Assembly: GCA_027488865.1 (NCBI GenBank)
Contig: JAIYAU010000016.1
Location: 62,001-126,000, forward strand
DNA from: Cytophagaceae bacterium
GTDB lineage: Bacteria > Bacteroidota > Bacteroidia > Cytophagales > UBA9547
Direction of reading: 5' to 3'
DNA length: 64,000 nucleotides
Part shown: positions 1 to 64,000 of the stretch, one piece after another
Layout of the letters: every line of letters begins with the position of its first letter
How positions within the stretch are numbered: position 1 is the stretch's first letter
The notes under the pieces: generated by a model
Told to the model about the DNA's origin: nothing
The model's input: only the letters and a program-made list of their open reading frames with translations
The model's database searches: none
Program-made: the position numbers and the translations under genes

Positions 1-1441
1 CGTTTTCAATAAGATAAAAAAACAACCTCCTCAATGCTGCCATGGCATGATCGTTATTGGTATCAATCAATAATACCACTTGGGGAGTTTCTTTTATTTT
101 AGAATAAAATGAATCATTTAATGTCTTATAGTTTATTAAGACGAAATTAAGCGAGGTGTGAAGATTATTGGTACCTTCAAATTCCTCCGCCGTCAACAAT
201 GGGAAGATGTTTGATTTATCAGAATTGTTTAGCCAAGTTGGATAATTTTGGATTTCTTTGAGGCCGTTTGGCAACATAAACGTAATAGGATGATCACCAG
301 AGTAAATGTAATCAGCACCCAAATCATTCATATTCCATTTATCGGGCAATGGAAAGTAAAAATGGCCAATGGCCTTGAGATCTTCATATTTTAAGGAAGA
401 TAGTTGGCTATAGTCAGCAATTACGCGAGGTACATTGGTACTACCAAAATTAACCACTTCATGAGTTGCTCTTCTATGGTATTGATAAGGATCAATAGGT
501 GAATAAGTAATGTCCTTGATGTCCTTGTGCAAACTGCGATTGTTATATCTATCAACTAGCGCCTTGGCAACTGGTATTTCAAGTTCCGGTGGTTCGGTAA
601 GTGAAACTCTCACCGTGTCGCCCAATCCATCTTCAAGCAAAGTACCAATGCCGACTGCTGATTTTATTCTTCCATCCTCTGCTTCGCCAGCTTCTGTTAC
701 TCCTAAATGCAAAGGGTATGGTTTAAAACCACCTTCGTTTAACCTATTAACCAGAAGTCTATAAGCTTGCACCATCACTTGAGTATTGCTAGCCTTCATG
801 GAAATTACAATATTATAATAATTTTCATCTTCACAAATGCGTAAAAACTCCAAGGCTGATTCTACCATTCCTAGTGGGGTATCACCATATCTACTTAAAA
901 TACGGTCACTTAACGAACCATGATTGGTACCAATGCGCATGGCAGTTCCATATTCTTTACAAATCTTTACTAATGGTAAAAACTTATCTCTAATTCTTTC
1001 TAGCTCAACCTGATAAGATAAATCAGTATAGTCAAACGTTTCAAATTTTTTCTTATCAGCGTAATTTCCTGGATTGATCCTAACTTTCTCGACAATTCTT
1101 GCAGCTAATTCAGCGGCATTGGGTGTAAAATGGATATCGGCAACAATGGGCGTATTGTATCCTCTTTCTCTTAGGCCTTTCTTAATATATTCAAGATTTT
1201 GAGCCTCTTTTAAGCTAGGCGCAGTTATACGTACTAGCTCGCATCCTGCTTCAATCATTTTAATAGATTGCTCGATAGAGCCAAGGGTATCCATGGTATC
1301 AACTGTGGTCATCGACTGTAATCTTATGGGATTATTACCCCCAAAGCCTACCTCTCCTACCATTACCTCAATGGTTTTTCGTCTGTTATATTTTGTAAGA
1401 GAATCACAATAATTCTTTGAAAAAATCGTTTCTGTTGTCAA
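1..1441 (-). CDS. ispG: 4-hydroxy-3-methylbut-2-enyl diphosphate synthase, long form (3' end outside window)
   Basis: IspG (GcpE) reductively opens methylerythritol cyclodiphosphate to HMBPP in the cytoplasmic MEP isoprenoid pathway. About 480 N-terminal codons are visible and the frame runs off base 1, so the C-terminal 4Fe-4S cysteine domain is not seen. The TIM-barrel motifs [35 protein letters not shown] and [12 protein letters not shown] are clear, followed by the start of the extra inserted domain found in the Bacteroidota/plant type. I translated this frame directly. The start is taken as TTG at 1441: an in-frame TAA lies four codons further upstream, and the first ATG (codon 27) is already inside the conserved barrel. 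The gene is divergent from the glycosyltransferase at 1627 across 185 bases. The identification is secure; the start is inferred. Confidence 0.93.
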
Positions 1442-1626
1442 TGTCTTATTCGTTTAAAACAATATTATAACTGTAAAATTAGCTTAAATGTTATCCAATA
1501 AAAATTCATACCTAGCAATATTAGGCCAGCGTATTGAAAAAAATTGGACATTTTATTTACTCATCTTGTTTGTTCGTTAATAATTCAAGTATTTTGTCCA
1601 TTGGCTAAGAATTAAATTAAACGTGA

Positions 1627-3612
1627 ATGTCTCAAAAAGACAATAAATACGACCACAAACTTGCAGTAATAATTGTCAACTACAATGTTAAGCACTTTCT
1701 TGAGCAAGCATTGATTTCAGTAGAAAAATCAAGTAAAAAAATTAACATTGAAGTATGGGTAGTCGACAACAATTCTGTAGATGGTTCTGTAGAAATGTTG
1801 CGAAATAAATTTGCTTGGGTTAAAGTAATTGTGAATAAAATCAATGTTGGATTTTCTAAGGCCAATAACCAAGCTATTCTTAAGGCAAAATCAGAATACA
1901 TATTATTGTTAAATCCAGACACGATACTAGAGGAAGATACCTTAGAAAAGTGCATCGAATTTATGGACAACCACCCCGAAGCAGGAGGTTTAGGAGTGAA
2001 AATGTTTGATGGCAAAGGGCGTTTTCTTCCAGAAAGTAAAAGAGGGCTACCTACCCCTGAAGTAGCCTTTTATAAGATTTTTGGTTTAGCCAAACTTTTT
2101 CCAAATTCCAGAAAATTCGGCAAATACCACCTGACCTACTTGGATAATGACAAAACCCACCAAATAGAAGTACTTTCGGGTGCCTTTATGTTCATGCGCA
2201 AAAAAGTACTTGACAAGGTAGGCCTGTTGGATGAAGACTATTTTATGTATGGAGAAGATATCGACCTCTCTTATCGAATTACAAAAGGTGGATACAAAAA
2301 CTACTATTTTGCTGGCACAAGAATCATCCACTACAAAGGCGAAAGCACTAAAAAGGCAAGTGTAAGTTATGTATTTACGTTTTACCGCGCCATGGTAATT
2401 TTTGCTAAAAAGCATTTTTCAAAAAAAAATGCTGGTGCTGTTGCATTCCTAATCAATTTCGCCATTTATTTAAGAGCAGGTGTCGAAATCTTTAAACAAT
2501 TTGTTACCAAGGCATTTTTGCCAGCTATTGACTGTATCTTGGTATATACGGGTCTCATTCTAATTAAATTATATTGGGAGGTTAATGTAAAAAATTCCGA
2601 ACACTATTATCCTGAAACATATACCTTATTTGTACTTCCTTCTTATGCTTTAGTTCTTTTATTATCCATTTATTTAAATGGGGGCTACGACAAACCCTTC
2701 AGTGTTTTTAGAATTATTCGAGGAGCGTTTATTGGTACAATTTTAATATCTTCCATTTCCAATTTTATAGATAGCTATAGGTTTTCAAAAGCAATCTTAA
2801 TTTTGGGTGGTGCATGGGCGGCCTTAAGCTTTATTATAACCAAGTTAATCATCCATTATTCGAAATTTAAGAATATGGATTTGGGGCAAGATAAAAACAA
2901 CAGGGTGATACTCGTAGGCAATGAAGATGAGACCAAACGTGTTCAAAAAATATTCTTTTCAGCCAAACCTGCATGGGATGTTATCGGATTCGTGAGTGTG
3001 ACTAAACCGTCAAATAACGAAAATCACCTAGGTAGTGTAAAACAATTGGCTGAAATAATAAATATTTATAAAATAAATGAAGTAATTTTTTGCTCTAAAG
3101 ACATTCCTTCTCATCAAATTATTGAATGGATGACGGTAATAAATGCTCCAAACATTGAATACAAAATTGTGCCCGACGAAACCAACTATGTAATTGGAAG
3201 TAACTCAAAAGAAACACAAGGAAGCATCTACACCGTTGAGGTTAAATTGAACATAACAGGCAGTAGTAGTATTAGAAACAAAAGACTTTTAGATGTAATT
3301 GTTAGTTCTGCTTTTATATTGACAAGTCCAATTCTTTTGTTTTTGGTTAAACAAAAGAAAGAATTTTTATTGAATTTGATAAAAGTTTGGACAGGTCAAA
3401 TAACATTTGTTGGTTTTTCTGACCACGAACATTTTAAATTATCTGGGGTAAAAAAAGGAATTATTAATCCAGCATCTATTTTTAAATCGAAACAGTTGGA
3501 TAAAACTGCCCTAAGACGTTTAGATTATTTATATGCCAAGGATTATACCCCTTATTTAGATATAAGCCTTATTATCAAAAACATAAAAAAGTTAGGCAGA
3601 AAACCTAAGTAA
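1627..3612 (+). CDS. GT2 glycosyltransferase fused to a degenerate sugar-transferase (PglC/WcaJ-like) membrane module
   Basis: Residues 12-250 are a GT-A family 2 glycosyltransferase of the rhamnosyltransferase type: VIIVNYN near residue 14, VVDNNSVDGS near 45, LNPDT near 97 and MYGEDIDLSYR near 208. Five hydrophobic segments follow (about residues 270-410), then a nucleotide-binding-like stretch starting RVILVGNEDE. The C-terminus (KRLLDVIVSSAF to the end) resembles the membrane hairpin and tail of polyprenyl-phosphate sugar-1-phosphate transferases, but the charged catalytic loop with its KFRSM-type motif is absent. The protein therefore probably makes a glycosidic bond on a membrane-linked glycan, with the second half acting structurally. 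No other glycan genes adjoin it. The GT2 call is secure; the meaning of the C-terminal half is inference. Confidence 0.8.
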   Translation: MSQKDNKYDHKLAVIIVNYNVKHFLEQALISVEKSSKKINIEVWVVDNNSVDGSVEMLRNKFAWVKVIVNKINVGFSKANNQAILKAKSEYILLLNPDTILEEDTLEKCIEFMDNHPEAGGLGVKMFDGKGRFLPESKRGLPTPEVAFYKIFGLAKLFPNSRKFGKYHLTYLDNDKTHQIEVLSGAFMFMRKKVLDKVGLLDEDYFMYGEDIDLSYRITKGGYKNYYFAGTRIIHYKGESTKKASVSYVFTFYRAMVIFAKKHFSKKNAGAVAFLINFAIYLRAGVEIFKQFVTKAFLPAIDCILVYTGLILIKLYWEVNVKNSEHYYPETYTLFVLPSYALVLLLSIYLNGGYDKPFSVFRIIRGAFIGTILISSISNFIDSYRFSKAILILGGAWAALSFIITKLIIHYSKFKNMDLGQDKNNRVILVGNEDETKRVQKIFFSAKPAWDVIGFVSVTKPSNNENHLGSVKQLAEIINIYKINEVIFCSKDIPSHQIIEWMTVINAPNIEYKIVPDETNYVIGSNSKETQGSIYTVEVKLNITGSSSIRNKRLLDVIVSSAFILTSPILLFLVKQKKEFLLNLIKVWTGQITFVGFSDHEHFKLSGVKKGIINPASIFKSKQLDKTALRRLDYLYAKDYTPYLDISLIIKNIKKLGRKPK

Positions 3613-3692
3613 TTAGGTTTTTAAAAATTGTTAAAGCAAAACTACCTGCTTTAGAATTTTTCCATCAAATAAGCTTAACTTTCAATTGACTG

Positions 3693-3726
3693 TTTTTAAC
3701 TCTTTACGGGTTTTTTACTATGTTTG
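3693..3726 (+). promoter_or_regulatory. Candidate promoter of leuA (-7 box TATGTTTG)
   Basis: TATGTTTG at 3719-3726 matches the Bacteroidota -7 consensus TAnnTTTG exactly. The -33 position holds only a T-run at 3693-3697 rather than TTG. Transcription would start about 60 bases before the leuA ATG. Confidence 0.4.
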
Positions 3727-3797
3727 TATTTAAAATTCTTTCTAATTGCCCTCATTTGGCAAAGTTTGATAATTTACTTAAAAATCATTAAAGTATA

Positions 3798-5291
3798 ATG
3801 AATAACAAGGTCTACATTTTTGATACTACATTGCGCGATGGCGAGCAAGTTCCAGGTTGTCAATTAACCACTCCTGAAAAGGTCATATTGGCTAAAGAAC
3901 TCGAGCTACTCGGTGTAGATATCATTGAAGCAGGCTTTCCTATATCTAGCCCGGGAGATTTTGAATCTGTTGTACAAATCTCAAAAGCAGTCACAAATCC
4001 TACTATTTGCGCACTTACAAGGGCCGTTGATAAAGATATAGATGCTGCGGTGGCCTCCTTGGCTTACGCTAAAAACAAAAGAATACATACTGGCATTGGT
4101 GCGTCAGATTTTCATATTAAATATAAATTTAACTCAACAAGGGAAGAAATTATTCAAAGGGGTGTTGCCGCGGTTAAATATGCTAAAAAATCGGTAGAAG
4201 ATATAGAATTTTATTGTGAAGATGCAGGACGAGCCGATAATGTGTTTTTAGCTCAAATGGTAGAGGCAGTAATCGCTGCTGGCGCTACAGTTGTCAATAT
4301 CCCTGACACGAACGGCTATTGCCTTCCGGAAGAATATGGTGCCAAAATCAAATTTTTGTTTGACAATGTTAAAAACATTCACCAAGCGATTATCTCCGTT
4401 CACTGTCACAACGACCTTGGATTAGCTACAGCTAACTCGTTGGCAGGTGTTGTTAATGGCGCACGTCAAGTGGAATGCACTATCAATGGCATTGGCGAGC
4501 GGGCTGGAAATACTTCTTTGGAAGAAGTAGTAATGTCCATAAAAACGCATGGGGAACTTGATCTAGTGACCTCTATTAATACCAAAAGGATTTATCCATT
4601 GAGCCGCAAAGTAAGTAGCATGATGCGGATGCCTGTGCAACCAAACAAGGCCATTGTAGGCAAAAATGCTTTTGCTCATTCATCAGGAATTCATCAAGAC
4701 GGGATGATTAAAAATAAGCAGAATTATGAAATAATGGAGCCAGAAGATGTAGGTGCTGGTAAGTCATCCATTATATTAACTGCAAGAAGTGGTAGAGCGG
4801 CGCTTAATTATCGCTTGGAGCTATTGGGTTACCATATTTCAAAAGAAGAACTTGAGGAAAAATATACTAAGTTTTTAGAAATTGCTGACGCCAAAAAAGA
4901 CAATGTAAATGATAAAGATTTACATGCACTTATGGATCACGGAGTAGTAGATCGAGGAATATTTTTGGAGGACATGGAAGTGACTTGCGGATTTAAAAAA
5001 ACACCTTCTGCCAAAGTCACCCTACGTGTTAATGGAATTTCACATACCGCAGAGTCGATAGGAAATGGCCCTGTAGATGCTGCTTTGAAATCGGTAGAGA
5101 AAATAGTAAATTCTAAAGTAGAACTTGAGGAGTTTTTGGTGCAAACGATTACTGAAGGAAGCAACGATTTTGGCAAGGTGCATATGACTGTAAAATCTGG
5201 AGAACAGATTAATCATGGTTTCTCTGCCAATACCGATATTGTTGTTGCTTCAGTTGAGGCCTATTTGGATGCTTTAAATAAACTCATGTAA
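3798..5291 (+). CDS. leuA: 2-isopropylmalate synthase
   Basis: Condenses acetyl-CoA with 2-oxoisovalerate to 2-isopropylmalate, the first committed step of leucine synthesis. The 497-residue length is normal. The HMGL-like TIM barrel begins [13 protein letters not shown], with catalytic Arg13 and metal ligand Asp14. [11 protein letters not shown] near residue 205 carries the two metal-binding histidines, and NGIGERAGN follows. A linker with [10 protein letters not shown] leads into the C-terminal LeuA allosteric domain (about residues 370-497), so leucine feedback is expected. No leuB, leuC or leuD adjoins it. The next gene starts 58 bases downstream and may be co-transcribed. Homocitrate or citramalate synthase is less likely because the whole sequence follows LeuA. 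Confidence 0.93.
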
Positions 5292-5349
5292 TCCATTTGG
5301 GTTATGTCGGATTTACTTTCACCCATTGGATGTTAATATTGTCTAGAAT

Positions 5350-6201
5350 GTGCTTGATGAACTAAAAAAGCTACTTCAAAATATTTTTTTTGACGAGCGG
5401 AAATTTGCGCATTTAAGCCCATTCTCCCTTTTATACTACCCTGATTACCAAATCTGTGTACATGTAATTACTTTTGACATATATTCAAGCCTACAACTTG
5501 ATTCAAGTTTTTTTCAGCACTTAAGCATTCATTTTCAGCAACAGGATATACATCTTGTTCAATTATGGGAAGATGTATGGCAAACTAAAAAGGAAATAGC
5601 AACAGATAGAATTCTTTCTTTTTTTCAAGAAAATAGAATAATACATGCAAGCAGCACTACAATTAATATAGCAGCAGAACTAGAATCAAAAATATTTATT
5701 GATAACCATCACCTATTTGGATACACCAAGTCCAATTTACATTTAGGACTTTTCTATAAAGGCATCTTAGTTACATGTGCCATTTTTAGCCAACCTAGGT
5801 ATATGAAAAACGAGACCCCTGAATTTTATTCTACAGAATTGCTTCGTTATGTAGGGATGAAAGGAATAAATGTAAATGGCGGATTAAGTAAAATAACCCA
5901 AGGGTTTTTTCAACAAAGCCTATCAGATGAAATCATGACTTATGTTGATATGGATTGGTCTGGAGGAACTAGCTATACTGCCTTGGGATATCAATTAAAA
6001 GCAATCACCGATCCAATCACCTTTTGGATTCATCCAAGCAAACTATTAAGATTTAAAATTAATCGATTTCCGACAAACATACTAGCAAATAACTTATCAG
6101 AAGAGGCAAAAGAAGAAACCCTAACCAAGATGGGATACTTAAAAATTTACAATTCGGGAAATTTTAAGTTAGTTCTTAAAAAAAGACGTAAAGAATCGTA
6201 A
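5350..6201 (+). CDS. Uncharacterised protein, possibly with a GNAT-like core
   Basis: I do not recognise this 283-residue soluble protein. It has no signal peptide or membrane segment. The most motif-like part is in the second half: GLFYKGILVTCAIFS, then RYVGMKGINVNGGLSKI, then MTYVDMDWSGGTSYTALGY. This order resembles the strands and the Gly-rich turn of GNAT-like acyltransferases ending in a Y-x-x-LG[FY] motif, but that is only a suggestion. The start is GTG at 5350: an in-frame TAG lies two codons upstream and no in-frame ATG occurs near the N-terminus. It follows leuA by 58 bases with no terminator visible, so shared transcription is possible. Confidence 0.6.
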   Translation: MLDELKKLLQNIFFDERKFAHLSPFSLLYYPDYQICVHVITFDIYSSLQLDSSFFQHLSIHFQQQDIHLVQLWEDVWQTKKEIATDRILSFFQENRIIHASSTTINIAAELESKIFIDNHHLFGYTKSNLHLGLFYKGILVTCAIFSQPRYMKNETPEFYSTELLRYVGMKGINVNGGLSKITQGFFQQSLSDEIMTYVDMDWSGGTSYTALGYQLKAITDPITFWIHPSKLLRFKINRFPTNILANNLSEEAKEETLTKMGYLKIYNSGNFKLVLKKRRKES

Positions 6202-6300
6202 ATTGTACTTTACTGAACAATAAAACGACAAATAGTTGTAAGCACCAGACAATAAAACAGTTTAATTTAGAACTCACTATTTCAATACCCTTTTTATAAA

Positions 6301-6819
6301 ATGAAATATCAAAGAAGACTCTCTTCGGGGGCGAACAATACAGTAATTGTACTTTCAGATACAGAAGTAGCAAAGCTTTTTACTGGAGATACACGTTCAG
6401 ATATTGGTTCGGAAGCGGAAAAAATGAAGTTTGCAAATACCATTAATGGATTGCTAGTAAAATTTATACGTTTGGATTTTAATGATGAAATACAAGCAGA
6501 AATGTTAGTGATGGAACGCCTCAAACCCCTGGATTATCGCGCTTATGAAGTAGAAATAAGGGAGCTTTGTTGGTCAGTTTTTGAGGATGAATTATTCGCG
6601 TTACACCAAGCAGGTTTTGTTCACCGTGATCTAAAACGTCCTTCGGATATAGGTGGGCTGGCCTTTGATAATATTTTACTTACTGAGAAGGGATTGCGTT
6701 TAATAGATACGGGTATTTCAGCACTGCGTTCACATGTCAACGACAAAATTTTTAATAAATATGTTGAAATAGAGCAACATGAGATGAACGTATTTAAAGA
6801 TTATTTTTTAAGTAGATAA
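6301..6819 (+). CDS. Minimal protein-kinase-fold protein
   Basis: A 172-residue protein with the catalytic marks of the eukaryotic-type protein kinase fold and almost no C-lobe. VAKLF carries a beta-3 lysine (Lys25), and Glu38/Glu40 could be the helix-C partner. HRD is at 108-110, Asn124 lies in FDNILL, and LIDTG at 134-138 stands where DFG is expected. HRD and Asn124 are separated by about ten extra residues (LKRPSDIGGLAF) compared with the usual HRDLKPxN loop. There is no Gly-rich P-loop of the usual form and no membrane segment. ATP-dependent phosphotransfer on protein or a small molecule is plausible; the substrate is unknown. It appears monocistronic. Confidence 0.7.
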   Translation: MKYQRRLSSGANNTVIVLSDTEVAKLFTGDTRSDIGSEAEKMKFANTINGLLVKFIRLDFNDEIQAEMLVMERLKPLDYRAYEVEIRELCWSVFEDELFALHQAGFVHRDLKRPSDIGGLAFDNILLTEKGLRLIDTGISALRSHVNDKIFNKYVEIEQHEMNVFKDYFLSR

Positions 6820-7013
6820 AATAGCTTAGTATTCCCTCATAGCTTAGCTCAGGATGATTGGAGAAGTTAAATTGAAATGAAATTTGAACTATAACAATCA
6901 CCGATTAGAGGTAGTCGATTAACAAATTAGATTCATACAAACAAAGCATATTATGTAAGAACCATTCAACAAATCCCTTGAAAAATTAAACCTATTTAAA
7001 TATATATTTTCCT

Positions 7014-7021
7014 TAATTTTG
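7014..7021 (+). promoter_or_regulatory. -7 box TAATTTTG upstream of the lipoprotein gene
   Basis: An exact TAnnTTTG match that overlaps the TTG at 7019. If the box is used, transcription begins near 7027 and translation must begin at the next in-frame TTG, 7043. No good -33 TTG is present at 17-23 bases. Confidence 0.4.
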
Positions 7022-7042
7022 AGTCATAAATTCTATAACCAC

Positions 7043-8038
7043 TTGAAAAAAGTTTACCCTCTTATTATTGTCAGTATCCTGCTTTTACTTGTTGGTTGTG
7101 GCCCATCCCAAAAAGAAACTATTGCTTATTCATCAGAACTTCTTTCTACAAAAGTCAATACGGTTGAAATTACCTCCTCCTTTGAGTCGGCTACCGATGG
7201 CCTTCGTATTGCTGGTATGGCAGTAGATACTTTATTGTCCAATGTAACTAACAGCCAAGAGATTAGGGTTTCTTTTGAAGCGGCGTTAGGAAAAGAATTA
7301 TTAAAAACTGCAAATAGTTTGGGTTATAATGCCATTTTTATAAATACCTACCTATTTACAAATGGGATAAAGCATAACGAATCCAAAGTGTCTCTATTTA
7401 AATCAAGATCGGAACAAACATCACTAACCTCTGGATTTGTTTTTGAAAATGAAGATAAAAGACAATTTGAGTTGGAATTCCCTTATCGTCTACTCCAACT
7501 TAAAAAGGGGGAACAAGAACTAAAATTTTGTATGGAAATATATGGTGCCACTTTCAGAAAAGATACCGTTACTTCCACTTCTGGTTACTTTGAAACTTTG
7601 AGCAAATCACCTTTAGCGACTCACATTACAAAGTTTAAAGTAATAGCACCCCAGCTTTATGAATTCAAAATTAAGGTTTTGGATATTATCCTAGATACAA
7701 CCGTCGTAAATCCTTCAGAATATGACGTAAGATATTTAGGCCCAGGTTATCCTGACCTTTGTTGGCAAGTAAAAATCGGAACAGAAGTAACCTATACTTC
7801 ACCAGTTATGGACAATTGTATACGATATGAACGTAAAGGTCAAACTAAGGCACTAGTAGGTACCGCTCATGATTTTGTTACAGTTTCGGTATTAGACTAC
7901 GACGACACAAGTGATCATGACAGAATAGAAGAAATCGGCAAAATGCTCTTTGAATTTCAACAAAGCCCAATGACCAATATGCCTTATGGTAATCTTAAAA
8001 AAATTAATTATCAAATAGAAAGTAAGTTATTAAATTAA
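7043..8038 (+). CDS. Uncharacterised lipoprotein with a possible C2-like C-terminal domain
   Basis: From TTG 7043 the protein begins with two lysines, a hydrophobic stretch and the lipobox LLVGC, giving a textbook lipoprotein signal with Cys19 of about 331 residues. An upstream in-frame TTG at 7019 would add eight residues but overlaps a -7 promoter box. The mature part is predicted extracytoplasmic. Near the C-terminus, [16 protein letters not shown] resembles an Asp-rich calcium-binding loop of C2 domains; this assignment is tentative. Stop and next ATG are four bases apart, so it heads an apparent operon with wlbB and alkC. I know no function for it. Confidence 0.65.
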
Positions 8039-8042
8039 AATT

Positions 8043-8612
8043 ATGGATTTTTTTGCACATCCTAGCGCCATTATTGACGAGGGCTGCATAATTGGCTCAG
8101 GTACCAAAATTTGGCATTTTTCACATATTATGCCCAAGTGCATTCTTGGCGAAAATTGTAACATAGGTCAAAACGTGGTGATTTCACCCGAAGTTATTTT
8201 AGGCAGAAATGTAAAAGTACAAAACAACGTTTCCATTTATACTGGGGTAATATGTGAGGATGATGTATTTTTAGGCCCTAGTATGGTATTTACCAATGTT
8301 ATTAATCCTCGAAGTGCTATTAATCGCAAAAATCAATACGCAAAAACAACTGTAAAAAGGGGTGCTACCATCGGCGCTAATGCCACGATCGTATGTGGGC
8401 ATGACATAGGAGAGTTTGCATTTATTGGAGCTGGGGCAGTAGTTACTAAAAATATACCTGCATATGCCTTAGTTATAGGCAACCCAGCAAGGCAAACAGG
8501 TTGGATGAGTGAATATGGTCAAAAGCTAATTTTTAATAAAGACGGCATTGCTACCTGTGATGAAAGTAAAGAAACCTACAAACTTGAAAATGGTCAAGTA
8601 ACAAAACTATAA
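8043..8612 (+). CDS. wlbB: UDP-sugar N-acetyltransferase, WbpD/WlbB type
   Basis: A 189-residue left-handed parallel beta-helix acetyltransferase. Hexapeptide repeats run from the start ([21 protein letters not shown]) to about residue 155, and the signature [14 protein letters not shown] is followed by [18 protein letters not shown]. It ends with the family tail [15 protein letters not shown]. WbpD/WlbB enzymes use acetyl-CoA to acetylate the 3-amino group of UDP-2-acetamido-3-amino-2,3-dideoxyglucuronate for diacetamido uronic acids of surface polysaccharides. No other gene of that pathway is nearby. Its stop overlaps the alkC start in TAATG. Confidence 0.85.
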
Positions 8613-9742
8613 TGGAAGAAAAAGAAAATTTCTTAGTGAGGGAAGTCTTCAACAAAAAAATCGTTGAAAAACTGGCTAGTCTAATTAAAGAAAACTATCC
8701 TGCATTTAATACAGAGGCTTTTATTGAACTTTGCATGGAAAATTTTCATGTACTAAGTTTTAAAGAAAGAAGTAAAGCAATAACTAATGCATTAAGAGAA
8801 TATTTGCCTACTAATTATCCTAAGGCCATTAATATCCTCATCGACTCGCTTATTCCAGAAATAGAAGGTGATGAACTCATAGGGATTGAGCAGGAAAGAT
8901 TTATGATTTTACCCTTAACAGGTTATATAAGTACTTACGGTTTAGAAGATTATGAAATTTCAATAAAGGGTCTGTATGAAATGACCAAAAGATTTTCGGC
9001 AGAATTCGACATAAGATATTTTATAAACAAATATCCGGATCAAATGTATGATAAATTGCAAGAATGGGCGCTTGATTCTAATTGCCATGTGCGTCGTTTG
9101 GTTACGGAAGGTACAAGGCCAAGACTGCCTTGGGGAATGCGGCTCGATAGGTATATCACTGACCCATTGCCTGTTTTAAAATTATTAAACTTATTAAAAA
9201 ACGATCCTAAAACTTTGGTTCAAAGATCTCTAGCCAATAATCTTAACGACATTGCCAAAGATCATCCTAGTTTGGTTATTAATACGTTGAAATCTTGGCA
9301 AGAAGAAGGCTCCCTCAACGAATATATTCTAAAACACGCCTTAAGAACGCTTGTCAAACAAGGAAATTTTGAGGCATTATCATTATTAGGAATCAATAAA
9401 GAAGCAAAAATATCGTTAACCGACTTCCAAATTTGTAAAACTTCGTTAAAAATGGGTGAAAAGCTTGATTTTTATTCTGAGCTACAAAATGAAAGTACGG
9501 CGGATGAATTGGTTATTGTAGATTTTGTGGTATTTTATTTAAAAGCAAATAAAAATCACTCACCAAAGGTATTTAAGTGGAAACAAATGAATCTTAAACC
9601 CAATGAAACCTTAAAACTTACCAAACAGCACCTTTTCGCAGATTTTACCACGAGAAAACATTACATTGGACCGCATAAAATCGCAATCCAGGTTAACGGA
9701 AACATGCTGAAAACACTAGAGTTTGAGTTGAACCCCTTTTAG
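8612..9742 (+). CDS. alkC: DNA alkylation repair protein, AlkC family with C-terminal Ig-like domain
   Basis: AlkC enzymes are HEAT-like-repeat DNA glycosylases that remove cationic alkylated bases such as 3-methyladenine. Helical repeats span about residues 1-270 and include the family motif VRRLVTEGTRPRLPWG near residue 165. The last hundred residues (from about KISLTDFQICKTSLKMGEK) read as beta strands of an Ig-like domain, an addition seen in a subset of AlkC proteins. The length of 376 fits that longer form. The start overlaps the wlbB stop by one base, suggesting coupled translation although the functions are unrelated. Confidence 0.85.
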   Translation: MEEKENFLVREVFNKKIVEKLASLIKENYPAFNTEAFIELCMENFHVLSFKERSKAITNALREYLPTNYPKAINILIDSLIPEIEGDELIGIEQERFMILPLTGYISTYGLEDYEISIKGLYEMTKRFSAEFDIRYFINKYPDQMYDKLQEWALDSNCHVRRLVTEGTRPRLPWGMRLDRYITDPLPVLKLLNLLKNDPKTLVQRSLANNLNDIAKDHPSLVINTLKSWQEEGSLNEYILKHALRTLVKQGNFEALSLLGINKEAKISLTDFQICKTSLKMGEKLDFYSELQNESTADELVIVDFVVFYLKANKNHSPKVFKWKQMNLKPNETLKLTKQHLFADFTTRKHYIGPHKIAIQVNGNMLKTLEFELNPF

Positions 9743-9793
9743 AATATAAATTAAGAATAGTCAGGTCGTGATAATTAAACACACTTTAGTTGT

Positions 9794-10270
9794 ATGTTTC
9801 ATCTAAAGATTCATTTAAATAACAGAAAATTGATTACTAAACTAATAAAAATATTTGCGGGACATATTCTAATATTGGTTTCTACAAATATTTTAATAGC
9901 TCAAGATCGTTTTATTGAAGATATTCAAAAATATGGCGATGGTAAGGTTTATTTACAACCTGACCAAGTTGCAACCTTTCCCGGAGAAAGGGAAGGTCTT
10001 CAATATTATTTCGAAATGAGATTTGATCCTTATGTAGAAACCGATATGTTAGAATCTGCTAAAAACGGCACTGTGGAAGCCAAATTTATAGTAGAAACAA
10101 ATGGCAAAATTAAATATGTAGAAATCATAAAACATTATACCGAAAACTACGATCAAGAAATGATAAGTACCATTTTATCAATGCCGAAGTGGCAACCTGC
10201 AATAGTTGGAGGTCAAAAAGTTAGAAGTTTTCAAACCTATAGTTGGACCTTAAAATTCTATATGCGGTGA
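9794..10270 (+). CDS. Secreted TonB C-terminal-domain protein lacking the TonB anchor and linker
   Basis: A 158-residue protein with a basic N-terminus and a hydrophobic segment (about residues 20-37, ending LIAQD), which looks like a signal peptide or signal anchor. The final 75 residues follow the TonB_C fold: VEAKFIVETNGKIKYVEII, then MPKWQPAIVGGQKVR and WTLKF at the end. The Pro-rich periplasm-spanning linker of a real TonB is absent, so it is unlikely to energise receptors by itself. Bacteroidota encode many such stand-alone domains of unknown role. It is convergent with the HMG-CoA lyase gene, 36 bases away. Confidence 0.75.
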   Translation: MFHLKIHLNNRKLITKLIKIFAGHILILVSTNILIAQDRFIEDIQKYGDGKVYLQPDQVATFPGEREGLQYYFEMRFDPYVETDMLESAKNGTVEAKFIVETNGKIKYVEIIKHYTENYDQEMISTILSMPKWQPAIVGGQKVRSFQTYSWTLKFYMR

Positions 10271-10306
10271 TTGGTGTTTTAAATATTATGGTTTTTCAAT
10301 AACTAT

Positions 10307-11155
10307 TTATAAAAAAATATCGCCACTCAATTGAAGTGCCTTTTGAAATTCAGCTTTATCGATTCTAGTTTCTTCATCCTGAGTTTGCAAAAAGTCGAGT
10401 AAAATTTCCGTATCAATATTTCCAACCAAAACATCTCCTGCCATCGGGCAACCTCCATAACCTTTAATTGCGCTATCAAATCTTTTACAACCTGCTTGGT
10501 AAGCAGCCTTAATCTTATCTAAATTACGTTCTCTAGTTGCATGAAGATGCGCTCCAAATTCAATATGTGGGTATTGTCTAGTTGCTAGTTGATATGCCTT
10601 GGTAATTATTTCATTTTGTGCAGTACCAACAGTATCAGCTAATGAGATAACCGAAACGTCAAGTGCATCAAGTTTATGTAAAAAATTTGAAACAATATCT
10701 AAATTATAAGGATCATTGTATGGATTTCCAAAACCCATAGAAAGATAAACAACCAGCGTTTTTTGAAATCTAAGGCATAAGTTTTGAATCTCAGCTAACA
10801 CAGAAAATGAGGTAGCTATGGAAGAATTAGTATTTAAATGTTGAAATGTTTCGGAAAGTGACAAAGGAAATCCCAAAAACTTTATTTCTTCAAAAGTACA
10901 AGCACCCTCAGCACCTCTAAGGTTAGCAACTATAGCTAATAATTCGGTGTTCCCCCTAGTAAGATCTAATTTTGATAATACTGCGGCCGTATCTCTCATT
11001 TGTGGGATTGCCTTTGGAGATACAAAACTACCAAAATCTATAATATCAAAGCCACAAGAAAGTAGACTATTGATGTAATTGGCTTTTTGGTTGGTTTCTA
11101 TAAAGTAAGGCAGCCCCTGCATAGCATCTCTTGGGCACTCAATAAGTTTTATCAT
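10307..11155 (-). CDS. mvaB: Hydroxymethylglutaryl-CoA lyase family protein
   Basis: HMG-CoA lyase splits HMG-CoA into acetyl-CoA and acetoacetate at the end of leucine degradation. The 282-residue HMGL-like TIM barrel starts IECPRDAMQG, with catalytic Arg8 and metal ligand Asp9. GAHLHATRERNLDK supplies the HxH metal ligands, and KGYGGCPMAGD carries the catalytic Cys of the GCP motif. The usual GPRDG is CPRDA here. It starts 17 bases after the T9SS subtilase stop and may share its transcript. leuA (3798) belongs to the same superfamily but is distinct. Confidence 0.87.
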   Translation of the reverse strand: MIKLIECPRDAMQGLPYFIETNQKANYINSLLSCGFDIIDFGSFVSPKAIPQMRDTAAVLSKLDLTRGNTELLAIVANLRGAEGACTFEEIKFLGFPLSLSETFQHLNTNSSIATSFSVLAEIQNLCLRFQKTLVVYLSMGFGNPYNDPYNLDIVSNFLHKLDALDVSVISLADTVGTAQNEIITKAYQLATRQYPHIEFGAHLHATRERNLDKIKAAYQAGCKRFDSAIKGYGGCPMAGDVLVGNIDTEILLDFLQTQDEETRIDKAEFQKALQLSGDIFL

Positions 11156-11172
11156 GGCAATTTATAGGTTGA

Positions 11173-14100
11173 TTAATGGCTAATAACAAATTTTACCTTA
11201 AAACTTTTATTGGCCATTTTAATATTTGCCAAATAAATTCCAGATGGTAAATGACCAACCGCAATTTGCCAGTTTTCAGCTTCCATCCCGTTTGATTGAA
11301 TAACCACGACCCCAATAATATTTTCGATTGAAACTTCGATCATTTTTTTATTGGTAGTAGTTATATTTAAAATATCATTGCTAGGATTTGGTGCAATATT
11401 AATCCCGTTGGATATAACATCATCATTTTCAAATGTAATAATGTTAGAAACTTTTACTTCTTTTATTACCGTGTCTTTACAGCCATTATTATCAGTTAAA
11501 ATTAATTGAATTGGATAATTGGCGTTTGAATCAAATTGTATGCTAAATGATTGATTAGTTGATATTAGTGAGTCATTAACTGACCAAAACCAGTTAGTGG
11601 AATTTTTAGTACTATTTTTAAATTGGAAATTACCAGGGGTGGAGGTCGGTACATACGAAAAATCACCATTGAGCGAAACCACATTAACATTTGCTAAAAC
11701 AGGATTACTTTCAAAAACCGAATCGGTATTTGTGATATAAAAATTGGTATCACTTTCAATATTTGGTATTACTACAGATGATCCACTAACAATTTTGTTA
11801 CTTGCTACTAGCGGTAGTGATTTGTAAAAATTAAAGGTTTTCCCACCACTTGGGCTCACCTCAGCATTAGAACCGAAACAATAGTTTTGTTTACCTAAAA
11901 CCGGTGTGGGGCTAGTACGTATTTTTTTGTATTCTGACAAAGCAAGAGTAGCTGTATTTTGAATTTCTAAAATGTCCGAGCCCGCGATTAAGGCAATAGC
12001 AACTATTTGAGTTTCATTAGTATCCAAATCATATAAGGTAGCTCCAAAAATTTCGCTCACGTCCGTACCAGAGCCTGCACTACCCGCCCTTTTGTTACCA
12101 ACACCTCTTGTTAATGTAAAATATTTACTATTATCTGAAAATCCATTACTTATTAAACTGTTCTCAAGTGCATAAAATATTGGTTCTTGAGGTGTTAACA
12201 ATTTCATTCCACTATACAGCCCTGTAGCATTGGAGTTATAAGCGATGCCTAAAGTATTAATTGAATCCCATATTACTTTATTTTTTGCATAATAATTGGC
12301 ATCCGAAACATTTACAGCCGGTATGTCCCAATCTGCAAATAAGGCAGCATGCACTTTTTTCATATTTTCTCCACTAATATTTTTTATTCGATATTCGAGA
12401 ATAATAAAATTTTGTTTGTTTGGGCTATTCCAAGCAAATGATTTTTGAAGTACTTCTACATTGAGCTTATAAAAACCAGTATCTCTAAAATTATTAATAA
12501 TCATTCTATCAGCTTCTTGGGACTTAGCATATTTGACAAATCCGATTGGGGAAAAATCTTTTTTATTGGTGGTATTGTTCCCATTTCTAACACAATCGGA
12601 CAATTTACCTTTATCATTTGCTAGCATCAGACCACCTTCAAAGAGTAAGCCACTGTTGTTATATTTAAATCCTGAGCCTATCGAACCATCATAATCACTA
12701 AAGCCAATTCTCGCACCACTACTTATACTACATAATATTTTGTTGGTATCTAAATCCAAAAAATCAATGTTTAAATTATTTAGAGTAAAATATTGTTTAT
12801 CAACATAATCGCCATCTTCATAGGTGATGATAAATTCAGCATTACTAAGTATTGGTGTATTTGCCTTTATTTCAAATCTTATGGGACTATTACCAATGTT
12901 CAAACTGTCCATTGAATCTAACATGCCCACATGTATAACAGAATCATAAATAGTAATGTAGGGTGAACTAGTTGAAACATTAATTTTAAGATTTTGAGTA
13001 GGGGCAAGAAGATTTTTGAAAACACCAACAATTTTTATAGTATCCCCAATCATAAGCTTATCTCCATTGGAAGAAAGTACCTTTCTTGATACCATTTTAA
13101 CTGCTGGTGTACTTTTTGTTAGTGCTGAATACATATTCAATTTCCTTCCAATTTTTCCTTTATAAGGAATGTTGTCTGGTATTGTATCTATAATATCTCC
13201 AGTTAAACGAACCAATTCCATAATTTGTAATGCATTTAACTGTGGAAATTTAGATCTTATCAAGGCTACAGCCCCTGAAACTATAGGTGCCGACAGCGAA
13301 GTGCCATAGTCAAACTTCAAATTATTTCCATCAAATGTGGTAACTAACGCAGTTGGCGCTGCCAAATCTACAAATTTACTGAAAGATGAAAATTGCCATT
13401 TTTTATCATCTATGAGACCGGTTACAGAAAGCACATTGTCGTAAGAAGCAGGATAAAAAGTTAGTTCGGAACCAGTATTACCAGCAGCACCTACTACTAC
13501 CATATCATAATCTAATACCGCAGCATTAATAAAATCCTGTTCAACTTTGGAGGCTGAACCTGCACCACCCCATGAAAGATTAATGACCTTACATCCTTTA
13601 ATTCCAGCATAAATAAGGCTATTGTAAGCAGCATTTTGAATAATAGCTCCATTACTAGCAATTTTTAATGGAAGAAATTTACATTTAAACCCAGTTCCAG
13701 TAATGAGTGTATCGTTGTCGGCTGTGGCTGCAGCAAGACCAGAAACCATTGTTCCGTGTGGGTTAGCGTTGGGGTCAGACATTACATCACTGTCGTTTTG
13801 TCCTAAATCCCAACCCCGAAAATTGTCTGTATAACCGTCGTTATCATTATCAACACCATCAATGGTGTCGTTATAATTGTATTGAATGCTATTTTTTAAA
13901 TCAATATGATTGTAATCTGCACCCAAATCAGAGATGGCGATTGTTACGTTACTATCGCCTTTTTCGATATTCCATGCATCAAATGCATGAATTTGTGCTA
14001 ATGCATTACCATTGTTAGTGAGTGAGTCAGACTGTGGGTCATTTGGTCTATAGCAGGTAGTAAGTTTTCGAACTGGATCAGCATATTCAATCATTCCTGA

Positions 14101-14478
14101 TGCTTCCAAGGTTTTTATTATATCAAATATGTTTTTATCTGAACCTACCTTTACCTCATAGTAGTTAGAAAGGTCTATGCGTTTGGTAGGTAGGGCACGT
14201 CTTTGTTGTGCGTATTGATTACGTTCCATCGCCAATTCACGGCTAAATATTTGCCTTAAACTAATTCCATTTAATTGATTTGAGAGCTTTGATAGTTGAC
14301 GTGCATTGTTTTTGGGTTGCTCAAAAATCGATTTATATGCAGGTTTAACCTTGACCCAAATTGTTTTTTCAAGGTAATTGTCTAAATTTTGGTTGCGTGT
14401 TGGCAGCGGATATTTCGATTGGCCAAAAGATATATTTACTTGTAAACCAACAATAATGGCAATTAACCACTTATTCAT
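11173..14478 (-). CDS. Secreted S8 subtilase with PKD-like domain and T9SS sorting domain
   Basis: A 1101-residue exported serine peptidase. Residues 1-20 are a Sec signal peptide ending SFG-Q. The pro-region runs to about 150. The peptidase domain has Asp184 (ISDLGADY), His241 (NPHGTMVSG), VGAAGNTG near 329 and Ser394 (GTSLSAP). A long beta-rich middle region is followed by a PKD-like domain (near FWSVNDSLI). The last 80 residues form a type A T9SS sorting domain (INIAPNPSNDILNIT ... GIYLANIKM). The enzyme should cross the outer membrane through the PorSS machinery and be released or surface-attached. The HMG-CoA lyase gene follows by 17 bases. Confidence 0.9.
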   Translation of the reverse strand: MNKWLIAIIVGLQVNISFGQSKYPLPTRNQNLDNYLEKTIWVKVKPAYKSIFEQPKNNARQLSKLSNQLNGISLRQIFSRELAMERNQYAQQRRALPTKRIDLSNYYEVKVGSDKNIFDIIKTLEASGMIEYADPVRKLTTCYRPNDPQSDSLTNNGNALAQIHAFDAWNIEKGDSNVTIAISDLGADYNHIDLKNSIQYNYNDTIDGVDNDNDGYTDNFRGWDLGQNDSDVMSDPNANPHGTMVSGLAAATADNDTLITGTGFKCKFLPLKIASNGAIIQNAAYNSLIYAGIKGCKVINLSWGGAGSASKVEQDFINAAVLDYDMVVVGAAGNTGSELTFYPASYDNVLSVTGLIDDKKWQFSSFSKFVDLAAPTALVTTFDGNNLKFDYGTSLSAPIVSGAVALIRSKFPQLNALQIMELVRLTGDIIDTIPDNIPYKGKIGRKLNMYSALTKSTPAVKMVSRKVLSSNGDKLMIGDTIKIVGVFKNLLAPTQNLKINVSTSSPYITIYDSVIHVGMLDSMDSLNIGNSPIRFEIKANTPILSNAEFIITYEDGDYVDKQYFTLNNLNIDFLDLDTNKILCSISSGARIGFSDYDGSIGSGFKYNNSGLLFEGGLMLANDKGKLSDCVRNGNNTTNKKDFSPIGFVKYAKSQEADRMIINNFRDTGFYKLNVEVLQKSFAWNSPNKQNFIILEYRIKNISGENMKKVHAALFADWDIPAVNVSDANYYAKNKVIWDSINTLGIAYNSNATGLYSGMKLLTPQEPIFYALENSLISNGFSDNSKYFTLTRGVGNKRAGSAGSGTDVSEIFGATLYDLDTNETQIVAIALIAGSDILEIQNTATLALSEYKKIRTSPTPVLGKQNYCFGSNAEVSPSGGKTFNFYKSLPLVASNKIVSGSSVVIPNIESDTNFYITNTDSVFESNPVLANVNVVSLNGDFSYVPTSTPGNFQFKNSTKNSTNWFWSVNDSLISTNQSFSIQFDSNANYPIQLILTDNNGCKDTVIKEVKVSNIITFENDDVISNGINIAPNPSNDILNITTTNKKMIEVSIENIIGVVVIQSNGMEAENWQIAVGHLPSGIYLANIKMANKSFKVKFVISH

Positions 14479-14547
14479 AACTAGTGCATTTGACCCTGTT
14501 AACGAGTTTTTTTATCTTTTGGTTTAAGTATTAAATGATTTTCAACA

Positions 14548-14555
14548 CAAAGTTA
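14548..14555 (-). promoter_or_regulatory. -7 box of the T9SS subtilase gene
   Basis: CAAAGTTA on the plus strand reads TAACTTTG on the minus strand, an exact TAnnTTTG match 70 bases upstream of the subtilase start. No correctly spaced -33 TTG is seen. Confidence 0.35.
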
Positions 14556-14628
14556 AGTTTCTTATTCATTCTTTCGTAAATTGCGCATCTCAAACAAGTT
14601 TTTGTAAACCTTTTCTTTTTTATCCAAT

Positions 14629-16896
14629 ATGGCATTTGATATAGAAATGATCAAGGCACTTTATGCGATTTTTCCCGATCGCGTAGCTGATGCCCGTAAA
14701 GTTTTAGGTCGTCCTTTGACTTTAACAGACAAAATTTTATACACTCACCTTACAGAAGGTGCTCCTAGTAAGGCTTATGACCGAGGTAAATCTTATGTAG
14801 ATTTTAATCCTGATCGTGTGGCTATGCAAGACGCTACGGCTCAAATGGCTCTTTTGCAGTTTATGCAGGCAGGTAGACCAAAGGTAGCTGTGCCGTCAAC
14901 TGTACATTGTGATCACTTGATTACCGCGAAAGTAGGTGCTGAAAAAGATTTAGCTTTTGCAACCACAGAATCAAAAGAAGTTTTTGACTTTTTAGGTTCT
15001 GTGTCTAATAAATATGGTATTGGTTTTTGGAAACCAGGAGCTGGTATTATCCACCAAGTTGTACTAGAAAATTATGCATTCCCGGGTGGGATGATGATTG
15101 GTACTGATTCCCACACTGTTAATGCTGGCGGCTTAGGCATGTTGGCAATTGGTGTTGGTGGAGCTGATGCTTGTGATGTGATGGCTGGATTACCTTGGGA
15201 ATTAAAATTTCCTAAACTAATAGGCGTAAAGTTAACTGGAAAATTAAACGGTTGGGCTTCACCTAAGGATGTAATCTTGAAAGTGGCTGGTATTCTTACT
15301 GTAAAAGGTGGAACAGGCGCTATTGTAGAATATTTTGGCGAAGGTGCTCTTTCCATGTCTTGTACGGGTAAAGGGACCATTTGTAATATGGGTGCTGAAA
15401 TTGGTGCAACTACTTCTACGTTTGGTTATGACGAATCAATGGAGCGCTACTTGCGTGCAACTGGTCGTAATGATGTAGCAGATTTGGCCAATGGCATCAA
15501 AGAACATCTTACCGCAGATCCTGAGGTTTATGCATCTCCTGAAAAATATTTTGATGAAATAATTGAAATTAACCTTTCAACTTTAGAGCCACATTTGAAT
15601 GGGCCATTTACACCAGATTTGGCTACACCTGTTTCAAAAATGAAAGAAGAAGCAGCTAAAAACGGATGGCCCACAAAGGTAGAATGGGGCTTGATCGGTT
15701 CTTGCACCAACTCTTCTTACGAAGATTTATCTAGAGCAGCCTCTATCGCTAAACAAGCCATTGCCAAAGGACTTGTAACTAAGGCCGAATTTGGTATCAA
15801 CCCGGGTTCTGAGCAAGTTCGTTATACAGCGGAAAGAGATGGGTTATTAGGTACATTTACTGACCTTAATGCCACAATATTTACAAACGCTTGTGGCCCA
15901 TGTATAGGAATGTGGGATAGAATGGGTGCAGAGAAAAAAGAAAAGAACACTATTGTTCATTCTTTTAATCGCAACTTTGCTAAACGTGCTGATGGTAATC
16001 CAAATACTTATGCTTTTGTTGCTTCACCAGAGTTGGTAGCAGCAATTGCTATTGCTGGAGATTTATCGTTTAACCCACTTACCGACACCCTCACCAATAA
16101 TAAAGGAGAGCAAGTTAAACTAGATGGCCCATTTGGTGATGAGTTACCTGCCAAAGGATTTGCAGTTGAGGATGCTGGTTTTCAAGCACCTGCGGCTGAC
16201 GGTTCATCAGTAAATGTTGTAGTGTCTCCTACCTCTGATCGATTACAATTACTTGATCCATTCGAAGCGTGGGAAGGTACTGACTTGCACAATCTTAAAC
16301 TATTGATTAAGGCTAAAGGCAAGTGTACCACAGATCATATCTCGATGGCAGGGCCTTGGCTTAAATATCGTGGTCATCTGGATAATATTTCAAATAACAT
16401 GTTAATTGGAGCTGTCAATTATTTCAATGAAAAAACAGATGAAGTAAAGAACTCTTTAACAGGTGTTTATGGTCCTGTACCAGCCACTCAAAGGGCTTAT
16501 AAAGCCGCTGGAATTGGGTCGATTGTCGTTGGTGATGAAAATTATGGTGAAGGTTCTTCAAGAGAACATGCTGCAATGGAACCTCGTCATCTTGGTGTGC
16601 GTGCTGTTTTGGTAAAATCTTTTGCTCGTATTCATGAAACTAACTTGAAGAAACAAGGTATGTTGGCATTGACTTTTGTAGATAAAAACGATTATGAGAA
16701 AATACAAGAAGATGACTCGATTGATATCTTGGGCTTAACTACTTTCTCGCCAAATGTTCCTTTAACGTTAGTATTGACCCATAAAGATGGTACAAAAACT
16801 GAAATTAAAGTTGCACATAGCTATAATGAACAACAAATAGAGTGGTTCAAAGCAGGTGGTGCTTTAAATATAATAAGGGCTAATGTAAAGGCTTAA
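14629..16896 (+). CDS. acnA: Aconitate hydratase, mitochondrial-type
   Basis: Interconverts citrate and isocitrate in the TCA cycle using a labile 4Fe-4S cluster. The 755-residue protein matches the mitochondrial-type family: N-terminal VHCDHLI and [13 protein letters not shown], cluster cysteines in [10 protein letters not shown] and ACGPCIG, and the C-terminal swivel domain with [16 protein letters not shown]. It appears monocistronic and ends at a strong hairpin terminator. A possible leader promoter was not found by motif. Codons look highly optimised compared with the neighbours, consistent with high expression, although I did not calculate usage. Confidence 0.95.
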
Positions 16897-16915
16897 GTAT
16901 TTTTAGTATAATTCA

Positions 16916-16954
16916 AAAGCGAGGGCAAATTCAACTTTGTCCTCGCTTTTTTTT
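16916..16954 (+). terminator. Intrinsic terminator of the aconitase gene
   Basis: A 14-bp stem (16916-16929 with 16936-16949, one G-U pair) closes a six-base loop and is followed by a T-run to 16954. It lies 20 bases after the aconitase stop. Confidence 0.88.
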
Positions 16955-16982
16955 ATGTTCATCAATCAAGAAAATTTTGAGA

Positions 16983-17531
16983 TTACCTTTTCGTAAAATC
17001 ATAAATGTATTGCATTGATAATCGATCATTTAGGGATTTAGAATAATGTATTTTACGAATTATCAAATTTTCATCAATTAAAAACTCTGCGGGCATAGTA
17101 CCAAAAGATTCTCCATCAGCCATAAGATGCAGCGGTAAAGACTTTATTTTAGCTGTGATAGCAGTTTGAATAAACGATGTCAAATGGCTTAAAGTAGATT
17201 TAACAACAGAATTTTCAACACCATAAATGGTGTACCATTTTTTTTCTGGATCCGCAATTAAAGGTATTGGAGAAATTTCTTTATGAAAAATACTTCTTAT
17301 TAAGGTGTTTTCATTTGATTCAAAAAAGAAAATCATTTCCAAATTTTGTGATTTTAGTTCATTTTGTACTTTTTGAAGTGCATGTACTCTTAAATTACAA
17401 AATGGACACCCAGCATGTCTAAAAAAACCCAAAAATACCTTTTTGCCATTATAATCTTCTAACGCTATTTTTCGCCCATATATATCTATTAACTCAAATC
17501 TGGGAGCAGTCACATTTAATTCTACAGTCAT
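16983..17531 (-). CDS. Peroxiredoxin-like (AhpC/TSA) thioredoxin-fold protein
   Basis: A 182-residue cytoplasmic protein of the AhpC/TSA-like thioredoxin fold. APRFELIDIYGRKIALEDY opens the domain and FFRHAGCPFCNLRVH supplies a CxxC pair in place of the single peroxidatic Cys of typical peroxiredoxins. AEFLIDENLIIRKIHY ends it. No signal peptide is present. It probably reduces peroxides or acts as a thiol oxidoreductase; the substrate is unknown. It stands alone, converging on the aconitase terminator. Confidence 0.75.
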   Translation of the reverse strand: MTVELNVTAPRFELIDIYGRKIALEDYNGKKVFLGFFRHAGCPFCNLRVHALQKVQNELKSQNLEMIFFFESNENTLIRSIFHKEISPIPLIADPEKKWYTIYGVENSVVKSTLSHLTSFIQTAITAKIKSLPLHLMADGESFGTMPAEFLIDENLIIRKIHYSKSLNDRLSMQYIYDFTKR

Positions 17532-17843
17532 TAGTTTTGTTTATTAAACTAACGATAAAAGGGTTGTATCAGACTTATGTTTAAAGAATTTAAAATTAAA
17601 TATATTTCTCAAGCGTAAAAGTTTATCGTTGTATAGTAAAACCCAAATCGGAATTGTAAATTTTTAATGAATGATTAATTGGTGATTTCTTAATTTCTTT
17701 TAACACTTACTTTTACAACAAATATTGGCGTTTCTATAAATTCTTTCAAACGAAACTTCCTCAAAACATCTTAATTTTACCATCAAAACCTAAGTTACCC
17801 TTATGATTTCCGAATATTTTTTGTAGCAATTAGCCCCGTTCAG
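17532..17843. other. Gene-free AT-rich spacer, 312 bases
   Basis: Lies between the peroxiredoxin-like gene and polX, both on the minus strand. I find no ORF with a usable start, no perfect TAnnTTTG box in the minus orientation, no strong hairpin and no tRNA-like structure. It presumably carries the promoter of the peroxiredoxin-like gene. Confidence 0.5.
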
Positions 17844-19559
17844 TTATAAGGCTATATTATTTTGATTGCTTTTTGCCTTTCGTTGAACAAGGTAATTTTC
17901 CATCTCTGCTAGTGAAAAAGTATTAAAGGTCATTTCTTTTGTAAGCCCACCTTTTCTACCAGCAATGACCCCATAATACATATCTTTATACCCATCCATT
18001 TCATGTGCATCAGGGTTAATGCTTAACATTACCCCTTTTTGAATCGCATGATTAACATAACGCCAATCCATATCCAATCTCCAAGGGCTCGCATTTATTT
18101 CTATCACAACTCCATTCGCAGCACAGGCGTCTATTATTTTATAATGATCTACAGGATACCCATTTCTTCTCAAAATTAGGCGACCTGTTAAGTGCCCCAA
18201 AATAGTAGTATAAGGATTTTCTATCGCTTTTATTAATCTTTTGGTTGCTTTCTCAACATCCATTTTTAATCCAGAATGTATAGAAGCAACCACAAAATCG
18301 AATGATGCCAAAACATAGTCGTCATAGTCCAAATCACCGTTGCCCAAAATATCAGATTCAATTCCTTTAAAAATCTTAAAGGGAGCCAATTCAATATTAA
18401 GCTTATCAATTTCCGCGTGTTGCTCTATAATTTTTCTTTCGTATAATCCACCAGCATACTGTGCCGACTTAGAGTGGTCACTAATGCCGAGATATTCATA
18501 ACCCATTTCTTTACACCTTTCAGCCATTTGGAATAGGGTATGTTTGCCGTCGCTAAAAGTAGAATGGTTGTGTAAAATCCCCTTCAAGTCACTCATTTCT
18601 ACGAGTTGCGGTAGTTTAAAACTGGCAGCAGCGTTAAGTTCAAAACCACCTTCTCTTAATTCAGAAGGGGTATATTGCATTTTTGCCTTGTCGTAAATAT
18701 CCTTTTCGTCACCGTAATGTTTATCTTTTATTATAGTTAATAAAGTTTTGCCTGAAGGTGTAGGATATAGCAAGTGCGCCATACTACTAGAGTTTACAAA
18801 AACTTGATTTATAAACTCCTGTTCCGATGTTAATATAATTTCAACTGGTGTTTCTTTGTCTGTTATAAGACCCCGCCAAGCAAAAGGGGAGCTTAATTTT
18901 TTATTGTTTTCCCAAAAATCATAAGAATTTAATTGGTTGTAAGCCTCTTTGAGATTTGAAGTGGCTACCACGATTTCAATAGCGTCAATTACCTCCCATT
19001 TACGTGCTAACTTACCTATAACCGCAACATGGTTAAAGGTTTCTTTTAGAATCTTACAAATATGTTCAGCTAATATTTCTGCCTCATTATAGCGCAATTT
19101 GCCTACTTGAGCTTTCTCAAAAATAAGATTTTGCTTTATGGTTTCTTGAGTTTTATCTCCAAACCCTTTAAGCTCAGCTATTCTATTATCTTCACATGCT
19201 TTGTATAAATCTGTTTTATTTTTTATTCCAAGTTCTTTCCAAATTGTCCTCACTTTCTTAGGGCCAATACCCTTTATATCGAGCATTTCAATTACACCGG
19301 GTGGGGTGGTTTCAAGATAAGTACTTAAGTCTGGAAAAGTACCTGTCAAACAAAGTTCGTGAATTTTAGTAGCAAGACTTTTGCCAATTCCATCTGTTGC
19401 TTCTAGTTCAGGAATGGATAATGTACCTAAGGGAATGTTTAATTTGTCTAGGTTAAAAGCTGCACTTGCATAGGATTTTATCTTAAATGGATTTTCATCA
19501 TGAAGTTCCATTAAAGCTGCAAGTAATTTAAAAGTATCTACTATTTCTTCGTTTTCCAT
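17844..19559 (-). CDS. polX: PolX-type protein: HhH, degenerate family X polymerase and PHP phosphoesterase
   Basis: A 571-residue protein in the order of bacterial PolX: N-terminal helical domain, HhH motifs (DGIGKSLATKI near 56, IKGIGPKKV near 95), polymerase palm, C-terminal PHP domain. The PHP metal sites look intact: HNHSTFSDGKHT near 332, GISDHS, SIHSG, GHLTGR and NPDAHE. The palm is altered. Aligning GKLARKWEVIDAIEIVV (182-198) with the family pattern GSxRRxxExxxDxD puts Ala193 and Glu195 at the two metal aspartates, and the third carboxylate region reads VEIIL. Phosphoesterase or 3'-5' nuclease activity is expected; polymerase activity is doubtful. Divergent from the lipoprotein gene at 19675. 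Confidence 0.85.
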   Translation of the reverse strand: MENEEIVDTFKLLAALMELHDENPFKIKSYASAAFNLDKLNIPLGTLSIPELEATDGIGKSLATKIHELCLTGTFPDLSTYLETTPPGVIEMLDIKGIGPKKVRTIWKELGIKNKTDLYKACEDNRIAELKGFGDKTQETIKQNLIFEKAQVGKLRYNEAEILAEHICKILKETFNHVAVIGKLARKWEVIDAIEIVVATSNLKEAYNQLNSYDFWENNKKLSSPFAWRGLITDKETPVEIILTSEQEFINQVFVNSSSMAHLLYPTPSGKTLLTIIKDKHYGDEKDIYDKAKMQYTPSELREGGFELNAAASFKLPQLVEMSDLKGILHNHSTFSDGKHTLFQMAERCKEMGYEYLGISDHSKSAQYAGGLYERKIIEQHAEIDKLNIELAPFKIFKGIESDILGNGDLDYDDYVLASFDFVVASIHSGLKMDVEKATKRLIKAIENPYTTILGHLTGRLILRRNGYPVDHYKIIDACAANGVVIEINASPWRLDMDWRYVNHAIQKGVMLSINPDAHEMDGYKDMYYGVIAGRKGGLTKEMTFNTFSLAEMENYLVQRKAKSNQNNIAL

Positions 19560-19635
19560 ATTATGTATTGCACTGACAACCGGGTATTATTAAAATCACA
19601 AATGATCTTACAAAATATTTCATTAAATGTCATTT

Positions 19636-19655
19636 CAAATATATGATTATATTTG
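19636..19655. promoter_or_regulatory. Back-to-back divergent -7 boxes forming a perfect inverted repeat
   Basis: CAAATATA (19636-19643), four bases, then TATATTTG (19648-19655). The right arm is an exact -7 box for the lipoprotein-thiE pair and the left arm is an exact -7 box for polX. Neither has a convincing -33 TTG. The site may be two promoters, an operator, or both. Confidence 0.5.
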
Positions 19656-19674
19656 TTTTGATAAATAATGATTA

Positions 19675-20097
19675 ATGAAACTGATACACCTTTTTTTAGT
19701 TTTTGTGGTTATCACTAGTTTTTCTTGCAAAAAGAAAGTAGTACAGCAAACAGCCAGCCAAGAAGTAATCATTAATGCTTCAAATCTACTGGGCAAGTGG
19801 TTTCATTCACACGAAGAAGATCTAAATGGTGTGGTTACTTACCGTCCTGAGGGCTACGACTTTCCTCCTGCTCGAGGAAGAAGAGGTTGCAATTTTTTAG
19901 ATAAAGGTGGCTATGAACAATACGAAATAGCACCAACTGATGGATTACAAACAGTGAAGGGTAGTTGGAAACAGGAAGGAGAAAAAAACGTCATTATTAA
20001 TTTATACACCACGAGAAAATTAATTTATAACCTAGAAATAATCGAACTAAACAAGAAAATACTTCGATTCAAAATTTCTAACCTTGACAAAAAGTGA
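19675..20097 (+). CDS. Small lipocalin-like lipoprotein
   Basis: A 140-residue lipoprotein precursor: lysine at position 2, a hydrophobic stretch and the lipobox TSFSC with Cys18. The mature part is predicted mostly beta-stranded, beginning NLLGKWFHSHEED, with YRPEGYDFPPARGRRG in the middle and VKGSWKQEGEKNVIIN later. That layout resembles small lipocalin-like domains in which the first strand contains GxW. No ligand is known. The stop codon overlaps the thiE start, so the two are translated together, although no thiamine role is established. Confidence 0.7.
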   Translation: MKLIHLFLVFVVITSFSCKKKVVQQTASQEVIINASNLLGKWFHSHEEDLNGVVTYRPEGYDFPPARGRRGCNFLDKGGYEQYEIAPTDGLQTVKGSWKQEGEKNVIINLYTTRKLIYNLEIIELNKKILRFKISNLDKK

Positions 20098-20729
20098 TTA
20101 GTAGATTACATTACATTACACAAGCTTGCCAAGGCAGAACCCACGCACAAAACGCTGAATTGGCATGTAAAGGTGGGGTTAACTGGGTACAGCTTAGGGT
20201 AAAAGACTTTGATGAAGATTCTTTAAAAGATGAAGCACTACGCACTCAGGATGTCTGTGTAAAATATGGTGCAACTTTCGTAATTAACGATTACGCTACT
20301 CTTGCCAAAAACATTCTTGCTGATGGAGTGCATCTGGGTAAAGACGATATGCGGATAAGTGAAGCGGTAGTTTTGCTTGAAAACAATTTCTTTATTGGAG
20401 CTACTACCAATACTTTGGAAGATATTTTAACGCTCAATCTTGAACATGTAGATTATGTAGGATTAGGACCATATAGGTTCACAACTACTAAACAAAACCT
20501 TAGCCCTATTGTTGGCATAAAAGGTTATGAGTATGTTATTAACCAATTACAGCATCGTAAAATTAATTTACCTATTATAGCTATTGGGGGGATTATTTTA
20601 AAAGATTTACCAGTCTTAAACGAAATTGGTGTTTACGGTGTGGCCATTTCTTCAGGCATCAATATGGCTAAAGATCCCACCAAAGCCGCTGAAAAATTCG
20701 TAAATGAATTAAATCGTATTTTTAAATGA
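20094..20729 (+). CDS. thiE: Thiamine phosphate synthase
   Basis: ThiE joins HMP diphosphate and HET phosphate to thiamine phosphate in the cytoplasm. The 211-residue TIM barrel carries WVQLRVKDFDED, FVINDYATLA, DGVHLGKDDM, YVGLGPYRFTTTK, and the phosphate-binding IAIGGI and GVYGVAISSGIN. The normal family PxxxTxTK loop is present as YRFTTTK. The start is GTG at 20094, overlapping the preceding lipoprotein stop (GTGA); no ATG precedes DDMRIS. The other thi genes and a TPP riboswitch are not in the window. Confidence 0.9.
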   Translation: MISRLHYITQACQGRTHAQNAELACKGGVNWVQLRVKDFDEDSLKDEALRTQDVCVKYGATFVINDYATLAKNILADGVHLGKDDMRISEAVVLLENNFFIGATTNTLEDILTLNLEHVDYVGLGPYRFTTTKQNLSPIVGIKGYEYVINQLQHRKINLPIIAIGGIILKDLPVLNEIGVYGVAISSGINMAKDPTKAAEKFVNELNRIFK

Positions 20730-20753
20730 AATAAATAAGAAATAGTTTCAAAA

Positions 20754-21557
20754 TTAAATCAAGTTGAACTTATCAATTACCTCCACATAGGGTTCAATAA
20801 AGTAAAACAGCACAACATTTACCATAAATTGTGTACAATATGAAAATATTACAACACTAATACCCCGTAGTAGAACAAATTTTATCTCCTTGTAATAATC
20901 ATAATAGACCCAAATATTATAAATTATGGTTAACCCAATGTAAATAGGAATCACAACTACCTTAATGCCGGCATAAAATTCAATAAATGGCACAAATAAC
21001 AACAAAACAAACCATTGTACGGAGGTGATATAGCTATTAATAATCATATTTTCAGCATAGTTCGTTGATGGCTGACATTTCCTAAATACCAACCAACTAA
21101 AAAAGGAAAATATTGGAATTGAGATAAAATTGATAATTGTTGCAAAATCTTCTGCGTAGTGAAAAAATCGCTCCAAAAAAAGATGTTGCTGATCTATTAT
21201 TTGAATTCCACTATGTAAAGGTTGCAAATGTTGAGAAGTACTACTGGTAAGTTCATTAGCAAAAAAATGATATCGTAGGGACAGTAAAGTGGTTAAGGTA
21301 CCAATAAAAATAAGGAGGTTAAACGGCTGGTAAATTTGCATTCTATCTTTAGTGAGATAAATGTTTATATGTTTCCCAGGGTTTATAAGTAGCTTTATTA
21401 AGGTAGGAATAAGGTTTTTGTTACCTAAAACAAACGATTTTAGAGGCTCTAAAATCATATTTTGAAAGGTGTACCTTTCTAATATTAACTTTTGACCACA
21501 ATTAGCACAGTAAAGTTGTTTTTCAGCAATTTGATTCTTACAATTTTCGCAATTCAT
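20754..21557 (-). CDS. DUF3667 zinc-ribbon membrane protein (distal paralogue)
   Basis: A 267-residue protein with an N-terminal zinc ribbon (CENC, then CANCGQK near 18) followed by the DUF3667 region: NPGKHINIYLTKDRMQIYQPFNLLIFIG and four or five membrane helices. The function of DUF3667 is unknown; a cytoplasmic metal finger attached to an integral membrane part is what the sequence shows. It is the last gene of the minus-strand operon that begins with a secreted peroxiredoxin, and sits eight bases after a close paralogue. Confidence 0.8.
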   Translation of the reverse strand: MNCENCKNQIAEKQLYCANCGQKLILERYTFQNMILEPLKSFVLGNKNLIPTLIKLLINPGKHINIYLTKDRMQIYQPFNLLIFIGTLTTLLSLRYHFFANELTSSTSQHLQPLHSGIQIIDQQHLFLERFFHYAEDFATIINFISIPIFSFFSWLVFRKCQPSTNYAENMIINSYITSVQWFVLLLFVPFIEFYAGIKVVVIPIYIGLTIIYNIWVYYDYYKEIKFVLLRGISVVIFSYCTQFMVNVVLFYFIEPYVEVIDKFNLI

Positions 21558-21565
21558 AGAAGTTA

Positions 21566-22351
21566 TTAATGGGAAGGTATTAAATGTATCCAGGGTTTTA
21601 TTATTGCAAAAACTAAACTATTAATTACAAACTGGCTGATATAGGCAAAGAAAACCACGAAAATACCTAAAATTGCATCTTTCCACCACGCTCCTTCAAA
21701 AAACTGGGTATAGCCCCAAATATTATAAAGAATAGTTGCCACAGAATAACTTTGTATTAGTATTACTTTCGATTCAGGGAAAAACTCAAGAAAAGGTATT
21801 AGTACTATTAAAAATAACAATTGCTCCGCAGTGATGAAAGTATTTAAAATTAAATTCTCAGCAAAATTATATTTGTACTTTATAAAGAATAAGTAGGAAA
21901 ACAATGAAAATATTGGAATTGCAACTATGTTTAAAAACGTTGCATAATGTTCCGCATATTCAAAGAATTGATCAAAAAACTCTTCTTGGTTTTGAGACAA
22001 ATTCAACCATTTAAAAACGGTGATATCACTACTTTTATCAGAAAAGTCATTAGAAAAGAAATTATATCTTAACGAGGCAATCACTATTATGGTACCTGCT
22101 AAAATTAGCAACTTCATAGGCGGATAAAACCTTTGTCGCTTCCCCTCAATATAGTCCTTTGCGGTAAAACCTGGTCTAACAAACATTTCCTTTACTGTAA
22201 AAAGCAATCCCTTTTTCTCAAGATGAAAAAATGAAAACACAAAATCAGTTAAAAGATATTTTATTGTCAATCTCTCTTTAATAGCCTTTTGACCACAATG
22301 ATGACAATAGTTTAAATCGAATTCGGTGGAGCAGTTAGCACAGGTTTTCAT
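21566..22351 (-). CDS. DUF3667 zinc-ribbon membrane protein (proximal paralogue)
   Basis: A 261-residue paralogue of the next gene with the same order: zinc ribbon (CANC, then CHHCGQK), PGFTAKDYIEGKRQRFYPPMKL, then several hydrophobic helices. The GKRxRFYxPxK pattern is the best-kept DUF3667 motif. It starts one base after the DoxX stop, so translational coupling is likely. The tandem pair probably arose by duplication. No reaction is known for the family. Confidence 0.82.
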   Translation of the reverse strand: MKTCANCSTEFDLNYCHHCGQKAIKERLTIKYLLTDFVFSFFHLEKKGLLFTVKEMFVRPGFTAKDYIEGKRQRFYPPMKLLILAGTIIVIASLRYNFFSNDFSDKSSDITVFKWLNLSQNQEEFFDQFFEYAEHYATFLNIVAIPIFSLFSYLFFIKYKYNFAENLILNTFITAEQLLFLIVLIPFLEFFPESKVILIQSYSVATILYNIWGYTQFFEGAWWKDAILGIFVVFFAYISQFVINSLVFAIIKPWIHLIPSH

Positions 22352-22352
22352 G

Positions 22353-22757
22353 TTACTTTAAGTTAAGTTTTAATCTTACAGAATCCCAGTATGGAAACTG
22401 TTCTTTATACATCCAAATCAAAACAATACAGCAAATTTCTACAATAACTGCGTAGTAAAATAACTGACCTCCATCATTCATAATCACAATTCCTAATCTT
22501 GTAAGATGAAACATAAGCGCTCCAGAAATAACACCAGCGCCTAACAAGGCTCCAAAAATAATTGTTCTTGGATATAAGAGCAAAATACTGGCAATTAGTT
22601 CGGCTATACCTATCCCAATTCTACCAACTGGCTCTAAACCTACTTGCGTAAAAATATACACGCTTTCTGAGCTAGCAGTAAATTTAAAAAAAAGGGTTTG
22701 TAACATGATAACAGCAGCAATACCTCGCAAGGTCCAAGACAAAATTGATTTTTTCAT
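22353..22757 (-). CDS. DoxX family membrane protein
   Basis: A 134-residue protein with four predicted membrane helices (about residues 8-25, 45-62, 67-85 and 98-118), matching the DoxX/MauE-like fold, with GIGIAELIASILLLYPR in the second helix. DoxX proteins are linked to redox and thiol-stress functions at the membrane, and some reduce or pass electrons to partner enzymes. The position between a secreted YHS protein and DUF3667 proteins in one operon fits an envelope redox role, but that is inference. Confidence 0.82.
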   Translation of the reverse strand: MKKSILSWTLRGIAAVIMLQTLFFKFTASSESVYIFTQVGLEPVGRIGIGIAELIASILLLYPRTIIFGALLGAGVISGALMFHLTRLGIVIMNDGGQLFYYAVIVEICCIVLIWMYKEQFPYWDSVRLKLNLK

Positions 22758-22787
22758 TAAAATGGATTTAGTAGTTTATTAGTAATT

Positions 22788-23258
22788 CTATTTGGCCTCA
22801 ACAAATTGATTCCAACTCTTTTCTGACTTTTTAAATAAGATTTGTTCGTTTTTATTCCACAACGTGAGGGTATTGGTAAAAAACTTATTGTAAAACAGAT
22901 ACAACTTGCCATTTAAGATTTTAAAGGTTTCTGGATCTATTTCAACTTTTTCGCCTGAGTTTCCCATTGCATATGCACACCAACCTCCATACTGCGGCTC
23001 ATATTTAGATGGTTCCTTCTTAAATGCTAACAGATTTTCAATAGTTGAAAAATTATAAATAACTCCCTTGTGCGAAATAGCAATATCGCTTTTACCTTTT
23101 ATAGCTTTGTTAGAAAGAAAGTAAGAAACTGGATCATATCCCTTTATAGCCACATGGTTAGTTGGCAGATTAAAGTGCTTTAATCTAATCATTTGATCTT
23201 CTTGTGCAAAGAGTTGAAAATTAACTAATAGTATAAATAAATACAGTACCTTTTTCAT
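22788..23258 (-). CDS. Secreted YHS domain protein
   Basis: A 156-residue protein with a signal peptide (MKKVLYLFILLVNFQLFAQ). The YHS-like domain begins AIKGYDPVSYF, continues YNFSTIENLLAFKKEPSKYEPQYGGWCAYAMG, and ends with DPETFKILNGKLYLFYN. YHS domains often bind metal ions or accompany metal and redox proteins; here Cys of GGWCAYAMG and nearby His are candidates. It is the second gene of the peroxiredoxin operon, 20 bases after that gene. Confidence 0.83.
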   Translation of the reverse strand: MKKVLYLFILLVNFQLFAQEDQMIRLKHFNLPTNHVAIKGYDPVSYFLSNKAIKGKSDIAISHKGVIYNFSTIENLLAFKKEPSKYEPQYGGWCAYAMGNSGEKVEIDPETFKILNGKLYLFYNKFFTNTLTLWNKNEQILFKKSEKSWNQFVEAK

Positions 23259-23278
23259 ATTGAAGTTTCTTTGAGATT

Positions 23279-23821
23279 TTACCTTTTTATAATTGATTCT
23301 ACTTTTTCTAATATAATCCTTGCTTCTAACCGAACCTTGTAATCAGGGTCAAAATGCACAAATTGTACAACACCTTTAGTATCTACAATAAAAACTGATG
23401 GGGTGGGCAGAGTAGGTTTACCATTTACGAGGGTTGCCACGCCAAATTTTACAGCAGCAGCGTCCGTATCGGTATATAAATCATAATCCAAGTCATTGGT
23501 TTCTTTAGTTTTCTCAAGTCCTTTTTTAGGTTCGGGACTTATAGCCATAATTTTCACACCTTTTCTCCTCAAAGCGCGATTAATATCTTGCAAATCACTC
23601 AAGTGTGCGTTGCAAAAAGGACACCAACCCCCTCTATAAAAAATTATTACTGAAGTCGTGCTGTTTATTTCATCCACCAGTTTAACCCCTTTCCCTTCTA
23701 GGGTATTAAGATACACCGCTGGAACACTATCACCTACTCCTAATGGTATACCATTTCTATTCTGTGCAGTTGCCCAAGTAACCAGTATTAAAATAATTGC
23801 GACAGTTAATTTTCCCTTCAT
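23279..23821 (-). CDS. Secreted peroxiredoxin (AhpC/TSA family)
   Basis: A 180-residue protein with an N-terminal signal sequence (MKGKLTVAIILILVTWATAQ) and an AhpC/TSA thioredoxin fold. FYRGGWCPFCNAHLSDL places the peroxidatic Cys within a CxxC pair, and VFIVDTKGVVQFVHFDPDYKVR closes the fold. It should act in the periplasm, reducing peroxides. It heads a minus-strand operon with YHS, DoxX and two DUF3667 genes. An exact -7 box lies 29-36 bases before the start and a perfect inverted repeat sits just upstream. Confidence 0.85.
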   Translation of the reverse strand: MKGKLTVAIILILVTWATAQNRNGIPLGVGDSVPAVYLNTLEGKGVKLVDEINSTTSVIIFYRGGWCPFCNAHLSDLQDINRALRRKGVKIMAISPEPKKGLEKTKETNDLDYDLYTDTDAAAVKFGVATLVNGKPTLPTPSVFIVDTKGVVQFVHFDPDYKVRLEARIILEKVESIIKR

Positions 23822-23849
23822 AGATTATGTTTTGTTATAATTGATAAAA

Positions 23850-23857
23850 CAAAACTA
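23850..23857 (-). promoter_or_regulatory. -7 box of the peroxiredoxin operon
   Basis: CAAAACTA on the plus strand reads TAGTTTTG on the minus strand, an exact TAnnTTTG match. The 5' leader would be about 25 bases. Confidence 0.45.
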
Positions 23858-23877
23858 AGAAAGGAATAAAACAAGAG

Positions 23878-23895
23878 TTGTCAGCCAACTGACAA
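23878..23895. promoter_or_regulatory. Perfect 7-bp inverted repeat upstream of the peroxiredoxin operon
   Basis: TTGTCAG, four bases (CCAA), then CTGACAA. The repeat covers the place where the -33 box of the operon promoter would lie, so it could be an operator. It also follows the CarboxypepD_reg-like gene by 26 bases and could be a weak terminator, though the T-run after it on the minus strand is interrupted. Confidence 0.5.
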
Positions 23896-23921
23896 TAAAG
23901 CTAAAAAATACAGTAAAAAAA

Positions 23922-24593
23922 CTAACGTTTTAATTTTTTACCGTCTTCATTATAGGATTTCTTTTTAAAATCACCATTTCTGATAGATTTTACCAACTGC
24001 ACCCACGCAAAAGGGTTAGTAAGAGGATTGTAAGCGCTAGGATCCATATATTTACGTTCTTGCCTAAGTGCTTGTTGCTGCGTGAACCAACGGTGGTTCA
24101 TGGCACCATCATAATATGTTTCTTCAAACATAGCGGCAAGTAGACGATCATTTAAGTTCCTATTCATGTTACGGTTGTCCTCTTCGGGTAACCTAAGTGC
24201 CAAAAAGGCCTGTTTAAATAGTTCTTCGGTATAATAAGGAAACACCTCAATTATAGGTAATAACAAAGTATCTTGTTTTAATTCTATCATTACCGAAATA
24301 TTTGAAGCCTCATTATTAGGTATTACAAAAGTTGTAGATTTATAACCTGTTGCAATAATAATTATACTATCGTTGGTTAATGCTGGCATTGAAAAGTAAC
24401 CTACCGCATTGGATAAAGCTCCCCTACCTGTTTTAGGAATATATAAAGAAACATAAGGTACGCCATTTAGGCTATCACCACCGCTCACCACCACACCTGA
24501 AAACTGAACAATTTTGGGTTCTCCTTGAGCCAAGGCCCAATCAAGTTTACAAAATAGTAAAATAGATATAATACCGATTAACTTTAGTTTCAA
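23922..24593 (-). CDS. Secreted protein with N-terminal carboxypeptidase-regulatory-like domain
   Basis: A 223-residue exported protein: signal peptide to about residue 22 (cut near ALAQG), then a CarboxypepD_reg-like beta-sandwich (VQFSGVVVSGGDSLNGVPYVSLYIPKTG..., ending near MIELKQDT). The remaining half is helical and rich in Asn, Arg and aromatic residues (FEETYYDGAMNHRWFTQ), with a basic tail. Proteins of this build are common in Bacteroidota and of unknown role. The gene is divergent from the ArsR-type regulator. Confidence 0.75.
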   Translation of the reverse strand: MKLKLIGIISILLFCKLDWALAQGEPKIVQFSGVVVSGGDSLNGVPYVSLYIPKTGRGALSNAVGYFSMPALTNDSIIIIATGYKSTTFVIPNNEASNISVMIELKQDTLLLPIIEVFPYYTEELFKQAFLALRLPEEDNRNMNRNLNDRLLAAMFEETYYDGAMNHRWFTQQQALRQERKYMDPSAYNPLTNPFAWVQLVKSIRNGDFKKKSYNEDGKKLKR

Positions 24594-24656
24594 TTACTTA
24601 ATTTTTTAAAGATTTAATTAAAAACGCTAAATTTAGGTTTTAGTTATTCCACATTC

Positions 24657-24664
24657 CAAATATA
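24657..24664 (-). promoter_or_regulatory. -7 box of the CarboxypepD_reg-like gene
   Basis: CAAATATA on the plus strand reads TATATTTG on the minus strand, an exact TAnnTTTG match about 64 bases before the start. No -33 TTG at the right spacing. Confidence 0.35.
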
Positions 24665-24726
24665 CTATCATTCTTTAGATTAATTGTTATAGAAAATGAT
24701 TAGGATTATTGGTATTTACTGTAAAA

Positions 24727-25116
24727 ATGCGCTTAAAAAATTTTAGTTTAACATTCGGGGGGCAAATTTTTAAAGCATTTAGTGACGAATCACGTGTACG
24801 TATTCTACATTTATTGTACAAAAACGAACAAATGTGTATTTCTGACGTTGAGCTAGTGTTGGATTTTACCCAAACTAAAACTTCAAGACATCTAATTTAT
24901 CTAAAAAACGCAGGATTGGTCAATTATAGACGTCACGACCAATGGGTGTACTACTTTATTAAAGATGAAGTTTTTGATATTGTAAGCCAAATTTTTAAAT
25001 ATTTAGAAAGAGACAGTATTCTTCAAGCAGATCAAGATACTTATCAAATTTTATATTCTAATAGAGAACTAGCGGTAAACAAACTTCATATCAGAAAATA
25101 TATTGCCCAAAAATAA
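24727..25116 (+). CDS. ArsR-family winged-helix transcriptional regulator
   Basis: A 129-residue DNA-binding protein. The ArsR-type fold shows FKAFSDESRVRILHLLYKN, then the recognition helix region VLDFTQTKTSRHLIYLKNAGLVNYRR, then the wing HDQWVYYFIKD. The usual metal-binding CxC in the recognition helix is absent; the only visible Cys is in QMCISDVE. It probably senses something other than a classic As/Zn ligand. The frame is open from TTG 24709, but ATG 24727 is preferred. It lies next to rpsU-xerC-hpf and divergent from the gene at 24593. Confidence 0.85.
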   Translation: MRLKNFSLTFGGQIFKAFSDESRVRILHLLYKNEQMCISDVELVLDFTQTKTSRHLIYLKNAGLVNYRRHDQWVYYFIKDEVFDIVSQIFKYLERDSILQADQDTYQILYSNRELAVNKLHIRKYIAQK

Positions 25117-25135
25117 TAAAAATACCAAGAGGAGT

Positions 25136-25166
25136 TTTGAAAAACCCATCTATCCTATTATATTTG
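25136..25166 (+). promoter_or_regulatory. Full consensus promoter of rpsU-xerC-hpf
   Basis: TTTG at 25136-25139, 19 bases, then TATATTTG at 25159-25166: both -33 and -7 match the Bacteroidota sigma factor consensus. The leader to the rpsU ATG is about 20 bases. This is one of the best promoters in the window. Confidence 0.72.
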
Positions 25167-25194
25167 CAATCCATTTGAAGAAATAATATTTAAA

Positions 25195-25389
25195 ATGCTT
25201 ATAATCAACATTAAAGAAAACGAATCAATTGACAAAGCACTCAAAAGATTCAAAAAGAAATTTGAGAAAACAGGTGTACTTAAGCAATTAAGAGCTCGTT
25301 CTTATTACGAAAAAAAATGTGTTACTAAAAGAAACCAAGTTATCCGTGCTGCATACAGACAAAATTTGTTTGCTAACGATAATTACTAG
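25195..25389 (+). CDS. rpsU: 30S ribosomal protein S21
   Basis: bS21 is a small basic protein of the 30S subunit near the anti-Shine-Dalgarno end of 16S rRNA. The 64-residue sequence matches the family: NIKENESIDKALKRFKKKFEKTG and LRARSYYEKK. It heads an apparent operon with xerC and hpf, an order common in Bacteroidota, under a full consensus promoter. Confidence 0.95.
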   Translation: MLIINIKENESIDKALKRFKKKFEKTGVLKQLRARSYYEKKCVTKRNQVIRAAYRQNLFANDNY

Positions 25390-25453
25390 TACTCATTAAA
25401 AGAAGTTACAAATTTTTCAGCTATATTAGTTTTATCAAAAAATAAGAACTGAT

Positions 25454-26335
25454 ATGGTTGAAAAATTTTTGTTATATCTCCAATACGAGAAGAGATTCAG
25501 CCCACACACGGTAGCAGCCTACCACAATGATCTCCTCCAGCTACAAGATTACCTTTTTCAAACATATCATATTGAGATACTTACCAATGCAACTTATCAT
25601 TTTTTGCGTTCTTGGATAGTAGATTTAACAGAGAAAGAATACGACCCTAGGTCCATCAATAGAAAAATAGCATCCGTAAAGGCTTACTATAAATTTTGCG
25701 AACGGTCCTCCATCCTCAGCGACAATCCTGCTACCAAATTAAGGAGTTTAAAAACAGCAAAAAAATTACCTATCTACATCACAGAACCAGAAATCTTACA
25801 TTTGTTAGATCATGTTAGCTTCGAAGAATCTTTTGAAGGGCTAAGAGACAAGATGGTGCTTGAATTATTATATGGTACAGGAATTCGCCTTGCCGAACTA
25901 ATAAACCTTGAAGAAAATGATATTAATATGTACAGTTCAAGCATTAAAGTAACCGGAAAAGGGAACAAAGAAAGAATTATACCGATTAATCATACGCTAC
26001 TAGACCTGATAAAAAAATACTTGGATCAAAAAAAATCTAATGAAAATGGCAACACCTGCACATTTTTCATCGTTACAGACAATAAGGAACAGGCTTACCC
26101 GGTTTTTATATATCGATTAGTAAAAAAGTATTTAAGTATTATAACCTCTCATGACAAAAAAAGCCCACATGTGTTGCGCCACACTTTTGCAACCCATCTT
26201 TTAAACAAAGGTGCTGAATTAAATGCCATTAAGGATTTACTCGGGCATTCTAGTTTGGCAGCAACACAGGTTTACACACATAACTCTATTGATAAATTAA
26301 AAGCTATATTTGAAAAGGCGCACCCAAAGGCCTAA
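25454..26335 (+). CDS. xerC: Tyrosine recombinase XerC/XerD type
   Basis: A 293-residue tyrosine recombinase, the length of the chromosomal Xer proteins that resolve dimers at dif. The N-terminal SAM-like domain begins FLLYLQYEKRFSPHTVAAYHNDL. The catalytic domain shows GTGIRLAEL (first Arg), KGNKERIIP (Lys hairpin), HVLRHTFATHLL (HxxR), LGHSS and the nucleophile in TQVYTH. No att sites, cargo or other mobile genes are nearby, so it is a housekeeping recombinase. XerC versus XerD cannot be settled from this alone. Confidence 0.9.
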   Translation: MVEKFLLYLQYEKRFSPHTVAAYHNDLLQLQDYLFQTYHIEILTNATYHFLRSWIVDLTEKEYDPRSINRKIASVKAYYKFCERSSILSDNPATKLRSLKTAKKLPIYITEPEILHLLDHVSFEESFEGLRDKMVLELLYGTGIRLAELINLEENDINMYSSSIKVTGKGNKERIIPINHTLLDLIKKYLDQKKSNENGNTCTFFIVTDNKEQAYPVFIYRLVKKYLSIITSHDKKSPHVLRHTFATHLLNKGAELNAIKDLLGHSSLAATQVYTHNSIDKLKAIFEKAHPKA

Positions 26336-26370
26336 TTTGTTTAATGTTTCACTCTTTAAATTTTACGTTT

Positions 26371-26679
26371 ATGAAGCTTCAAGTTCATTCTATCCATTTT
26401 GATGCAGACATTAAGTTAATTGAATTTATACAAAAGAAGGCTGACAAACTCCACACCTTTTTTGACCGAATTGTGGACGGGGAGGTGTTTTTAAAAGTTG
26501 AAAAAAAAGAAGCTAAAAATAACAAAGTAGTTGAAATAAAACTTAATGTACCAGGCACGACGCTTTTTGCTTCTGAAGTAGCTGATTCGTTCGAAGCCGC
26601 CGCTGATTCTTGTGTAGAGGCCTTAAAAGTACAAATCAAAAAGCATAAAGAAAAGCTAGCTACCTCTCATACTATATAA
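26371..26679 (+). CDS. hpf: Ribosome hibernation-promoting factor (HPF/RaiA family)
   Basis: HPF binds the 30S decoding region and helps form inactive ribosomes in slow growth. From ATG 26371 the protein is 102 residues: KLQVHSIHFDADIKLIEFIQKK, then VFLKVEKK, then VEIKLNVPGTTLFASEVADSFEAAADSC. It is the short form without the long-HPF C-terminal dimer domain. The frame stays open to an ATG at 26344, but the nine additional residues do not fit the family. Ends at a bidirectional terminator. Confidence 0.93.
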   Translation: MKLQVHSIHFDADIKLIEFIQKKADKLHTFFDRIVDGEVFLKVEKKEAKNNKVVEIKLNVPGTTLFASEVADSFEAAADSCVEALKVQIKKHKEKLATSHTI

Positions 26680-26694
26680 CCTCACTAATTATTT

Positions 26695-26733
26695 AAATAA
26701 TAAAGGCTTCTCAAGTGGAAGCCTTTATTATTT
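26695..26733. terminator. Bidirectional intrinsic terminator between hpf and the OmpA-like gene
   Basis: A perfect 16-bp stem (26695-26710 with 26718-26733) around a seven-base loop, with A-rich 5' and T-rich 3' flanks inside the stem. It serves convergent genes on both strands. Confidence 0.85.
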
Positions 26734-26750
26734 ATAACTATTTTGCTCGT

Positions 26751-28718
26751 CTATTTTTTAACAAATTCAACACGACGGTTTTGCATCTTTTCTTCCTCCG
26801 TTGCCCCTTGGCCAAACTTAGTAGTAGTACCCATCCCCTTAAAAGTTATTCTACCACGTGGTACACCTCTTGTTACTAGGTAATCAAAAACGTTATTGGC
26901 TCTTAATTGAGAAATTCTATTATTGAACTCTTCATCTCCATCCTCATCTGCAAAACCTTGAATTTCCAAAGCTATTTCTTTATGAGTTTTCATCAAACGA
27001 ACGATTTCATTTAAAGCAGAAAAGTACTTTTTGTTTACTTTGGAAATATTTTTTTCAAAAAACACATTACCAAAAATTATTTCCTTGGTAGCAATTATTG
27101 TATCCTTTACCAACTCTCTTTTAGGTTCTTCTATTTTTTTAGTAGTATCCTTTAAACCAGCCGAAACAGAATCCTTAAAATATGACACTTTAAAATCTTT
27201 AGCGAACGTACCTCCTGGTTCAACATACATTGGCACCACGATTTCCTCTTTAGCTAGTGTATCACTACCTTTTACAATGCATACTTTATAGGTTTTATTT
27301 GATTGAATCAAATTTGAAAACTTGCCTCCAGTGGTACCAAGCTTTGCCTTGTATTTTTCATCTTTATCGTTTGGTACAGTTAATTCGACAATTAACTCAT
27401 TGTTGGGAACTGGCTTGTTAGAAAGATTGTCTATTACACTACCAACTATTAATACCTTTGGCACCTCTACTACCAAGTAAACGTCCTTTTCTCCTAAGCT
27501 ACCTTCCCTGTAAGAAGACAAATAACCTTTTTTACCATCATTAGACATATAAAAATAAATGTCGTCATCAGGTGTATTAACTGGATAACCTAAGTTAACA
27601 GGAGTCGACCAACTTTTACCATCCCAAGTTGATTTAAAGATATCAAACCCACCCATACCATTATGGCCTCTTGAACTGAAATACAGATATTTGCCATCGT
27701 TTGTAATATAAATACCATCCTCTTCTTGCGGAGTATTTACGTATTCTACCTCCTTAGCATCACCATAGGAGCCATCATCTTGTAATTCTGCATAATAAAG
27801 GTCCAAATCTCCGCCATCAGAATAATAATTAGTGGCAAAATATATTCTCTTACCATCTGGACTAATAAACGCTGAAGATTCATAAGCGGCGGTGTTTACT
27901 CCTTCAATTTCTTCAGGCTTTTGCCAATTATCGCCCACTTTTTTAGCTATGTAAATATCCCCATTACGCAAAGAACGATACATGACAAGTTTTTCATTAC
28001 CAATCAATTGACTACAAGCATCATGACCAGTTGAATTAAGCTGATCGCCAATTTGACTTAAAGCGCCCCATTGTCCGTCCTTTTTCTGTGAAATATAAAT
28101 ATCTTCATAAAACTCTCCTGTAAAAGTTTCCACATTACCTGTAGATGTTTCTTTTCGTGAAGTAAATAACAACGTATTATCTTCGTTATTTATCACAGGA
28201 CTATGGTCAGAGTATTTACTATTAATTGTGCTACCTAAGTTTTCAATAAAATAGTCATTTGGCTTAAGAATCATTTCTTGTGCATTTTTACATTGCTTGA
28301 TATGTAAATCTACATCTTCTCTCCTTGAGTCTTTTGTACCCAAAGTATTTAAATAAGCTTCAAATTCTACAATAGCTTCTTCAAACTTATAGTTGAGTTG
28401 AAGAGCCCTTCCATACCAATAATGAGCATGTCGATCTACCTTTATATTATTTAAAACTGCGGTTTGTATATTTTTTAAGCCTTTTTCTTTTGAATACCTG
28501 TGCAAATAACAAACACCAGATTCAAAAATCGCTCTGTTGTTATCTGGCGAAGTTTCTAGGACTTTTTCAAAAATCGGTAAAGCCCTTAAATAGTTTTCCT
28601 TTTTTACATACCTCCTCCCCTTTCTTATCAATGCATTGGTACTTTGAGAATGGCTGGTTAATGTGAAAATAAGTAATAACGAAATGCTAAACGTAAATAA
28701 AGTTAGTTTTTTTCTCAT
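26751..28718 (-). CDS. PorE-like OmpA family protein (TPR, PD40 propeller, CarboxypepD-like, OmpA_C)
   Basis: A 655-residue envelope protein with a signal peptide (residues 1-25, ending SHSQ). TPR-like repeats occupy about 30-140, a WD40-like PD40 beta-propeller about 160-420 (repeated ISPDGKRIYFATN, ITNDGKYLYFSS, MSNDGKKGYLSS), a CarboxypepD_reg-like sandwich about 425-510, and OmpA_C at the end (IQGFADEDGDEEFNNRISQLRANNV). The OmpA_C part should bind peptidoglycan. The same order occurs in PorE of the T9SS, but this one lacks a lipobox and paralogues are common, so PorE itself is not claimed. It has an exact -7 box just upstream. Confidence 0.85.
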   Translation of the reverse strand: MRKKLTLFTFSISLLLIFTLTSHSQSTNALIRKGRRYVKKENYLRALPIFEKVLETSPDNNRAIFESGVCYLHRYSKEKGLKNIQTAVLNNIKVDRHAHYWYGRALQLNYKFEEAIVEFEAYLNTLGTKDSRREDVDLHIKQCKNAQEMILKPNDYFIENLGSTINSKYSDHSPVINNEDNTLLFTSRKETSTGNVETFTGEFYEDIYISQKKDGQWGALSQIGDQLNSTGHDACSQLIGNEKLVMYRSLRNGDIYIAKKVGDNWQKPEEIEGVNTAAYESSAFISPDGKRIYFATNYYSDGGDLDLYYAELQDDGSYGDAKEVEYVNTPQEEDGIYITNDGKYLYFSSRGHNGMGGFDIFKSTWDGKSWSTPVNLGYPVNTPDDDIYFYMSNDGKKGYLSSYREGSLGEKDVYLVVEVPKVLIVGSVIDNLSNKPVPNNELIVELTVPNDKDEKYKAKLGTTGGKFSNLIQSNKTYKVCIVKGSDTLAKEEIVVPMYVEPGGTFAKDFKVSYFKDSVSAGLKDTTKKIEEPKRELVKDTIIATKEIIFGNVFFEKNISKVNKKYFSALNEIVRLMKTHKEIALEIQGFADEDGDEEFNNRISQLRANNVFDYLVTRGVPRGRITFKGMGTTTKFGQGATEEEKMQNRRVEFVKK

Positions 28719-28738
28719 TTTTTATAAGGTTCTTCTTG

Positions 28739-28746
28739 CAAAATTA
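28739..28746 (-). promoter_or_regulatory. -7 box of the PorE-like gene
   Basis: CAAAATTA on the plus strand reads TAATTTTG on the minus strand. The leader would be about 15 bases. The -33 position is T-rich without TTG. Confidence 0.45.
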
Positions 28747-28977
28747 ATATTTTTCTAATTATAAAAAGGATTTCCTTGAGACAAGTTAATCCTTTTGAAG
28801 ATTTATATTTTTGTGAATATAATAAATAAAAAAAATATTAAACAAAAATTGGTTGGTAATTGTCGTTGCTTTCAAAATAGGTTATTGATAAAATTCGATA
28901 GGAACACCTAAAAATTAATCAGATAATAGAATTAAATTCTTTTCTAATTTAGATACAGAATAAATTAATGTATGAAA

Positions 28978-29008
28978 TTGCTTAGTAAACCTCTCGCATG
29001 TAAATTTG
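28978..29008 (+). promoter_or_regulatory. Full consensus promoter of sdhCAB
   Basis: TTG at 28978-28980, 20 bases, then TAAATTTG at 29001-29008. Both elements match the Bacteroidota consensus. The leader is about 60 bases. Confidence 0.65.
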
Positions 29009-29073
29009 GACGTTTTCGAAAAAATAAATTATAGTATAAAACAATTATCATAAACTAAAACTTTTAATGTTGT

Positions 29074-29754
29074 ATGAGTTGGGTAGCAAAAACATTATCA
29101 AGTTCTCTAGGCAAAAAGCTGTTAATGGCTGGCACAGGACTTTTTTTATGTACTTTTTTAATAGTGCATCTTATAGGTAATTTACAATTGTTGAAAGAAG
29201 ATAATGGTCAGTCATTTAATATTTATGCCTCGTTTATGACGCATAATCCATTGATTAAGGTCATTTCTTATGGATTATATTTCTTTATTATATTGCATTC
29301 GGCCGTTGCCATTTGGCTAACTATACTGAACAAAAAGGCAAGACCTGCAGATTATGCTGTTAGTAATACTTCTAGTACATGGGCTTCAAGAAGTATGATG
29401 TTATTAGGTACAATGCTTCTGATATTTATTGGTTTGCACATGGTTCATTTTTGGGCAAGGTATCATTTTGACAATGGTCTTTCACTTGTAAGCTATGGTA
29501 CAGAGCCAATGAAAAATTTGTATGAAATAGTAGATGCAATGTATGACCGAGGTAATGAAGGATGGATTGGATTTTATGTCATTTCTCAATTAGTTCTTGG
29601 TTTTCATCTCAGTCACGGATTTGCAAGTGCATTTCAAACTTTCGGTCTAAATCATAGAAAATATACACCAATTATTAAAGGTGCTGGATTAACATTTTCA
29701 ATTGTGATTGCATTAGGTTTTGCAATAATACCTATTTTGATGTATTTGAATTAA
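29074..29754 (+). CDS. sdhC: Succinate dehydrogenase cytochrome b subunit
   Basis: The single 226-residue membrane anchor of a type B succinate:quinone oxidoreductase. About five helices are visible, with histidines in likely haem positions (LIVHLIGNL, FIILHSAVA, GLHMVHFW, FHLSHGF). It should hold two b haems and the menaquinone site. sdhA starts 32 bases later, and the order sdhC-sdhA-sdhB is the usual one for the phylum. Confidence 0.92.
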   Translation: MSWVAKTLSSSLGKKLLMAGTGLFLCTFLIVHLIGNLQLLKEDNGQSFNIYASFMTHNPLIKVISYGLYFFIILHSAVAIWLTILNKKARPADYAVSNTSSTWASRSMMLLGTMLLIFIGLHMVHFWARYHFDNGLSLVSYGTEPMKNLYEIVDAMYDRGNEGWIGFYVISQLVLGFHLSHGFASAFQTFGLNHRKYTPIIKGAGLTFSIVIALGFAIIPILMYLN

Positions 29755-29786
29755 TAGTTGATTAAGGATAGTTAAAATTTAGAAAC

Positions 29787-31772
29787 ATGAGCAATAAAAT
29801 ACTTGACGCTAAAGTGCCAGAAGGCGTTTTAGAGACAAAATGGACAAAATACCGCTCCACCGTTCCTTTGGTGAATCCGTCTAACAAGCGCAATATTGAA
29901 ATTATCGTTGTTGGATCTGGACTTGCAGGTTCTTCTGCTGCTGCCACTTTAGCTGAACTTGGCTATAAAGTAAAGGTATTCTGTTTTCAAGATTCACCGC
30001 GCCGTGCTCACAGTATTGCAGCACAAGGAGGAATTAACGCAGCTAAAAACTATCAAAATGATGGAGATTCTACCTACCGTCTATTTTACGATACCATTAA
30101 AGGCGGTGATTACCGTGCAAGAGAAGGTAATGTTTATCGTCTAGCTGAGGTAAGTACATATATTATTGACCAATGTGTGGCGCAAGGAGTTCCTTTCGCC
30201 CGTGAATATGGTGGATTACTTAGCAATCGTTCTTTTGGTGGCACGCAAGTACAAAGGACATTTTATGCAGCAGGACAGACTGGCCAACAACTACTTTTAG
30301 GTGCCTATAGTGCCTTAGAGAGACAAGTTGGAATGGGTACAGTAAAAATGCACGCTAGACATGAAATGTTGGATGTAGTAAATATTGATGGCAAATGTCG
30401 CGGAATCATTGCTCGTGATCTTGTTACAGGCAAATTAGAAAGACATTTTGGTCATGCTGTCCTATTATGTACTGGTGGCTATGGAAACGTTTTTTTCCTC
30501 TCTACCAATGCGATGGGTAGTAATGTAACTGCTGCTTGGAAAGCTCATAAAAAAGGAGCTTTTTTTGGAAATCCTTGTTATACACAAATTCATCCAACTT
30601 GTATACCTGTATCTGGTGATCATCAGTCAAAGTTAACTTTGATGTCAGAATCTCTTAGAAACGACGGAAGAATATGGGTTCCAATTAAACAAAATGACAC
30701 ACGCAAACCTACCGATATACCTGAAAACGAGCGTGACTATTATCTAGAACGTAGATATCCTGCTTTCGGTAATTTAGTGCCTCGTGATGTGGCATCTAGA
30801 GCAGCCAAAGAAAGATGTGATGCTGGATATGGTGTAGGTGCATCTAAAATGGCTGTTTACCTAGATTTTAGTTTTAACATGGATCGTTATGGTAAAGTTG
30901 AGGCCACTAAAAGAGGTTTAGTCGATCCAGATGCTAAAACCATTCGTGAATTGGGTAAAGAGGTGGTGAAAGAAAAATATGGTAATTTGTTTGATATGTA
31001 CAAACAAATAACTGGCGAAGATCCCTACGAAATACCAATGAGAATTTACCCTGCGGTACATTATACCATGGGAGGTTTGTGGGTAGATTACAACTTAATG
31101 ACCACTGTACCAGGTTTGTATGCTTTGGGTGAAGCTAATTTCTCTGATCACGGTGCCAATAGATTAGGAGCTTCTGCCCTCATGCAAGGACTTGCTGATG
31201 GCTATTTTGTTTTACCTTATACTATTGGTTCTTATTTGTCGAATGAAATCAGAACACAATCAATTTCTACTGATCATGAGGCTTTTGTTGAAGCGGAAAA
31301 AGCAGTAAAAGAGCGTCTAGAGAAAATTCTAAGCATTAAAGGATCCAAAACCGTTGATTATTTTCACAAACGTTTAGGAAAAATAATGTGGGATAAATGC
31401 GGAATGGCACGTGATAAAGAAGGACTAGAGTGGGCTATTAAAGAAATCCAGTCTATCCAACGCGAGTTCTGGAGTGATGTACGTGTGCTAGGTGATGCAA
31501 ACGAGTTTAATCCTGAATTGGAAAAGGCAGGTCGCGTAGCTGACTTTTTAGAATTAGGAGAGTTAATGTGTGTAGATGCACTCAATAGAAATGAGTCTTG
31601 TGGTGGTCACTTCCGTACTGAATATCAAACAGAAGATGGAGAAGCGCTAAGAGATGATGAAAACTTTGCATTTGTATCGGCATGGGAATATAAAGATGCA
31701 AATCAATTTGAACTTCATAAAGAGGAGCTTCATTACGAAAACATTAAAATAGCACAGAGAAGTTATAAATAA
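29787..31772 (+). CDS. sdhA: Succinate dehydrogenase/fumarate reductase flavoprotein subunit
   Basis: Oxidises succinate to fumarate in the TCA cycle. The 661-residue subunit has the FAD-binding [19 protein letters not shown] (about 42-60), covalent-FAD histidine 75 in [15 protein letters not shown], and [10 protein letters not shown] plus [19 protein letters not shown] later. The length and lack of a Tat signal fit the type B enzyme. Middle gene of sdhCAB. Confidence 0.95.
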
Positions 31773-31777
31773 GAATT

Positions 31778-31800
31778 TTATCAACATTGTAAATTGATAA
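31778..31800 (+). other. Small inverted repeat between sdhA and sdhB
   Basis: TTATCAA (31778-31784), nine bases, TTGATAA (31794-31800), ending four bases before the sdhB ATG. A weak hairpin here could adjust mRNA stability or sdhB translation; no T-run follows, so it is not a terminator. Confidence 0.3.
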
Positions 31801-31804
31801 CAGT

Positions 31805-32572
31805 ATGAGTGAAGGAACAATGAGTTTGACGTTAAAAGTGTGGCGTCAAAAAAATAGTACATCTAAAGGCGAGTTTAAAACATATCCTGTAAGCGGTATT
31901 TCTTCTGACATGTCATTTCTTGAAATGTTTGATGTGCTTAATGAAGAGTTAATTACAAAAGGAGAAGAGTCAATTGCATTCGACCATGATTGCCGTGAAG
32001 GTATTTGTGGCATGTGTAGTATGTATATTAATGGCAGACCTCATGGCCCTAAAAATGCCATCACTACTTGCCAATTGCACATGCGTTCGTTTAAAGATGG
32101 TGATACTATAACAGTGGAACCATGGAGAGCTTCAGCTTTCCCGATAGTAAAAGATTTGGCTGTAAACCGCTCTGCTTTTGACAGAATCATTGCTTCTGGC
32201 GGATATGTGTCAGTAAATACAGGTAATGCTAAAGATGCAAATGATATATTGATTCCTAAAGAGGATGCAGACGAGGCGTTTAGTGCAGCCGCTTGTATAG
32301 GATGTGGAGCATGTGTAGCAGCTTGTAAAAATGCTTCGGCTATGCTTTTTGTTTCTGCAAAAGTATCTCAACTTGCCTTGTTACCACAAGGTAAAGTAGA
32401 AAGTCAAAAAAGAGTTGAAAACATGGTAGCACAAATGGACGTCGAAGGTTTTGGTGCCTGTACAAATACTGGAGCATGTAGTGCAGAATGCCCTAAAGGA
32501 ATATCACTAGAACATATCGCAAGATTGAATCGTGAATACTTTAGTGCTAAATTAACTTCTAATAACGTTTAG
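31805..32572 (+). CDS. sdhB: Succinate dehydrogenase iron-sulfur subunit
   Basis: Transfers electrons from SdhA to SdhC. The 255-residue protein has the [2Fe-2S] ligand stretch [17 protein letters not shown] and two C-terminal cluster motifs, [13 protein letters not shown] and [14 protein letters not shown], as in type B enzymes. It closes sdhCAB and is followed by a strong terminator. Confidence 0.95.
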
Positions 32573-32595
32573 TATTAAGATTTAATTGTTTTTAG

Positions 32596-32625
32596 AAAAA
32601 GGCAACAAATATTGTTGCCTTTTTT
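32596..32625 (+). terminator. Intrinsic terminator of sdhCAB
   Basis: A perfect 13-bp stem (32596-32608 with 32612-32624) around a three-base loop, ending in a T-run, 23 bases after the sdhB stop. Confidence 0.88.
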
Positions 32626-32682
32626 GTTTATTTGTATTTAAATATGAGTTTAAATAGAATAATTATTAATAATTAAAGAAAA

Positions 32683-34650
32683 GTGCGATCTGATTTATAT
32701 AATTCACTCTTCAAAATCATTCCTATAGTATTTATTTGGCTGTATTTATTTACAAACGCTAGCAATGCTCAAACAACTTTGTTTGAATTAAAAGATAATA
32801 CCCAAGAGGTTTTTATTACTAAAGCGGTAATTGGAGTATTTATAGATAGCAGCCAACGTGTGAGTAATAATGACATAACTAACGTACCTGACGCACTATT
32901 TGTACCTAGCAACGGACACACAATTGCGAACTTATATCCAAAGGCAACCTATTGGCTAAAATTTAAAGTTGTTGATAACTCTGTAAACAAAAAATGGCTA
33001 ATTGAATCGTTTAACTATAGAATAAACAACATTCAAATTGTTATCCCGTCCCTAAAATACACTTCTAAACCTATGGGAGACACTTTTAATTTTAAAGATA
33101 GAGATGTAAAACATAAGAATTTTCTTTTTAGTCTACCACCACTTAGTCCATACCAGCAAACTATTTATATAAAGGTTTATTCTAAACAAACTACTAATTT
33201 ACAGTTTGTGTTAAGAGAGGCTAATTATTTTACCTCCTATGCCATCTATGAATATTTCTTGTTGGGCATCTTCTATGGTGTTATTTTAATGGTAGCTTTG
33301 TACAATTTATTTTTGTTTTTTGTTTTTAAACGTTCCCCTTTCATCTATTATTTTGCCTATATTCTGTCTACCATTTTATATTTTATGACTAATGATGGTA
33401 CCTGTTTTCATTTTTTATGGCCTACACATCCAAGTCTTAATCAATATGCATTCCAAATAACCCATTTTTTAATGGTTATATTTTTTTGTTTTTATGCCAA
33501 AAGCTTTCTTCAAATTGACAATTTATATCCATTTATTAATAAAGTCTTTAAATGGTTTGTGATAATTCGTATTATCCTTTTTTTAGTGAGTATCACAACA
33601 GGCTATTTTTTTGGTACACATATTTTGTATATTGACTATTTACCGTTTGTCTTTGCTTATGTAACAGCCGTTCTACTTTACAAAAAAGACAAGTCGAACT
33701 ATATGTTTTTTATTATTGCCTTTACCATTATTTTTATCTGTTTTACTATTAACGGGTTAAGGCTAATGAGGGTAATTCCTTCTAATCTATTTTCATTTTA
33801 TGCCATTTATGTAGGAGTTATGTTTGAAATGTTGTTCTTAACACTGGGGCTAAGTACCAAATTAAACAGCATAATTAAATTTGGGATATTAAAAGATAGG
33901 GTAAATAAGTTATTAAGTAACAAGTTAAAGGATAGTTCTCGAGCCATTAGCTTACAAGGTAGCCTCATAAAAGAAAGAGAGGCAGAGATTGAAACCTTGT
34001 TCTACAGACTATCACATGATATAAAAGGACCCCTAAAATCAATAAAAGGACTGGCATTGCTAGGACTTATGGAAGAGGGATCGGACAAGAAATATTATGA
34101 CATGATATTGGAACGACTTGAGCATCTTAATTTTATGACCGACGATTTTGTAGAAATAAGTAAAATTAAAAAAGAAACAACCTTAAGTAAACATCCTATT
34201 AATATAAGGATTTTTGTAAAAAGTATAATTGCTGCTTTACCACAAATTGAACAAGATACAGATTTTAATTTAATTTTGACTTTTGAAAAAGAAGAAACGC
34301 ATTTTGGAGAGCCTGAACTGTTAAGAACCATTTTTCAAAATATTATTGAAAACTCCTATCAATATAGAAATTTAAACACGACACAGAGTTATTTAAAAAT
34401 TAAAATAAATAGTGAATTAGAAGGATTAACCGTCATATTTGAGGATAACGGCATAGGCGTACCAGAAGACTTGAAAAAAAATATTTTTCAAATGTTTTTT
34501 AGGGCCAACGAAACCAAAGACAATACAAGCACTGGATTAGGATTATATATTGTAAAAATAGCCGTTGAAAAAATGAACGGAACAATTTCATTTTCAAGCA
34601 CTCTTGGAATAGGTACAAAATTTGAAATTTTTGTACCAAAAATGAAATAG
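32683..34650 (+). CDS. Sensor histidine kinase with 7TM-DISM receptor
   Basis: A 655-residue membrane sensor. The N-terminus holds a signal sequence (to about residue 30) and a 7TMR-DISMED2-type extracellular beta domain, followed by seven helices of the 7TM-DISM receptor (about 190-400). A short coiled coil leads to HisKA (LSHDIKGPLKSIKGL, phospho-acceptor His) and an HATPase domain with N box IFQNIIENSYQYR and G boxes DNGIGVPED and GLGLYIV. The start is GTG at 32683; an in-frame TAA lies three codons upstream. No response regulator is adjacent, so the partner and signal are unknown. Confidence 0.88.
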   Translation: MRSDLYNSLFKIIPIVFIWLYLFTNASNAQTTLFELKDNTQEVFITKAVIGVFIDSSQRVSNNDITNVPDALFVPSNGHTIANLYPKATYWLKFKVVDNSVNKKWLIESFNYRINNIQIVIPSLKYTSKPMGDTFNFKDRDVKHKNFLFSLPPLSPYQQTIYIKVYSKQTTNLQFVLREANYFTSYAIYEYFLLGIFYGVILMVALYNLFLFFVFKRSPFIYYFAYILSTILYFMTNDGTCFHFLWPTHPSLNQYAFQITHFLMVIFFCFYAKSFLQIDNLYPFINKVFKWFVIIRIILFLVSITTGYFFGTHILYIDYLPFVFAYVTAVLLYKKDKSNYMFFIIAFTIIFICFTINGLRLMRVIPSNLFSFYAIYVGVMFEMLFLTLGLSTKLNSIIKFGILKDRVNKLLSNKLKDSSRAISLQGSLIKEREAEIETLFYRLSHDIKGPLKSIKGLALLGLMEEGSDKKYYDMILERLEHLNFMTDDFVEISKIKKETTLSKHPINIRIFVKSIIAALPQIEQDTDFNLILTFEKEETHFGEPELLRTIFQNIIENSYQYRNLNTTQSYLKIKINSELEGLTVIFEDNGIGVPEDLKKNIFQMFFRANETKDNTSTGLGLYIVKIAVEKMNGTISFSSTLGIGTKFEIFVPKMK

Positions 34651-34724
34651 TTTTTATACCAACTATTTCTGCGGGTAGTCTAAACTATTTTATAAAGAAA
34701 GTTTTAAAGTAATCAAATCTTTTA

Positions 34725-34732
34725 TACTTTTG
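34725..34732 (+). promoter_or_regulatory. -7 box of the 54-aa lipoprotein gene
   Basis: TACTTTTG matches TAnnTTTG exactly. A T-run at 34702-34705 stands where -33 is expected. The leader would be about 65 bases. Confidence 0.45.
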
Positions 34733-34802
34733 AATATAATTCCATAGTGTTTACAATTGGAATGTTATCTTGAGTATTAAATAATTACAAATAATAAATA
34801 AA

Positions 34803-34967
34803 ATGAAAAATAATTTTATCCAAGCTTCTATTCTTGTTTTAGCCTTGTCGTTATTAGTAAGTTGTAAAACTTCCCAGCCAATGTTTGCTGGTGCAGTTAC
34901 AGCTGGATGGGTACTTTTAGGTGTTAGTTTGGTATTGCTGGTAATCGTATTGAAGAAATTTATCTAG
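34803..34967 (+). CDS. Tiny lipoprotein with a C-terminal hydrophobic helix (54 aa)
   Basis: I translated this small frame directly. The N-terminal half is a lipoprotein signal: MKNNFIQA, a hydrophobic stretch and the lipobox LLVSC with Cys21. The mature 34 residues begin KTSQP and then contain one membrane helix (about 36-50, GWVLLGVSLVLLVIVL) ending KKFI. So the processed product would be anchored both by lipid and by a helix. It lies between a -7 box and a strong hairpin terminator, which supports a real transcription unit. I do not know any function. Confidence 0.7.
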   Translation: MKNNFIQASILVLALSLLVSCKTSQPMFAGAVTAGWVLLGVSLVLLVIVLKKFI

Positions 34968-35033
34968 GGTGGATATAAATCTATTTAATATGGAAATAAT
35001 AAATAGATAATCATTAAATTAATTTTTTATACT

Positions 35034-35069
35034 AAAAATCCTACTTTATCAAAATAAAGTAGGATTTTT
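35034..35069. terminator. Bidirectional terminator between the 54-aa lipoprotein gene and bioB
   Basis: A perfect 16-bp stem (35034-35049 with 35054-35069) around a four-base loop with A5/T5 ends, usable from both sides. Confidence 0.85.
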
Positions 35070-35137
35070 ACTTTTTAAGTAAGGGGAATTAAAAATTTAT
35101 AAATCAGAGGGTTACTCATTTTATACCAATTCAAAAT

Positions 35138-36139
35138 TCAATGCGATGGAATTTGTTCAAATCGTATCGCCTCGACTCCATCCTTAAAAGCCTCTCTAGG
35201 TTTTAAACCAAGTAATTCAAACATTACTTTATCGTCATTTACTTCAGGATTAGGAGTTGTCAATAATTTATCCCCTGCAAATATAGAATTAGCCCCTGCC
35301 AAAAAACAAAGTGCCTGCTCCTCATGGCTCATTCTTACCCTTCCTGCAGACAATCTTACCATGGCCTTTGGCATAATTATACGCGCAGTTGCAATCATTC
35401 TTACCATTTCCCAAACAGATACCCTTGGTTGGTCTTCAAGTGGGGTTCCTTCTACTGGTACCAAGGCATTAACTGGCACAGATTCTGGATGTTGTGGCAT
35501 GTTTGACAAGGTGAAAAGCATCCCTATTCGGTCTTCATGAGATTCTCCCAAACCAATAATGCCTCCTGAGCAAACGTGAATTTGTGCTTCTCTTACATTT
35601 TCAATTGTTTCTAAGCGATCGCCATAGGTGCGGGTACTTATTATTTTATCATAATGCTCTTCGCTTGTATCTAAGTTATGATTATAGGCATACAATCCAG
35701 CCTTTTTAAGTTTATGAGCTTGTTCGTCAGTAAGCATCCCTAGCGTACAACACACCTCCATGCCCAGATTATTGACTCCAGCAACCATCTCAAGGACTTT
35801 GTCAAAATCCTTATTATCTCGCACTTCTCTCCAGGCAGCGCCCATACAAAAACGTGTACTGCCATTTGTTTTAGCATTTTTAGCCGCTTCTAAAACCTCC
35901 TTAACTTCCATTAATTTTTGTACCTTCACTTCAGTATGATATCTGGCTGCTTGTGGACAATACGCACAGTCTTCAGGACAACCACCTGTTTTCACCGATA
36001 AAAGGGTACATACTTGCACTTCACCTGTTGCATTATATTGGCGATGTACGGTGGCAGCACGATACATAAGCTCTAACACAGGAGAATTATAAATATTCGC
36101 AATTTCTTCGCGCGTCCAGTCGTTTCTAATTTCTTGCAT
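35138..36139 (-). CDS. bioB: Biotin synthase
   Basis: A radical-SAM enzyme inserting sulfur into dethiobiotin. The 333-residue protein has the cluster motif CPEDCAYC (Cys54, Cys58, Cys61), the family motif [12 protein letters not shown] and the second-cluster region with [10 protein letters not shown]. It follows sppA on the same strand by 36 bases, so sppA-bioB may be one transcript. bioF is 4 kb away on the other strand. Confidence 0.95.
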
Positions 36140-36175
36140 GAATTAATATATTAATCTAACAATAGGGTCAATAAA

Positions 36176-37930
36176 TTACTTTATTTCTATTTCGAAGGGT
36201 ACACGGGCCTGTACCCCTTCCATTTTTTTGATCTTTTGTAGGTAGGTAAAATAAGGATAAAATTCTCCTAATTCATTTTTTACAACCGAGATATTGGATT
36301 CTGATTCTGAGTCACCTATTTTAGTGAGTATATCCTCCAAAAAATCCTTTTTCTTTGGTAGATAGGTAACAGAATACGATTTAATTTTAGCTGCTTTTGC
36401 TGCTATTTCTATGGCTGTTTCTAAACCTCCAAGTTGGTCAACCAGTCCATTTTGTTTAGCCTGGGTACCCGTCCAAACGCGTCCTGAAGCTATTTTTTTC
36501 AGCTCTTCTAAAGACATTTTTCTTCCTTTAGCTGCCTTACTTGCAAAATCTTCATAGGTACTATCAATCTCCTTTTGAATAAGTTTTCTTTCAAATGCAG
36601 TAAATTCTCTGGTTGGATTTCCCAAGTCAGAAAATTTGCCTGTTTGGACGCCATCAGAAGTGACACCAAGTTTATTTTTTAAAAAGTTTTTTGCATTAAA
36701 TAAAATTCCAAATACACCAATTGAGCCTGTGATGGTCATTGGATTTGCAACTATTTTATCACATGCCATGGAAATAAAATAGCCGCCCGATGCAGCCATA
36801 TCTGACATCGAAGCTATTATTGGTTTCTTTTCCTTTGTTAACATAACCTCTCTCCACATTACATCACTAGCAAGTGCACTGCCACCAGGAGAATTTACCC
36901 TCAATACAACAGCTTTAATGTTTTTATCATCGCGTGCAATACGAAGTTGTTCTACAATTCTTTCAGATCCTATTGACTCGTTTTCCTCACCTTTCCCTGA
37001 ATTAATATCACCCGAGGCTATAATTACAGCTATTTTTGATTCTTCAAGACCATTTTCCTCCTCCCCTGCTAAATATTTATTTAAACTTATTAAATTCAAT
37101 TTGTCAGTTGATTTGCTCTCCTTTTTCAATTGAGCCTCAACTTGATCTTTATAGGCCAATTCTGTAATTAACCCATATTTAACAGCATCCCTAGGGCTTC
37201 TCACCAGCATTGAATCACTGATAATTTTTAACTTTTCCACAGGAATTTTTCTTGATAGTGATACTGCTTGTAGGTACTCGTTATGAATGGCTGTAATAAA
37301 TGAGGTGGCCTGTTCTTTGCTGGGATCGCTCATTTTATCGAAAAGAAACGGTTCAACCGCACTTTTATATTCACCCACTTTAAATATTTCGGGTTTAATT
37401 TCAAGTTTTTCTAATGTACCCTTGAAAAACGTGACATTATAGCTAAGTCCATTAAATTCTAGTAATCCTGATGGATTTAAAAAAATCTTGTCTGCCACAG
37501 ACAATAAATAATAGGCACCTTCAGTAAAAAATTCTCCATAAGCATAAATAAACTTGCCTGATTTCTTAAAATCCAATAAATCGCCACGCAACTCTTGGAG
37601 TGTACCATAGCCAGCATTGGCCATATTCATTTCTAAATAAATTCCTTTTATTTGGTTATCAACTTTAGCTTTTTTAATGGCCTTTCTAAGTTCTAATAAA
37701 CCAAGACCTTCATTGTTTGAAGAAAATGGAGCGAAATCCGCGAATGGATTATCCGTGGCTCGTTCATAAATGGTTTTATTAATAATAATTTTTAAAACGC
37801 TATTATTAGGCACCTCTGCTGGAGACTCTTTTGAAGCACCCACGATGAACGACAATATAAAAAAGAACAAAATGAAGGATACGAATATTCCTATAACTAT
37901 GGTTAAAACTCTTCCTATAAACTTCCACAT
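36176..37930 (-). CDS. sppA: Signal peptide peptidase SppA, 67-kDa type
   Basis: A membrane-bound serine peptidase that digests leftover signal peptides. The 584 residues include an N-terminal membrane helix (about 8-30) and two S49 protease domains. The N-terminal half carries the lysine-side region (YAYGEFFTEGAYYLLSVADKI) and the C-terminal half has RVNSPGGSALASDVMWRE and DMAASGGYFISMACDKI with the catalytic Ser. This double-domain build fits the long form. It is divergent from the agmatine deiminase family gene. Confidence 0.92.
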   Translation of the reverse strand: MWKFIGRVLTIVIGIFVSFILFFFILSFIVGASKESPAEVPNNSVLKIIINKTIYERATDNPFADFAPFSSNNEGLGLLELRKAIKKAKVDNQIKGIYLEMNMANAGYGTLQELRGDLLDFKKSGKFIYAYGEFFTEGAYYLLSVADKIFLNPSGLLEFNGLSYNVTFFKGTLEKLEIKPEIFKVGEYKSAVEPFLFDKMSDPSKEQATSFITAIHNEYLQAVSLSRKIPVEKLKIISDSMLVRSPRDAVKYGLITELAYKDQVEAQLKKESKSTDKLNLISLNKYLAGEEENGLEESKIAVIIASGDINSGKGEENESIGSERIVEQLRIARDDKNIKAVVLRVNSPGGSALASDVMWREVMLTKEKKPIIASMSDMAASGGYFISMACDKIVANPMTITGSIGVFGILFNAKNFLKNKLGVTSDGVQTGKFSDLGNPTREFTAFERKLIQKEIDSTYEDFASKAAKGRKMSLEELKKIASGRVWTGTQAKQNGLVDQLGGLETAIEIAAKAAKIKSYSVTYLPKKKDFLEDILTKIGDSESESNISVVKNELGEFYPYFTYLQKIKKMEGVQARVPFEIEIK

Positions 37931-38041
37931 ATTCTATTACCAATTCAACTACAATATTAACAATTTAAGATGTGTTTTTTACAAATGTTTTGTCTATTTT
38001 AAGATTTTGTTAAGTATAGTATAAGAATTATCAAATTCATT

Positions 38042-38049
38042 TATATTTG
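38042..38049 (+). promoter_or_regulatory. -7 box of the agmatine deiminase family gene
   Basis: TATATTTG is an exact TAnnTTTG match. The leader would be about 55 bases; no properly spaced -33 TTG is present. Confidence 0.4.
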
Positions 38050-38110
38050 GAACTGCAACAATTCGTTGGTTTTGCAACATATTTAAGAAACTAAAAATTA
38101 ATCCATTTTT

Positions 38111-39151
38111 ATGATTATCTCTCCTTCTCCCGCACAACTAGGTTATAGAATGCCCGCCGAATGGGAGCCACATGTAGCTACATGGTTTTCTTGGCCTCAC
38201 AAAGAAGAAAGTTGGCCAGGTAAATTTGAGCCCGTACCACAGATATTTGTGGAAATGGTAAAAGCGCTAACACCAAGTGAGCTAGTTAAAATAAATGTTA
38301 AAGATGATGTTATGAAGCAGGAAGTGTTGGCATTACTAAGTATTGCAGACATTGACCTTTCACGAGTGGAATTACATATTAATCCAACCAATGATGCTTG
38401 GTGTCGCGATCATGGTCCAATTTATATAAAAAATGAAGCTGGAGAAAGAGCAATTGTTGATTGGGGTTATAATGCTTGGGGCGGCAAGTACCCACCTTTT
38501 GATCTAGATGATCAGGTGCCAGTATATATTGCAAAAATCCAAAACTTGCCTCTATACCAACCCAATATTGTCATGGAGGGGGGATCGATAGAAGTAAACG
38601 GTAAGGGAACATTAATTACTTCTAAATCATGTTTACTTAATGAAAATCGCAACCCTCATTTAAATCAAACAGAAATAGAAGATTATTTAAAATCGTATTT
38701 AGGGGTTAGGCACATACTATGGCTTGGTGAAGGAATAATTGGTGATGATACAGATGGTCATATAGATGATATGACCCGATTTATTAATTCTACTACCATA
38801 GTAACTGCCTTAGAAGACAACATCAATGATGAGAATTATGGCATTTTGATGGAAAACTACCAACTACTTAAAACAATGGTTGATCAAGACGGTAATCCAT
38901 TTACAATTGTGACAATCCCTATGCCTGACCCAATTTATTGTGATGGACAACGACTGCCTGCAAGCTATGCCAACTTTTTAATTGCTAACAAACTGGTATT
39001 AGTACCCACGTATAGGTGTGCTAATGACCAAAAAGCAATAGAAATATTACAAAACCATTTTCCAGACCGCAAGGTGGTTGGAATAGACTGTACAGATTTG
39101 GTTTGGGGTCTTGGAGCGATACATTGTGTAAGTCAGCAAGAGCCGTCCTAA
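38111..39151 (+). CDS. Agmatine deiminase family protein
   Basis: Hydrolyses agmatine to N-carbamoylputrescine, or a related guanidine. The 346-residue protein has the family motifs MPAEWEPHVATWFSWPH, DAWCRDHGP, GGSIEVNGKGT, GDDTDGHIDD and the C-terminal GLGAIHCVSQQEP with nucleophile Cys339. A secreted peptidylarginine deiminase is unlikely since no signal peptide is present. No N-carbamoylputrescine amidohydrolase adjoins it. Confidence 0.88.
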   Translation: MIISPSPAQLGYRMPAEWEPHVATWFSWPHKEESWPGKFEPVPQIFVEMVKALTPSELVKINVKDDVMKQEVLALLSIADIDLSRVELHINPTNDAWCRDHGPIYIKNEAGERAIVDWGYNAWGGKYPPFDLDDQVPVYIAKIQNLPLYQPNIVMEGGSIEVNGKGTLITSKSCLLNENRNPHLNQTEIEDYLKSYLGVRHILWLGEGIIGDDTDGHIDDMTRFINSTTIVTALEDNINDENYGILMENYQLLKTMVDQDGNPFTIVTIPMPDPIYCDGQRLPASYANFLIANKLVLVPTYRCANDQKAIEILQNHFPDRKVVGIDCTDLVWGLGAIHCVSQQEPS

Positions 39152-39227
39152 AATAATTAACGGAGTTTGTTTCTTGTTTATTAAAAATTAAATTTACTCT
39201 AACTTCAATCCTATTAAATTTTGGTGT

Positions 39228-39959
39228 ATGCCTAACAATACTGAATGGTCTAAAAATTATCAATATTTAAAAGATGAGGGACCAATTTATGCAGAAACCA
39301 ACCTTAATAATATTGTAGTTGAGCCTTGGAATGGTGTTTCGTCACTTACATTTTTAATACCAGCCATTTACTGGTTGTCCAAAATAAAATGGTCGCCACG
39401 TAATGATTGGTTTTTATTTACTTGTGCCATTTTGCTCATTTTGGGTGGATTGGGCAGTGCCTTTTTTCATGCCTTTAGAGTATCAAGGTTTTTTATTTTG
39501 TTAGATGTGTTGCCAATCATTTTATTATGTTTGGCAGCAAGTATATATCTATGGCACAAGGTTTTCAAACAATTCTGGTTGGTGTTGATTGTGGTGGTAG
39601 TTCTTTTTTGTTGTTCCTACTATATATTTAGAACTCCACAAATTTCAGAACACGATAAAATTAACCTTAACTACTTCATAAGAGGTGTATTTATATTTTG
39701 CCCCACTTTTATTTTATTATTTAGAAATCGATTTAAAGGTTGGTGGAAACTTGTTTTAGCGCTCATGTTCTTGTCATTGGCTTTGTATTTTAGAAAAATT
39801 GATTCGTATGAACCTCCCTTATTGCACATGGGAACACATTGGCTTTGGCATGTTGCTTGTGCTTTAGGTGCATATTTTATGGGAGAATATGTATTTTTAC
39901 TTCCAAATGACAATAAAGATGACAGCGCTGGAGGAAATATTAACGAAAAAGCTAGATAA
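39228..39959 (+). CDS. Ceramidase-like (CREST superfamily) membrane protein
   Basis: A 243-residue protein with about seven helices and the metal-site pattern of the CREST superfamily (alkaline ceramidases, PAQR receptors): YAETNLNNIVVEPWNGVSS at the front, GLGSAFFHA (first His), an Asp in LLDVLPI, and THWLWHVACA (last two His). Such proteins are metal-dependent membrane amide hydrolases or receptors. The next gene, bioF, starts inside this one. The substrate is unknown; sphingolipid or fatty-amide hydrolysis is possible but not shown. Confidence 0.75.
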   Translation: MPNNTEWSKNYQYLKDEGPIYAETNLNNIVVEPWNGVSSLTFLIPAIYWLSKIKWSPRNDWFLFTCAILLILGGLGSAFFHAFRVSRFFILLDVLPIILLCLAASIYLWHKVFKQFWLVLIVVVVLFCCSYYIFRTPQISEHDKINLNYFIRGVFIFCPTFILLFRNRFKGWWKLVLALMFLSLALYFRKIDSYEPPLLHMGTHWLWHVACALGAYFMGEYVFLLPNDNKDDSAGGNINEKAR

Positions 39960-41055
39960 AAGAATTGAGGAAAATAGCTTAAGAACACTACAATATTATC
40001 CTTCCTTAGTAGATTTTTGTTCTAATGATTATTTAGGACTAGCACGTTCGGCAGAATTACAAACCCAAATAAAATCAATTGAAGCTACATTTGTTTCACA
40101 TCGATTTGGAGCTACAGGTTCGAGACTCATAGCAGGCCATCATCCATATTACGATGAAACAGAATCTCTTATAGCTTCAACCCATGAGGCACAGTCGGCT
40201 TTACTTTTCAACTCCGGCTATGCAGCCAACTTGGCCGTTTTATCATGTTTGCCACAACGCGGAGATACTGTGCTTTATGATGAACTAAGCCATGCTTGTA
40301 TTAAAGATGGTATTAGATTAAGTATGGCCAACCGATTCCCATTTAAGCACAATAATTTAGAAGACCTAGAACAAAAGTTAAAAAAAGCTTGTGGAACAAT
40401 ATTTATTGCTGTAGAAGCAATTTATTCTATGGATGGAGACCAAGCTCCACTACTTCAACTATCCCAAGTTGCAGCAAAATACAATGCACATATTATTGTA
40501 GATGAGGCACATAGCACTGGAATATATGGTGCTAAAGGAGCCGGACTGGTACAATCATTGGGATTAACCAGTCAAATTTTTTGTAGAATACACACTTATG
40601 GCAAAGCTATGGGATGTCACGGGGCAGCTGCAGTGGGCTCTAGTGTTTTGAAACAATACCTTATTAATTTCTCCAGACCATTTATTTTTACAACTGCCCT
40701 ACCTTTGAGCAACATTGCAGCCATACATGCTTCCTATTTATTTTTGATTAATAATGAAAATCTTGTTCACAAAGTCAATCAAAAAATTGCTTATTTTAAA
40801 AAACGCCTTAAGTTAAATGCTGATAAATTAATACCAAGCAATAGTCCAATTCAAATCGTCCTTTTTGAAGGTAATAATAATGCCCGCAAGGCAGCTGAAA
40901 TATTAAGAGAAAATGGACTAGATGTAAGAGCTATTTTATCTCCTACTGTAAAAAAAGGTCTTGAAAGAATTAGAATCTGTATTCACACCTATAATACCGA
41001 AGAAGAAATAGACAATTTAACTAACTGTATAAACACCTTAACAAAAGATGAATAG
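39919..41055 (+). CDS. bioF: 8-amino-7-oxononanoate synthase family PLP enzyme
   Basis: An alpha-oxoamine synthase of 379 residues, most like BioF, which condenses pimeloyl thioester and alanine for biotin. Motifs: DFCSNDYLGLA, HRFGATGSRLIAGHHPYY, LFNSGYAANLAVLS, IVDEAHSTGIYG and THYGKAMGCHG-type RIHTYGKAMGCHG with the PLP lysine. The frame is open from 39868, but ATG 39919 gives a normal BioF N-terminus. It overlaps the upstream gene by 41 bases. A related enzyme such as serine palmitoyltransferase lacks the GCHGAA pattern, so BioF is favoured. Confidence 0.87.
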   Translation: MTALEEILTKKLDKRIEENSLRTLQYYPSLVDFCSNDYLGLARSAELQTQIKSIEATFVSHRFGATGSRLIAGHHPYYDETESLIASTHEAQSALLFNSGYAANLAVLSCLPQRGDTVLYDELSHACIKDGIRLSMANRFPFKHNNLEDLEQKLKKACGTIFIAVEAIYSMDGDQAPLLQLSQVAAKYNAHIIVDEAHSTGIYGAKGAGLVQSLGLTSQIFCRIHTYGKAMGCHGAAAVGSSVLKQYLINFSRPFIFTTALPLSNIAAIHASYLFLINNENLVHKVNQKIAYFKKRLKLNADKLIPSNSPIQIVLFEGNNNARKAAEILRENGLDVRAILSPTVKKGLERIRICIHTYNTEEEIDNLTNCINTLTKDE

Positions 41056-43228
41056 AATAATATTATCAATTTGGCTATGTTGTTATTTTACATCCGATGG
41101 ACAAGGTATAAATCGCTTTACCTTAGAGAATATATGGCAACAAGGAACTTTTAGAGCCAAAACAATTCAATCGATAAATTGGAGTCTAAATGGTAAATTT
41201 TACACCTCTTTGGTACCTAACTTGACTACTAACAAACAAGATATTATAAAATATAATTTAGTTAATGGCGGTATAGAAGATACCCTTGTGAAAGGACATC
41301 TATTAAAAACACCAAATGTAAAAGAATTAAACATAGATACTTATGAAATGAACCCAAAAGAGAATGAAATACTTATTGCAACAGCCACTGAAAATATCTA
41401 CAGATATTCAAACAAATCAACGTATTATCTGTATAATTTAAATACTAAGGTTTGTTTGTTGCTATTAAATGGGCGCAAAATTAGTGATGTTACCTTTTCA
41501 CCAGATGGCAAAAATATAGCTTATACATATGACAATAACTTGTACTATTTAGACCAACAAAAGGTGGAACATGCAATAACTACCAATGGCATAAAGAACA
41601 AAATTATTAATGGACATGGGGATTGGGTATATGAAGAAGAGTATGAATTATCGAAAGCTTTCCAATGGTCACCTGATAGTAAACAAATTGCGTTTTGCAC
41701 TTTTAACGAATCTGCTGTAAAAGAATACGAATTACAAACTTGGCAAGATCAACTTTATCCACAATTATATAAATACAAGTATCCTAAGGCTGGAGAGGAA
41801 AATTCGAAAGTAAACATACGAATCTATGAAATTGAAACACAGAAAACATTGGAAATACCGTTAAACAATGATGCATATATTCCAAAAATAACTTGGACTT
41901 CCGAGGCTGGGGTATTATGTATTGTACAACAGAACAGACTTCAAAATATAAAACAATTGCTACATTATAATATTGCGGAAAACAAGATAGAAAACATACT
42001 CACCGAATCCGATTCCGCATATGTTGAAATAAATGATGACTTGTATTATCTCCAAGATAAAACCCACTTAATTTATAGTAGCGAAATAAATGGATTTAGG
42101 CATTTATACTTATATAACTATCACACAAAATTCAATAAACCAATTACAACCGGTAATTGGGAAGTTCATAAACTAGAAGGAGTGGATGAAGTGAATAAAA
42201 AATTATTTTTTACTTCTAATGAAAAAGGGGCTTCGGAACGACAACTTTATTCGATAAACTATGAAGGTAAAAACAAGGAAGCGATTATTAAAACCGAAGG
42301 TGTGAATGAAATTCAAATTAGTCCCGATTTTAAATATTTCATTAATAAACATACTACCATTAATCAACCAGCAGATTTTAGTGTATATAGCATAAATGGC
42401 AGACAAATTAGAGTTATCGAAGACAACAAGCTAATAAAAGAAAAAATTGCATTGTATAAACCTGCAGAAATCATTTTTTTTAAAATAGCCAATTCTAATA
42501 ATCAATTGCTTAATGCATGGATAATGAAGCCTGTAGACTTTGACTCAACTAAAAAGTATCCTGTACTTATTTATGTTTACGGAGGGCCAGGCCATCAAAC
42601 TGTTTTAAATGCATGGATGGGTGCAAATTATTATTGGTTTCAACTATTAGCCCAAAAAGGGTATATTATAGTGTCTGTGGATGGACGTGGCACAGGAGGA
42701 ATGGGCGCTAAATTTAAAAAATCAACTTACGCACAGCTTGGCAAACTAGAATGTGAAGACGTAATTGCAACTGCCAAATATTTAGGTCAATTAAACTTTG
42801 TTGATAAAACTAGAATTGGAATATTTGGGTGGAGTTTTGGAGGTTATTTGTCTTCATTAGCGATTACTTTAGGAGCTGATTTTTTTAAAATGGCCGTAGC
42901 AGTGGCTCCAGTGACCAATTGGCGATTTTATGACAGCATTTATACTGAAAGATTTTTAAAAACACCTCAAGAAAATCCACAAGGGTATGATGACAACTCA
43001 CCAATTTCACATGCAAATAAATTGAGGGGTCATTATTTAATCATTCATGGAAGTGGAGATGACAATGTACATGTTCAACATACAATGGCAATGATAAATG
43101 CACTTGTATCGAACAACAAAAAGTTTTCAAGTATGATATATCCTGATAAGAACCATGGAATATATGGTGGCAATACAAGGCTACATCTGTATCAATTAAT
43201 GACTGATTTTATATTTGAGAAACTATAG
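41048..43228 (+). CDS. Dipeptidyl peptidase IV-type serine peptidase (S9B)
   Basis: A secreted 726-residue prolyl oligopeptidase family enzyme releasing N-terminal X-Pro dipeptides. A short signal peptide (to about residue 19, SDGQG) precedes the beta-propeller. WVYEEEYELSKA contains the double Glu that anchors the substrate N-terminus in DPP IV. The hydrolase domain holds Ser596 (GWSFGGYLS), Asp671 (HGSGDDNVH) and His703 (DKNHGIYGG). It overlaps bioF by eight bases, so it is transcribed with it, although the functions are unrelated. Confidence 0.9.
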   Translation: MNRIILSIWLCCYFTSDGQGINRFTLENIWQQGTFRAKTIQSINWSLNGKFYTSLVPNLTTNKQDIIKYNLVNGGIEDTLVKGHLLKTPNVKELNIDTYEMNPKENEILIATATENIYRYSNKSTYYLYNLNTKVCLLLLNGRKISDVTFSPDGKNIAYTYDNNLYYLDQQKVEHAITTNGIKNKIINGHGDWVYEEEYELSKAFQWSPDSKQIAFCTFNESAVKEYELQTWQDQLYPQLYKYKYPKAGEENSKVNIRIYEIETQKTLEIPLNNDAYIPKITWTSEAGVLCIVQQNRLQNIKQLLHYNIAENKIENILTESDSAYVEINDDLYYLQDKTHLIYSSEINGFRHLYLYNYHTKFNKPITTGNWEVHKLEGVDEVNKKLFFTSNEKGASERQLYSINYEGKNKEAIIKTEGVNEIQISPDFKYFINKHTTINQPADFSVYSINGRQIRVIEDNKLIKEKIALYKPAEIIFFKIANSNNQLLNAWIMKPVDFDSTKKYPVLIYVYGGPGHQTVLNAWMGANYYWFQLLAQKGYIIVSVDGRGTGGMGAKFKKSTYAQLGKLECEDVIATAKYLGQLNFVDKTRIGIFGWSFGGYLSSLAITLGADFFKMAVAVAPVTNWRFYDSIYTERFLKTPQENPQGYDDNSPISHANKLRGHYLIIHGSGDDNVHVQHTMAMINALVSNNKKFSSMIYPDKNHGIYGGNTRLHLYQLMTDFIFEKL

Positions 43229-43340
43229 TTTAGATAAGTATGGAAAGGCGTTTGATGATGATTTGAGTAAAAATATTATATACTTTACAATTTTAATACA
43301 AGAAACAGGTATAAAAATTTTTTATATTCATAAAATACAA

Positions 43341-43348
43341 TAATTTTG
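43341..43348 (+). promoter_or_regulatory. -7 box of the small membrane protein gene
   Basis: TAATTTTG is an exact TAnnTTTG match followed by AGGT near the ATG at 43368. The leader would be about 15 bases. Confidence 0.42.
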
Positions 43349-43367
43349 AGTATAAATAAGAGGTAAT

Positions 43368-43622
43368 ATGAAAAAGATACTAACATATTTCAACACCTCA
43401 CTATCAGCTGTAGGAGGTTTTTTACTGTTTTTAGGTACACTATATTTATCTATTGTGTTTTTGGTCTATCTTATATTGTGGGAAGCTGCAACTGGAAAGG
43501 CAAATTATTATGTTGAGGATAGGTTTAGGCACTACATTTCAGCCATTAATCATTTCCCTCAATACGTATCTTTCAAGCTTAATAATTTTAAATGGGAATG
43601 GAGTAATCCATTTTCAAAATAA
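43368..43622 (+). CDS. Small uncharacterised membrane protein (84 aa)
   Basis: A basic N-terminus (MKK), then one long or two short hydrophobic segments (about residues 14-40), then a soluble tail rich in aromatic residues (HFPQYVSFKLNNFKWEWS). I recognise no family. Support for a real gene: an exact -7 box 20-27 bases upstream, an AGGT before the ATG and a hairpin after the stop. An overlapping frame at 43453 is discarded. Confidence 0.6.
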   Translation: MKKILTYFNTSLSAVGGFLLFLGTLYLSIVFLVYLILWEAATGKANYYVEDRFRHYISAINHFPQYVSFKLNNFKWEWSNPFSK

Positions 43623-43633
43623 TCGATTGAGAA

Positions 43634-43656
43634 TGGAACTATGATTTATAGTTCCA
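43634..43656. terminator. Hairpin between the small membrane protein gene and the ABC-F gene
   Basis: A perfect 9-bp stem (43634-43642 with 43648-43656) around a five-base loop between convergent genes. The T-runs are short, so termination may be weak. Confidence 0.5.
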
Positions 43657-43676
43657 CTCTTTATATTTGAATTGTT

Positions 43677-45542
43677 TTAAGCTTCTAATTCAAGCCATCT
43701 TGTGGTTTTGTTATCAATCTGAAGTGTTATTTCCTCAATTGCCTTCGACAAATTAGCCAAAGCTGTATGTGTTAGTTTGGAATCATTTAGTTGAGAAACT
43801 AGGTTCACTTTCTCTATTTCTAATTTAGCAATTGCATCTTCGAGCTCTTCAAACTCTTTTTGTTCTTTAAAGGAGCGCTTTTTGGCGACATTATTATTGG
43901 TTTCTTTTGCTGCTACCGCAGGCTTAGGTGATTTTTTTTCCTCAAGCGCAAGTTTATCTAGCTCTTCTTGTTCATCACGATAATCAGAATAGTTACCATT
44001 AAAATCTCTTAGTTGCCCGTCTCCTTCAAAGACAAACAGGTGATCAACAAGCTTATCCATGAAATATCTATCATGAGATACTAATAAAAGACAGCCATCA
44101 AATTGCTCTAAAAACTCTTCTAAAACGTTAAGCGTATCAATATCCAAATCATTGGTTGGCTCATCAAGAATTAAAAAATTTGGATTTTGTACCAAAACTT
44201 TAAGCAATTGCAAACGCCGTCTTTCTCCCCCGCTCAGTTTAGATACAGGTGTATATTGTACAGCCGGCGGAAACAAGAACATTTCTAACAATCGTGATAC
44301 CGATACTTGCTCCCCATCACCTAAAGTTACAAACTCAGCTATTTGTTTTACTTCATCAATAATCCTGTTTTCTGGATTGACGTTATCAGTTTGTTGAGTA
44401 TAATAACCAACTTGGGTAGTTACACCATGTATCACCTCTCCACTATCAGGCTTAATTCTTTGTGTAAGGATATTTAAAAAGGTAGATTTACCTGCTCCGT
44501 TTTTACCAATAATCCCTACCCTTTCCTTTTTGGTAAAAATATGTGTAAAACCACTCAAAATTAACTTATCCCCAAAGCTTTTGGCTATGTTGTCAAGTTC
44601 TATTACCTTATTCCCTTGTCTAGCAGTTTTAATATTAATTTCTAGTTCATCCTTCTTAAGCCCTTGCGAGGCTTTGTCTTTAATTTCGTAAAAAGCATCT
44701 ATTCTATATTTAGCTTTAGTACCTCTCGCTTTTGGTTGTCTTCGCATCCATTCTAACTCCTTGGTAAGTCGGTTTTTAGCTTTGTCTACCGAAGACTGGT
44801 GCATGGTTTCCCTTTCTGATTTTTTTTCTAAAAAGTAGGCATAATTTCCTTTATGTCTATATAAAGTACCACGTTCTAACTCGATTATTTCATTGGCTAC
44901 ATTATCGAGAAAATAACGATCATGGGTAACCATTATTAAGGAAATATTATGACCATTTAATTGATTTTCAAGCCATTCTATAGCGTCCAAATCTAAATGG
45001 TTGGTGGGTTCATCCATGATAATAAGATCTGGAGCCGACAACAGCAATTGCGCAAGTGCTACCCTTTTCTTTTGTCCACCTGATAACGAGCTGGTTTTAG
45101 CTGTAAGGTCTTTAATGCCTAGTTTGCTTAAAACTTGTTCAATTTTTTTATCAAAATCCCAGGCGTTTAACTCCTCCATCTGGATCAATACCTCCTGCAT
45201 CTTATCTGCTGGATAATCTGGGTCTGATATTGCTTTCTCGTATTCATTAATGAGGTTAATCATTTTATTATCCTCATTATATATCGTTTGTTCCACTGTT
45301 TTATTAGGATCCAGTTCTGGTTCTTGAGCCAAGTATCCTACAGAAATTCCAGTTCTTCTTCTTACTTCACCAGTATCTGGCTCTATAAAACCAGCTAGTA
45401 CTTTAAGCAGCGTAGATTTACCTGTGCCATTTGCGCCAACCAAGGCCACTTTTTCGCCAACAGATAGGCCAAAGGACAATTCCTTAAAAAGCCAGCGCTC
45501 AGTATAAGCTTTAGAAATGGTTTCTGCTGATAAAAGATTCAT
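43677..45542 (-). CDS. uup: ABC-F family ATPase, Uup-like
   Basis: A soluble 621-residue protein with two ABC ATPase domains and no membrane helices; ABC-F proteins act on ribosomes. Domain 1 has GANGTGKST and LSGGQKKRVALAQLLLS; domain 2 has GKNGAGKST and LSGGERRRLQLL. Between them lies a short linker. The C-terminus is a coiled coil (about 555-621, EQKEFEELEDAIAKLEIEK), as in Uup. The N-terminal PtIM-like linker is of modest length, which makes an antibiotic-resistance member less likely. It follows the DUF3127 gene by 88 bases. Confidence 0.88.
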   Translation of the reverse strand: MNLLSAETISKAYTERWLFKELSFGLSVGEKVALVGANGTGKSTLLKVLAGFIEPDTGEVRRRTGISVGYLAQEPELDPNKTVEQTIYNEDNKMINLINEYEKAISDPDYPADKMQEVLIQMEELNAWDFDKKIEQVLSKLGIKDLTAKTSSLSGGQKKRVALAQLLLSAPDLIIMDEPTNHLDLDAIEWLENQLNGHNISLIMVTHDRYFLDNVANEIIELERGTLYRHKGNYAYFLEKKSERETMHQSSVDKAKNRLTKELEWMRRQPKARGTKAKYRIDAFYEIKDKASQGLKKDELEINIKTARQGNKVIELDNIAKSFGDKLILSGFTHIFTKKERVGIIGKNGAGKSTFLNILTQRIKPDSGEVIHGVTTQVGYYTQQTDNVNPENRIIDEVKQIAEFVTLGDGEQVSVSRLLEMFLFPPAVQYTPVSKLSGGERRRLQLLKVLVQNPNFLILDEPTNDLDIDTLNVLEEFLEQFDGCLLLVSHDRYFMDKLVDHLFVFEGDGQLRDFNGNYSDYRDEQEELDKLALEEKKSPKPAVAAKETNNNVAKKRSFKEQKEFEELEDAIAKLEIEKVNLVSQLNDSKLTHTALANLSKAIEEITLQIDNKTTRWLELEA

Positions 45543-45630
45543 AAGAAGGGATTTAATCGTGATGCAAATTAGTCACTATATTATTTTTCATCCCAAGTGA
45601 AAGGATTAGTAAAAAATCAAGGTACGTACA

Positions 45631-45969
45631 CTAAAAAGGTAAAACGTCGTCAGGACTTGAATCGTTCAATAATATGTCGTCAGGAGTACGATCATCGCCA
45701 TTTGTGCCTGCTTTTTCTACTTTCCAAGCACGCACATCTGTGTACCATTTTCCATTATATTCTCTACTTTCAATATCTATTGATGCCTTTACAGACATAC
45801 CCAGCTTAATATCAAAAGCAGAAACTTTATCACCCCAAACACTAAAACATATTTTTTTAGGGTATTGTGCTGTAGTTTCTAGCACGTAGTCTTGCTTTTG
45901 CCATGTACCGTTTTTACCTGCACCGGTTTGTAAAGCCAATATTTGTATAATTTTACCTGAAATTTCCAT
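45631..45969 (-). CDS. DUF3127 OB-fold protein with SSB-like acidic tip
   Basis: A 112-residue protein of the DUF3127 family, from ATG 45969 (MEISGKIIQIL). Beta strands of an OB-like fold occupy about residues 1-85 (GTWQKQDYVLETTAQYPKKI, NGKWYTDVRAWKVEK). The C-terminus is acidic and ends SSPDDVLPF, closely like the DDDIPF tip by which bacterial SSB recruits partners. The frame is open to 45987, but that ATG overlaps the promoter. The function is unproven; single-stranded nucleic-acid binding is inferred. Confidence 0.82.
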   Translation of the reverse strand: MEISGKIIQILALQTGAGKNGTWQKQDYVLETTAQYPKKICFSVWGDKVSAFDIKLGMSVKASIDIESREYNGKWYTDVRAWKVEKAGTNGDDRTPDDILLNDSSPDDVLPF

Positions 45970-45976
45970 AATAATA

Positions 45977-46006
45977 CAAAAGTACAATAAAAGCTGAAAC
46001 CATCAA
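45977..46006 (-). promoter_or_regulatory. Full consensus promoter of the DUF3127 gene
   Basis: On the minus strand: TTG (46006-46004), 19 bases, TACTTTTG (45984-45977). The predicted start of transcription lies within a few bases of the ATG at 45969, giving a leaderless or almost leaderless mRNA. Confidence 0.6.
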
Positions 46007-46045
46007 TGCACTCAAAAACAAAAGCAATTGGTCGTGAATAAAAAT

Positions 46046-46081
46046 TATAAAAAGGGGTAAAATGCTTGCGCACTTTACCCC
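46046..46081 (-). terminator. Intrinsic terminator of asd
   Basis: On the minus strand a 12-bp stem (46081-46070 with 46065-46054, one G-U pair) is capped by the GNRA tetraloop GCAA and followed by TTTTT, 21 bases after the asd stop. Confidence 0.85.
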
Positions 46082-46102
46082 CAAAATTCTTCAATTTTGA
46101 TT

Positions 46103-47101
46103 TTAAGCTTTAATTAAGCCATTTTTTAATAGATATTCAGCAATTTGCACAGCATTAGTAGCGGCACCTTTTCGTAAGTTATCAGATACAATCCACATAT
46201 TTACTGTTTTCTCTTGTGTTTCGTCTCTTCTTATCCTGCCGACAAACGTCTCATCCTTACCATGTGCATGTAATGGCATAGGATATAGCTGTTTGGAAGG
46301 GTCATCTTGTAAAACCACATTTTCTGTAGTTGAAACGATATTTTTCAGCTCTTCAATATCAAATTCCTTTTCAAATTCAATATTTACAGATTCTGAGTGA
46401 CCACCAATTACAGGCACACGTACAGTTGTTGCGGTTACTTTTACAGAATTATCATTTAAGATCTTTTTGGTTTCATTCACCATTTTCATTTCTTCCTTGG
46501 TGTAGCCATTTTCCAAAAACACATCTATTTGTGGAATTAAGTTAAGATCAATAGGATACTTGTACGCCATTTCCCCATCAGTAACTCCATTTCTTTCATT
46601 AAACAACTGATCTACAGCTTTTTTACCAGTACCTGTTACAGACTGATAAGTAGAAACAACCACCCTTTTTATAGTATATTTTTTATGCAAAGGAGCTAAA
46701 ACCAACACCATTTGGATGGTAGAGCAATTAGGATTAGCAATAATCCTATCTTCAGGACCGATTTCGGAAGCATTAATTTCTGGAACTACCAATTTCTTAG
46801 TAGGATCCATTCTCCAAGCTGACGAATTATCAATTACAAATGTACCAACCTCAGCAAACTTAGGTGCCAGCTCTAATGAGGTACTACCGCCCGCTGAAAA
46901 TATGGCAACCGCTGGTTTCAATGCAATAGCGTCAGCAGCACTTACAATCTTGAATTTCTTACCTTTAAACTCTATTTCCTTACCAATAGACCTTTCGGAA
47001 GCTACTGGTATAAACTCGGTTATTGGTAAGTTTCTTTCTTCAAGTACTTTGAGCATTTCACTGCCTACAAGGCCAGTGGCTCCTACTAATGCTAATTTCA
47101 T
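46103..47101 (-). CDS. asd: Aspartate-semialdehyde dehydrogenase
   Basis: Reduces aspartyl phosphate to the semialdehyde feeding lysine, meso-DAP, threonine and methionine. The 332-residue protein has the NADP motif VGATGLVGSEML, catalytic Cys126 in ANPNCSTIQM, and a C-terminal domain with RVPVIGGHSESVNIEF. It is a single-gene unit: a candidate promoter lies 76 bases upstream and a GNRA-capped terminator follows. Confidence 0.94.
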   Translation of the reverse strand: MKLALVGATGLVGSEMLKVLEERNLPITEFIPVASERSIGKEIEFKGKKFKIVSAADAIALKPAVAIFSAGGSTSLELAPKFAEVGTFVIDNSSAWRMDPTKKLVVPEINASEIGPEDRIIANPNCSTIQMVLVLAPLHKKYTIKRVVVSTYQSVTGTGKKAVDQLFNERNGVTDGEMAYKYPIDLNLIPQIDVFLENGYTKEEMKMVNETKKILNDNSVKVTATTVRVPVIGGHSESVNIEFEKEFDIEELKNIVSTTENVVLQDDPSKQLYPMPLHAHGKDETFVGRIRRDETQEKTVNMWIVSDNLRKGAATNAVQIAEYLLKNGLIKA

Positions 47102-47176
47102 TTTTGTCGAGCGTGAATTTTACTTTAATTTTTGATTAATAACACATTTTGGTCTTTCCTTCCAAAAAATGGATTG

Positions 47177-47206
47177 CAAAGGTAGCAAAAACGAATTGGA
47201 TTCAAA
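47177..47206 (-). promoter_or_regulatory. Candidate promoter of asd
   Basis: On the minus strand: TTTG (47206-47203), 18 bases, TACCTTTG (47184-47177). Both elements match the consensus, with slightly short spacing. Leader about 70 bases. Confidence 0.5.
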
Positions 47207-47244
47207 AATGAACTATCAATGAACCAGGTTTTAAATATTTAGAT

Positions 47245-48300
47245 TTATGATTTTTTTTGTGGGAAGGAGAGATTTTTTAAAAAATTTCGGCTTGGCGTCT
47301 CAATTATCAAATAGCTCAAAATCGAAATTAGGATTAAAATTAATACTGAAAAGTAAAATGTGGCTGAATCATCGTTTATTTGAAATAGATTTAATAATTG
47401 TTTAGACCAATAATACGATGGTACTTGAAGGATATACATTCCAAAACTAATTTCTCCTAAAAATATTAAAAATTTATTGGTAAATAATTTAGTAAGAAAT
47501 CCTTGATTATAACTTATAGCGAGAATTATTGGCACAAAAATGATAGCCATCAATCCATTATGATAATTAATACCAAAACTAAACCTCAAAATCAAAACTA
47601 ACAAAACACATAACCCTAGGATTAACAAATCATAATTACCTTGTTTATCAGGATTTTTAATAAAATAATAACCAGCTAAATTGCCTAGGAGGAATTGATT
47701 TAGATGAAGTAAAGGAAAATAGTATAAAAAGTCGTGGCTTTTAGAACCATATCCTTGATAAAATGGCGAATTGACAAGTATATTAAAGAAAAACTGGCTT
47801 CCCAACCAAATAAAAATAACAGCTATCAAAACTATAATATAATTGAACCTTTTATAAATGAAATTAAATAACAATGGGAATAGTGCATAAAAGAAGAATT
47901 CCACCGAAAGTGACCAGCCAGGATAGTTGAGAGAAAGAGCCTTACCTGGAATCCAAGCTTGGATGGTTGCCAAATTAAGAAGTATATCATTTATATTGAG
48001 ATATTTACCAAAAATCAGGTTATGTACAATAAACAAAACAATAGCAAACAAGTAAACTGGATAAATTCTTGCTATTCGGTTTTTGTAATAGTCTAATGCA
48101 TTTATTTCTTCTTTTTTATTATAAGCAACTACCATGATAAAGCCTGAAAGGATAAAAAAATAACTAACACCAATTTTTGCTAAATAAAACACAGGTGAAA
48201 TGAATGGATGGCTAAATGGGTAAATTTTAAGGCCAAAATGAAAAATGATTATTGCAAAAGCAGCAATAAATCTTGTGAAAGTGATTTGTTCTATTTTCAT
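47245..48300 (-). CDS. Membrane acyltransferase, acyltransferase 3 (OafA/YrhL) family
   Basis: A 351-residue integral membrane protein with about ten helices. The family features are an N-terminal FTRFIAAFAIIIFHFG with the conserved His, RIARIYPVYLF near 80, and SLNYPGWSLSVEFFFYALFPLLF near 125. Such enzymes transfer acetyl or other acyl groups to surface glycans or peptidoglycan. No C-terminal SGNH domain is present. No glycan genes are directly beside it, so the acceptor is unknown. Confidence 0.87.
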   Translation of the reverse strand: MKIEQITFTRFIAAFAIIIFHFGLKIYPFSHPFISPVFYLAKIGVSYFFILSGFIMVVAYNKKEEINALDYYKNRIARIYPVYLFAIVLFIVHNLIFGKYLNINDILLNLATIQAWIPGKALSLNYPGWSLSVEFFFYALFPLLFNFIYKRFNYIIVLIAVIFIWLGSQFFFNILVNSPFYQGYGSKSHDFLYYFPLLHLNQFLLGNLAGYYFIKNPDKQGNYDLLILGLCVLLVLILRFSFGINYHNGLMAIIFVPIILAISYNQGFLTKLFTNKFLIFLGEISFGMYILQVPSYYWSKQLLNLFQINDDSATFYFSVLILILISILSYLIIETPSRNFLKNLSFPQKKS

Positions 48301-48403
48301 ATCGAAAATGATAATGGAGTATTAATTAGTACTAAGTAAGAATAATCGTTAAAAAAGTAAAAAAAATAGTTAATTCCTACTAATAACTTAAACGGATTAC
48401 CTT

Positions 48404-50653
48404 TTAGGCTTGATTGCTTTGTTGGAACAATAATTCTTGATAATTCTGCACTGCTTTTATATCAGCATAGCTAAAATCATCTCCTAATTTTTCTTTTAAG
48501 GCACCGGTTGGAATATCTCCAAACGCTTCCAAAAGTTTTAAAATAGTGTCTAATTTTTGTTGTGACAAAATTTCAAGAATGTTTATTTCCCTACTAGGAA
48601 TAAAACTATTTAAATGACCCATTATAGTAACTGGACTTAGTCCACGTTCGAGGGCTATATCTTCTATTGATTTGCCTTCTTTAAATGCGGTTAAACTAAT
48701 TCGTTGAGTTTCACCTTTAGGGGGTTTTTTAGCTTTATTTTCTATTTCCTTTACAGCATTTATTAATTCATTGTTAATGGCTAATTTATTAGATTCAGCT
48801 TGATCCAAGATCATTTGTGGATCGGTGCCTTCCAGTAAGCCTTTGGCCATTAATAAGGCATGCTCCATTTCCTTTTGTTTTCTTTTTAATGCTACAACAA
48901 ATAAATTAAGGTCCTTTAAATACCTTTTAGTTTTTGTGGTAGCTTTTATGCTTTTTTGATGAGTATCTAATAATACCAATTGAGTCTCGACCGCCTCAGA
49001 AAAGTACTTTGAAGCTGAATTAACCCGTTCATTTATGGCTTTAAAACCATCCTCCTCTGCTTGTGATATAAGAGCAGAGAGTTGATTTTCAAATTTTAAA
49101 AATACCTGTTGCAGGTTTTGATTACGATTAAATAACTGTTCGGCCAAATCAAGCACACCTTCCTCGCCAGCTATACTTCTATTATCAAGTGACAACTGAT
49201 GTTCTTTACATTTATCATCTAATTTACTCCAATCAAATGCATTAACTAATAACTGGGTAATAAATTTAGATTGTTCTGAACGAAGCTGTAAGCTTAATTC
49301 ATCAATAGCCACCTCGTTCTTATTAAATTCTACTACACGCTCATCAGTTTTAATGCTTGTACTTTGGATTCTTGATAAGAGCACCAACCCATCAAGAGAG
49401 GTTAGTCTACTTAAAGCAACATAAACCTGACCAGGGGCAAATGCGTCGCCCGCATCAATAATCGCCTTATCAAAGGTGAGTCCTTGGCTTTTATGAATTG
49501 TAATTGCCCAAGCCAATCTAATAGGAAATTGTACGAAAGTGCCTAATTCTTCCTCTTCTACTAAATCTGTTTCTTTATTATAAACGTAACGAATATTCCT
49601 CCAAGTCTCTTTTTCTACCTGCAACACTTGATCATCATTTGGGAAAGTAACAAAAATTTTACCGTCAGATATTTTTTGAATAATTCCAATCTTTCCGTTG
49701 TAATATCTCCTTATTTCTCCTTTATCATTTTTGATGAACATAATTTGTGCCCCTTCCTTAAGCTGTAGCACACGTTCAGCTGGCAAAGCCTTTTCATTAA
49801 ACTCCCCTTTTATTTCACAATTAAATAAACAAACCTTAGATTTTAGCTTTTGAAGTTCGTTATTATTTATTATTTCCGCTTTGTTGTTATGGGTAGTAAG
49901 TGTAATATATTCCCCTTGTGTATTAGGCTGAAAATGAGGATTGTAATAAGCTTTCAGAAACTCAAGATCCTCTGTGGTGGTAGTATTAGTTCTTAAGTGA
50001 TTAAGTATATTAATAAACTCTATATCTGATTGTCTATAAATTTTTTTAAGCTCAAGGTAAGTTGGAGCTGCTTCGGATAGAACTAAAGCATCAAAAAAAA
50101 ACGGGCTATTGTAGTAATCCTTAAGAATATTCCAGTCATCATTGCCAACAACTGGTGGAAGTTGGTGAAGGTCTCCAATATACACCATTTGAACACCACC
50201 AAATGGCAAATGACTTCGGCGCCTTACATGCCTTAAAATAATATCTATAGCATCTAAGGTATCAGCTCTTACCATTGATATTTCATCAATAATAAGTAAA
50301 TCCAACTCTTGTAGCAGCTCACGCTTATCAGCTGTAAATCGTACATGTTGTAACAAGGAGTTGATGTCGTTGTACACCTGCATGCTGTATTCACGATAAC
50401 CTTTGCGTGTAGGAAGAAACGGACCAAAAGGCAATTGAAATAAGGAATGAAGTGTAACCCCACCGGCATTAATGGCTGCTACTCCAGTAGGTGCAACCAC
50501 TGCCAATTTTTTTAAGCAGTTATCTTTGATATACTTAAGAAAGGTAGTTTTACCTGTTCCCGCCTTACCAGTAAGAAATAAATGTTGGCCTGTTTGGTTA
50601 ATAAATTTAACCGCTAATTGAAAGTGAGTATTAGTTGGGTCGTTTTTGAGCAT
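48404..50653 (-). CDS. PIF1-like SF1 DNA helicase with C-terminal HTH
   Basis: A 749-residue helicase. Walker A GKAGTGKTTF near residue 29, VVAPTGVAAINAGGVTLHS, Walker B LLIIDEISMV, IGDLHQLPPV and the late motif WAITIHKSQGLTF plus VYVALSRLTSLDGL define the PIF1/RecD2-like SF1B class. A coiled region follows (about 480-650) and the C-terminus holds an HTH of the HTH_40/RQC kind (GKSIEDIALERGLSPVTIMGHLNSF). PIF1-like helicases unwind G4 and forked DNA. The exact substrate is unknown. An exact -7 box sits 26 bases upstream. Confidence 0.88.
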   Translation of the reverse strand: MLKNDPTNTHFQLAVKFINQTGQHLFLTGKAGTGKTTFLKYIKDNCLKKLAVVAPTGVAAINAGGVTLHSLFQLPFGPFLPTRKGYREYSMQVYNDINSLLQHVRFTADKRELLQELDLLIIDEISMVRADTLDAIDIILRHVRRRSHLPFGGVQMVYIGDLHQLPPVVGNDDWNILKDYYNSPFFFDALVLSEAAPTYLELKKIYRQSDIEFINILNHLRTNTTTTEDLEFLKAYYNPHFQPNTQGEYITLTTHNNKAEIINNNELQKLKSKVCLFNCEIKGEFNEKALPAERVLQLKEGAQIMFIKNDKGEIRRYYNGKIGIIQKISDGKIFVTFPNDDQVLQVEKETWRNIRYVYNKETDLVEEEELGTFVQFPIRLAWAITIHKSQGLTFDKAIIDAGDAFAPGQVYVALSRLTSLDGLVLLSRIQSTSIKTDERVVEFNKNEVAIDELSLQLRSEQSKFITQLLVNAFDWSKLDDKCKEHQLSLDNRSIAGEEGVLDLAEQLFNRNQNLQQVFLKFENQLSALISQAEEDGFKAINERVNSASKYFSEAVETQLVLLDTHQKSIKATTKTKRYLKDLNLFVVALKRKQKEMEHALLMAKGLLEGTDPQMILDQAESNKLAINNELINAVKEIENKAKKPPKGETQRISLTAFKEGKSIEDIALERGLSPVTIMGHLNSFIPSREINILEILSQQKLDTILKLLEAFGDIPTGALKEKLGDDFSYADIKAVQNYQELLFQQSNQA

Positions 50654-50678
50654 AATTTAAAAAATGTAGTACATTAAT

Positions 50679-50686
50679 CAAAATTA
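50679..50686 (-). promoter_or_regulatory. -7 box of the PIF1-like helicase gene
   Basis: CAAAATTA on the plus strand reads TAATTTTG on the minus strand; leader about 20 bases. No -33 TTG at correct spacing. Confidence 0.42.
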
Positions 50687-50979
50687 AATCTAAAGTATTA
50701 GAAATTAGCACCTTTGCCACTCGATTGTCATCCAAAAAGTACTTTAAAACAGAAACATATAAAGGGTTGGCTATTTTCATTGATTTAAACTATGTATACA
50801 AAAATAAGCAAAATTTGTAAGTTTAGCCATATTCAACCGTTAATGGATTTTTTTTAAAGGATTTACAGATTTAAGGTACATTCTTAAATAAAACAAACAC
50901 CTTTTTATCCGAATCAACTAATATTATTTTCAACAAAATTTGTAAACTTATAAAACTAGATAATTCAAAGCTAATGAGT

Positions 50980-50987
50980 TATATTTG
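50980..50987 (+). promoter_or_regulatory. -7 box of ffh-ung
   Basis: TATATTTG matches TAnnTTTG exactly, with a leader of about 30 bases. No convincing -33 TTG. Confidence 0.45.
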
Positions 50988-51025
50988 CAACCATTTTCAA
51001 AAAAATTGCTAAATAAAAGAATCTG

Positions 51026-52354
51026 ATGTTTGAGAGTTTAAGTTCCAAGTTAGAGAAAGCATTTAAAACGCTTAAAGGCCAAGGTAGAATAACTGAAATC
51101 AACGTTGCACAAACGGTAAAAGAAATTAGAAAAGCATTGTTAGATGCTGACGTTAATTATAAAGTTGCTAAACAAGTAACTGATTCTATTAAGGAAAAAG
51201 CCATTGGTCGTGAGGTACTGATTGCCGTATCTCCTGGACAACTTTTGGTAAAAATAGTATATGAAGAACTTGCTGCATTAATGGGAGGCAGCAAGACAGA
51301 CATCAACTTAAAAGGTGATCCTGCGGTAATTTTAATAGCTGGTTTACAAGGTTCGGGGAAAACGACATTTTCTGGGAAACTAGCCAATATGCTTAAGAAA
51401 AGTGGAAGGCAAGTCTTATTAGCTGCTTGTGATGTATATAGACCTGCAGCTATCAATCAACTTAAGGTACTGGGAGAGCAAGTTGGTGTAGAAGTATACA
51501 CCGAGACAGAAAATAAAAATCCAGTAAGCATAGCAAAAAACGCAATAGATTTTGCCAAAAAGAATGGTAAAAAAATAGTTATTGTAGATACAGCGGGCCG
51601 TCTTGCCATAGATGAGGTAATGATGCAGGAGGTAGCAAACATAAAAGAAGCTTTAAAACCGAGTGAGATTCTTTTTGTAGTAGATGCCATGACTGGTCAA
51701 GATGCAGTAAATACAGCCAAGTCCTTCAACGACCGACTTAATTTTGATGGAGTGGTACTTACCAAGATGGATGGTGACTCAAGGGGTGGTGCTGCTTTAT
51801 CGATAAAATCTATAGTTGATAAACCAATCAAATACCTCAGTACTGGAGAAAAAATGGAAGCCATTGACCAGTTTTACCCAGATAGAATGGCAAATCGAAT
51901 CCTTGGCATGGGGGATGTGGTTTCGCTGGTAGAAAAGGCACAGGAAGCATTTGACGAGGAGGAATCTAGAAGAATAAACCAAAAGATACGTAAAAATCAA
52001 TTTGACTTTGAGGACTTTTTATCTCAAATGCAGCAAATTAAAAAAATGGGCAGCATCAAAGACATTATGGGTATGATACCAGGTATGGGCAACATGATGA
52101 AAGATGTTGAGATTAATGAAGACGCCTTTAAACCTATTGAGGCCATTATTCAATCTATGACCCCTGAAGAAAGGGCAAATCCTGATATTATTTCGGGGAA
52201 TAGAAAAAATAGAATTGCCAAAGGCAGTGGAACGAGTATAACTCAGGTCAACAATTTAATGAAACAGTTTGACCAAATGCGTAAAATGATGAAAAATATG
52301 AATAAAATGAATCCCGCTGCAATGTCAAGCAAAATGAAAATGATGGGAAGATAA
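51026..52354 (+). CDS. ffh: Signal recognition particle protein Ffh
   Basis: The SRP54 GTPase that binds signal sequences with 4.5S RNA. The 442-residue protein has the N domain, G domain (GLQGSGKTTFSGKLA near 107, DTAGRL, TKMDGDSRGG) and a Met-rich M domain (IKDIMGMIPGMGNMMKDV and the Met-rich C-terminus). Ung begins 10 bases downstream and is probably co-transcribed. Confidence 0.96.
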   Translation: MFESLSSKLEKAFKTLKGQGRITEINVAQTVKEIRKALLDADVNYKVAKQVTDSIKEKAIGREVLIAVSPGQLLVKIVYEELAALMGGSKTDINLKGDPAVILIAGLQGSGKTTFSGKLANMLKKSGRQVLLAACDVYRPAAINQLKVLGEQVGVEVYTETENKNPVSIAKNAIDFAKKNGKKIVIVDTAGRLAIDEVMMQEVANIKEALKPSEILFVVDAMTGQDAVNTAKSFNDRLNFDGVVLTKMDGDSRGGAALSIKSIVDKPIKYLSTGEKMEAIDQFYPDRMANRILGMGDVVSLVEKAQEAFDEEESRRINQKIRKNQFDFEDFLSQMQQIKKMGSIKDIMGMIPGMGNMMKDVEINEDAFKPIEAIIQSMTPEERANPDIISGNRKNRIAKGSGTSITQVNNLMKQFDQMRKMMKNMNKMNPAAMSSKMKMMGR

Positions 52355-52364
52355 AATTGACGCG

Positions 52365-53030
52365 ATGCAAGTAAAAATAGCTACCTCTTGGCAAACACAA
52401 CTCGAAGCAGAGTTTAATAAGCCTTATTTTAAATCATTAACCGATTTTATCAAATTAGAGGTAGCGGAGAAAAAAGTTATATATCCGCCAGGCAATAAAA
52501 TATTTAGTGCCTTTGACCATTGTGGTTTTGAGCAACTAAAAGTGGTGATTTTGGGTCAAGATCCATATCATGCGCCAAGTCAAGCTAATGGACTATGTTT
52601 TTCAGTTAATGATGGAATCCCAAAACCACCATCTTTAATTAACATATTTAAAGAACTTAATTCGGATTTAGATATAGCCATTCCAGAATCAGGTAACCTC
52701 GAAAGATGGGCAAAACAAGGAATCTTGTTGTTAAACTCCACCCTTACTGTAAGGGCAAATCAAGCTGGGTCACATCAAAACCAAGGATGGGAAACTTTTA
52801 CTGATGCTGTAATTAAGCATATTTCTGAAAAAAAAGAAAAGATTGTTTTTATCCTATGGGGAAGTTATGCACAAAAAAAAGGATTGGTTATTGATTCGAA
52901 TAAACATTTAATCCTTAAATCGGCTCATCCCTCTCCCCTATCCGCACATAATGGTTTTTGGGGGAATAAACATTTTAGCAAATGCAATAACTACTTAAAA
53001 AGTAATAACATTACAGAAATTATCTGGTAG
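52365..53030 (+). CDS. ung: Uracil-DNA glycosylase
   Basis: Removes uracil from DNA in base excision repair. The 221-residue family 1 protein has VVILGQDPYHAPSQANGLCFSV with catalytic Asp66, LLLNSTLTVRANQAGSH, and the leucine-loop motif SAHPSPLSAHNGFWGNKHFS. It follows ffh closely, and its last 11 bases overlap the end of the convergent serine hydrolase gene. Confidence 0.95.
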   Translation: MQVKIATSWQTQLEAEFNKPYFKSLTDFIKLEVAEKKVIYPPGNKIFSAFDHCGFEQLKVVILGQDPYHAPSQANGLCFSVNDGIPKPPSLINIFKELNSDLDIAIPESGNLERWAKQGILLLNSTLTVRANQAGSHQNQGWETFTDAVIKHISEKKEKIVFILWGSYAQKKGLVIDSNKHLILKSAHPSPLSAHNGFWGNKHFSKCNNYLKSNNITEIIW

Positions 53031-54234
53031 ATGTATTGTTTCGTTTTAATTCGTAATTATATAATATTTGACCCAATCGATGTAGGAAGGGTAGTCCTAT
53101 TTGTTTATACTCATAAACACCATCGTTAATTACATCATTTTCATTAACATAGATCACCGCAGACACAAAAAAGGAGACTTTTTTATCAGTATTTTCAATA
53201 TAAGCACAATCCGTTAAATATCCGTAAAATTCGCCCACCTTATTATAAATGGTTACACCACTATCCAGTGGGATCTCCCCATTTCCATAACCAATATATT
53301 TAGCATAACCATCTGGGTATTTAAGGTTATCATGGTACTTTTCTTGAGGCAAATCCCGAGGATATTTTCTCATTGCATCTTTAAGAAAAAGATAATCACT
53401 TTTTCTTAATTTAAATCTTTGATTAATGGGAAGAGCGGCTGGTTCAATAATCGCCATTAAAAATGTATGTAACATATTTAGCGATAAGTAATTACTGAAT
53501 TTAAAATCAATTCCATAATTGTTAATTTTGTTAGCACCTATGTATCTAGTTCCTAAAACCGTGTTAGACAATGGAATTTGTAATTCTTTTGCAAATGTTT
53601 CTTTAGGCTGTACGTAAAAAAGTTGTTGCTTTTTATAAAATGCTACTGGTCCCGTGGTGCGATTATTGGTGGGAGTGCAACTTGTAAATTTTTGAATAAT
53701 CCTAGCAGAATCAAAACCCATCTTTGAGAATCGTTCATGGATGTATTTTTGACCAATTAACTCATAAATATAATTATATGCCTCATTGTCACTTACAGCA
53801 AATAATTTTGGTATTAAATTGGCCAATGATTGGGGTTTTACATACCTTAGATATTTGGCATTAGGCCAACATTTATAATTACTTGTAGGCTTAAATGCTG
53901 TATTTAAAGTAATATCCTTTCTGTTTAAACTATTAATTTTTTCAAGCGCAAGTGCTGCACATGGCAATTTGACCATGCTTGCAGGATAAAAATATTCAGC
54001 AGATCTATTTCTATATGTAAAGGTCTCGGTGTTTATTATACCCGACAACTGATCTCTATCTATTTGTGTATAAATGATTTGAAGTTTGTACTTGTCAGGA
54101 CTCTGGATTACTTTACGTATTATAGCTGCGGTATCTTTAGCCAATAACAGATTCAAAAGCGAATCTTGAGCATAGGTTTGTAGCGTAACAGCTAAAAAAC
54201 AATACAATAAAGTTCTAAAATGAATAAAATACAA
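53020..54234 (-). CDS. Secreted class A beta-lactamase-like serine hydrolase
   Basis: A 404-residue exported protein: signal peptide to about residue 22 (ending TYAQ), then a penicillin-recognising fold. ASMVK gives the SxxK pair Ser86 and Lys89, SDN is at 148-150, and YNKVGEFYGY replaces the KTG box. The class A lactamase Glu166 loop is not obvious, and the protein is about 120 residues longer than TEM-type enzymes. It may be a peptidase or a cell-wall enzyme rather than a resistance factor. It follows the secreted Cys protein gene by 21 bases, in one unit. Confidence 0.78.
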   Translation of the reverse strand: MYFIHFRTLLYCFLAVTLQTYAQDSLLNLLLAKDTAAIIRKVIQSPDKYKLQIIYTQIDRDQLSGIINTETFTYRNRSAEYFYPASMVKLPCAALALEKINSLNRKDITLNTAFKPTSNYKCWPNAKYLRYVKPQSLANLIPKLFAVSDNEAYNYIYELIGQKYIHERFSKMGFDSARIIQKFTSCTPTNNRTTGPVAFYKKQQLFYVQPKETFAKELQIPLSNTVLGTRYIGANKINNYGIDFKFSNYLSLNMLHTFLMAIIEPAALPINQRFKLRKSDYLFLKDAMRKYPRDLPQEKYHDNLKYPDGYAKYIGYGNGEIPLDSGVTIYNKVGEFYGYLTDCAYIENTDKKVSFFVSAVIYVNENDVINDGVYEYKQIGLPFLHRLGQILYNYELKRNNTSTR

Positions 54235-54255
54235 TTCAATAATTGTTTTAGCAAC

Positions 54256-55281
54256 TTACTCGATTTTTATTTTAACAACCTTGTAGTTAGAATTATTTGC
54301 TATATAATGAACTAATACAACTTGACCTAGTTGTTGTTTCAAATTTATACAATTTTGATAATAATCAAAGGCTAATTCTTGTCCTTGAATATTGGTAATT
54401 TTTACTACATCTAGTATAGAATTACCAACAAAATGTATTAGTCCATCTGTAACGGTGAAGTTTATATCATTATTCTCTACTTTATAGTCCACAATGTTAC
54501 CGTAAATGGTTTCCCCTGAAGTGGTAACATACTTTATTTGATATTTTCCATCATTCTCTAACAAAAAAAGATTAGTATCACAGTCCAAGGATGATAATTT
54601 GAAAAAATTTATACCATCAGTGGCAAAAAGTAGGTCAATTTCCTTACAATTTGAGGTTGGTTTGGTGAATTCGAGTATATTATTTTTAATGGTTGCTGAA
54701 AACAAACTAGTAGCTAAGGGAACGAAAGAATTGTATTTGAGTTGTACAATTACTTGTGGTTTTGTATCTAAATTTACCCCATTCCCTGTTTTAATATAAT
54801 AATAGTTATTAGAAATGACGGAATAATTTTCTGCTGGTGAAAATATACCTATCGTAAGCTTTTTTCCACTTTGTATTAATTGATTTATGCTGTCTTTTGA
54901 TAGGTTGTAGGTATAAGTAACCAAGTCCGTGCTTTCGTTGGGTGGCAGATAGAAATAGTTTTGTTTGTCGTATGGAAATCTACAATACATACTTCCATTA
55001 AACGTTCCTTTCTCTTCCTGAGTACAACTTTCTAAGCAACGGCCATTTTTTTCAGAACAGCAATAGGAACTATAAAAACGCCAACTTATTGGATTAACTT
55101 TTACCTTATAGTAAATTATCAATTCCAAATTTTCTGCAGCTAGTGGCAAATTCTCAAAACTAGCTTTAATCTCTTCATTAGCATATTTAAATGATAGGGT
55201 GTCGGAGTTAATTAACATCCTTTGTGCATATGTATAAAAAGACAAAAGAATTAAAACAAAAATAAATCTTGTTATTTTCAT
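54256..55281 (-). CDS. Uncharacterised secreted protein with a Cys cluster and possible T9SS-like C-terminus
   Basis: A 341-residue protein with a signal peptide (MKITRFIFVLILLSFYTYAQ). A Cys-rich segment lies near residues 72-100 (SSYCCSEKNGRC, then LESCTQE and MYCRFPYD), enough for disulfides. Beta-rich sequence follows. The last 60 residues (FVGNSILDVVKITNIQGQELAF ... VVKIKIE) have the rhythm of a type A T9SS sorting domain but lack its clear PNP entry motif, so secretion by T9SS is only a suggestion. I know no function. It heads a two-gene unit with the lactamase-like hydrolase. Confidence 0.62.
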   Translation of the reverse strand: MKITRFIFVLILLSFYTYAQRMLINSDTLSFKYANEEIKASFENLPLAAENLELIIYYKVKVNPISWRFYSSYCCSEKNGRCLESCTQEEKGTFNGSMYCRFPYDKQNYFYLPPNESTDLVTYTYNLSKDSINQLIQSGKKLTIGIFSPAENYSVISNNYYYIKTGNGVNLDTKPQVIVQLKYNSFVPLATSLFSATIKNNILEFTKPTSNCKEIDLLFATDGINFFKLSSLDCDTNLFLLENDGKYQIKYVTTSGETIYGNIVDYKVENNDINFTVTDGLIHFVGNSILDVVKITNIQGQELAFDYYQNCINLKQQLGQVVLVHYIANNSNYKVVKIKIE

Positions 55282-55343
55282 ATCAGAAGAATAAATATAA
55301 AAAATATATCCTTCGTAAATATATGTATTATAAGATGTTACAT

Positions 55344-55351
55344 CAAAAATA
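55344..55351 (-). promoter_or_regulatory. -7 box of the secreted Cys protein gene
   Basis: CAAAAATA on the plus strand reads TATTTTTG on the minus strand, with a leader of about 55 bases. No -33 TTG at the right spacing. Confidence 0.35.
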
Positions 55352-55507
55352 AACTAACAATAATTGCACTATATTAAATTATTACAATTATTGAATAAAA
55401 AAATACCATGGTTTTTTAAATAATTTGTACAATAAATGGAGATTAATAGACATTTCTAATATACAAAAAATTACCCTGACATGCCTCTTGTTGATTTTGA
55501 AATCAAA

Positions 55508-56236
55508 TTAGAGTTGAAGATGTTTTCTAAGTTCAAAAATAAATTTCCATACTCGTTTGCTAACTTTAATCCTTGTAGCAATACTTCCTCCACCCTTGGC
55601 CTCTCCATGCAATCTATTTGCAAAATATACTGGAAAATCAACTATTCTTCCTTCTCGTTTTGCCCAATATTGTGCATATAAATCAAGAGAGAAGTCGTAA
55701 GGAGCCTTTTCTTTTAAATAAGTTTCGTAAAACAGACGACTAAATAATTTTGGTTGTGCGCCAATATCATCTAAAGATTGTTTTAAGGCCAAGGAGGCTA
55801 CCCACCCCATACAGGCAGTAAAAAACAATGGACCAAAAGCACGACTTTTACGTTTTCCTTTTACAAAGACTTTTGGGTCATTATGTTTGAGGTACGTTTC
55901 AAAAGCTGTAATTACATCTTTAAGATCTGTCTGCATATCTGCATGGGTCCAGGCTAGTACATCCGCGGTAGCATCTGCAAGACCCGCTAAAATACCAAAA
56001 CCATAACCCTGATTTACAGCCACATTAACCACCTTTATTCTATTATCATGTGCCTTTTGAAGTTGCTCATCAAAAACGAATTTTGAATTATCTTTGGAAC
56101 CATTATTAACCAATAAAACTTCCACGTCAAGAGATTCTGGCAAAATTTCTTTTAATCTTTGAAAGATTAATGGAATATTGTCAGCCTCATTGTAACATGG
56201 GATAACAAGTGAAAGCGTTGGACTATTTTTTAACAT
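55508..56236 (-). CDS. GT2 glycosyltransferase, dolichyl/polyprenyl-phosphate hexose synthase-like
   Basis: A 242-residue GT-A enzyme: SLVIPCYNEADNIPLIFQ, VLLVNNGSKDNS, NQGYGFGILAGLADA and the metal motif AWTHADMQTD. Its closest pattern is DPM-type synthases, which charge a polyprenyl phosphate with a sugar. No C-terminal membrane helices are present, so it is membrane-associated at most. It is the last gene of a four-gene unit and overlaps the GT-C gene by 14 bases, which would use such a lipid-linked sugar. Confidence 0.82.
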   Translation of the reverse strand: MLKNSPTLSLVIPCYNEADNIPLIFQRLKEILPESLDVEVLLVNNGSKDNSKFVFDEQLQKAHDNRIKVVNVAVNQGYGFGILAGLADATADVLAWTHADMQTDLKDVITAFETYLKHNDPKVFVKGKRKSRAFGPLFFTACMGWVASLALKQSLDDIGAQPKLFSRLFYETYLKEKAPYDFSLDLYAQYWAKREGRIVDFPVYFANRLHGEAKGGGSIATRIKVSKRVWKFIFELRKHLQL

Positions 56237-57830
56237 AAACTTCTATTACAGAGTCACCTTCTTTTCTTGGAGCTAAAAAAGCATCTTGAAGCTGATAATA
56301 TACCCTTAAACTATCTCTGATTCGTTCAGGAAAAAAATTATCCAAACTAGGAATCTCTTCAAATAGAACCACGTCATATTTTTTAGATACCGTGTTAGCA
56401 GCAATTGAATCTAATTGTTTATCAAAAATACCAACTCCCACATGATACCAAAGTGGCAAATTTTTAATTGGTTCGTAGTTTAACTCTTTTGCCAACATAG
56501 TGAGTTCGGTCATATTAAGTACAAGTGGTCTATTAACTGAATCTGCAAAAACAGGCATAACCTGTAACCTTTTAATACCATCTACAGTACCTTGGGGCAA
56601 TTTAGCACCCTTCATACTTGAAAAATCATGTTTTACATAATTCATTTCGGTGGCATTGGTGGTAGAATCCTTTATTACAAGGCCTGGAGGTAATGGTGTA
56701 GTATTAAACATTCTTCCAGCGTATTTCCAATACATGCCCGACCACCAAATAAAACAACCCAAAACTATAAAAACTAAAAAATATTTGTTTTTAAGTTCAA
56801 ATTTGAAACTGATAACACTTAATGCCAAAGCAAGACCAAAAGCATGATAATAAGTGGTATTAGCCAATGAGTTACCACTGGTCGATTTAGTAATTAATGC
56901 TTGAAAAATCATGCCCAACGCCAAAAGAATAAAGAGAATCAATTTTGTATTGTATTTAGGCTCAACGGCAACTAGTTGTAACAAAGACTTTTTAACCTTT
57001 TTCCACTTATGCAAAATAACCAAAATCACCATAAATAAATAGAATTTTTCCCATTCTGAGTTAGCCATTATTTCGTTCACAATGGTCGATGCTTTTAATC
57101 GGCTTTCGTGTGGTGCTTGTCCATAATTAAACCAATAAAAAAAATCTTTACCCATCACAGGAAGCACCAACAACAAACAAGACAGGATGATAAAACCAAT
57201 ATAGTACAGTGGTATTTCCCATTTTTTGGTATGAACACCTTGAAAAACACCTAAAACTAATACAAACAAAATGGCCAACCCACCATAATCCTGTTTTGTG
57301 AGAAAACAAAGTACTATAAACCCTGCGGAGACAAACAACTTAATTAATTTGGTATTAAAAGTAAGATCTTTAAATGCTGCGAGAAGAAAATAAATTCCAA
57401 TCAATTCATAGGTAAGTGCAGTGTTATTATACCAAGGCCAAAAAAACAAAAAACTGTAACTTAAACAAAATACCAAAACTGATATAAATATCTTTTCTTT
57501 ATCCAATTCAAGCTTTTGTAAAATACCTTTAAAAGCATAACAACCCACAAAAGTGATTATTGCTTGCGCCACAATAAGCGATTTTAAAGTAGGACCAAAA
57601 ATATAGAAACAAACTAGAGGTACTATAAAAAATCCATACCCTAATGGCATCCCAAAATCTCTATAAGGCATTTGTCCAAGGTACATGCGGTAGGCACCCT
57701 CCCATGGCAAATCAAGATGTATTCTGAAAGGCAAATTAAATAACAAGGGAAATATTGAAAAGAAAAATATCGTTATAAAAATTAACTTTTGAATAGAAAA
57801 TCGAAAATCAAGTTTGAAATTTTTAAGCAT
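56223..57830 (-). CDS. GT-C fold membrane glycosyltransferase-like protein
   Basis: A 535-residue protein with about ten membrane helices and a soluble C-terminus (about 400-535). The first periplasmic loop, DLPWEGAYRMYLGQMPYRDFGMP, has acidic residues as in PMT/GT39-type GT-C enzymes, which use lipid-linked sugars outside the membrane. The acceptor is unknown. It overlaps the kinase-like gene by eight bases and the GT2 gene by 14, so all three are translated together. Confidence 0.7.
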   Translation of the reverse strand: MLKNFKLDFRFSIQKLIFITIFFFSIFPLLFNLPFRIHLDLPWEGAYRMYLGQMPYRDFGMPLGYGFFIVPLVCFYIFGPTLKSLIVAQAIITFVGCYAFKGILQKLELDKEKIFISVLVFCLSYSFLFFWPWYNNTALTYELIGIYFLLAAFKDLTFNTKLIKLFVSAGFIVLCFLTKQDYGGLAILFVLVLGVFQGVHTKKWEIPLYYIGFIILSCLLLVLPVMGKDFFYWFNYGQAPHESRLKASTIVNEIMANSEWEKFYLFMVILVILHKWKKVKKSLLQLVAVEPKYNTKLILFILLALGMIFQALITKSTSGNSLANTTYYHAFGLALALSVISFKFELKNKYFLVFIVLGCFIWWSGMYWKYAGRMFNTTPLPPGLVIKDSTTNATEMNYVKHDFSSMKGAKLPQGTVDGIKRLQVMPVFADSVNRPLVLNMTELTMLAKELNYEPIKNLPLWYHVGVGIFDKQLDSIAANTVSKKYDVVLFEEIPSLDNFFPERIRDSLRVYYQLQDAFLAPRKEGDSVIEVYVKK

Positions 57831-59289
57831 TGTCTAGTTCTTTTAAAATTTGTATTGCGGTAAGTATAAAAGCGACTATTTTCTTTTGGTTATCGATATG
57901 CAAAGGTAACATACTCAGAAACAATGAGGCCTCGTATAATCTAACTAGCTCATAGTTAAAACCATATTGTTGCAAAATTGCCTTAAAAGCAGCTTGTTTT
58001 TGTTTGAGCAAGGTTAAATTGTCTATTTTTAATGATAAAATTAGATCACTGTCAAAGTCAAGTTCAAATAATCCATTGTTTATAAAGTCGTAGTTTCCTA
58101 GTACTGAATGCGAAAGCTTTGCCAAATCGTAATATTCGTCCATGTAAACATCCGATTTTGTGCTTCCCCCTTTTGGATCTATCAACTTAAGCAAATCTAT
58201 TCTTTTGTCATACAGCATGTTAGAAAAACAAAAATCTCCATGACCTAAAACCAATTTGGTAGAATTTTTGGTCTTTCCTTGCAGTCGGTGATAAACTTTT
58301 AAATAATTATCAAATATTTCATCTATACTAGGGTAATTTGTTGATATTTTTATAATGTGTTCAACTTTTGTATAAACTTCGGTGGTTTTAAGCTTCGACA
58401 CCCGTTCTTTAAGTTTATTTATATACAATTCTGTAGCATTTTGGCCACATTCTTGTGGTGTAACTTCAATTTCTGGCCTTGATTTGACATAATTAAAAAG
58501 TTTATTTAGTAAAACCTTAAACTCCTTATCACCAATAGAATAATGTATCCATTGTAACGCTAGGTCCGGGATATTAAGCCTTTGCATTTTATACTGCGAA
58601 AAGTGCTCATGTTCTTCAAACGAAAATGGTCTAATAAAAAAAATGGAGATATCCTCAGGCAAAAATTGATGGTAATCAAATTCCCGTTTTAATTTGGCTT
58701 TATCGGTAGACTTTTTTGTGATAATATTCTCTTGTTTTTCAATAGCATTAAAGTATCTCAGCTCAAAATTGCTTTGTAAATAGGAAATAAAATCTATGTA
58801 ATTACCGATTTCAATATAAAAATCTTCTAATTTAAATGCCTCAAATTTCGAAAAAACATCTTTCAAAATTTTAACTTCGTTGTCTATATCTTGCTGGATA
58901 GCCCTTAAAACAGATAGTGCAGCTTTCTTACTCAGTTTAGCAAATGATTTTACATCTTCAAAGTCAAATACTGCTAAATCCTTATCAATAAAATTGATCT
59001 TTTTAAGAAAAGTCAAAAAATGGTCTTTATTAGTTACCGCAAAACGTGATGAATGAATTACTACCCACTCAATAGGGCTGTTAGCGAGATAATCGATAAC
59101 TTCGTCCAGTTTCAGTTCATTTCTTACTAAATTAAAATCATTTAATTCGAGCTCGGCATACATAGCTTTGTGACTTTCCCAAAGTTTCTTTTTTCTATGT
59201 ATTAAGTCACTTAAATATTCTATGTCCACCACAGATTTGATATCGGTGGGTAGTTGTGGAAAGTCCAGATAAATTATTGTAGTTAACAT
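57823..59289 (-). CDS. Kinase-like protein with APH-type C-terminal domain and unknown N-terminus
   Basis: A 488-residue soluble protein. The C-terminal part is an aminoglycoside/choline phosphotransferase-like fold: GHGDFCFSNMLYD (catalytic Asp and Asn) near residue 345 and LKLIDPKGGSTKSDVYMDEYYDLAKLSHS, with Asp in the DFG-like place. The N-terminal 120 residues (TTIIYLDFPQL, WVVIHSSRFAV) look like a Rossmann-type fold, perhaps a degenerate nucleotidyltransferase; the middle is helical. It could phosphorylate a sugar or lipid carrier in the surrounding glycan cluster. It starts 15 bases after the flippase-like gene. Confidence 0.66.
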   Translation of the reverse strand: MLTTIIYLDFPQLPTDIKSVVDIEYLSDLIHRKKKLWESHKAMYAELELNDFNLVRNELKLDEVIDYLANSPIEWVVIHSSRFAVTNKDHFLTFLKKINFIDKDLAVFDFEDVKSFAKLSKKAALSVLRAIQQDIDNEVKILKDVFSKFEAFKLEDFYIEIGNYIDFISYLQSNFELRYFNAIEKQENIITKKSTDKAKLKREFDYHQFLPEDISIFFIRPFSFEEHEHFSQYKMQRLNIPDLALQWIHYSIGDKEFKVLLNKLFNYVKSRPEIEVTPQECGQNATELYINKLKERVSKLKTTEVYTKVEHIIKISTNYPSIDEIFDNYLKVYHRLQGKTKNSTKLVLGHGDFCFSNMLYDKRIDLLKLIDPKGGSTKSDVYMDEYYDLAKLSHSVLGNYDFINNGLFELDFDSDLILSLKIDNLTLLKQKQAAFKAILQQYGFNYELVRLYEASLFLSMLPLHIDNQKKIVAFILTAIQILKELDNA

Positions 59290-59304
59290 TAATTATTTTC
59301 CATT

Positions 59305-60264
59305 TTAAAGCCTGTTCATTTTATTTTCACGCCATTTAAAAACCACATAAACAATACTACCTAATACAATGGCAGGTAAAAAAATATAAAGTTGGTAAAG
59401 AATGGACAATGCTAAATGAGGAAATGTAGGCTGCACCAAAAATATCAAATAAAACGCCCCTTGCAAGCCCCCTAATCCTAAAGAGGCTGACGGGATTAAC
59501 CCAGACAAAAAAACCAAAAACGACAACAAAATTACCTGATTATATGGTAAAAAGTCTGTTACAAACAAGAAACCAAAAACCTCACAAAGCCAAATAAGCA
59601 AGGTTAGCATAAAAATAGTAGAAGGTTTTTCGCTAATGATGTGCTTAATATTCTCGATGGCTGTGTGAACTTTATAATTTGTAGCTAATACATTCACTAC
59701 CCAATTTTTAGAATAGCGTTTGGCCAAAAATAAATTAAGCGATCGTATGTTTTCGGGCAATACGTAGTAAATAAACAAAACCGAAACAATAAAAACAACA
59801 CCTATGGTAATGGTAAATTTAAAATCAAATATGCCATAATGCGAGTAATATAACGAAATAAATAAACCTGCAAAGAGAAATATAAAATCCAATGCTCTTT
59901 CGGCGATTACAGTAAGAAAAGTTTGCCTAGGATCCAAAATTAATTTGTTAAATTCAAGAATTCTATAAAATTCTCCTAATTTGAAGGGTACAATTAGGTT
60001 AACCGCATTGGTATAAAACTGCTTGCTGATAAGGCTAATCATGCTAAAATCTTGCCTACCTAGTAATATGGCTATTCGTAAGGATCTTAAAAAATGAGAA
60101 AAAAAGTATGCAAAACAAGAAATTGCAACTTTCCAAGGATTAATGGCATACAAAAAGCGCTTCAAATCAACTGAAGCATCAAAATTGCTTACCATTTTAA
60201 TAATCATAAACACTAAAGTAAGGCCAATTAAAATAGAAAAAATTTTATAGACCTTTTTAAACAT
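59305..60264 (-). CDS. Flippase-like membrane protein (LPG synthase TM/UPF0104 family)
   Basis: A 319-residue protein with about eight helices and the UPF0104 pattern: FFSHFLRSLRIAILLG, NLIVPFKLGEFYRILEF, TVIAERALDF and GLIPSASLGLGGLQGAFY. The family includes the membrane half of MprF and AglD-type proteins, associated with lipid or lipid-linked sugar flipping. No synthase domain is attached. It heads the minus-strand unit continuing with the kinase-like, GT-C and GT2 genes. Confidence 0.8.
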   Translation of the reverse strand: MFKKVYKIFSILIGLTLVFMIIKMVSNFDASVDLKRFLYAINPWKVAISCFAYFFSHFLRSLRIAILLGRQDFSMISLISKQFYTNAVNLIVPFKLGEFYRILEFNKLILDPRQTFLTVIAERALDFIFLFAGLFISLYYSHYGIFDFKFTITIGVVFIVSVLFIYYVLPENIRSLNLFLAKRYSKNWVVNVLATNYKVHTAIENIKHIISEKPSTIFMLTLLIWLCEVFGFLFVTDFLPYNQVILLSFLVFLSGLIPSASLGLGGLQGAFYLIFLVQPTFPHLALSILYQLYIFLPAIVLGSIVYVVFKWRENKMNRL

Positions 60265-60288
60265 GCTTTAATATTAAAAATTTGAAAT

Positions 60289-60296
60289 CAAATTTA
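60289..60296 (-). promoter_or_regulatory. -7 box of the glycoconjugate cluster
   Basis: CAAATTTA on the plus strand reads TAAATTTG on the minus strand, with a leader of about 20 bases. The -33 position is a T-run on the minus strand, without TTG. Confidence 0.42.
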
Positions 60297-60451
60297 TATA
60301 TAGATTACCTCTAAAAAAAACGAATTGATGTAAACATTATAATTTGCCATTAAACGTTGTACTTAATCTTTAAAGATTTATATTTTTTGACGATTACTAG
60401 TTCGATAAATTTAAATTTTGCCCCAATAATCTATCTACCACTAGTTTTTAC

Positions 60452-60459
60452 TAATTTTG
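60452..60459 (+). promoter_or_regulatory. -7 box of the dihydroorotase gene
   Basis: TAATTTTG is an exact TAnnTTTG match with a leader of about 17 bases to ATG 60483. This supports 60483 over the upstream ATG at 60357. Confidence 0.45.
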
Positions 60460-60482
60460 ATTATCAAAAAAACTGTATTGTT

Positions 60483-61817
60483 ATGCGTTCAATAATTATT
60501 AAGAATGGCACTTTAGTGAATGAAGGAAAAATTTCTGAAGCTGATATACTTATAAAAAATGGTATAATAGTTAAAATTGATTCTAGCATTAATGAAGCCG
60601 CTGATATAGAAATAAATGCGGAAGGAAAGCATGTGTTTCCGGGTTGTATAGATGACCAAGTGCATTTTAGGGAACCAGGACTTACCCACAAAGGAAATAT
60701 TTACTCAGAGGCCAAGGCTGCTGTAGCTGGTGGAGTTACCTCGTTTATGGAAATGCCCAATACAGTGCCTTCAGCTACCACACAAGCCTTGCTGGCTGAT
60801 AAATACGACAAAGCCTCCACAACCTCTTTAGCCAACTATTCATTTTTTATGGGCACTACCAACCACAACCTAGAGGAATTGCTTAAAACGAACAAAAAAG
60901 AAGTATGCGGAATTAAAATATTTATGGGAAGTTCCACAGGCGATATGTTGGTGGACAATCCTTTGGCTTTGGAAAAAATTTTTAGTGAGGTTGATATGCT
61001 TATTGCTACCCATTGTGAAGACGATCCCACGGTAAAACAAAATTTAGCACGACTTAAAAGTGAAAAAGGAGACAACATTTTTGCACAAGATCACCCACTA
61101 ATTAGAAGTGCTGAGGCGTGTTATCTTTCCTCTTCATTTGCAGTTAATTTGGCCAAAAAACATGGCACTAAATTACATATTTTACATATTTCAACTGCCA
61201 AAGAATTGGAGCTATTTAACAACACCATTCCGCTAAAAGATAAAAGAATAACAGCAGAAGCTTGTATCCATCATTTATGGTTTTCCGATACTGATTATGC
61301 TACCAAAGGTAATTATATCAAATGGAATCCTGCAGTTAAGACTGCAACAGACCGTGAGGCGATTTTTAAGGCAATTTTAGATGAAACAATCGACGTAATT
61401 GCTACTGACCACGCTCCACATACTATTGCTGAAAAAGAACAACCTTATTTGCAAGCTCCTTCTGGAGGACCTTTGGTGCAACACTCTCTCATTGCAATGT
61501 TAGATTTTTATAACCAAGGGAAAATAAGCCTTACCCACATTGCTAAGAAAATGAGTCACGATGTAGCTACCTTGTTTCAAATTGAAAAAAGAGGTTTTAT
61601 TAGAGAAGGATATTATGCCGATTTGGCCATAGTAAATCTATCTAAACCTTATAAGGTATCTAAAGAAAATATACTTTATGCCTGCGGATGGTCGCCATTT
61701 GAAGGACATATTTTTCAATCCACCGTAGAAAATACCATTGTATCAGGACACTTGGCTTATTCTTACGGCCAATTCAATGAAACACAAAAGGGAATGAGAT
61801 TGAGTTTTGATCGTTAA
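60483..61817 (+). CDS. pyrC: Dihydroorotase family protein with a variant metal motif
   Basis: A 444-residue amidohydrolase most like type I dihydroorotase, which closes carbamoyl aspartate to dihydroorotate in pyrimidine synthesis. Motifs: IKNGTLVNEGKISEADILI, PGCIDDQVHFREPG, KIFMGSSTGDM (carboxylated Lys), THCEDD, LHILHIST and DVIATDHAPHT. The first His of the family HxH reads Gln (DDQVH). The frame is open to ATG 60357, but the extra 42 residues are not like the family and lie upstream of an exact -7 box. The DUF4011 helicase follows by 81 bases. Confidence 0.85.
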   Translation: MRSIIIKNGTLVNEGKISEADILIKNGIIVKIDSSINEAADIEINAEGKHVFPGCIDDQVHFREPGLTHKGNIYSEAKAAVAGGVTSFMEMPNTVPSATTQALLADKYDKASTTSLANYSFFMGTTNHNLEELLKTNKKEVCGIKIFMGSSTGDMLVDNPLALEKIFSEVDMLIATHCEDDPTVKQNLARLKSEKGDNIFAQDHPLIRSAEACYLSSSFAVNLAKKHGTKLHILHISTAKELELFNNTIPLKDKRITAEACIHHLWFSDTDYATKGNYIKWNPAVKTATDREAIFKAILDETIDVIATDHAPHTIAEKEQPYLQAPSGGPLVQHSLIAMLDFYNQGKISLTHIAKKMSHDVATLFQIEKRGFIREGYYADLAIVNLSKPYKVSKENILYACGWSPFEGHIFQSTVENTIVSGHLAYSYGQFNETQKGMRLSFDR

Positions 61818-61898
61818 AACAGTAAGTAAAAGACCACCATTCCAATTCTTAACTTTAATTAAAAAAAACTAAATTGCAATTGTTCAATTAATCTACGA

Positions 61899-64000
61899 GT
61901 GCTTCAATTTTTAAATTCATTACAAAAAAAACTTACCAATCTCACTGGTAGCAATAAATCCATTTTGCAACTCAGGCTATACAATGAGCAGGATTTAGAT
62001 ATACATGAACTTGATTTTTTAACTAACAAACCTTCTTTTAATTATATAAAAAGCTTGTTACTTGGCAAAAAGGATATCAATTTGCTCGACGAAGCTGATA
62101 GTAGAAATTCTCATGTAAATGCTTTCAGCCAAAAATTAAAACTTTTACTAAGAAAAGTCAATTTCATTGTTTCCGAAAGAGGGTCACAAGATTTATACCT
62201 AGGATATCCGTTTGTTCATGGCAAGCTTGTAGATGGCACGACCGTACGTTGCCCTCTCCTATTTTTTCCAGTTTCAATAGAAATATATGAGGGACAATGG
62301 GTTATACAATCTAGGTCTAACCCTGTTGCACAGTTTAACAAAAGTTTTTTGTTAGCCTATGCACACTACAATCAAATTGCACTTGATAAAAGTCTTTTCG
62401 AACACCAGTGGGAAGAGATAGAAGAAGAACCAAGGGTATTCCTCACTAATCTTTATCAACTGCTTAAGTCAAGCTCCTTACAGGTTCAATTTAACCAATT
62501 ACTGTTTGAAGAAAAACTCCAAACCTTCGAGAATTACAAAAAAGATCAATTTGAAGCCAACTTTGCGGCTGGAATACTTAAATTGATTCCTGAAGCGGTA
62601 TTAGGTATTTACCCTCAAGCAGGCTCCTACTTGTATGATGACTATACAGCACTCATTCAAAATCCACCAGCAGCAGATTTAGAATCTTTTTTTATTTCCA
62701 AAAACAGTTCCTCTCAAAAAATAAAAGAAGAAAAACTAATCACTCCACTTGAACTTGATGGTTCACAAGAAAAAGCAATAGAATTTATTAAAAATGGTAA
62801 TTCCTTGGTTGTTCAAGGGCCACCGGGTACAGGTAAAAGCCAATTGATAGCCAATATTATTTGCGACCACATCGCCAATAACAAAAAAGTATTGTTAGCT
62901 TGTAGTAAACGCGTGGCATTAGATGTAGTATATGAACGGCTTGCAAGAATAGGAATTGGTGCTTATGTGTCACTCGTGCATGATCATAAAGGTGATAGAA
63001 AATCCTTATATACTCAATTAGCGACACAAATAGAGGCAATCGACCAATATCAAATTGAAAATAGTGCTTTAGACACGGTATTTCTAGAGAAAGATTTTAA
63101 ACAAATTAGCAGAAAGATAGACCAGCTAACCACGGAGCTAGAAAGCTTTAAAAAAGCACTATTCGATACCTCTATTGCGGGAATTTCGATAAAAGAATTA
63201 TATCTTAAAAGTAGAGGCACAACCTCTCTCCTTACGTTAAATCATGATTATAAATCCATTAGGCCTATTGATTTGCCAAAATATACAAGTGTATTAAGAT
63301 CTTGGCTTCGATATGCAATTAAATTTGAAAGGGATGATTATCTGTGGAAAAATCGGGTAAGCATGAGCCATACTAGTTATGAAGAAATACCCAATTTTAA
63401 GGAGGTAATTTTAAAAATTACCAATAATAACCGAATAATAATTGAATATTTTCAAAAATTCGGCCTAACATTAACCTCTATAACCGACATTAAAGACTTA
63501 AAAAAGAATACAACAATTTTAACTGAGCTTGTTCAAAAACTGAATAGCGATTCTGATATTGAGATACTTAAATTGCAGTTGTATAAAAAAAAGCTAAAAA
63601 GACAATTTGAAAAAACTGTTTTTGAATATAAGAATTGGTTAATAACAGATTGGTATAAAGGAAAAGCGAGTCCTCTACATCTTTTAAACGTATGTGATGA
63701 GGCACTAAAAGCTACTAAAAATCAATTTTATGAAAAAAAATGGCAAATTTTTGAAAAAAAACCACCATTATTAATTCAGGAATTAAAATCTAATAATCTT
63801 AAAGTTAACCGTGCTGGCTTAGTAATATTAAAATCTCGTTTAGAGAATAGAATTAATCTTGACCACAGTAAAGAAGAATTGGCTAAAATTGGAATAAACC
63901 CCGGTGAAGTGCCAATAACCGAGGAAGAGCTGGAATTATGGACCAATAAAAAATGGATGTTAATGGCAACCATGGAACAAGCAATCAGCCTAGGTGTAAC
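61899..64000 (+). CDS. Large SF1 DNA/RNA helicase, DUF4011/AAA_11-type (3' end outside window)
   Basis: Translated by me: an open frame from GTG 61899 to the window edge (700 codons), with an in-frame TAA 12 codons upstream and no early ATG. The N-terminal domain (FVHGKLVDGTTVRCPLLFFPV) is DUF4011-like. Walker A is VQGPPGTGKSQLIANI (Lys313), followed by KVLLACSKRVALDVVYERL. The rest is a long helical and coiled insertion (from about residue 390 to the edge), inside which the other helicase motifs have not yet appeared. It belongs to superfamily I helicases of unknown role in many bacteria. Confidence 0.8.
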   Translation, partial: MLQFLNSLQKKLTNLTGSNKSILQLRLYNEQDLDIHELDFLTNKPSFNYIKSLLLGKKDINLLDEADSRNSHVNAFSQKLKLLLRKVNFIVSERGSQDLYLGYPFVHGKLVDGTTVRCPLLFFPVSIEIYEGQWVIQSRSNPVAQFNKSFLLAYAHYNQIALDKSLFEHQWEEIEEEPRVFLTNLYQLLKSSSLQVQFNQLLFEEKLQTFENYKKDQFEANFAAGILKLIPEAVLGIYPQAGSYLYDDYTALIQNPPAADLESFFISKNSSSQKIKEEKLITPLELDGSQEKAIEFIKNGNSLVVQGPPGTGKSQLIANIICDHIANNKKVLLACSKRVALDVVYERLARIGIGAYVSLVHDHKGDRKSLYTQLATQIEAIDQYQIENSALDTVFLEKDFKQISRKIDQLTTELESFKKALFDTSIAGISIKELYLKSRGTTSLLTLNHDYKSIRPIDLPKYTSVLRSWLRYAIKFERDDYLWKNRVSMSHTSYEEIPNFKEVILKITNNNRIIIEYFQKFGLTLTSITDIKDLKKNTTILTELVQKLNSDSDIEILKLQLYKKKLKRQFEKTVFEYKNWLITDWYKGKASPLHLLNVCDEALKATKNQFYEKKWQIFEKKPPLLIQELKSNNLKVNRAGLVILKSRLENRINLDHSKEELAKIGINPGEVPITEEELELWTNKKWMLMATMEQAISLGV

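Follow-up and report, generated by a model that had tools for sequence, protein, structure and literature searches.

A recurrent YHS-DoxX gene pair in Bacteroidota, with peroxiredoxin-like and DUF3667 neighbors and a putative Crp/Fnr-type operator

DoxX relatives include the thiosulfate:quinone oxidoreductase DoxDA, the mycobacterial DoxX-SseA-SodA complex and MauE, and canonical YHS/TRASH-type metal sites are defined by several Cys/His ligands. A selenocysteine motif, GxU, has been reported for the YHS domain-containing (seleno)protein family NF041384, to which the portions of the family literature at hand assign no function. Among the papers searched, we found none that treats DoxX together with YHS and no description of a unit combining them, in agreement with the first-pass annotation, which had called the unit not yet described. 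Here we report on a window, i.e., the whole stretch of 64,000 nucleotides of a Cytophagaceae bacterium that was analyzed, in which five minus-strand open reading frames follow each other with successive gaps of 20, 30, 1, and 8 bases, the compact layout (1-30 base gaps) initially described (Table 1).

Table 1. Features of the YHS-DoxX locus, in window coordinates.
Feature	Coordinates	Strand	Description
Prx	23279..23821	-	180 aa; peroxiredoxin-like, signal-like start; Pfam AhpC-TSA 73.7 bits
YHS	22788..23258	-	156 aa; (seleno)protein-family, signal-like start; NF041384 128.7 bits
YHS Cys94 codon	22977..22979	-	Cys invariant in 40/40 aligned rows
DoxX	22353..22757	-	134 aa; small membrane protein; DoxX_2 26.8 bits
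DUF3667, first copy	21566..22351	-	261 aa; membrane protein, N-terminal four-Cys ribbon; PF12412 49.1 bits
DUF3667, second copy	20754..21557	-	267 aa; membrane protein; PF12412 25.2 or 28 bits
CarbopepD_reg_2 gene	23922..24593	-	Pfam 35.9 bits; sixth same-strand gene, 100 bases upstream of Prx
Perfect dyad TTGTCAG-TTGG-CTGACAA	23878..23895	-	proposed Crp/Fnr-type operator; center ~65 bases before Prx start codon
TAGTTTTG	23850..23857	-	possible Bacteroidota -7 element (TAnnTTTG), read from sequence

The CarbopepD_reg_2 gene had no relative among the clustered neighboring genes of the compared loci and is probably a separate unit, because the dyad sits between it and Prx. Read by eye, the N termini of both Prx and YHS are hydrophobic signal-like stretches with an AQ end. 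A PADLOC search gave zero matches at E 0.01.

Throughout the phylum, genomes with YHS tend to have DoxX as well, and in the window's class the two genes are often neighbors. In a phylum sample of 345 genomes, 46 hold YHS, 42 hold DoxX and 35 hold both (Fisher p = 2.6e-31, ignoring relatedness), a strong co-conservation that answers, for this pair, the refuting condition set in the first-pass annotation, namely its absence from other genomes. The corresponding numbers among 118 genomes of the window's order are 37, 36, and 30 (Fisher p = 1.3e-15, also ignoring relatedness), the DoxX count being 36 and not 43 because genomes whose best match was weaker than about 3e-10 were left out. Where both genes are present, they lie at most 1.5 kb apart in 17 of the 35 phylum genomes and 17 of the 30 order genomes, and are unlinked in the other 18 and 13, respectively. 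Altogether, linked pairs were found in 32 distinct genomes, including the window's own, with 13 family codes; within the phylum sample, none was found outside the window's class. Since this core is found again in so many other genomes, the five-gene cluster is more than chance. The conserved envelope unit of the first-pass annotation thus holds for its YHS-DoxX core, which Prx joins in a second lineage, the genus g77, but the linkage of Prx and DUF3667 is otherwise patchy.

The YHS protein scores far over the NF041384 cut-off of 70 bits, and the Pfam YHS model alone gives 22.4 bits, under its cut-off of 30.3. Its only cysteine, Cys94 of the sequence GGWCAYAM, occupies the position of the GxU motif listed for the family's selenocysteine form, from which this protein differs by having Cys and not Sec; either residue at this place is consistent with membership. 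The alignment of 40 rows contains one invariant Cys and no conserved His, so the several ligands of a canonical YHS/TRASH-type site were not found and an ordinary multi-ligand site, as implied by the earlier suggestion that YHS binds metal, is unsupported. We counted the single invariant Cys, together with the Sec at the family's GxU, for the redox-unit explanation presented below. The structure model of YHS is poor (pLDDT 59, six sequences), and a structure search with it returned nothing at E 0.001; the best PDB sequence match, eRF1 at E 0.005, was taken as chance. One genome (G081) has a TGA within a weak YHS match, a candidate selenocysteine form; no selenocysteine motifs were found around it on the one strand of the stretch that was scanned. 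No DoxX is annotated in the YHS neighborhood of a Rhizobium plasmid, the one of four plasmid records to carry a gene table.

DoxX scores just above the DoxX_2 (PF13564) cut-off of 26.3 bits and resembles the DoxX, DoxX_2, and MauE proteins as a small multi-helix membrane protein. Residues K25, R46, E53, and H84 are invariant in 30 aligned rows. Unlike those relatives, it has no conserved cysteine in these rows, positions 109 and 110 being Cys in 11 and 15 of the 30, and its recurrent partner is YHS. The conserved Cys pair of a cysteine-based membrane thiol oxidoreductase is therefore lacking, which leaves the thiol chemistry initially attributed to DoxX unsupported as far as its own cysteines are concerned. 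A PDB sequence search with DoxX gave no match at E 1.

We tentatively favor, with somewhat less than even confidence, the view that Prx, YHS, and DoxX form a co-inherited, Crp/Fnr-controlled envelope unit for periplasmic thiol-redox chemistry with a path from quinol through YHS to Prx. The dyad would be bound by a Crp/Fnr protein whose recognition helix is of the RQ type, and this protein would turn the operon on under a stress. DoxX, in the inner membrane, would draw electrons from quinol via its invariant charged residues, not cysteines, and would pass them to the lone Cys94 of the periplasmic YHS protein. YHS could in turn reduce the CxxC of Prx, or an oxidized target directly, and periplasmic peroxides would be removed or oxidized groups repaired. 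The two DUF3667 proteins, each predicted to combine a cytoplasmic ribbon with four to five membrane helices, would have been added in one lineage and would obey the same switch, possibly as an adaptor or assembly factor. A broader and fairly doubtful proposal is that DoxX and the YHS (seleno)protein constitute a periplasmic electron pathway from quinol to thiol or selenol, independent of DsbD/CcdA-type cysteine relays, with a dedicated CooA-like Crp/Fnr switch, and into which the peroxiredoxin and DUF3667 proteins plug as modules. With this pathway, if true, the YHS selenoprotein family and this branch of DoxX would each gain a first function, and the electron path, if it holds, would be a new route for reducing power into the bacterial periplasm. 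The NF041384 YHS family, this branch of DoxX, DUF3667, and the RQ-type Crp proteins of these bacteria are four families of uncertain role; they are linked through co-occurrence, through gene order and through a common operator-like dyad, and each can therefore be tested through the others.

The frequent neighbors of YHS-DoxX are DinB, ATP-grasp, TANGO2, Crp/Fnr, LysE, and DM13. This larger neighborhood escaped the first-pass annotation, as did the operator-like dyad and the often linked Crp/Fnr gene, while the five-gene cluster itself was borne out. Neighbors were counted in 60 YHS loci picked by a YHS or DoxX match, so that the DoxX share in them is biased upwards. Among these neighbors, DM13, labeled 'electron transfer', and YceI were counted for the redox-unit explanation, and TANGO2 and LysE, ill-fitting for a plain peroxide unit, were counted against it.

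TANGO2, which lies within 6 kb in 26 of the 60 YHS loci, favors a rather unlikely alternative, in which the Cys of YHS in the periplasm would be a binding site for copper, iron or heme, with DoxX as carrier or holder of this cargo in the membrane and Prx as a safeguard against metal-driven peroxide. Homologues of TANGO2 in bacteria have been reported to traffic heme, and in Flavobacterium psychrophilum a DoxX protein is reported to belong to hfp, a heme operon that responds to iron. However, the single Cys of YHS without any conserved His, the occurrence of TANGO2 without YHS in 9 of 35 genomes, and the lack of a metal transporter or heme enzyme among ten annotated neighbor proteins all argue against metal or heme handling.

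The same neighborhood could also belong to a small-molecule pathway, in which DinB, TANGO2, and ATP-grasp would make or modify a compound, LysE would export it, and YHS, DoxX, and Prx would serve as a redox tailoring or protection arm. Indeed, 40 of the 42 genomes with DoxX and 38 of the 46 with YHS contain ATP-grasp, the gene order DoxX-DinB-TANGO2-ATP-grasp is found in many loci, and a different lineage has a homologous ATP-grasp as a fusion with a VTT membrane domain. We nevertheless regard this pathway as unlikely: the window's genome carries DinB-TANGO2 and ATP-grasp on another contig, apart from each other; no strong dyad was found before the DinB, TANGO2, ATP-grasp, and LysE genes (best 10/12); and the module exists without YHS in a g77 genome (G184), where the flanks meet without Crp-Prx-YHS-DoxX and an acyl-CoA-dehydrogenase-like gene is followed by DinB-TANGO2-ATP-grasp-LysE, an arrangement that was also counted for the redox-unit explanation.

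Returning to the favored thiol-redox unit, the Prx protein lies well over the AhpC/TSA cut-off of 26 bits and holds exactly two Cys, in RGGWC67-P-F-C70, a CPFC motif that we take to be atypical for classical 2-Cys enzymes. It resembles the AhpC/TSA peroxiredoxin-like, SelL-related redox proteins by its family, its GGWCPxC motif and a weak NF040769 match (46.2 bits vs. a cut-off of 120), but differs from them by a signal-like start and by scores far under this and the other listed NCBIfam cut-offs. Prx adjoins YHS in 7 of the 60 YHS loci, namely the window and six genomes or loci of g77, a genus of another order, which have Prx-YHS-DoxX in the window's gene order. The g77 block is not always whole, as YHS stands alone in G266, lacks DoxX there in G198 and G395, and is paired with DoxX without Prx in G310. 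In a tree of the window and g77 cluster Prx proteins against those of the window's order only, the g77 and window proteins do not form one clade (AU p = 0.0023), and the g77 Prx is not the window's closest kin. A universal partnership was rejected: 29 of 30 Prx places, all but the window's, are unlinked to YHS or DoxX, being on other contigs, at least 160 kb off, or in genomes without a match. The earlier inclusion of Prx in the unit is consequently upheld in one genus of another order and is patchy elsewhere.

The Bacteroidota -7 consensus is TAnnTTTG, and relative to a start set by TAGTTTTG the dyad before Prx would presumably sit near -41.5, the position of a class II activator. The generalized 18-mer TTGTCR-N6-YGACAA is found once in the 4.33 Mb of the window's genome, at this very dyad. 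The motif was widened from TTGTCAG-N4-CTGACAA after the first hits had been seen, and the locus scan with it is partly circular for that reason. The first motif scan gave 53 hits in 1.08 Mb vs. 50 expected, the signal being where the hits lie. With the window's own dyad as query (at least 11 of 14 positions, window left out), 15 of the 73 remaining YHS genes have a close match before them, vs. 14 of 1,014 other genes (p = 2e-11), in a scanned stretch of 150 bases chosen after the earlier locus scan. These 15 dyads span 10 family codes, and 10 of them are centered 53-64 bases before the start. By comparison, a similar dyad thus stands before many YHS genes of the order, and this enrichment is consistent with the conserved operator of a Crp/Fnr regulon.

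CooA, a Crp/Fnr protein, is reported to have the consensus TGTCGGCNNGCCGACA, with which the dyad shares the TGTC...GACA half-sites and length; unlike CooA operators, it has no CO dehydrogenase genes among its annotated neighbors. A Crp gene lies within 6 kb in 19 of the 60 YHS loci, the window's not among them, and 18 of these 19 Crp proteins have the RQ recognition helix; no RQ-type Crp gene was found within the 332 kb read of the window's 4.33 Mb genome. In the g77 loci no full-strength dyad was found, the matches before YHS and Prx reaching 8-10/12.

Over 16 genomes, the exact 18-mer has about as many sites as its reversed control (26 vs. 24), and no big regulon was seen in them. Of the 16 sites read among these 26, 11 have no clear link and five lie by genes of interest: the window's Prx, a YHS gene (G019), YHS2/DUF3667 (G069), a barrel gene (G064) and, in G062 (C1), a secreted gene with thioredoxin-like genes. 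The exact site of G006 (C18) is the dyad before YHS in locus L143. Dyads also stand before genes of the barrel type in L146 and in L315, the latter away from YHS, and are present in divergent promoters. It is quite improbable that these envelope genes are close by chance or shared inheritance without a common function, with the dyad as terminator of the upstream gene, since the terminator-like score of the window's dyad, the neglect of relatedness in the co-occurrence tests and the patchy linkage of Prx and DUF3667 are set against YHS-DoxX adjacency across 13 family codes, the spread and spacing of the YHS dyads, and the dyads in divergent promoters and before the remote barrel gene.

The DUF3667 proteins appear as a lineage-specific companion of this core. 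The first copy scores over the PF12412 cut-off of 27 bits, and the second falls below it by hmmscan (25.2 bits) but passes it when searched for across the genome (28 bits); the copies are 37-38% identical. Both have CxxC...CxxC close to the N terminus, C4, C7, C16, and C19 (first copy numbering) being invariant in 35 aligned sequences, and share the four-Cys ribbon and membrane helices of PF12412, from which they differ in that one subclade only is tied to YHS-DoxX. The model of the first copy is good (pLDDT 90, pTM 0.87); a Foldseek search at E 0.001 came back empty and VIA-align reached a best Z of 3.4, and no close solved fold was found.

As a general partner, DUF3667 was rejected: the named-genome scan found YHS or DoxX in 5 of 80 DUF3667 loci, all five among the 11 best-scoring and in genomes also present in the order sample, and in 0 of the 69 others, some of which are short. 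DUF3667 is linked in 3 of the 60 YHS- or DoxX-selected loci, a count that is too low because an overlapping longer frame hid it in L026 and L029. The DoxX-YHS-DUF3667 neighborhood put forward at first therefore stands for the widespread YHS-DoxX pair, and for DUF3667 in one subclade only. Members of this subclade are found no more than 5 kb from YHS or DoxX in 8 of the 17 genomes that account for the 20 best DUF3667 places, to which this count was limited. No dyad was found before DUF3667 in L025, L027, L030, and L040, and dyads (10-12/12) precede the DUF3667 genes or their operon in five of the nine loci looked at.

The window carries the compact five-gene operon described in the first-pass annotation: Prx, YHS, DoxX and two DUF3667 genes, borne out by open reading frames and family matches, are separated in that order by intergenic gaps of 20, 30, 1 and 8 bases. 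Prx is an AhpC/TSA protein with a signal-like N-terminal start, as is also found in the YHS protein. Upstream, 100 bases separate Prx from a CarbopepD_reg_2 gene, and this gap holds a perfect dyad, TTGTCAG-N4-CTGACAA. The component families are known; for their conserved combination, marked by the dyad, the literature searched gave no description. The earlier suggestion of an undescribed unit stands, insofar as no description of DoxX together with YHS or 'YHS domain' was found in that literature, most subscription papers being outside its scope; the DUF3667 literature found appears unrelated, judged from its listing.

Coordinates of the features discussed (window positions, or positions in loci, L, cut from compared genomes)
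Feature	Location	Strand	Remark
Prx, YHS, DoxX, DUF3667, DUF3667	window 20754-23821	-	Prx begins at 23821
Dyad	window 23878-23895		
Second AhpC/TSA protein	window 16983-17531	-	~6 kb from operon; CPFC motif, no signal-like start; distant relative of Prx (22.9 bits)
ArsR-type regulator	window 24709-25116	+	HTH_5, 39.3 bits; divergent from CarbopepD_reg_2 gene
DinB/TANGO2, own genome	L299:5501-6726		genes overlap by 13 bases
ATP-grasp-VTT ORF	L302:549-2996		
Dyad locus of genome G062	L317:1-2640		
Linked DUF3667 protein (P0003)	L025:5983-6753		lacks N-terminal four-Cys ribbon

Co-conservation of YHS and DoxX, which the first-pass annotation had proposed to check by gene neighbourhood, was found at two scales. 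Among 345 genomes of the phylum, YHS relatives (E <= 1e-12) were detected in 46, DoxX relatives (E <= 1e-10) in 42 and both in 35 (Fisher 2.6e-31, relatedness ignored); the two genes lie within 1.5 kb of each other in 17 of these 35 genomes, and within 100 bases in 13. The 17 linked cases are all from the window's class; in other classes, genomes that have both genes carry them unlinked. The 118-genome order sample, which overlaps the phylum sample in some genomes, gave 37 genomes with YHS, 36 with DoxX (at a comparable level) and 30 with both (p 1.3e-15, relatedness again ignored), the pair being within 1.5 kb in 17 of the 30. Pooled, the linked pair occurs in 32 distinct genomes with 13 family codes.

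The dyad was searched for with the window's own copy as query and the window excluded, from 150 bases before the start codon to 30 after. Matches at no fewer than 11 of 14 positions were found for 15 of 73 YHS genes versus 14 of 1,014 other genes of the same loci (p 2e-11). These 15 YHS genes represent ten family codes in the genome tables, all in the window's order, and in 10 of them the start codon follows the dyad centre by 53 to 64 bases. The operon dyad also gives a terminator score; because it recurs before YHS, divergent promoters included, the sequences speak for an operator rather than a terminator. Of 9 DUF3667 loci checked, 5 (L023, L024, L026, L028, L029) also have a dyad matching 10 to 12 of 12 positions 5' of the DUF3667 gene or of its operon, and the other four (L025, L027, L030, L040) have none there. 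Such dyads also precede barrel-type genes in L146 and L315, the latter in a different part of the genome from YHS. A further dyad, in G062, lies 5' of three genes, one for a secreted protein and two weakly resembling thioredoxins (WCKYC, WCPSC), close to a barrel relative and a broken Crp frame. A large regulon was not seen, since exact 18-mer sites (TTGTCR-N6-YGACAA) showed no excess over the reversed control in 16 genomes (26 vs 24); the single occurrence in the window's own genome is the operon dyad. CooA has RQ in its recognition helix, and RQ is found there in 19 of 22 neighbourhood Crp proteins, including 18 of the 19 from YHS loci. The operon dyad shares its half-sites with the CooA consensus, TGTCGGCNNGCCGACA, as given in an excerpt of PMC545781. 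Taken as sequence evidence, these comparisons support a unit with a putative Crp/Fnr switch.

Neighbours within 6 kb of YHS were counted at 60 loci, picked for YHS or DoxX matches and each matching YHS strongly: DinB (34), DoxX (30), ATP-grasp (29), TANGO2 (26), Crp/Fnr (19), LysE (18), DM13 (11), a barrel-like protein (8; our own label, a Pfam search giving no match), Prx (7), YceI (6) and DUF3667 (3). The last is an undercount because an overlapping frame hid the gene in L026 and L029. A full gene order is Crp-Prx-YHS-DoxX-DinB-TANGO2-ATP-grasp-LysE; in the window's own genome, DinB-TANGO2 and ATP-grasp sit on another contig than the operon. In the phylum sample, 40 of the 42 genomes with DoxX also have ATP-grasp, and 26 of the 46 with YHS have TANGO2; TANGO2 is found without YHS in 9 of 35 genomes. 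The DinB-TANGO2 pair recurs in many loci.

The YHS protein has a single cysteine (Cys94), invariant in 40 aligned rows, in which no histidine is conserved. DoxX has invariant K25, R46, E53 and H84 and no conserved cysteine (30 rows), and the only cysteines of Prx are the CPFC pair. Excerpts of PMC13188914 describe a selenocysteine form of the YHS family (motif GxU); because the lone cysteine can be selenocysteine, YHS chemistry points to redox more than to a zinc-type site. In the favoured reading, a Crp/Fnr protein would turn the operon on. We infer an electron path from quinol through DoxX to Cys94, by which YHS would reduce Prx or oxidised periplasmic targets, the DUF3667 proteins helping from the membrane. 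The main rival is metal or heme handling by the YHS-DoxX unit, favoured by reports of TANGO2 homologues as heme-trafficking proteins (PMC10470608) and of a DoxX protein located in an iron-responsive heme operon (PMC9331221); TANGO2 is alternatively described as an acyl-CoA binding protein (PMC11867700).

Judged by its neighbourhoods, Prx belongs to the YHS-DoxX unit, but patchily. Prx-YHS-DoxX occurs in the window's gene order in six genomes of g77, a genus of the same class and another order (G173, G285, G314, G353, G445, G449). In G184 of this genus the flanks are joined directly, Crp-Prx-YHS-DoxX being absent between them, and other members are partial: YHS alone in G266, YHS without DoxX there in G198 and G395, and YHS-DoxX without Prx in G310. 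The window's Prx falls outside the g77 group in the tree, and a single clade of both was rejected (p-AU 0.0023, with a long-branched window row and only Prx of the order for comparison); the same kind of Prx protein was therefore probably recruited twice.

DUF3667 relatives are present in 72 of the 118 order genomes. The 20 best DUF3667 places come from 17 genomes, 8 of which have YHS or DoxX within 5 kb. A scan of named genomes found 5 of 80 DUF3667 loci linked, all among the 11 best, and the linkage is limited to one DUF3667 subclade. The predicted DUF3667 structure is confident (pLDDT 90) and gave no good match among solved folds.

Other lineages carry the neighbourhood's ATP-grasp as a fusion with a VTT (DedA-like) membrane domain, in L302 (the only case identified by Pfam) and in similar ORFs of L305 and L306, each downstream of an apparent alpha/beta-hydrolase. 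A second YHS paralogue occurs in L024, L026, L029, L133, L143, L258, L259 and L272, either next to the main YHS or in divergent orientation to DUF3667; in the first three it is of the GGYCAYG type.
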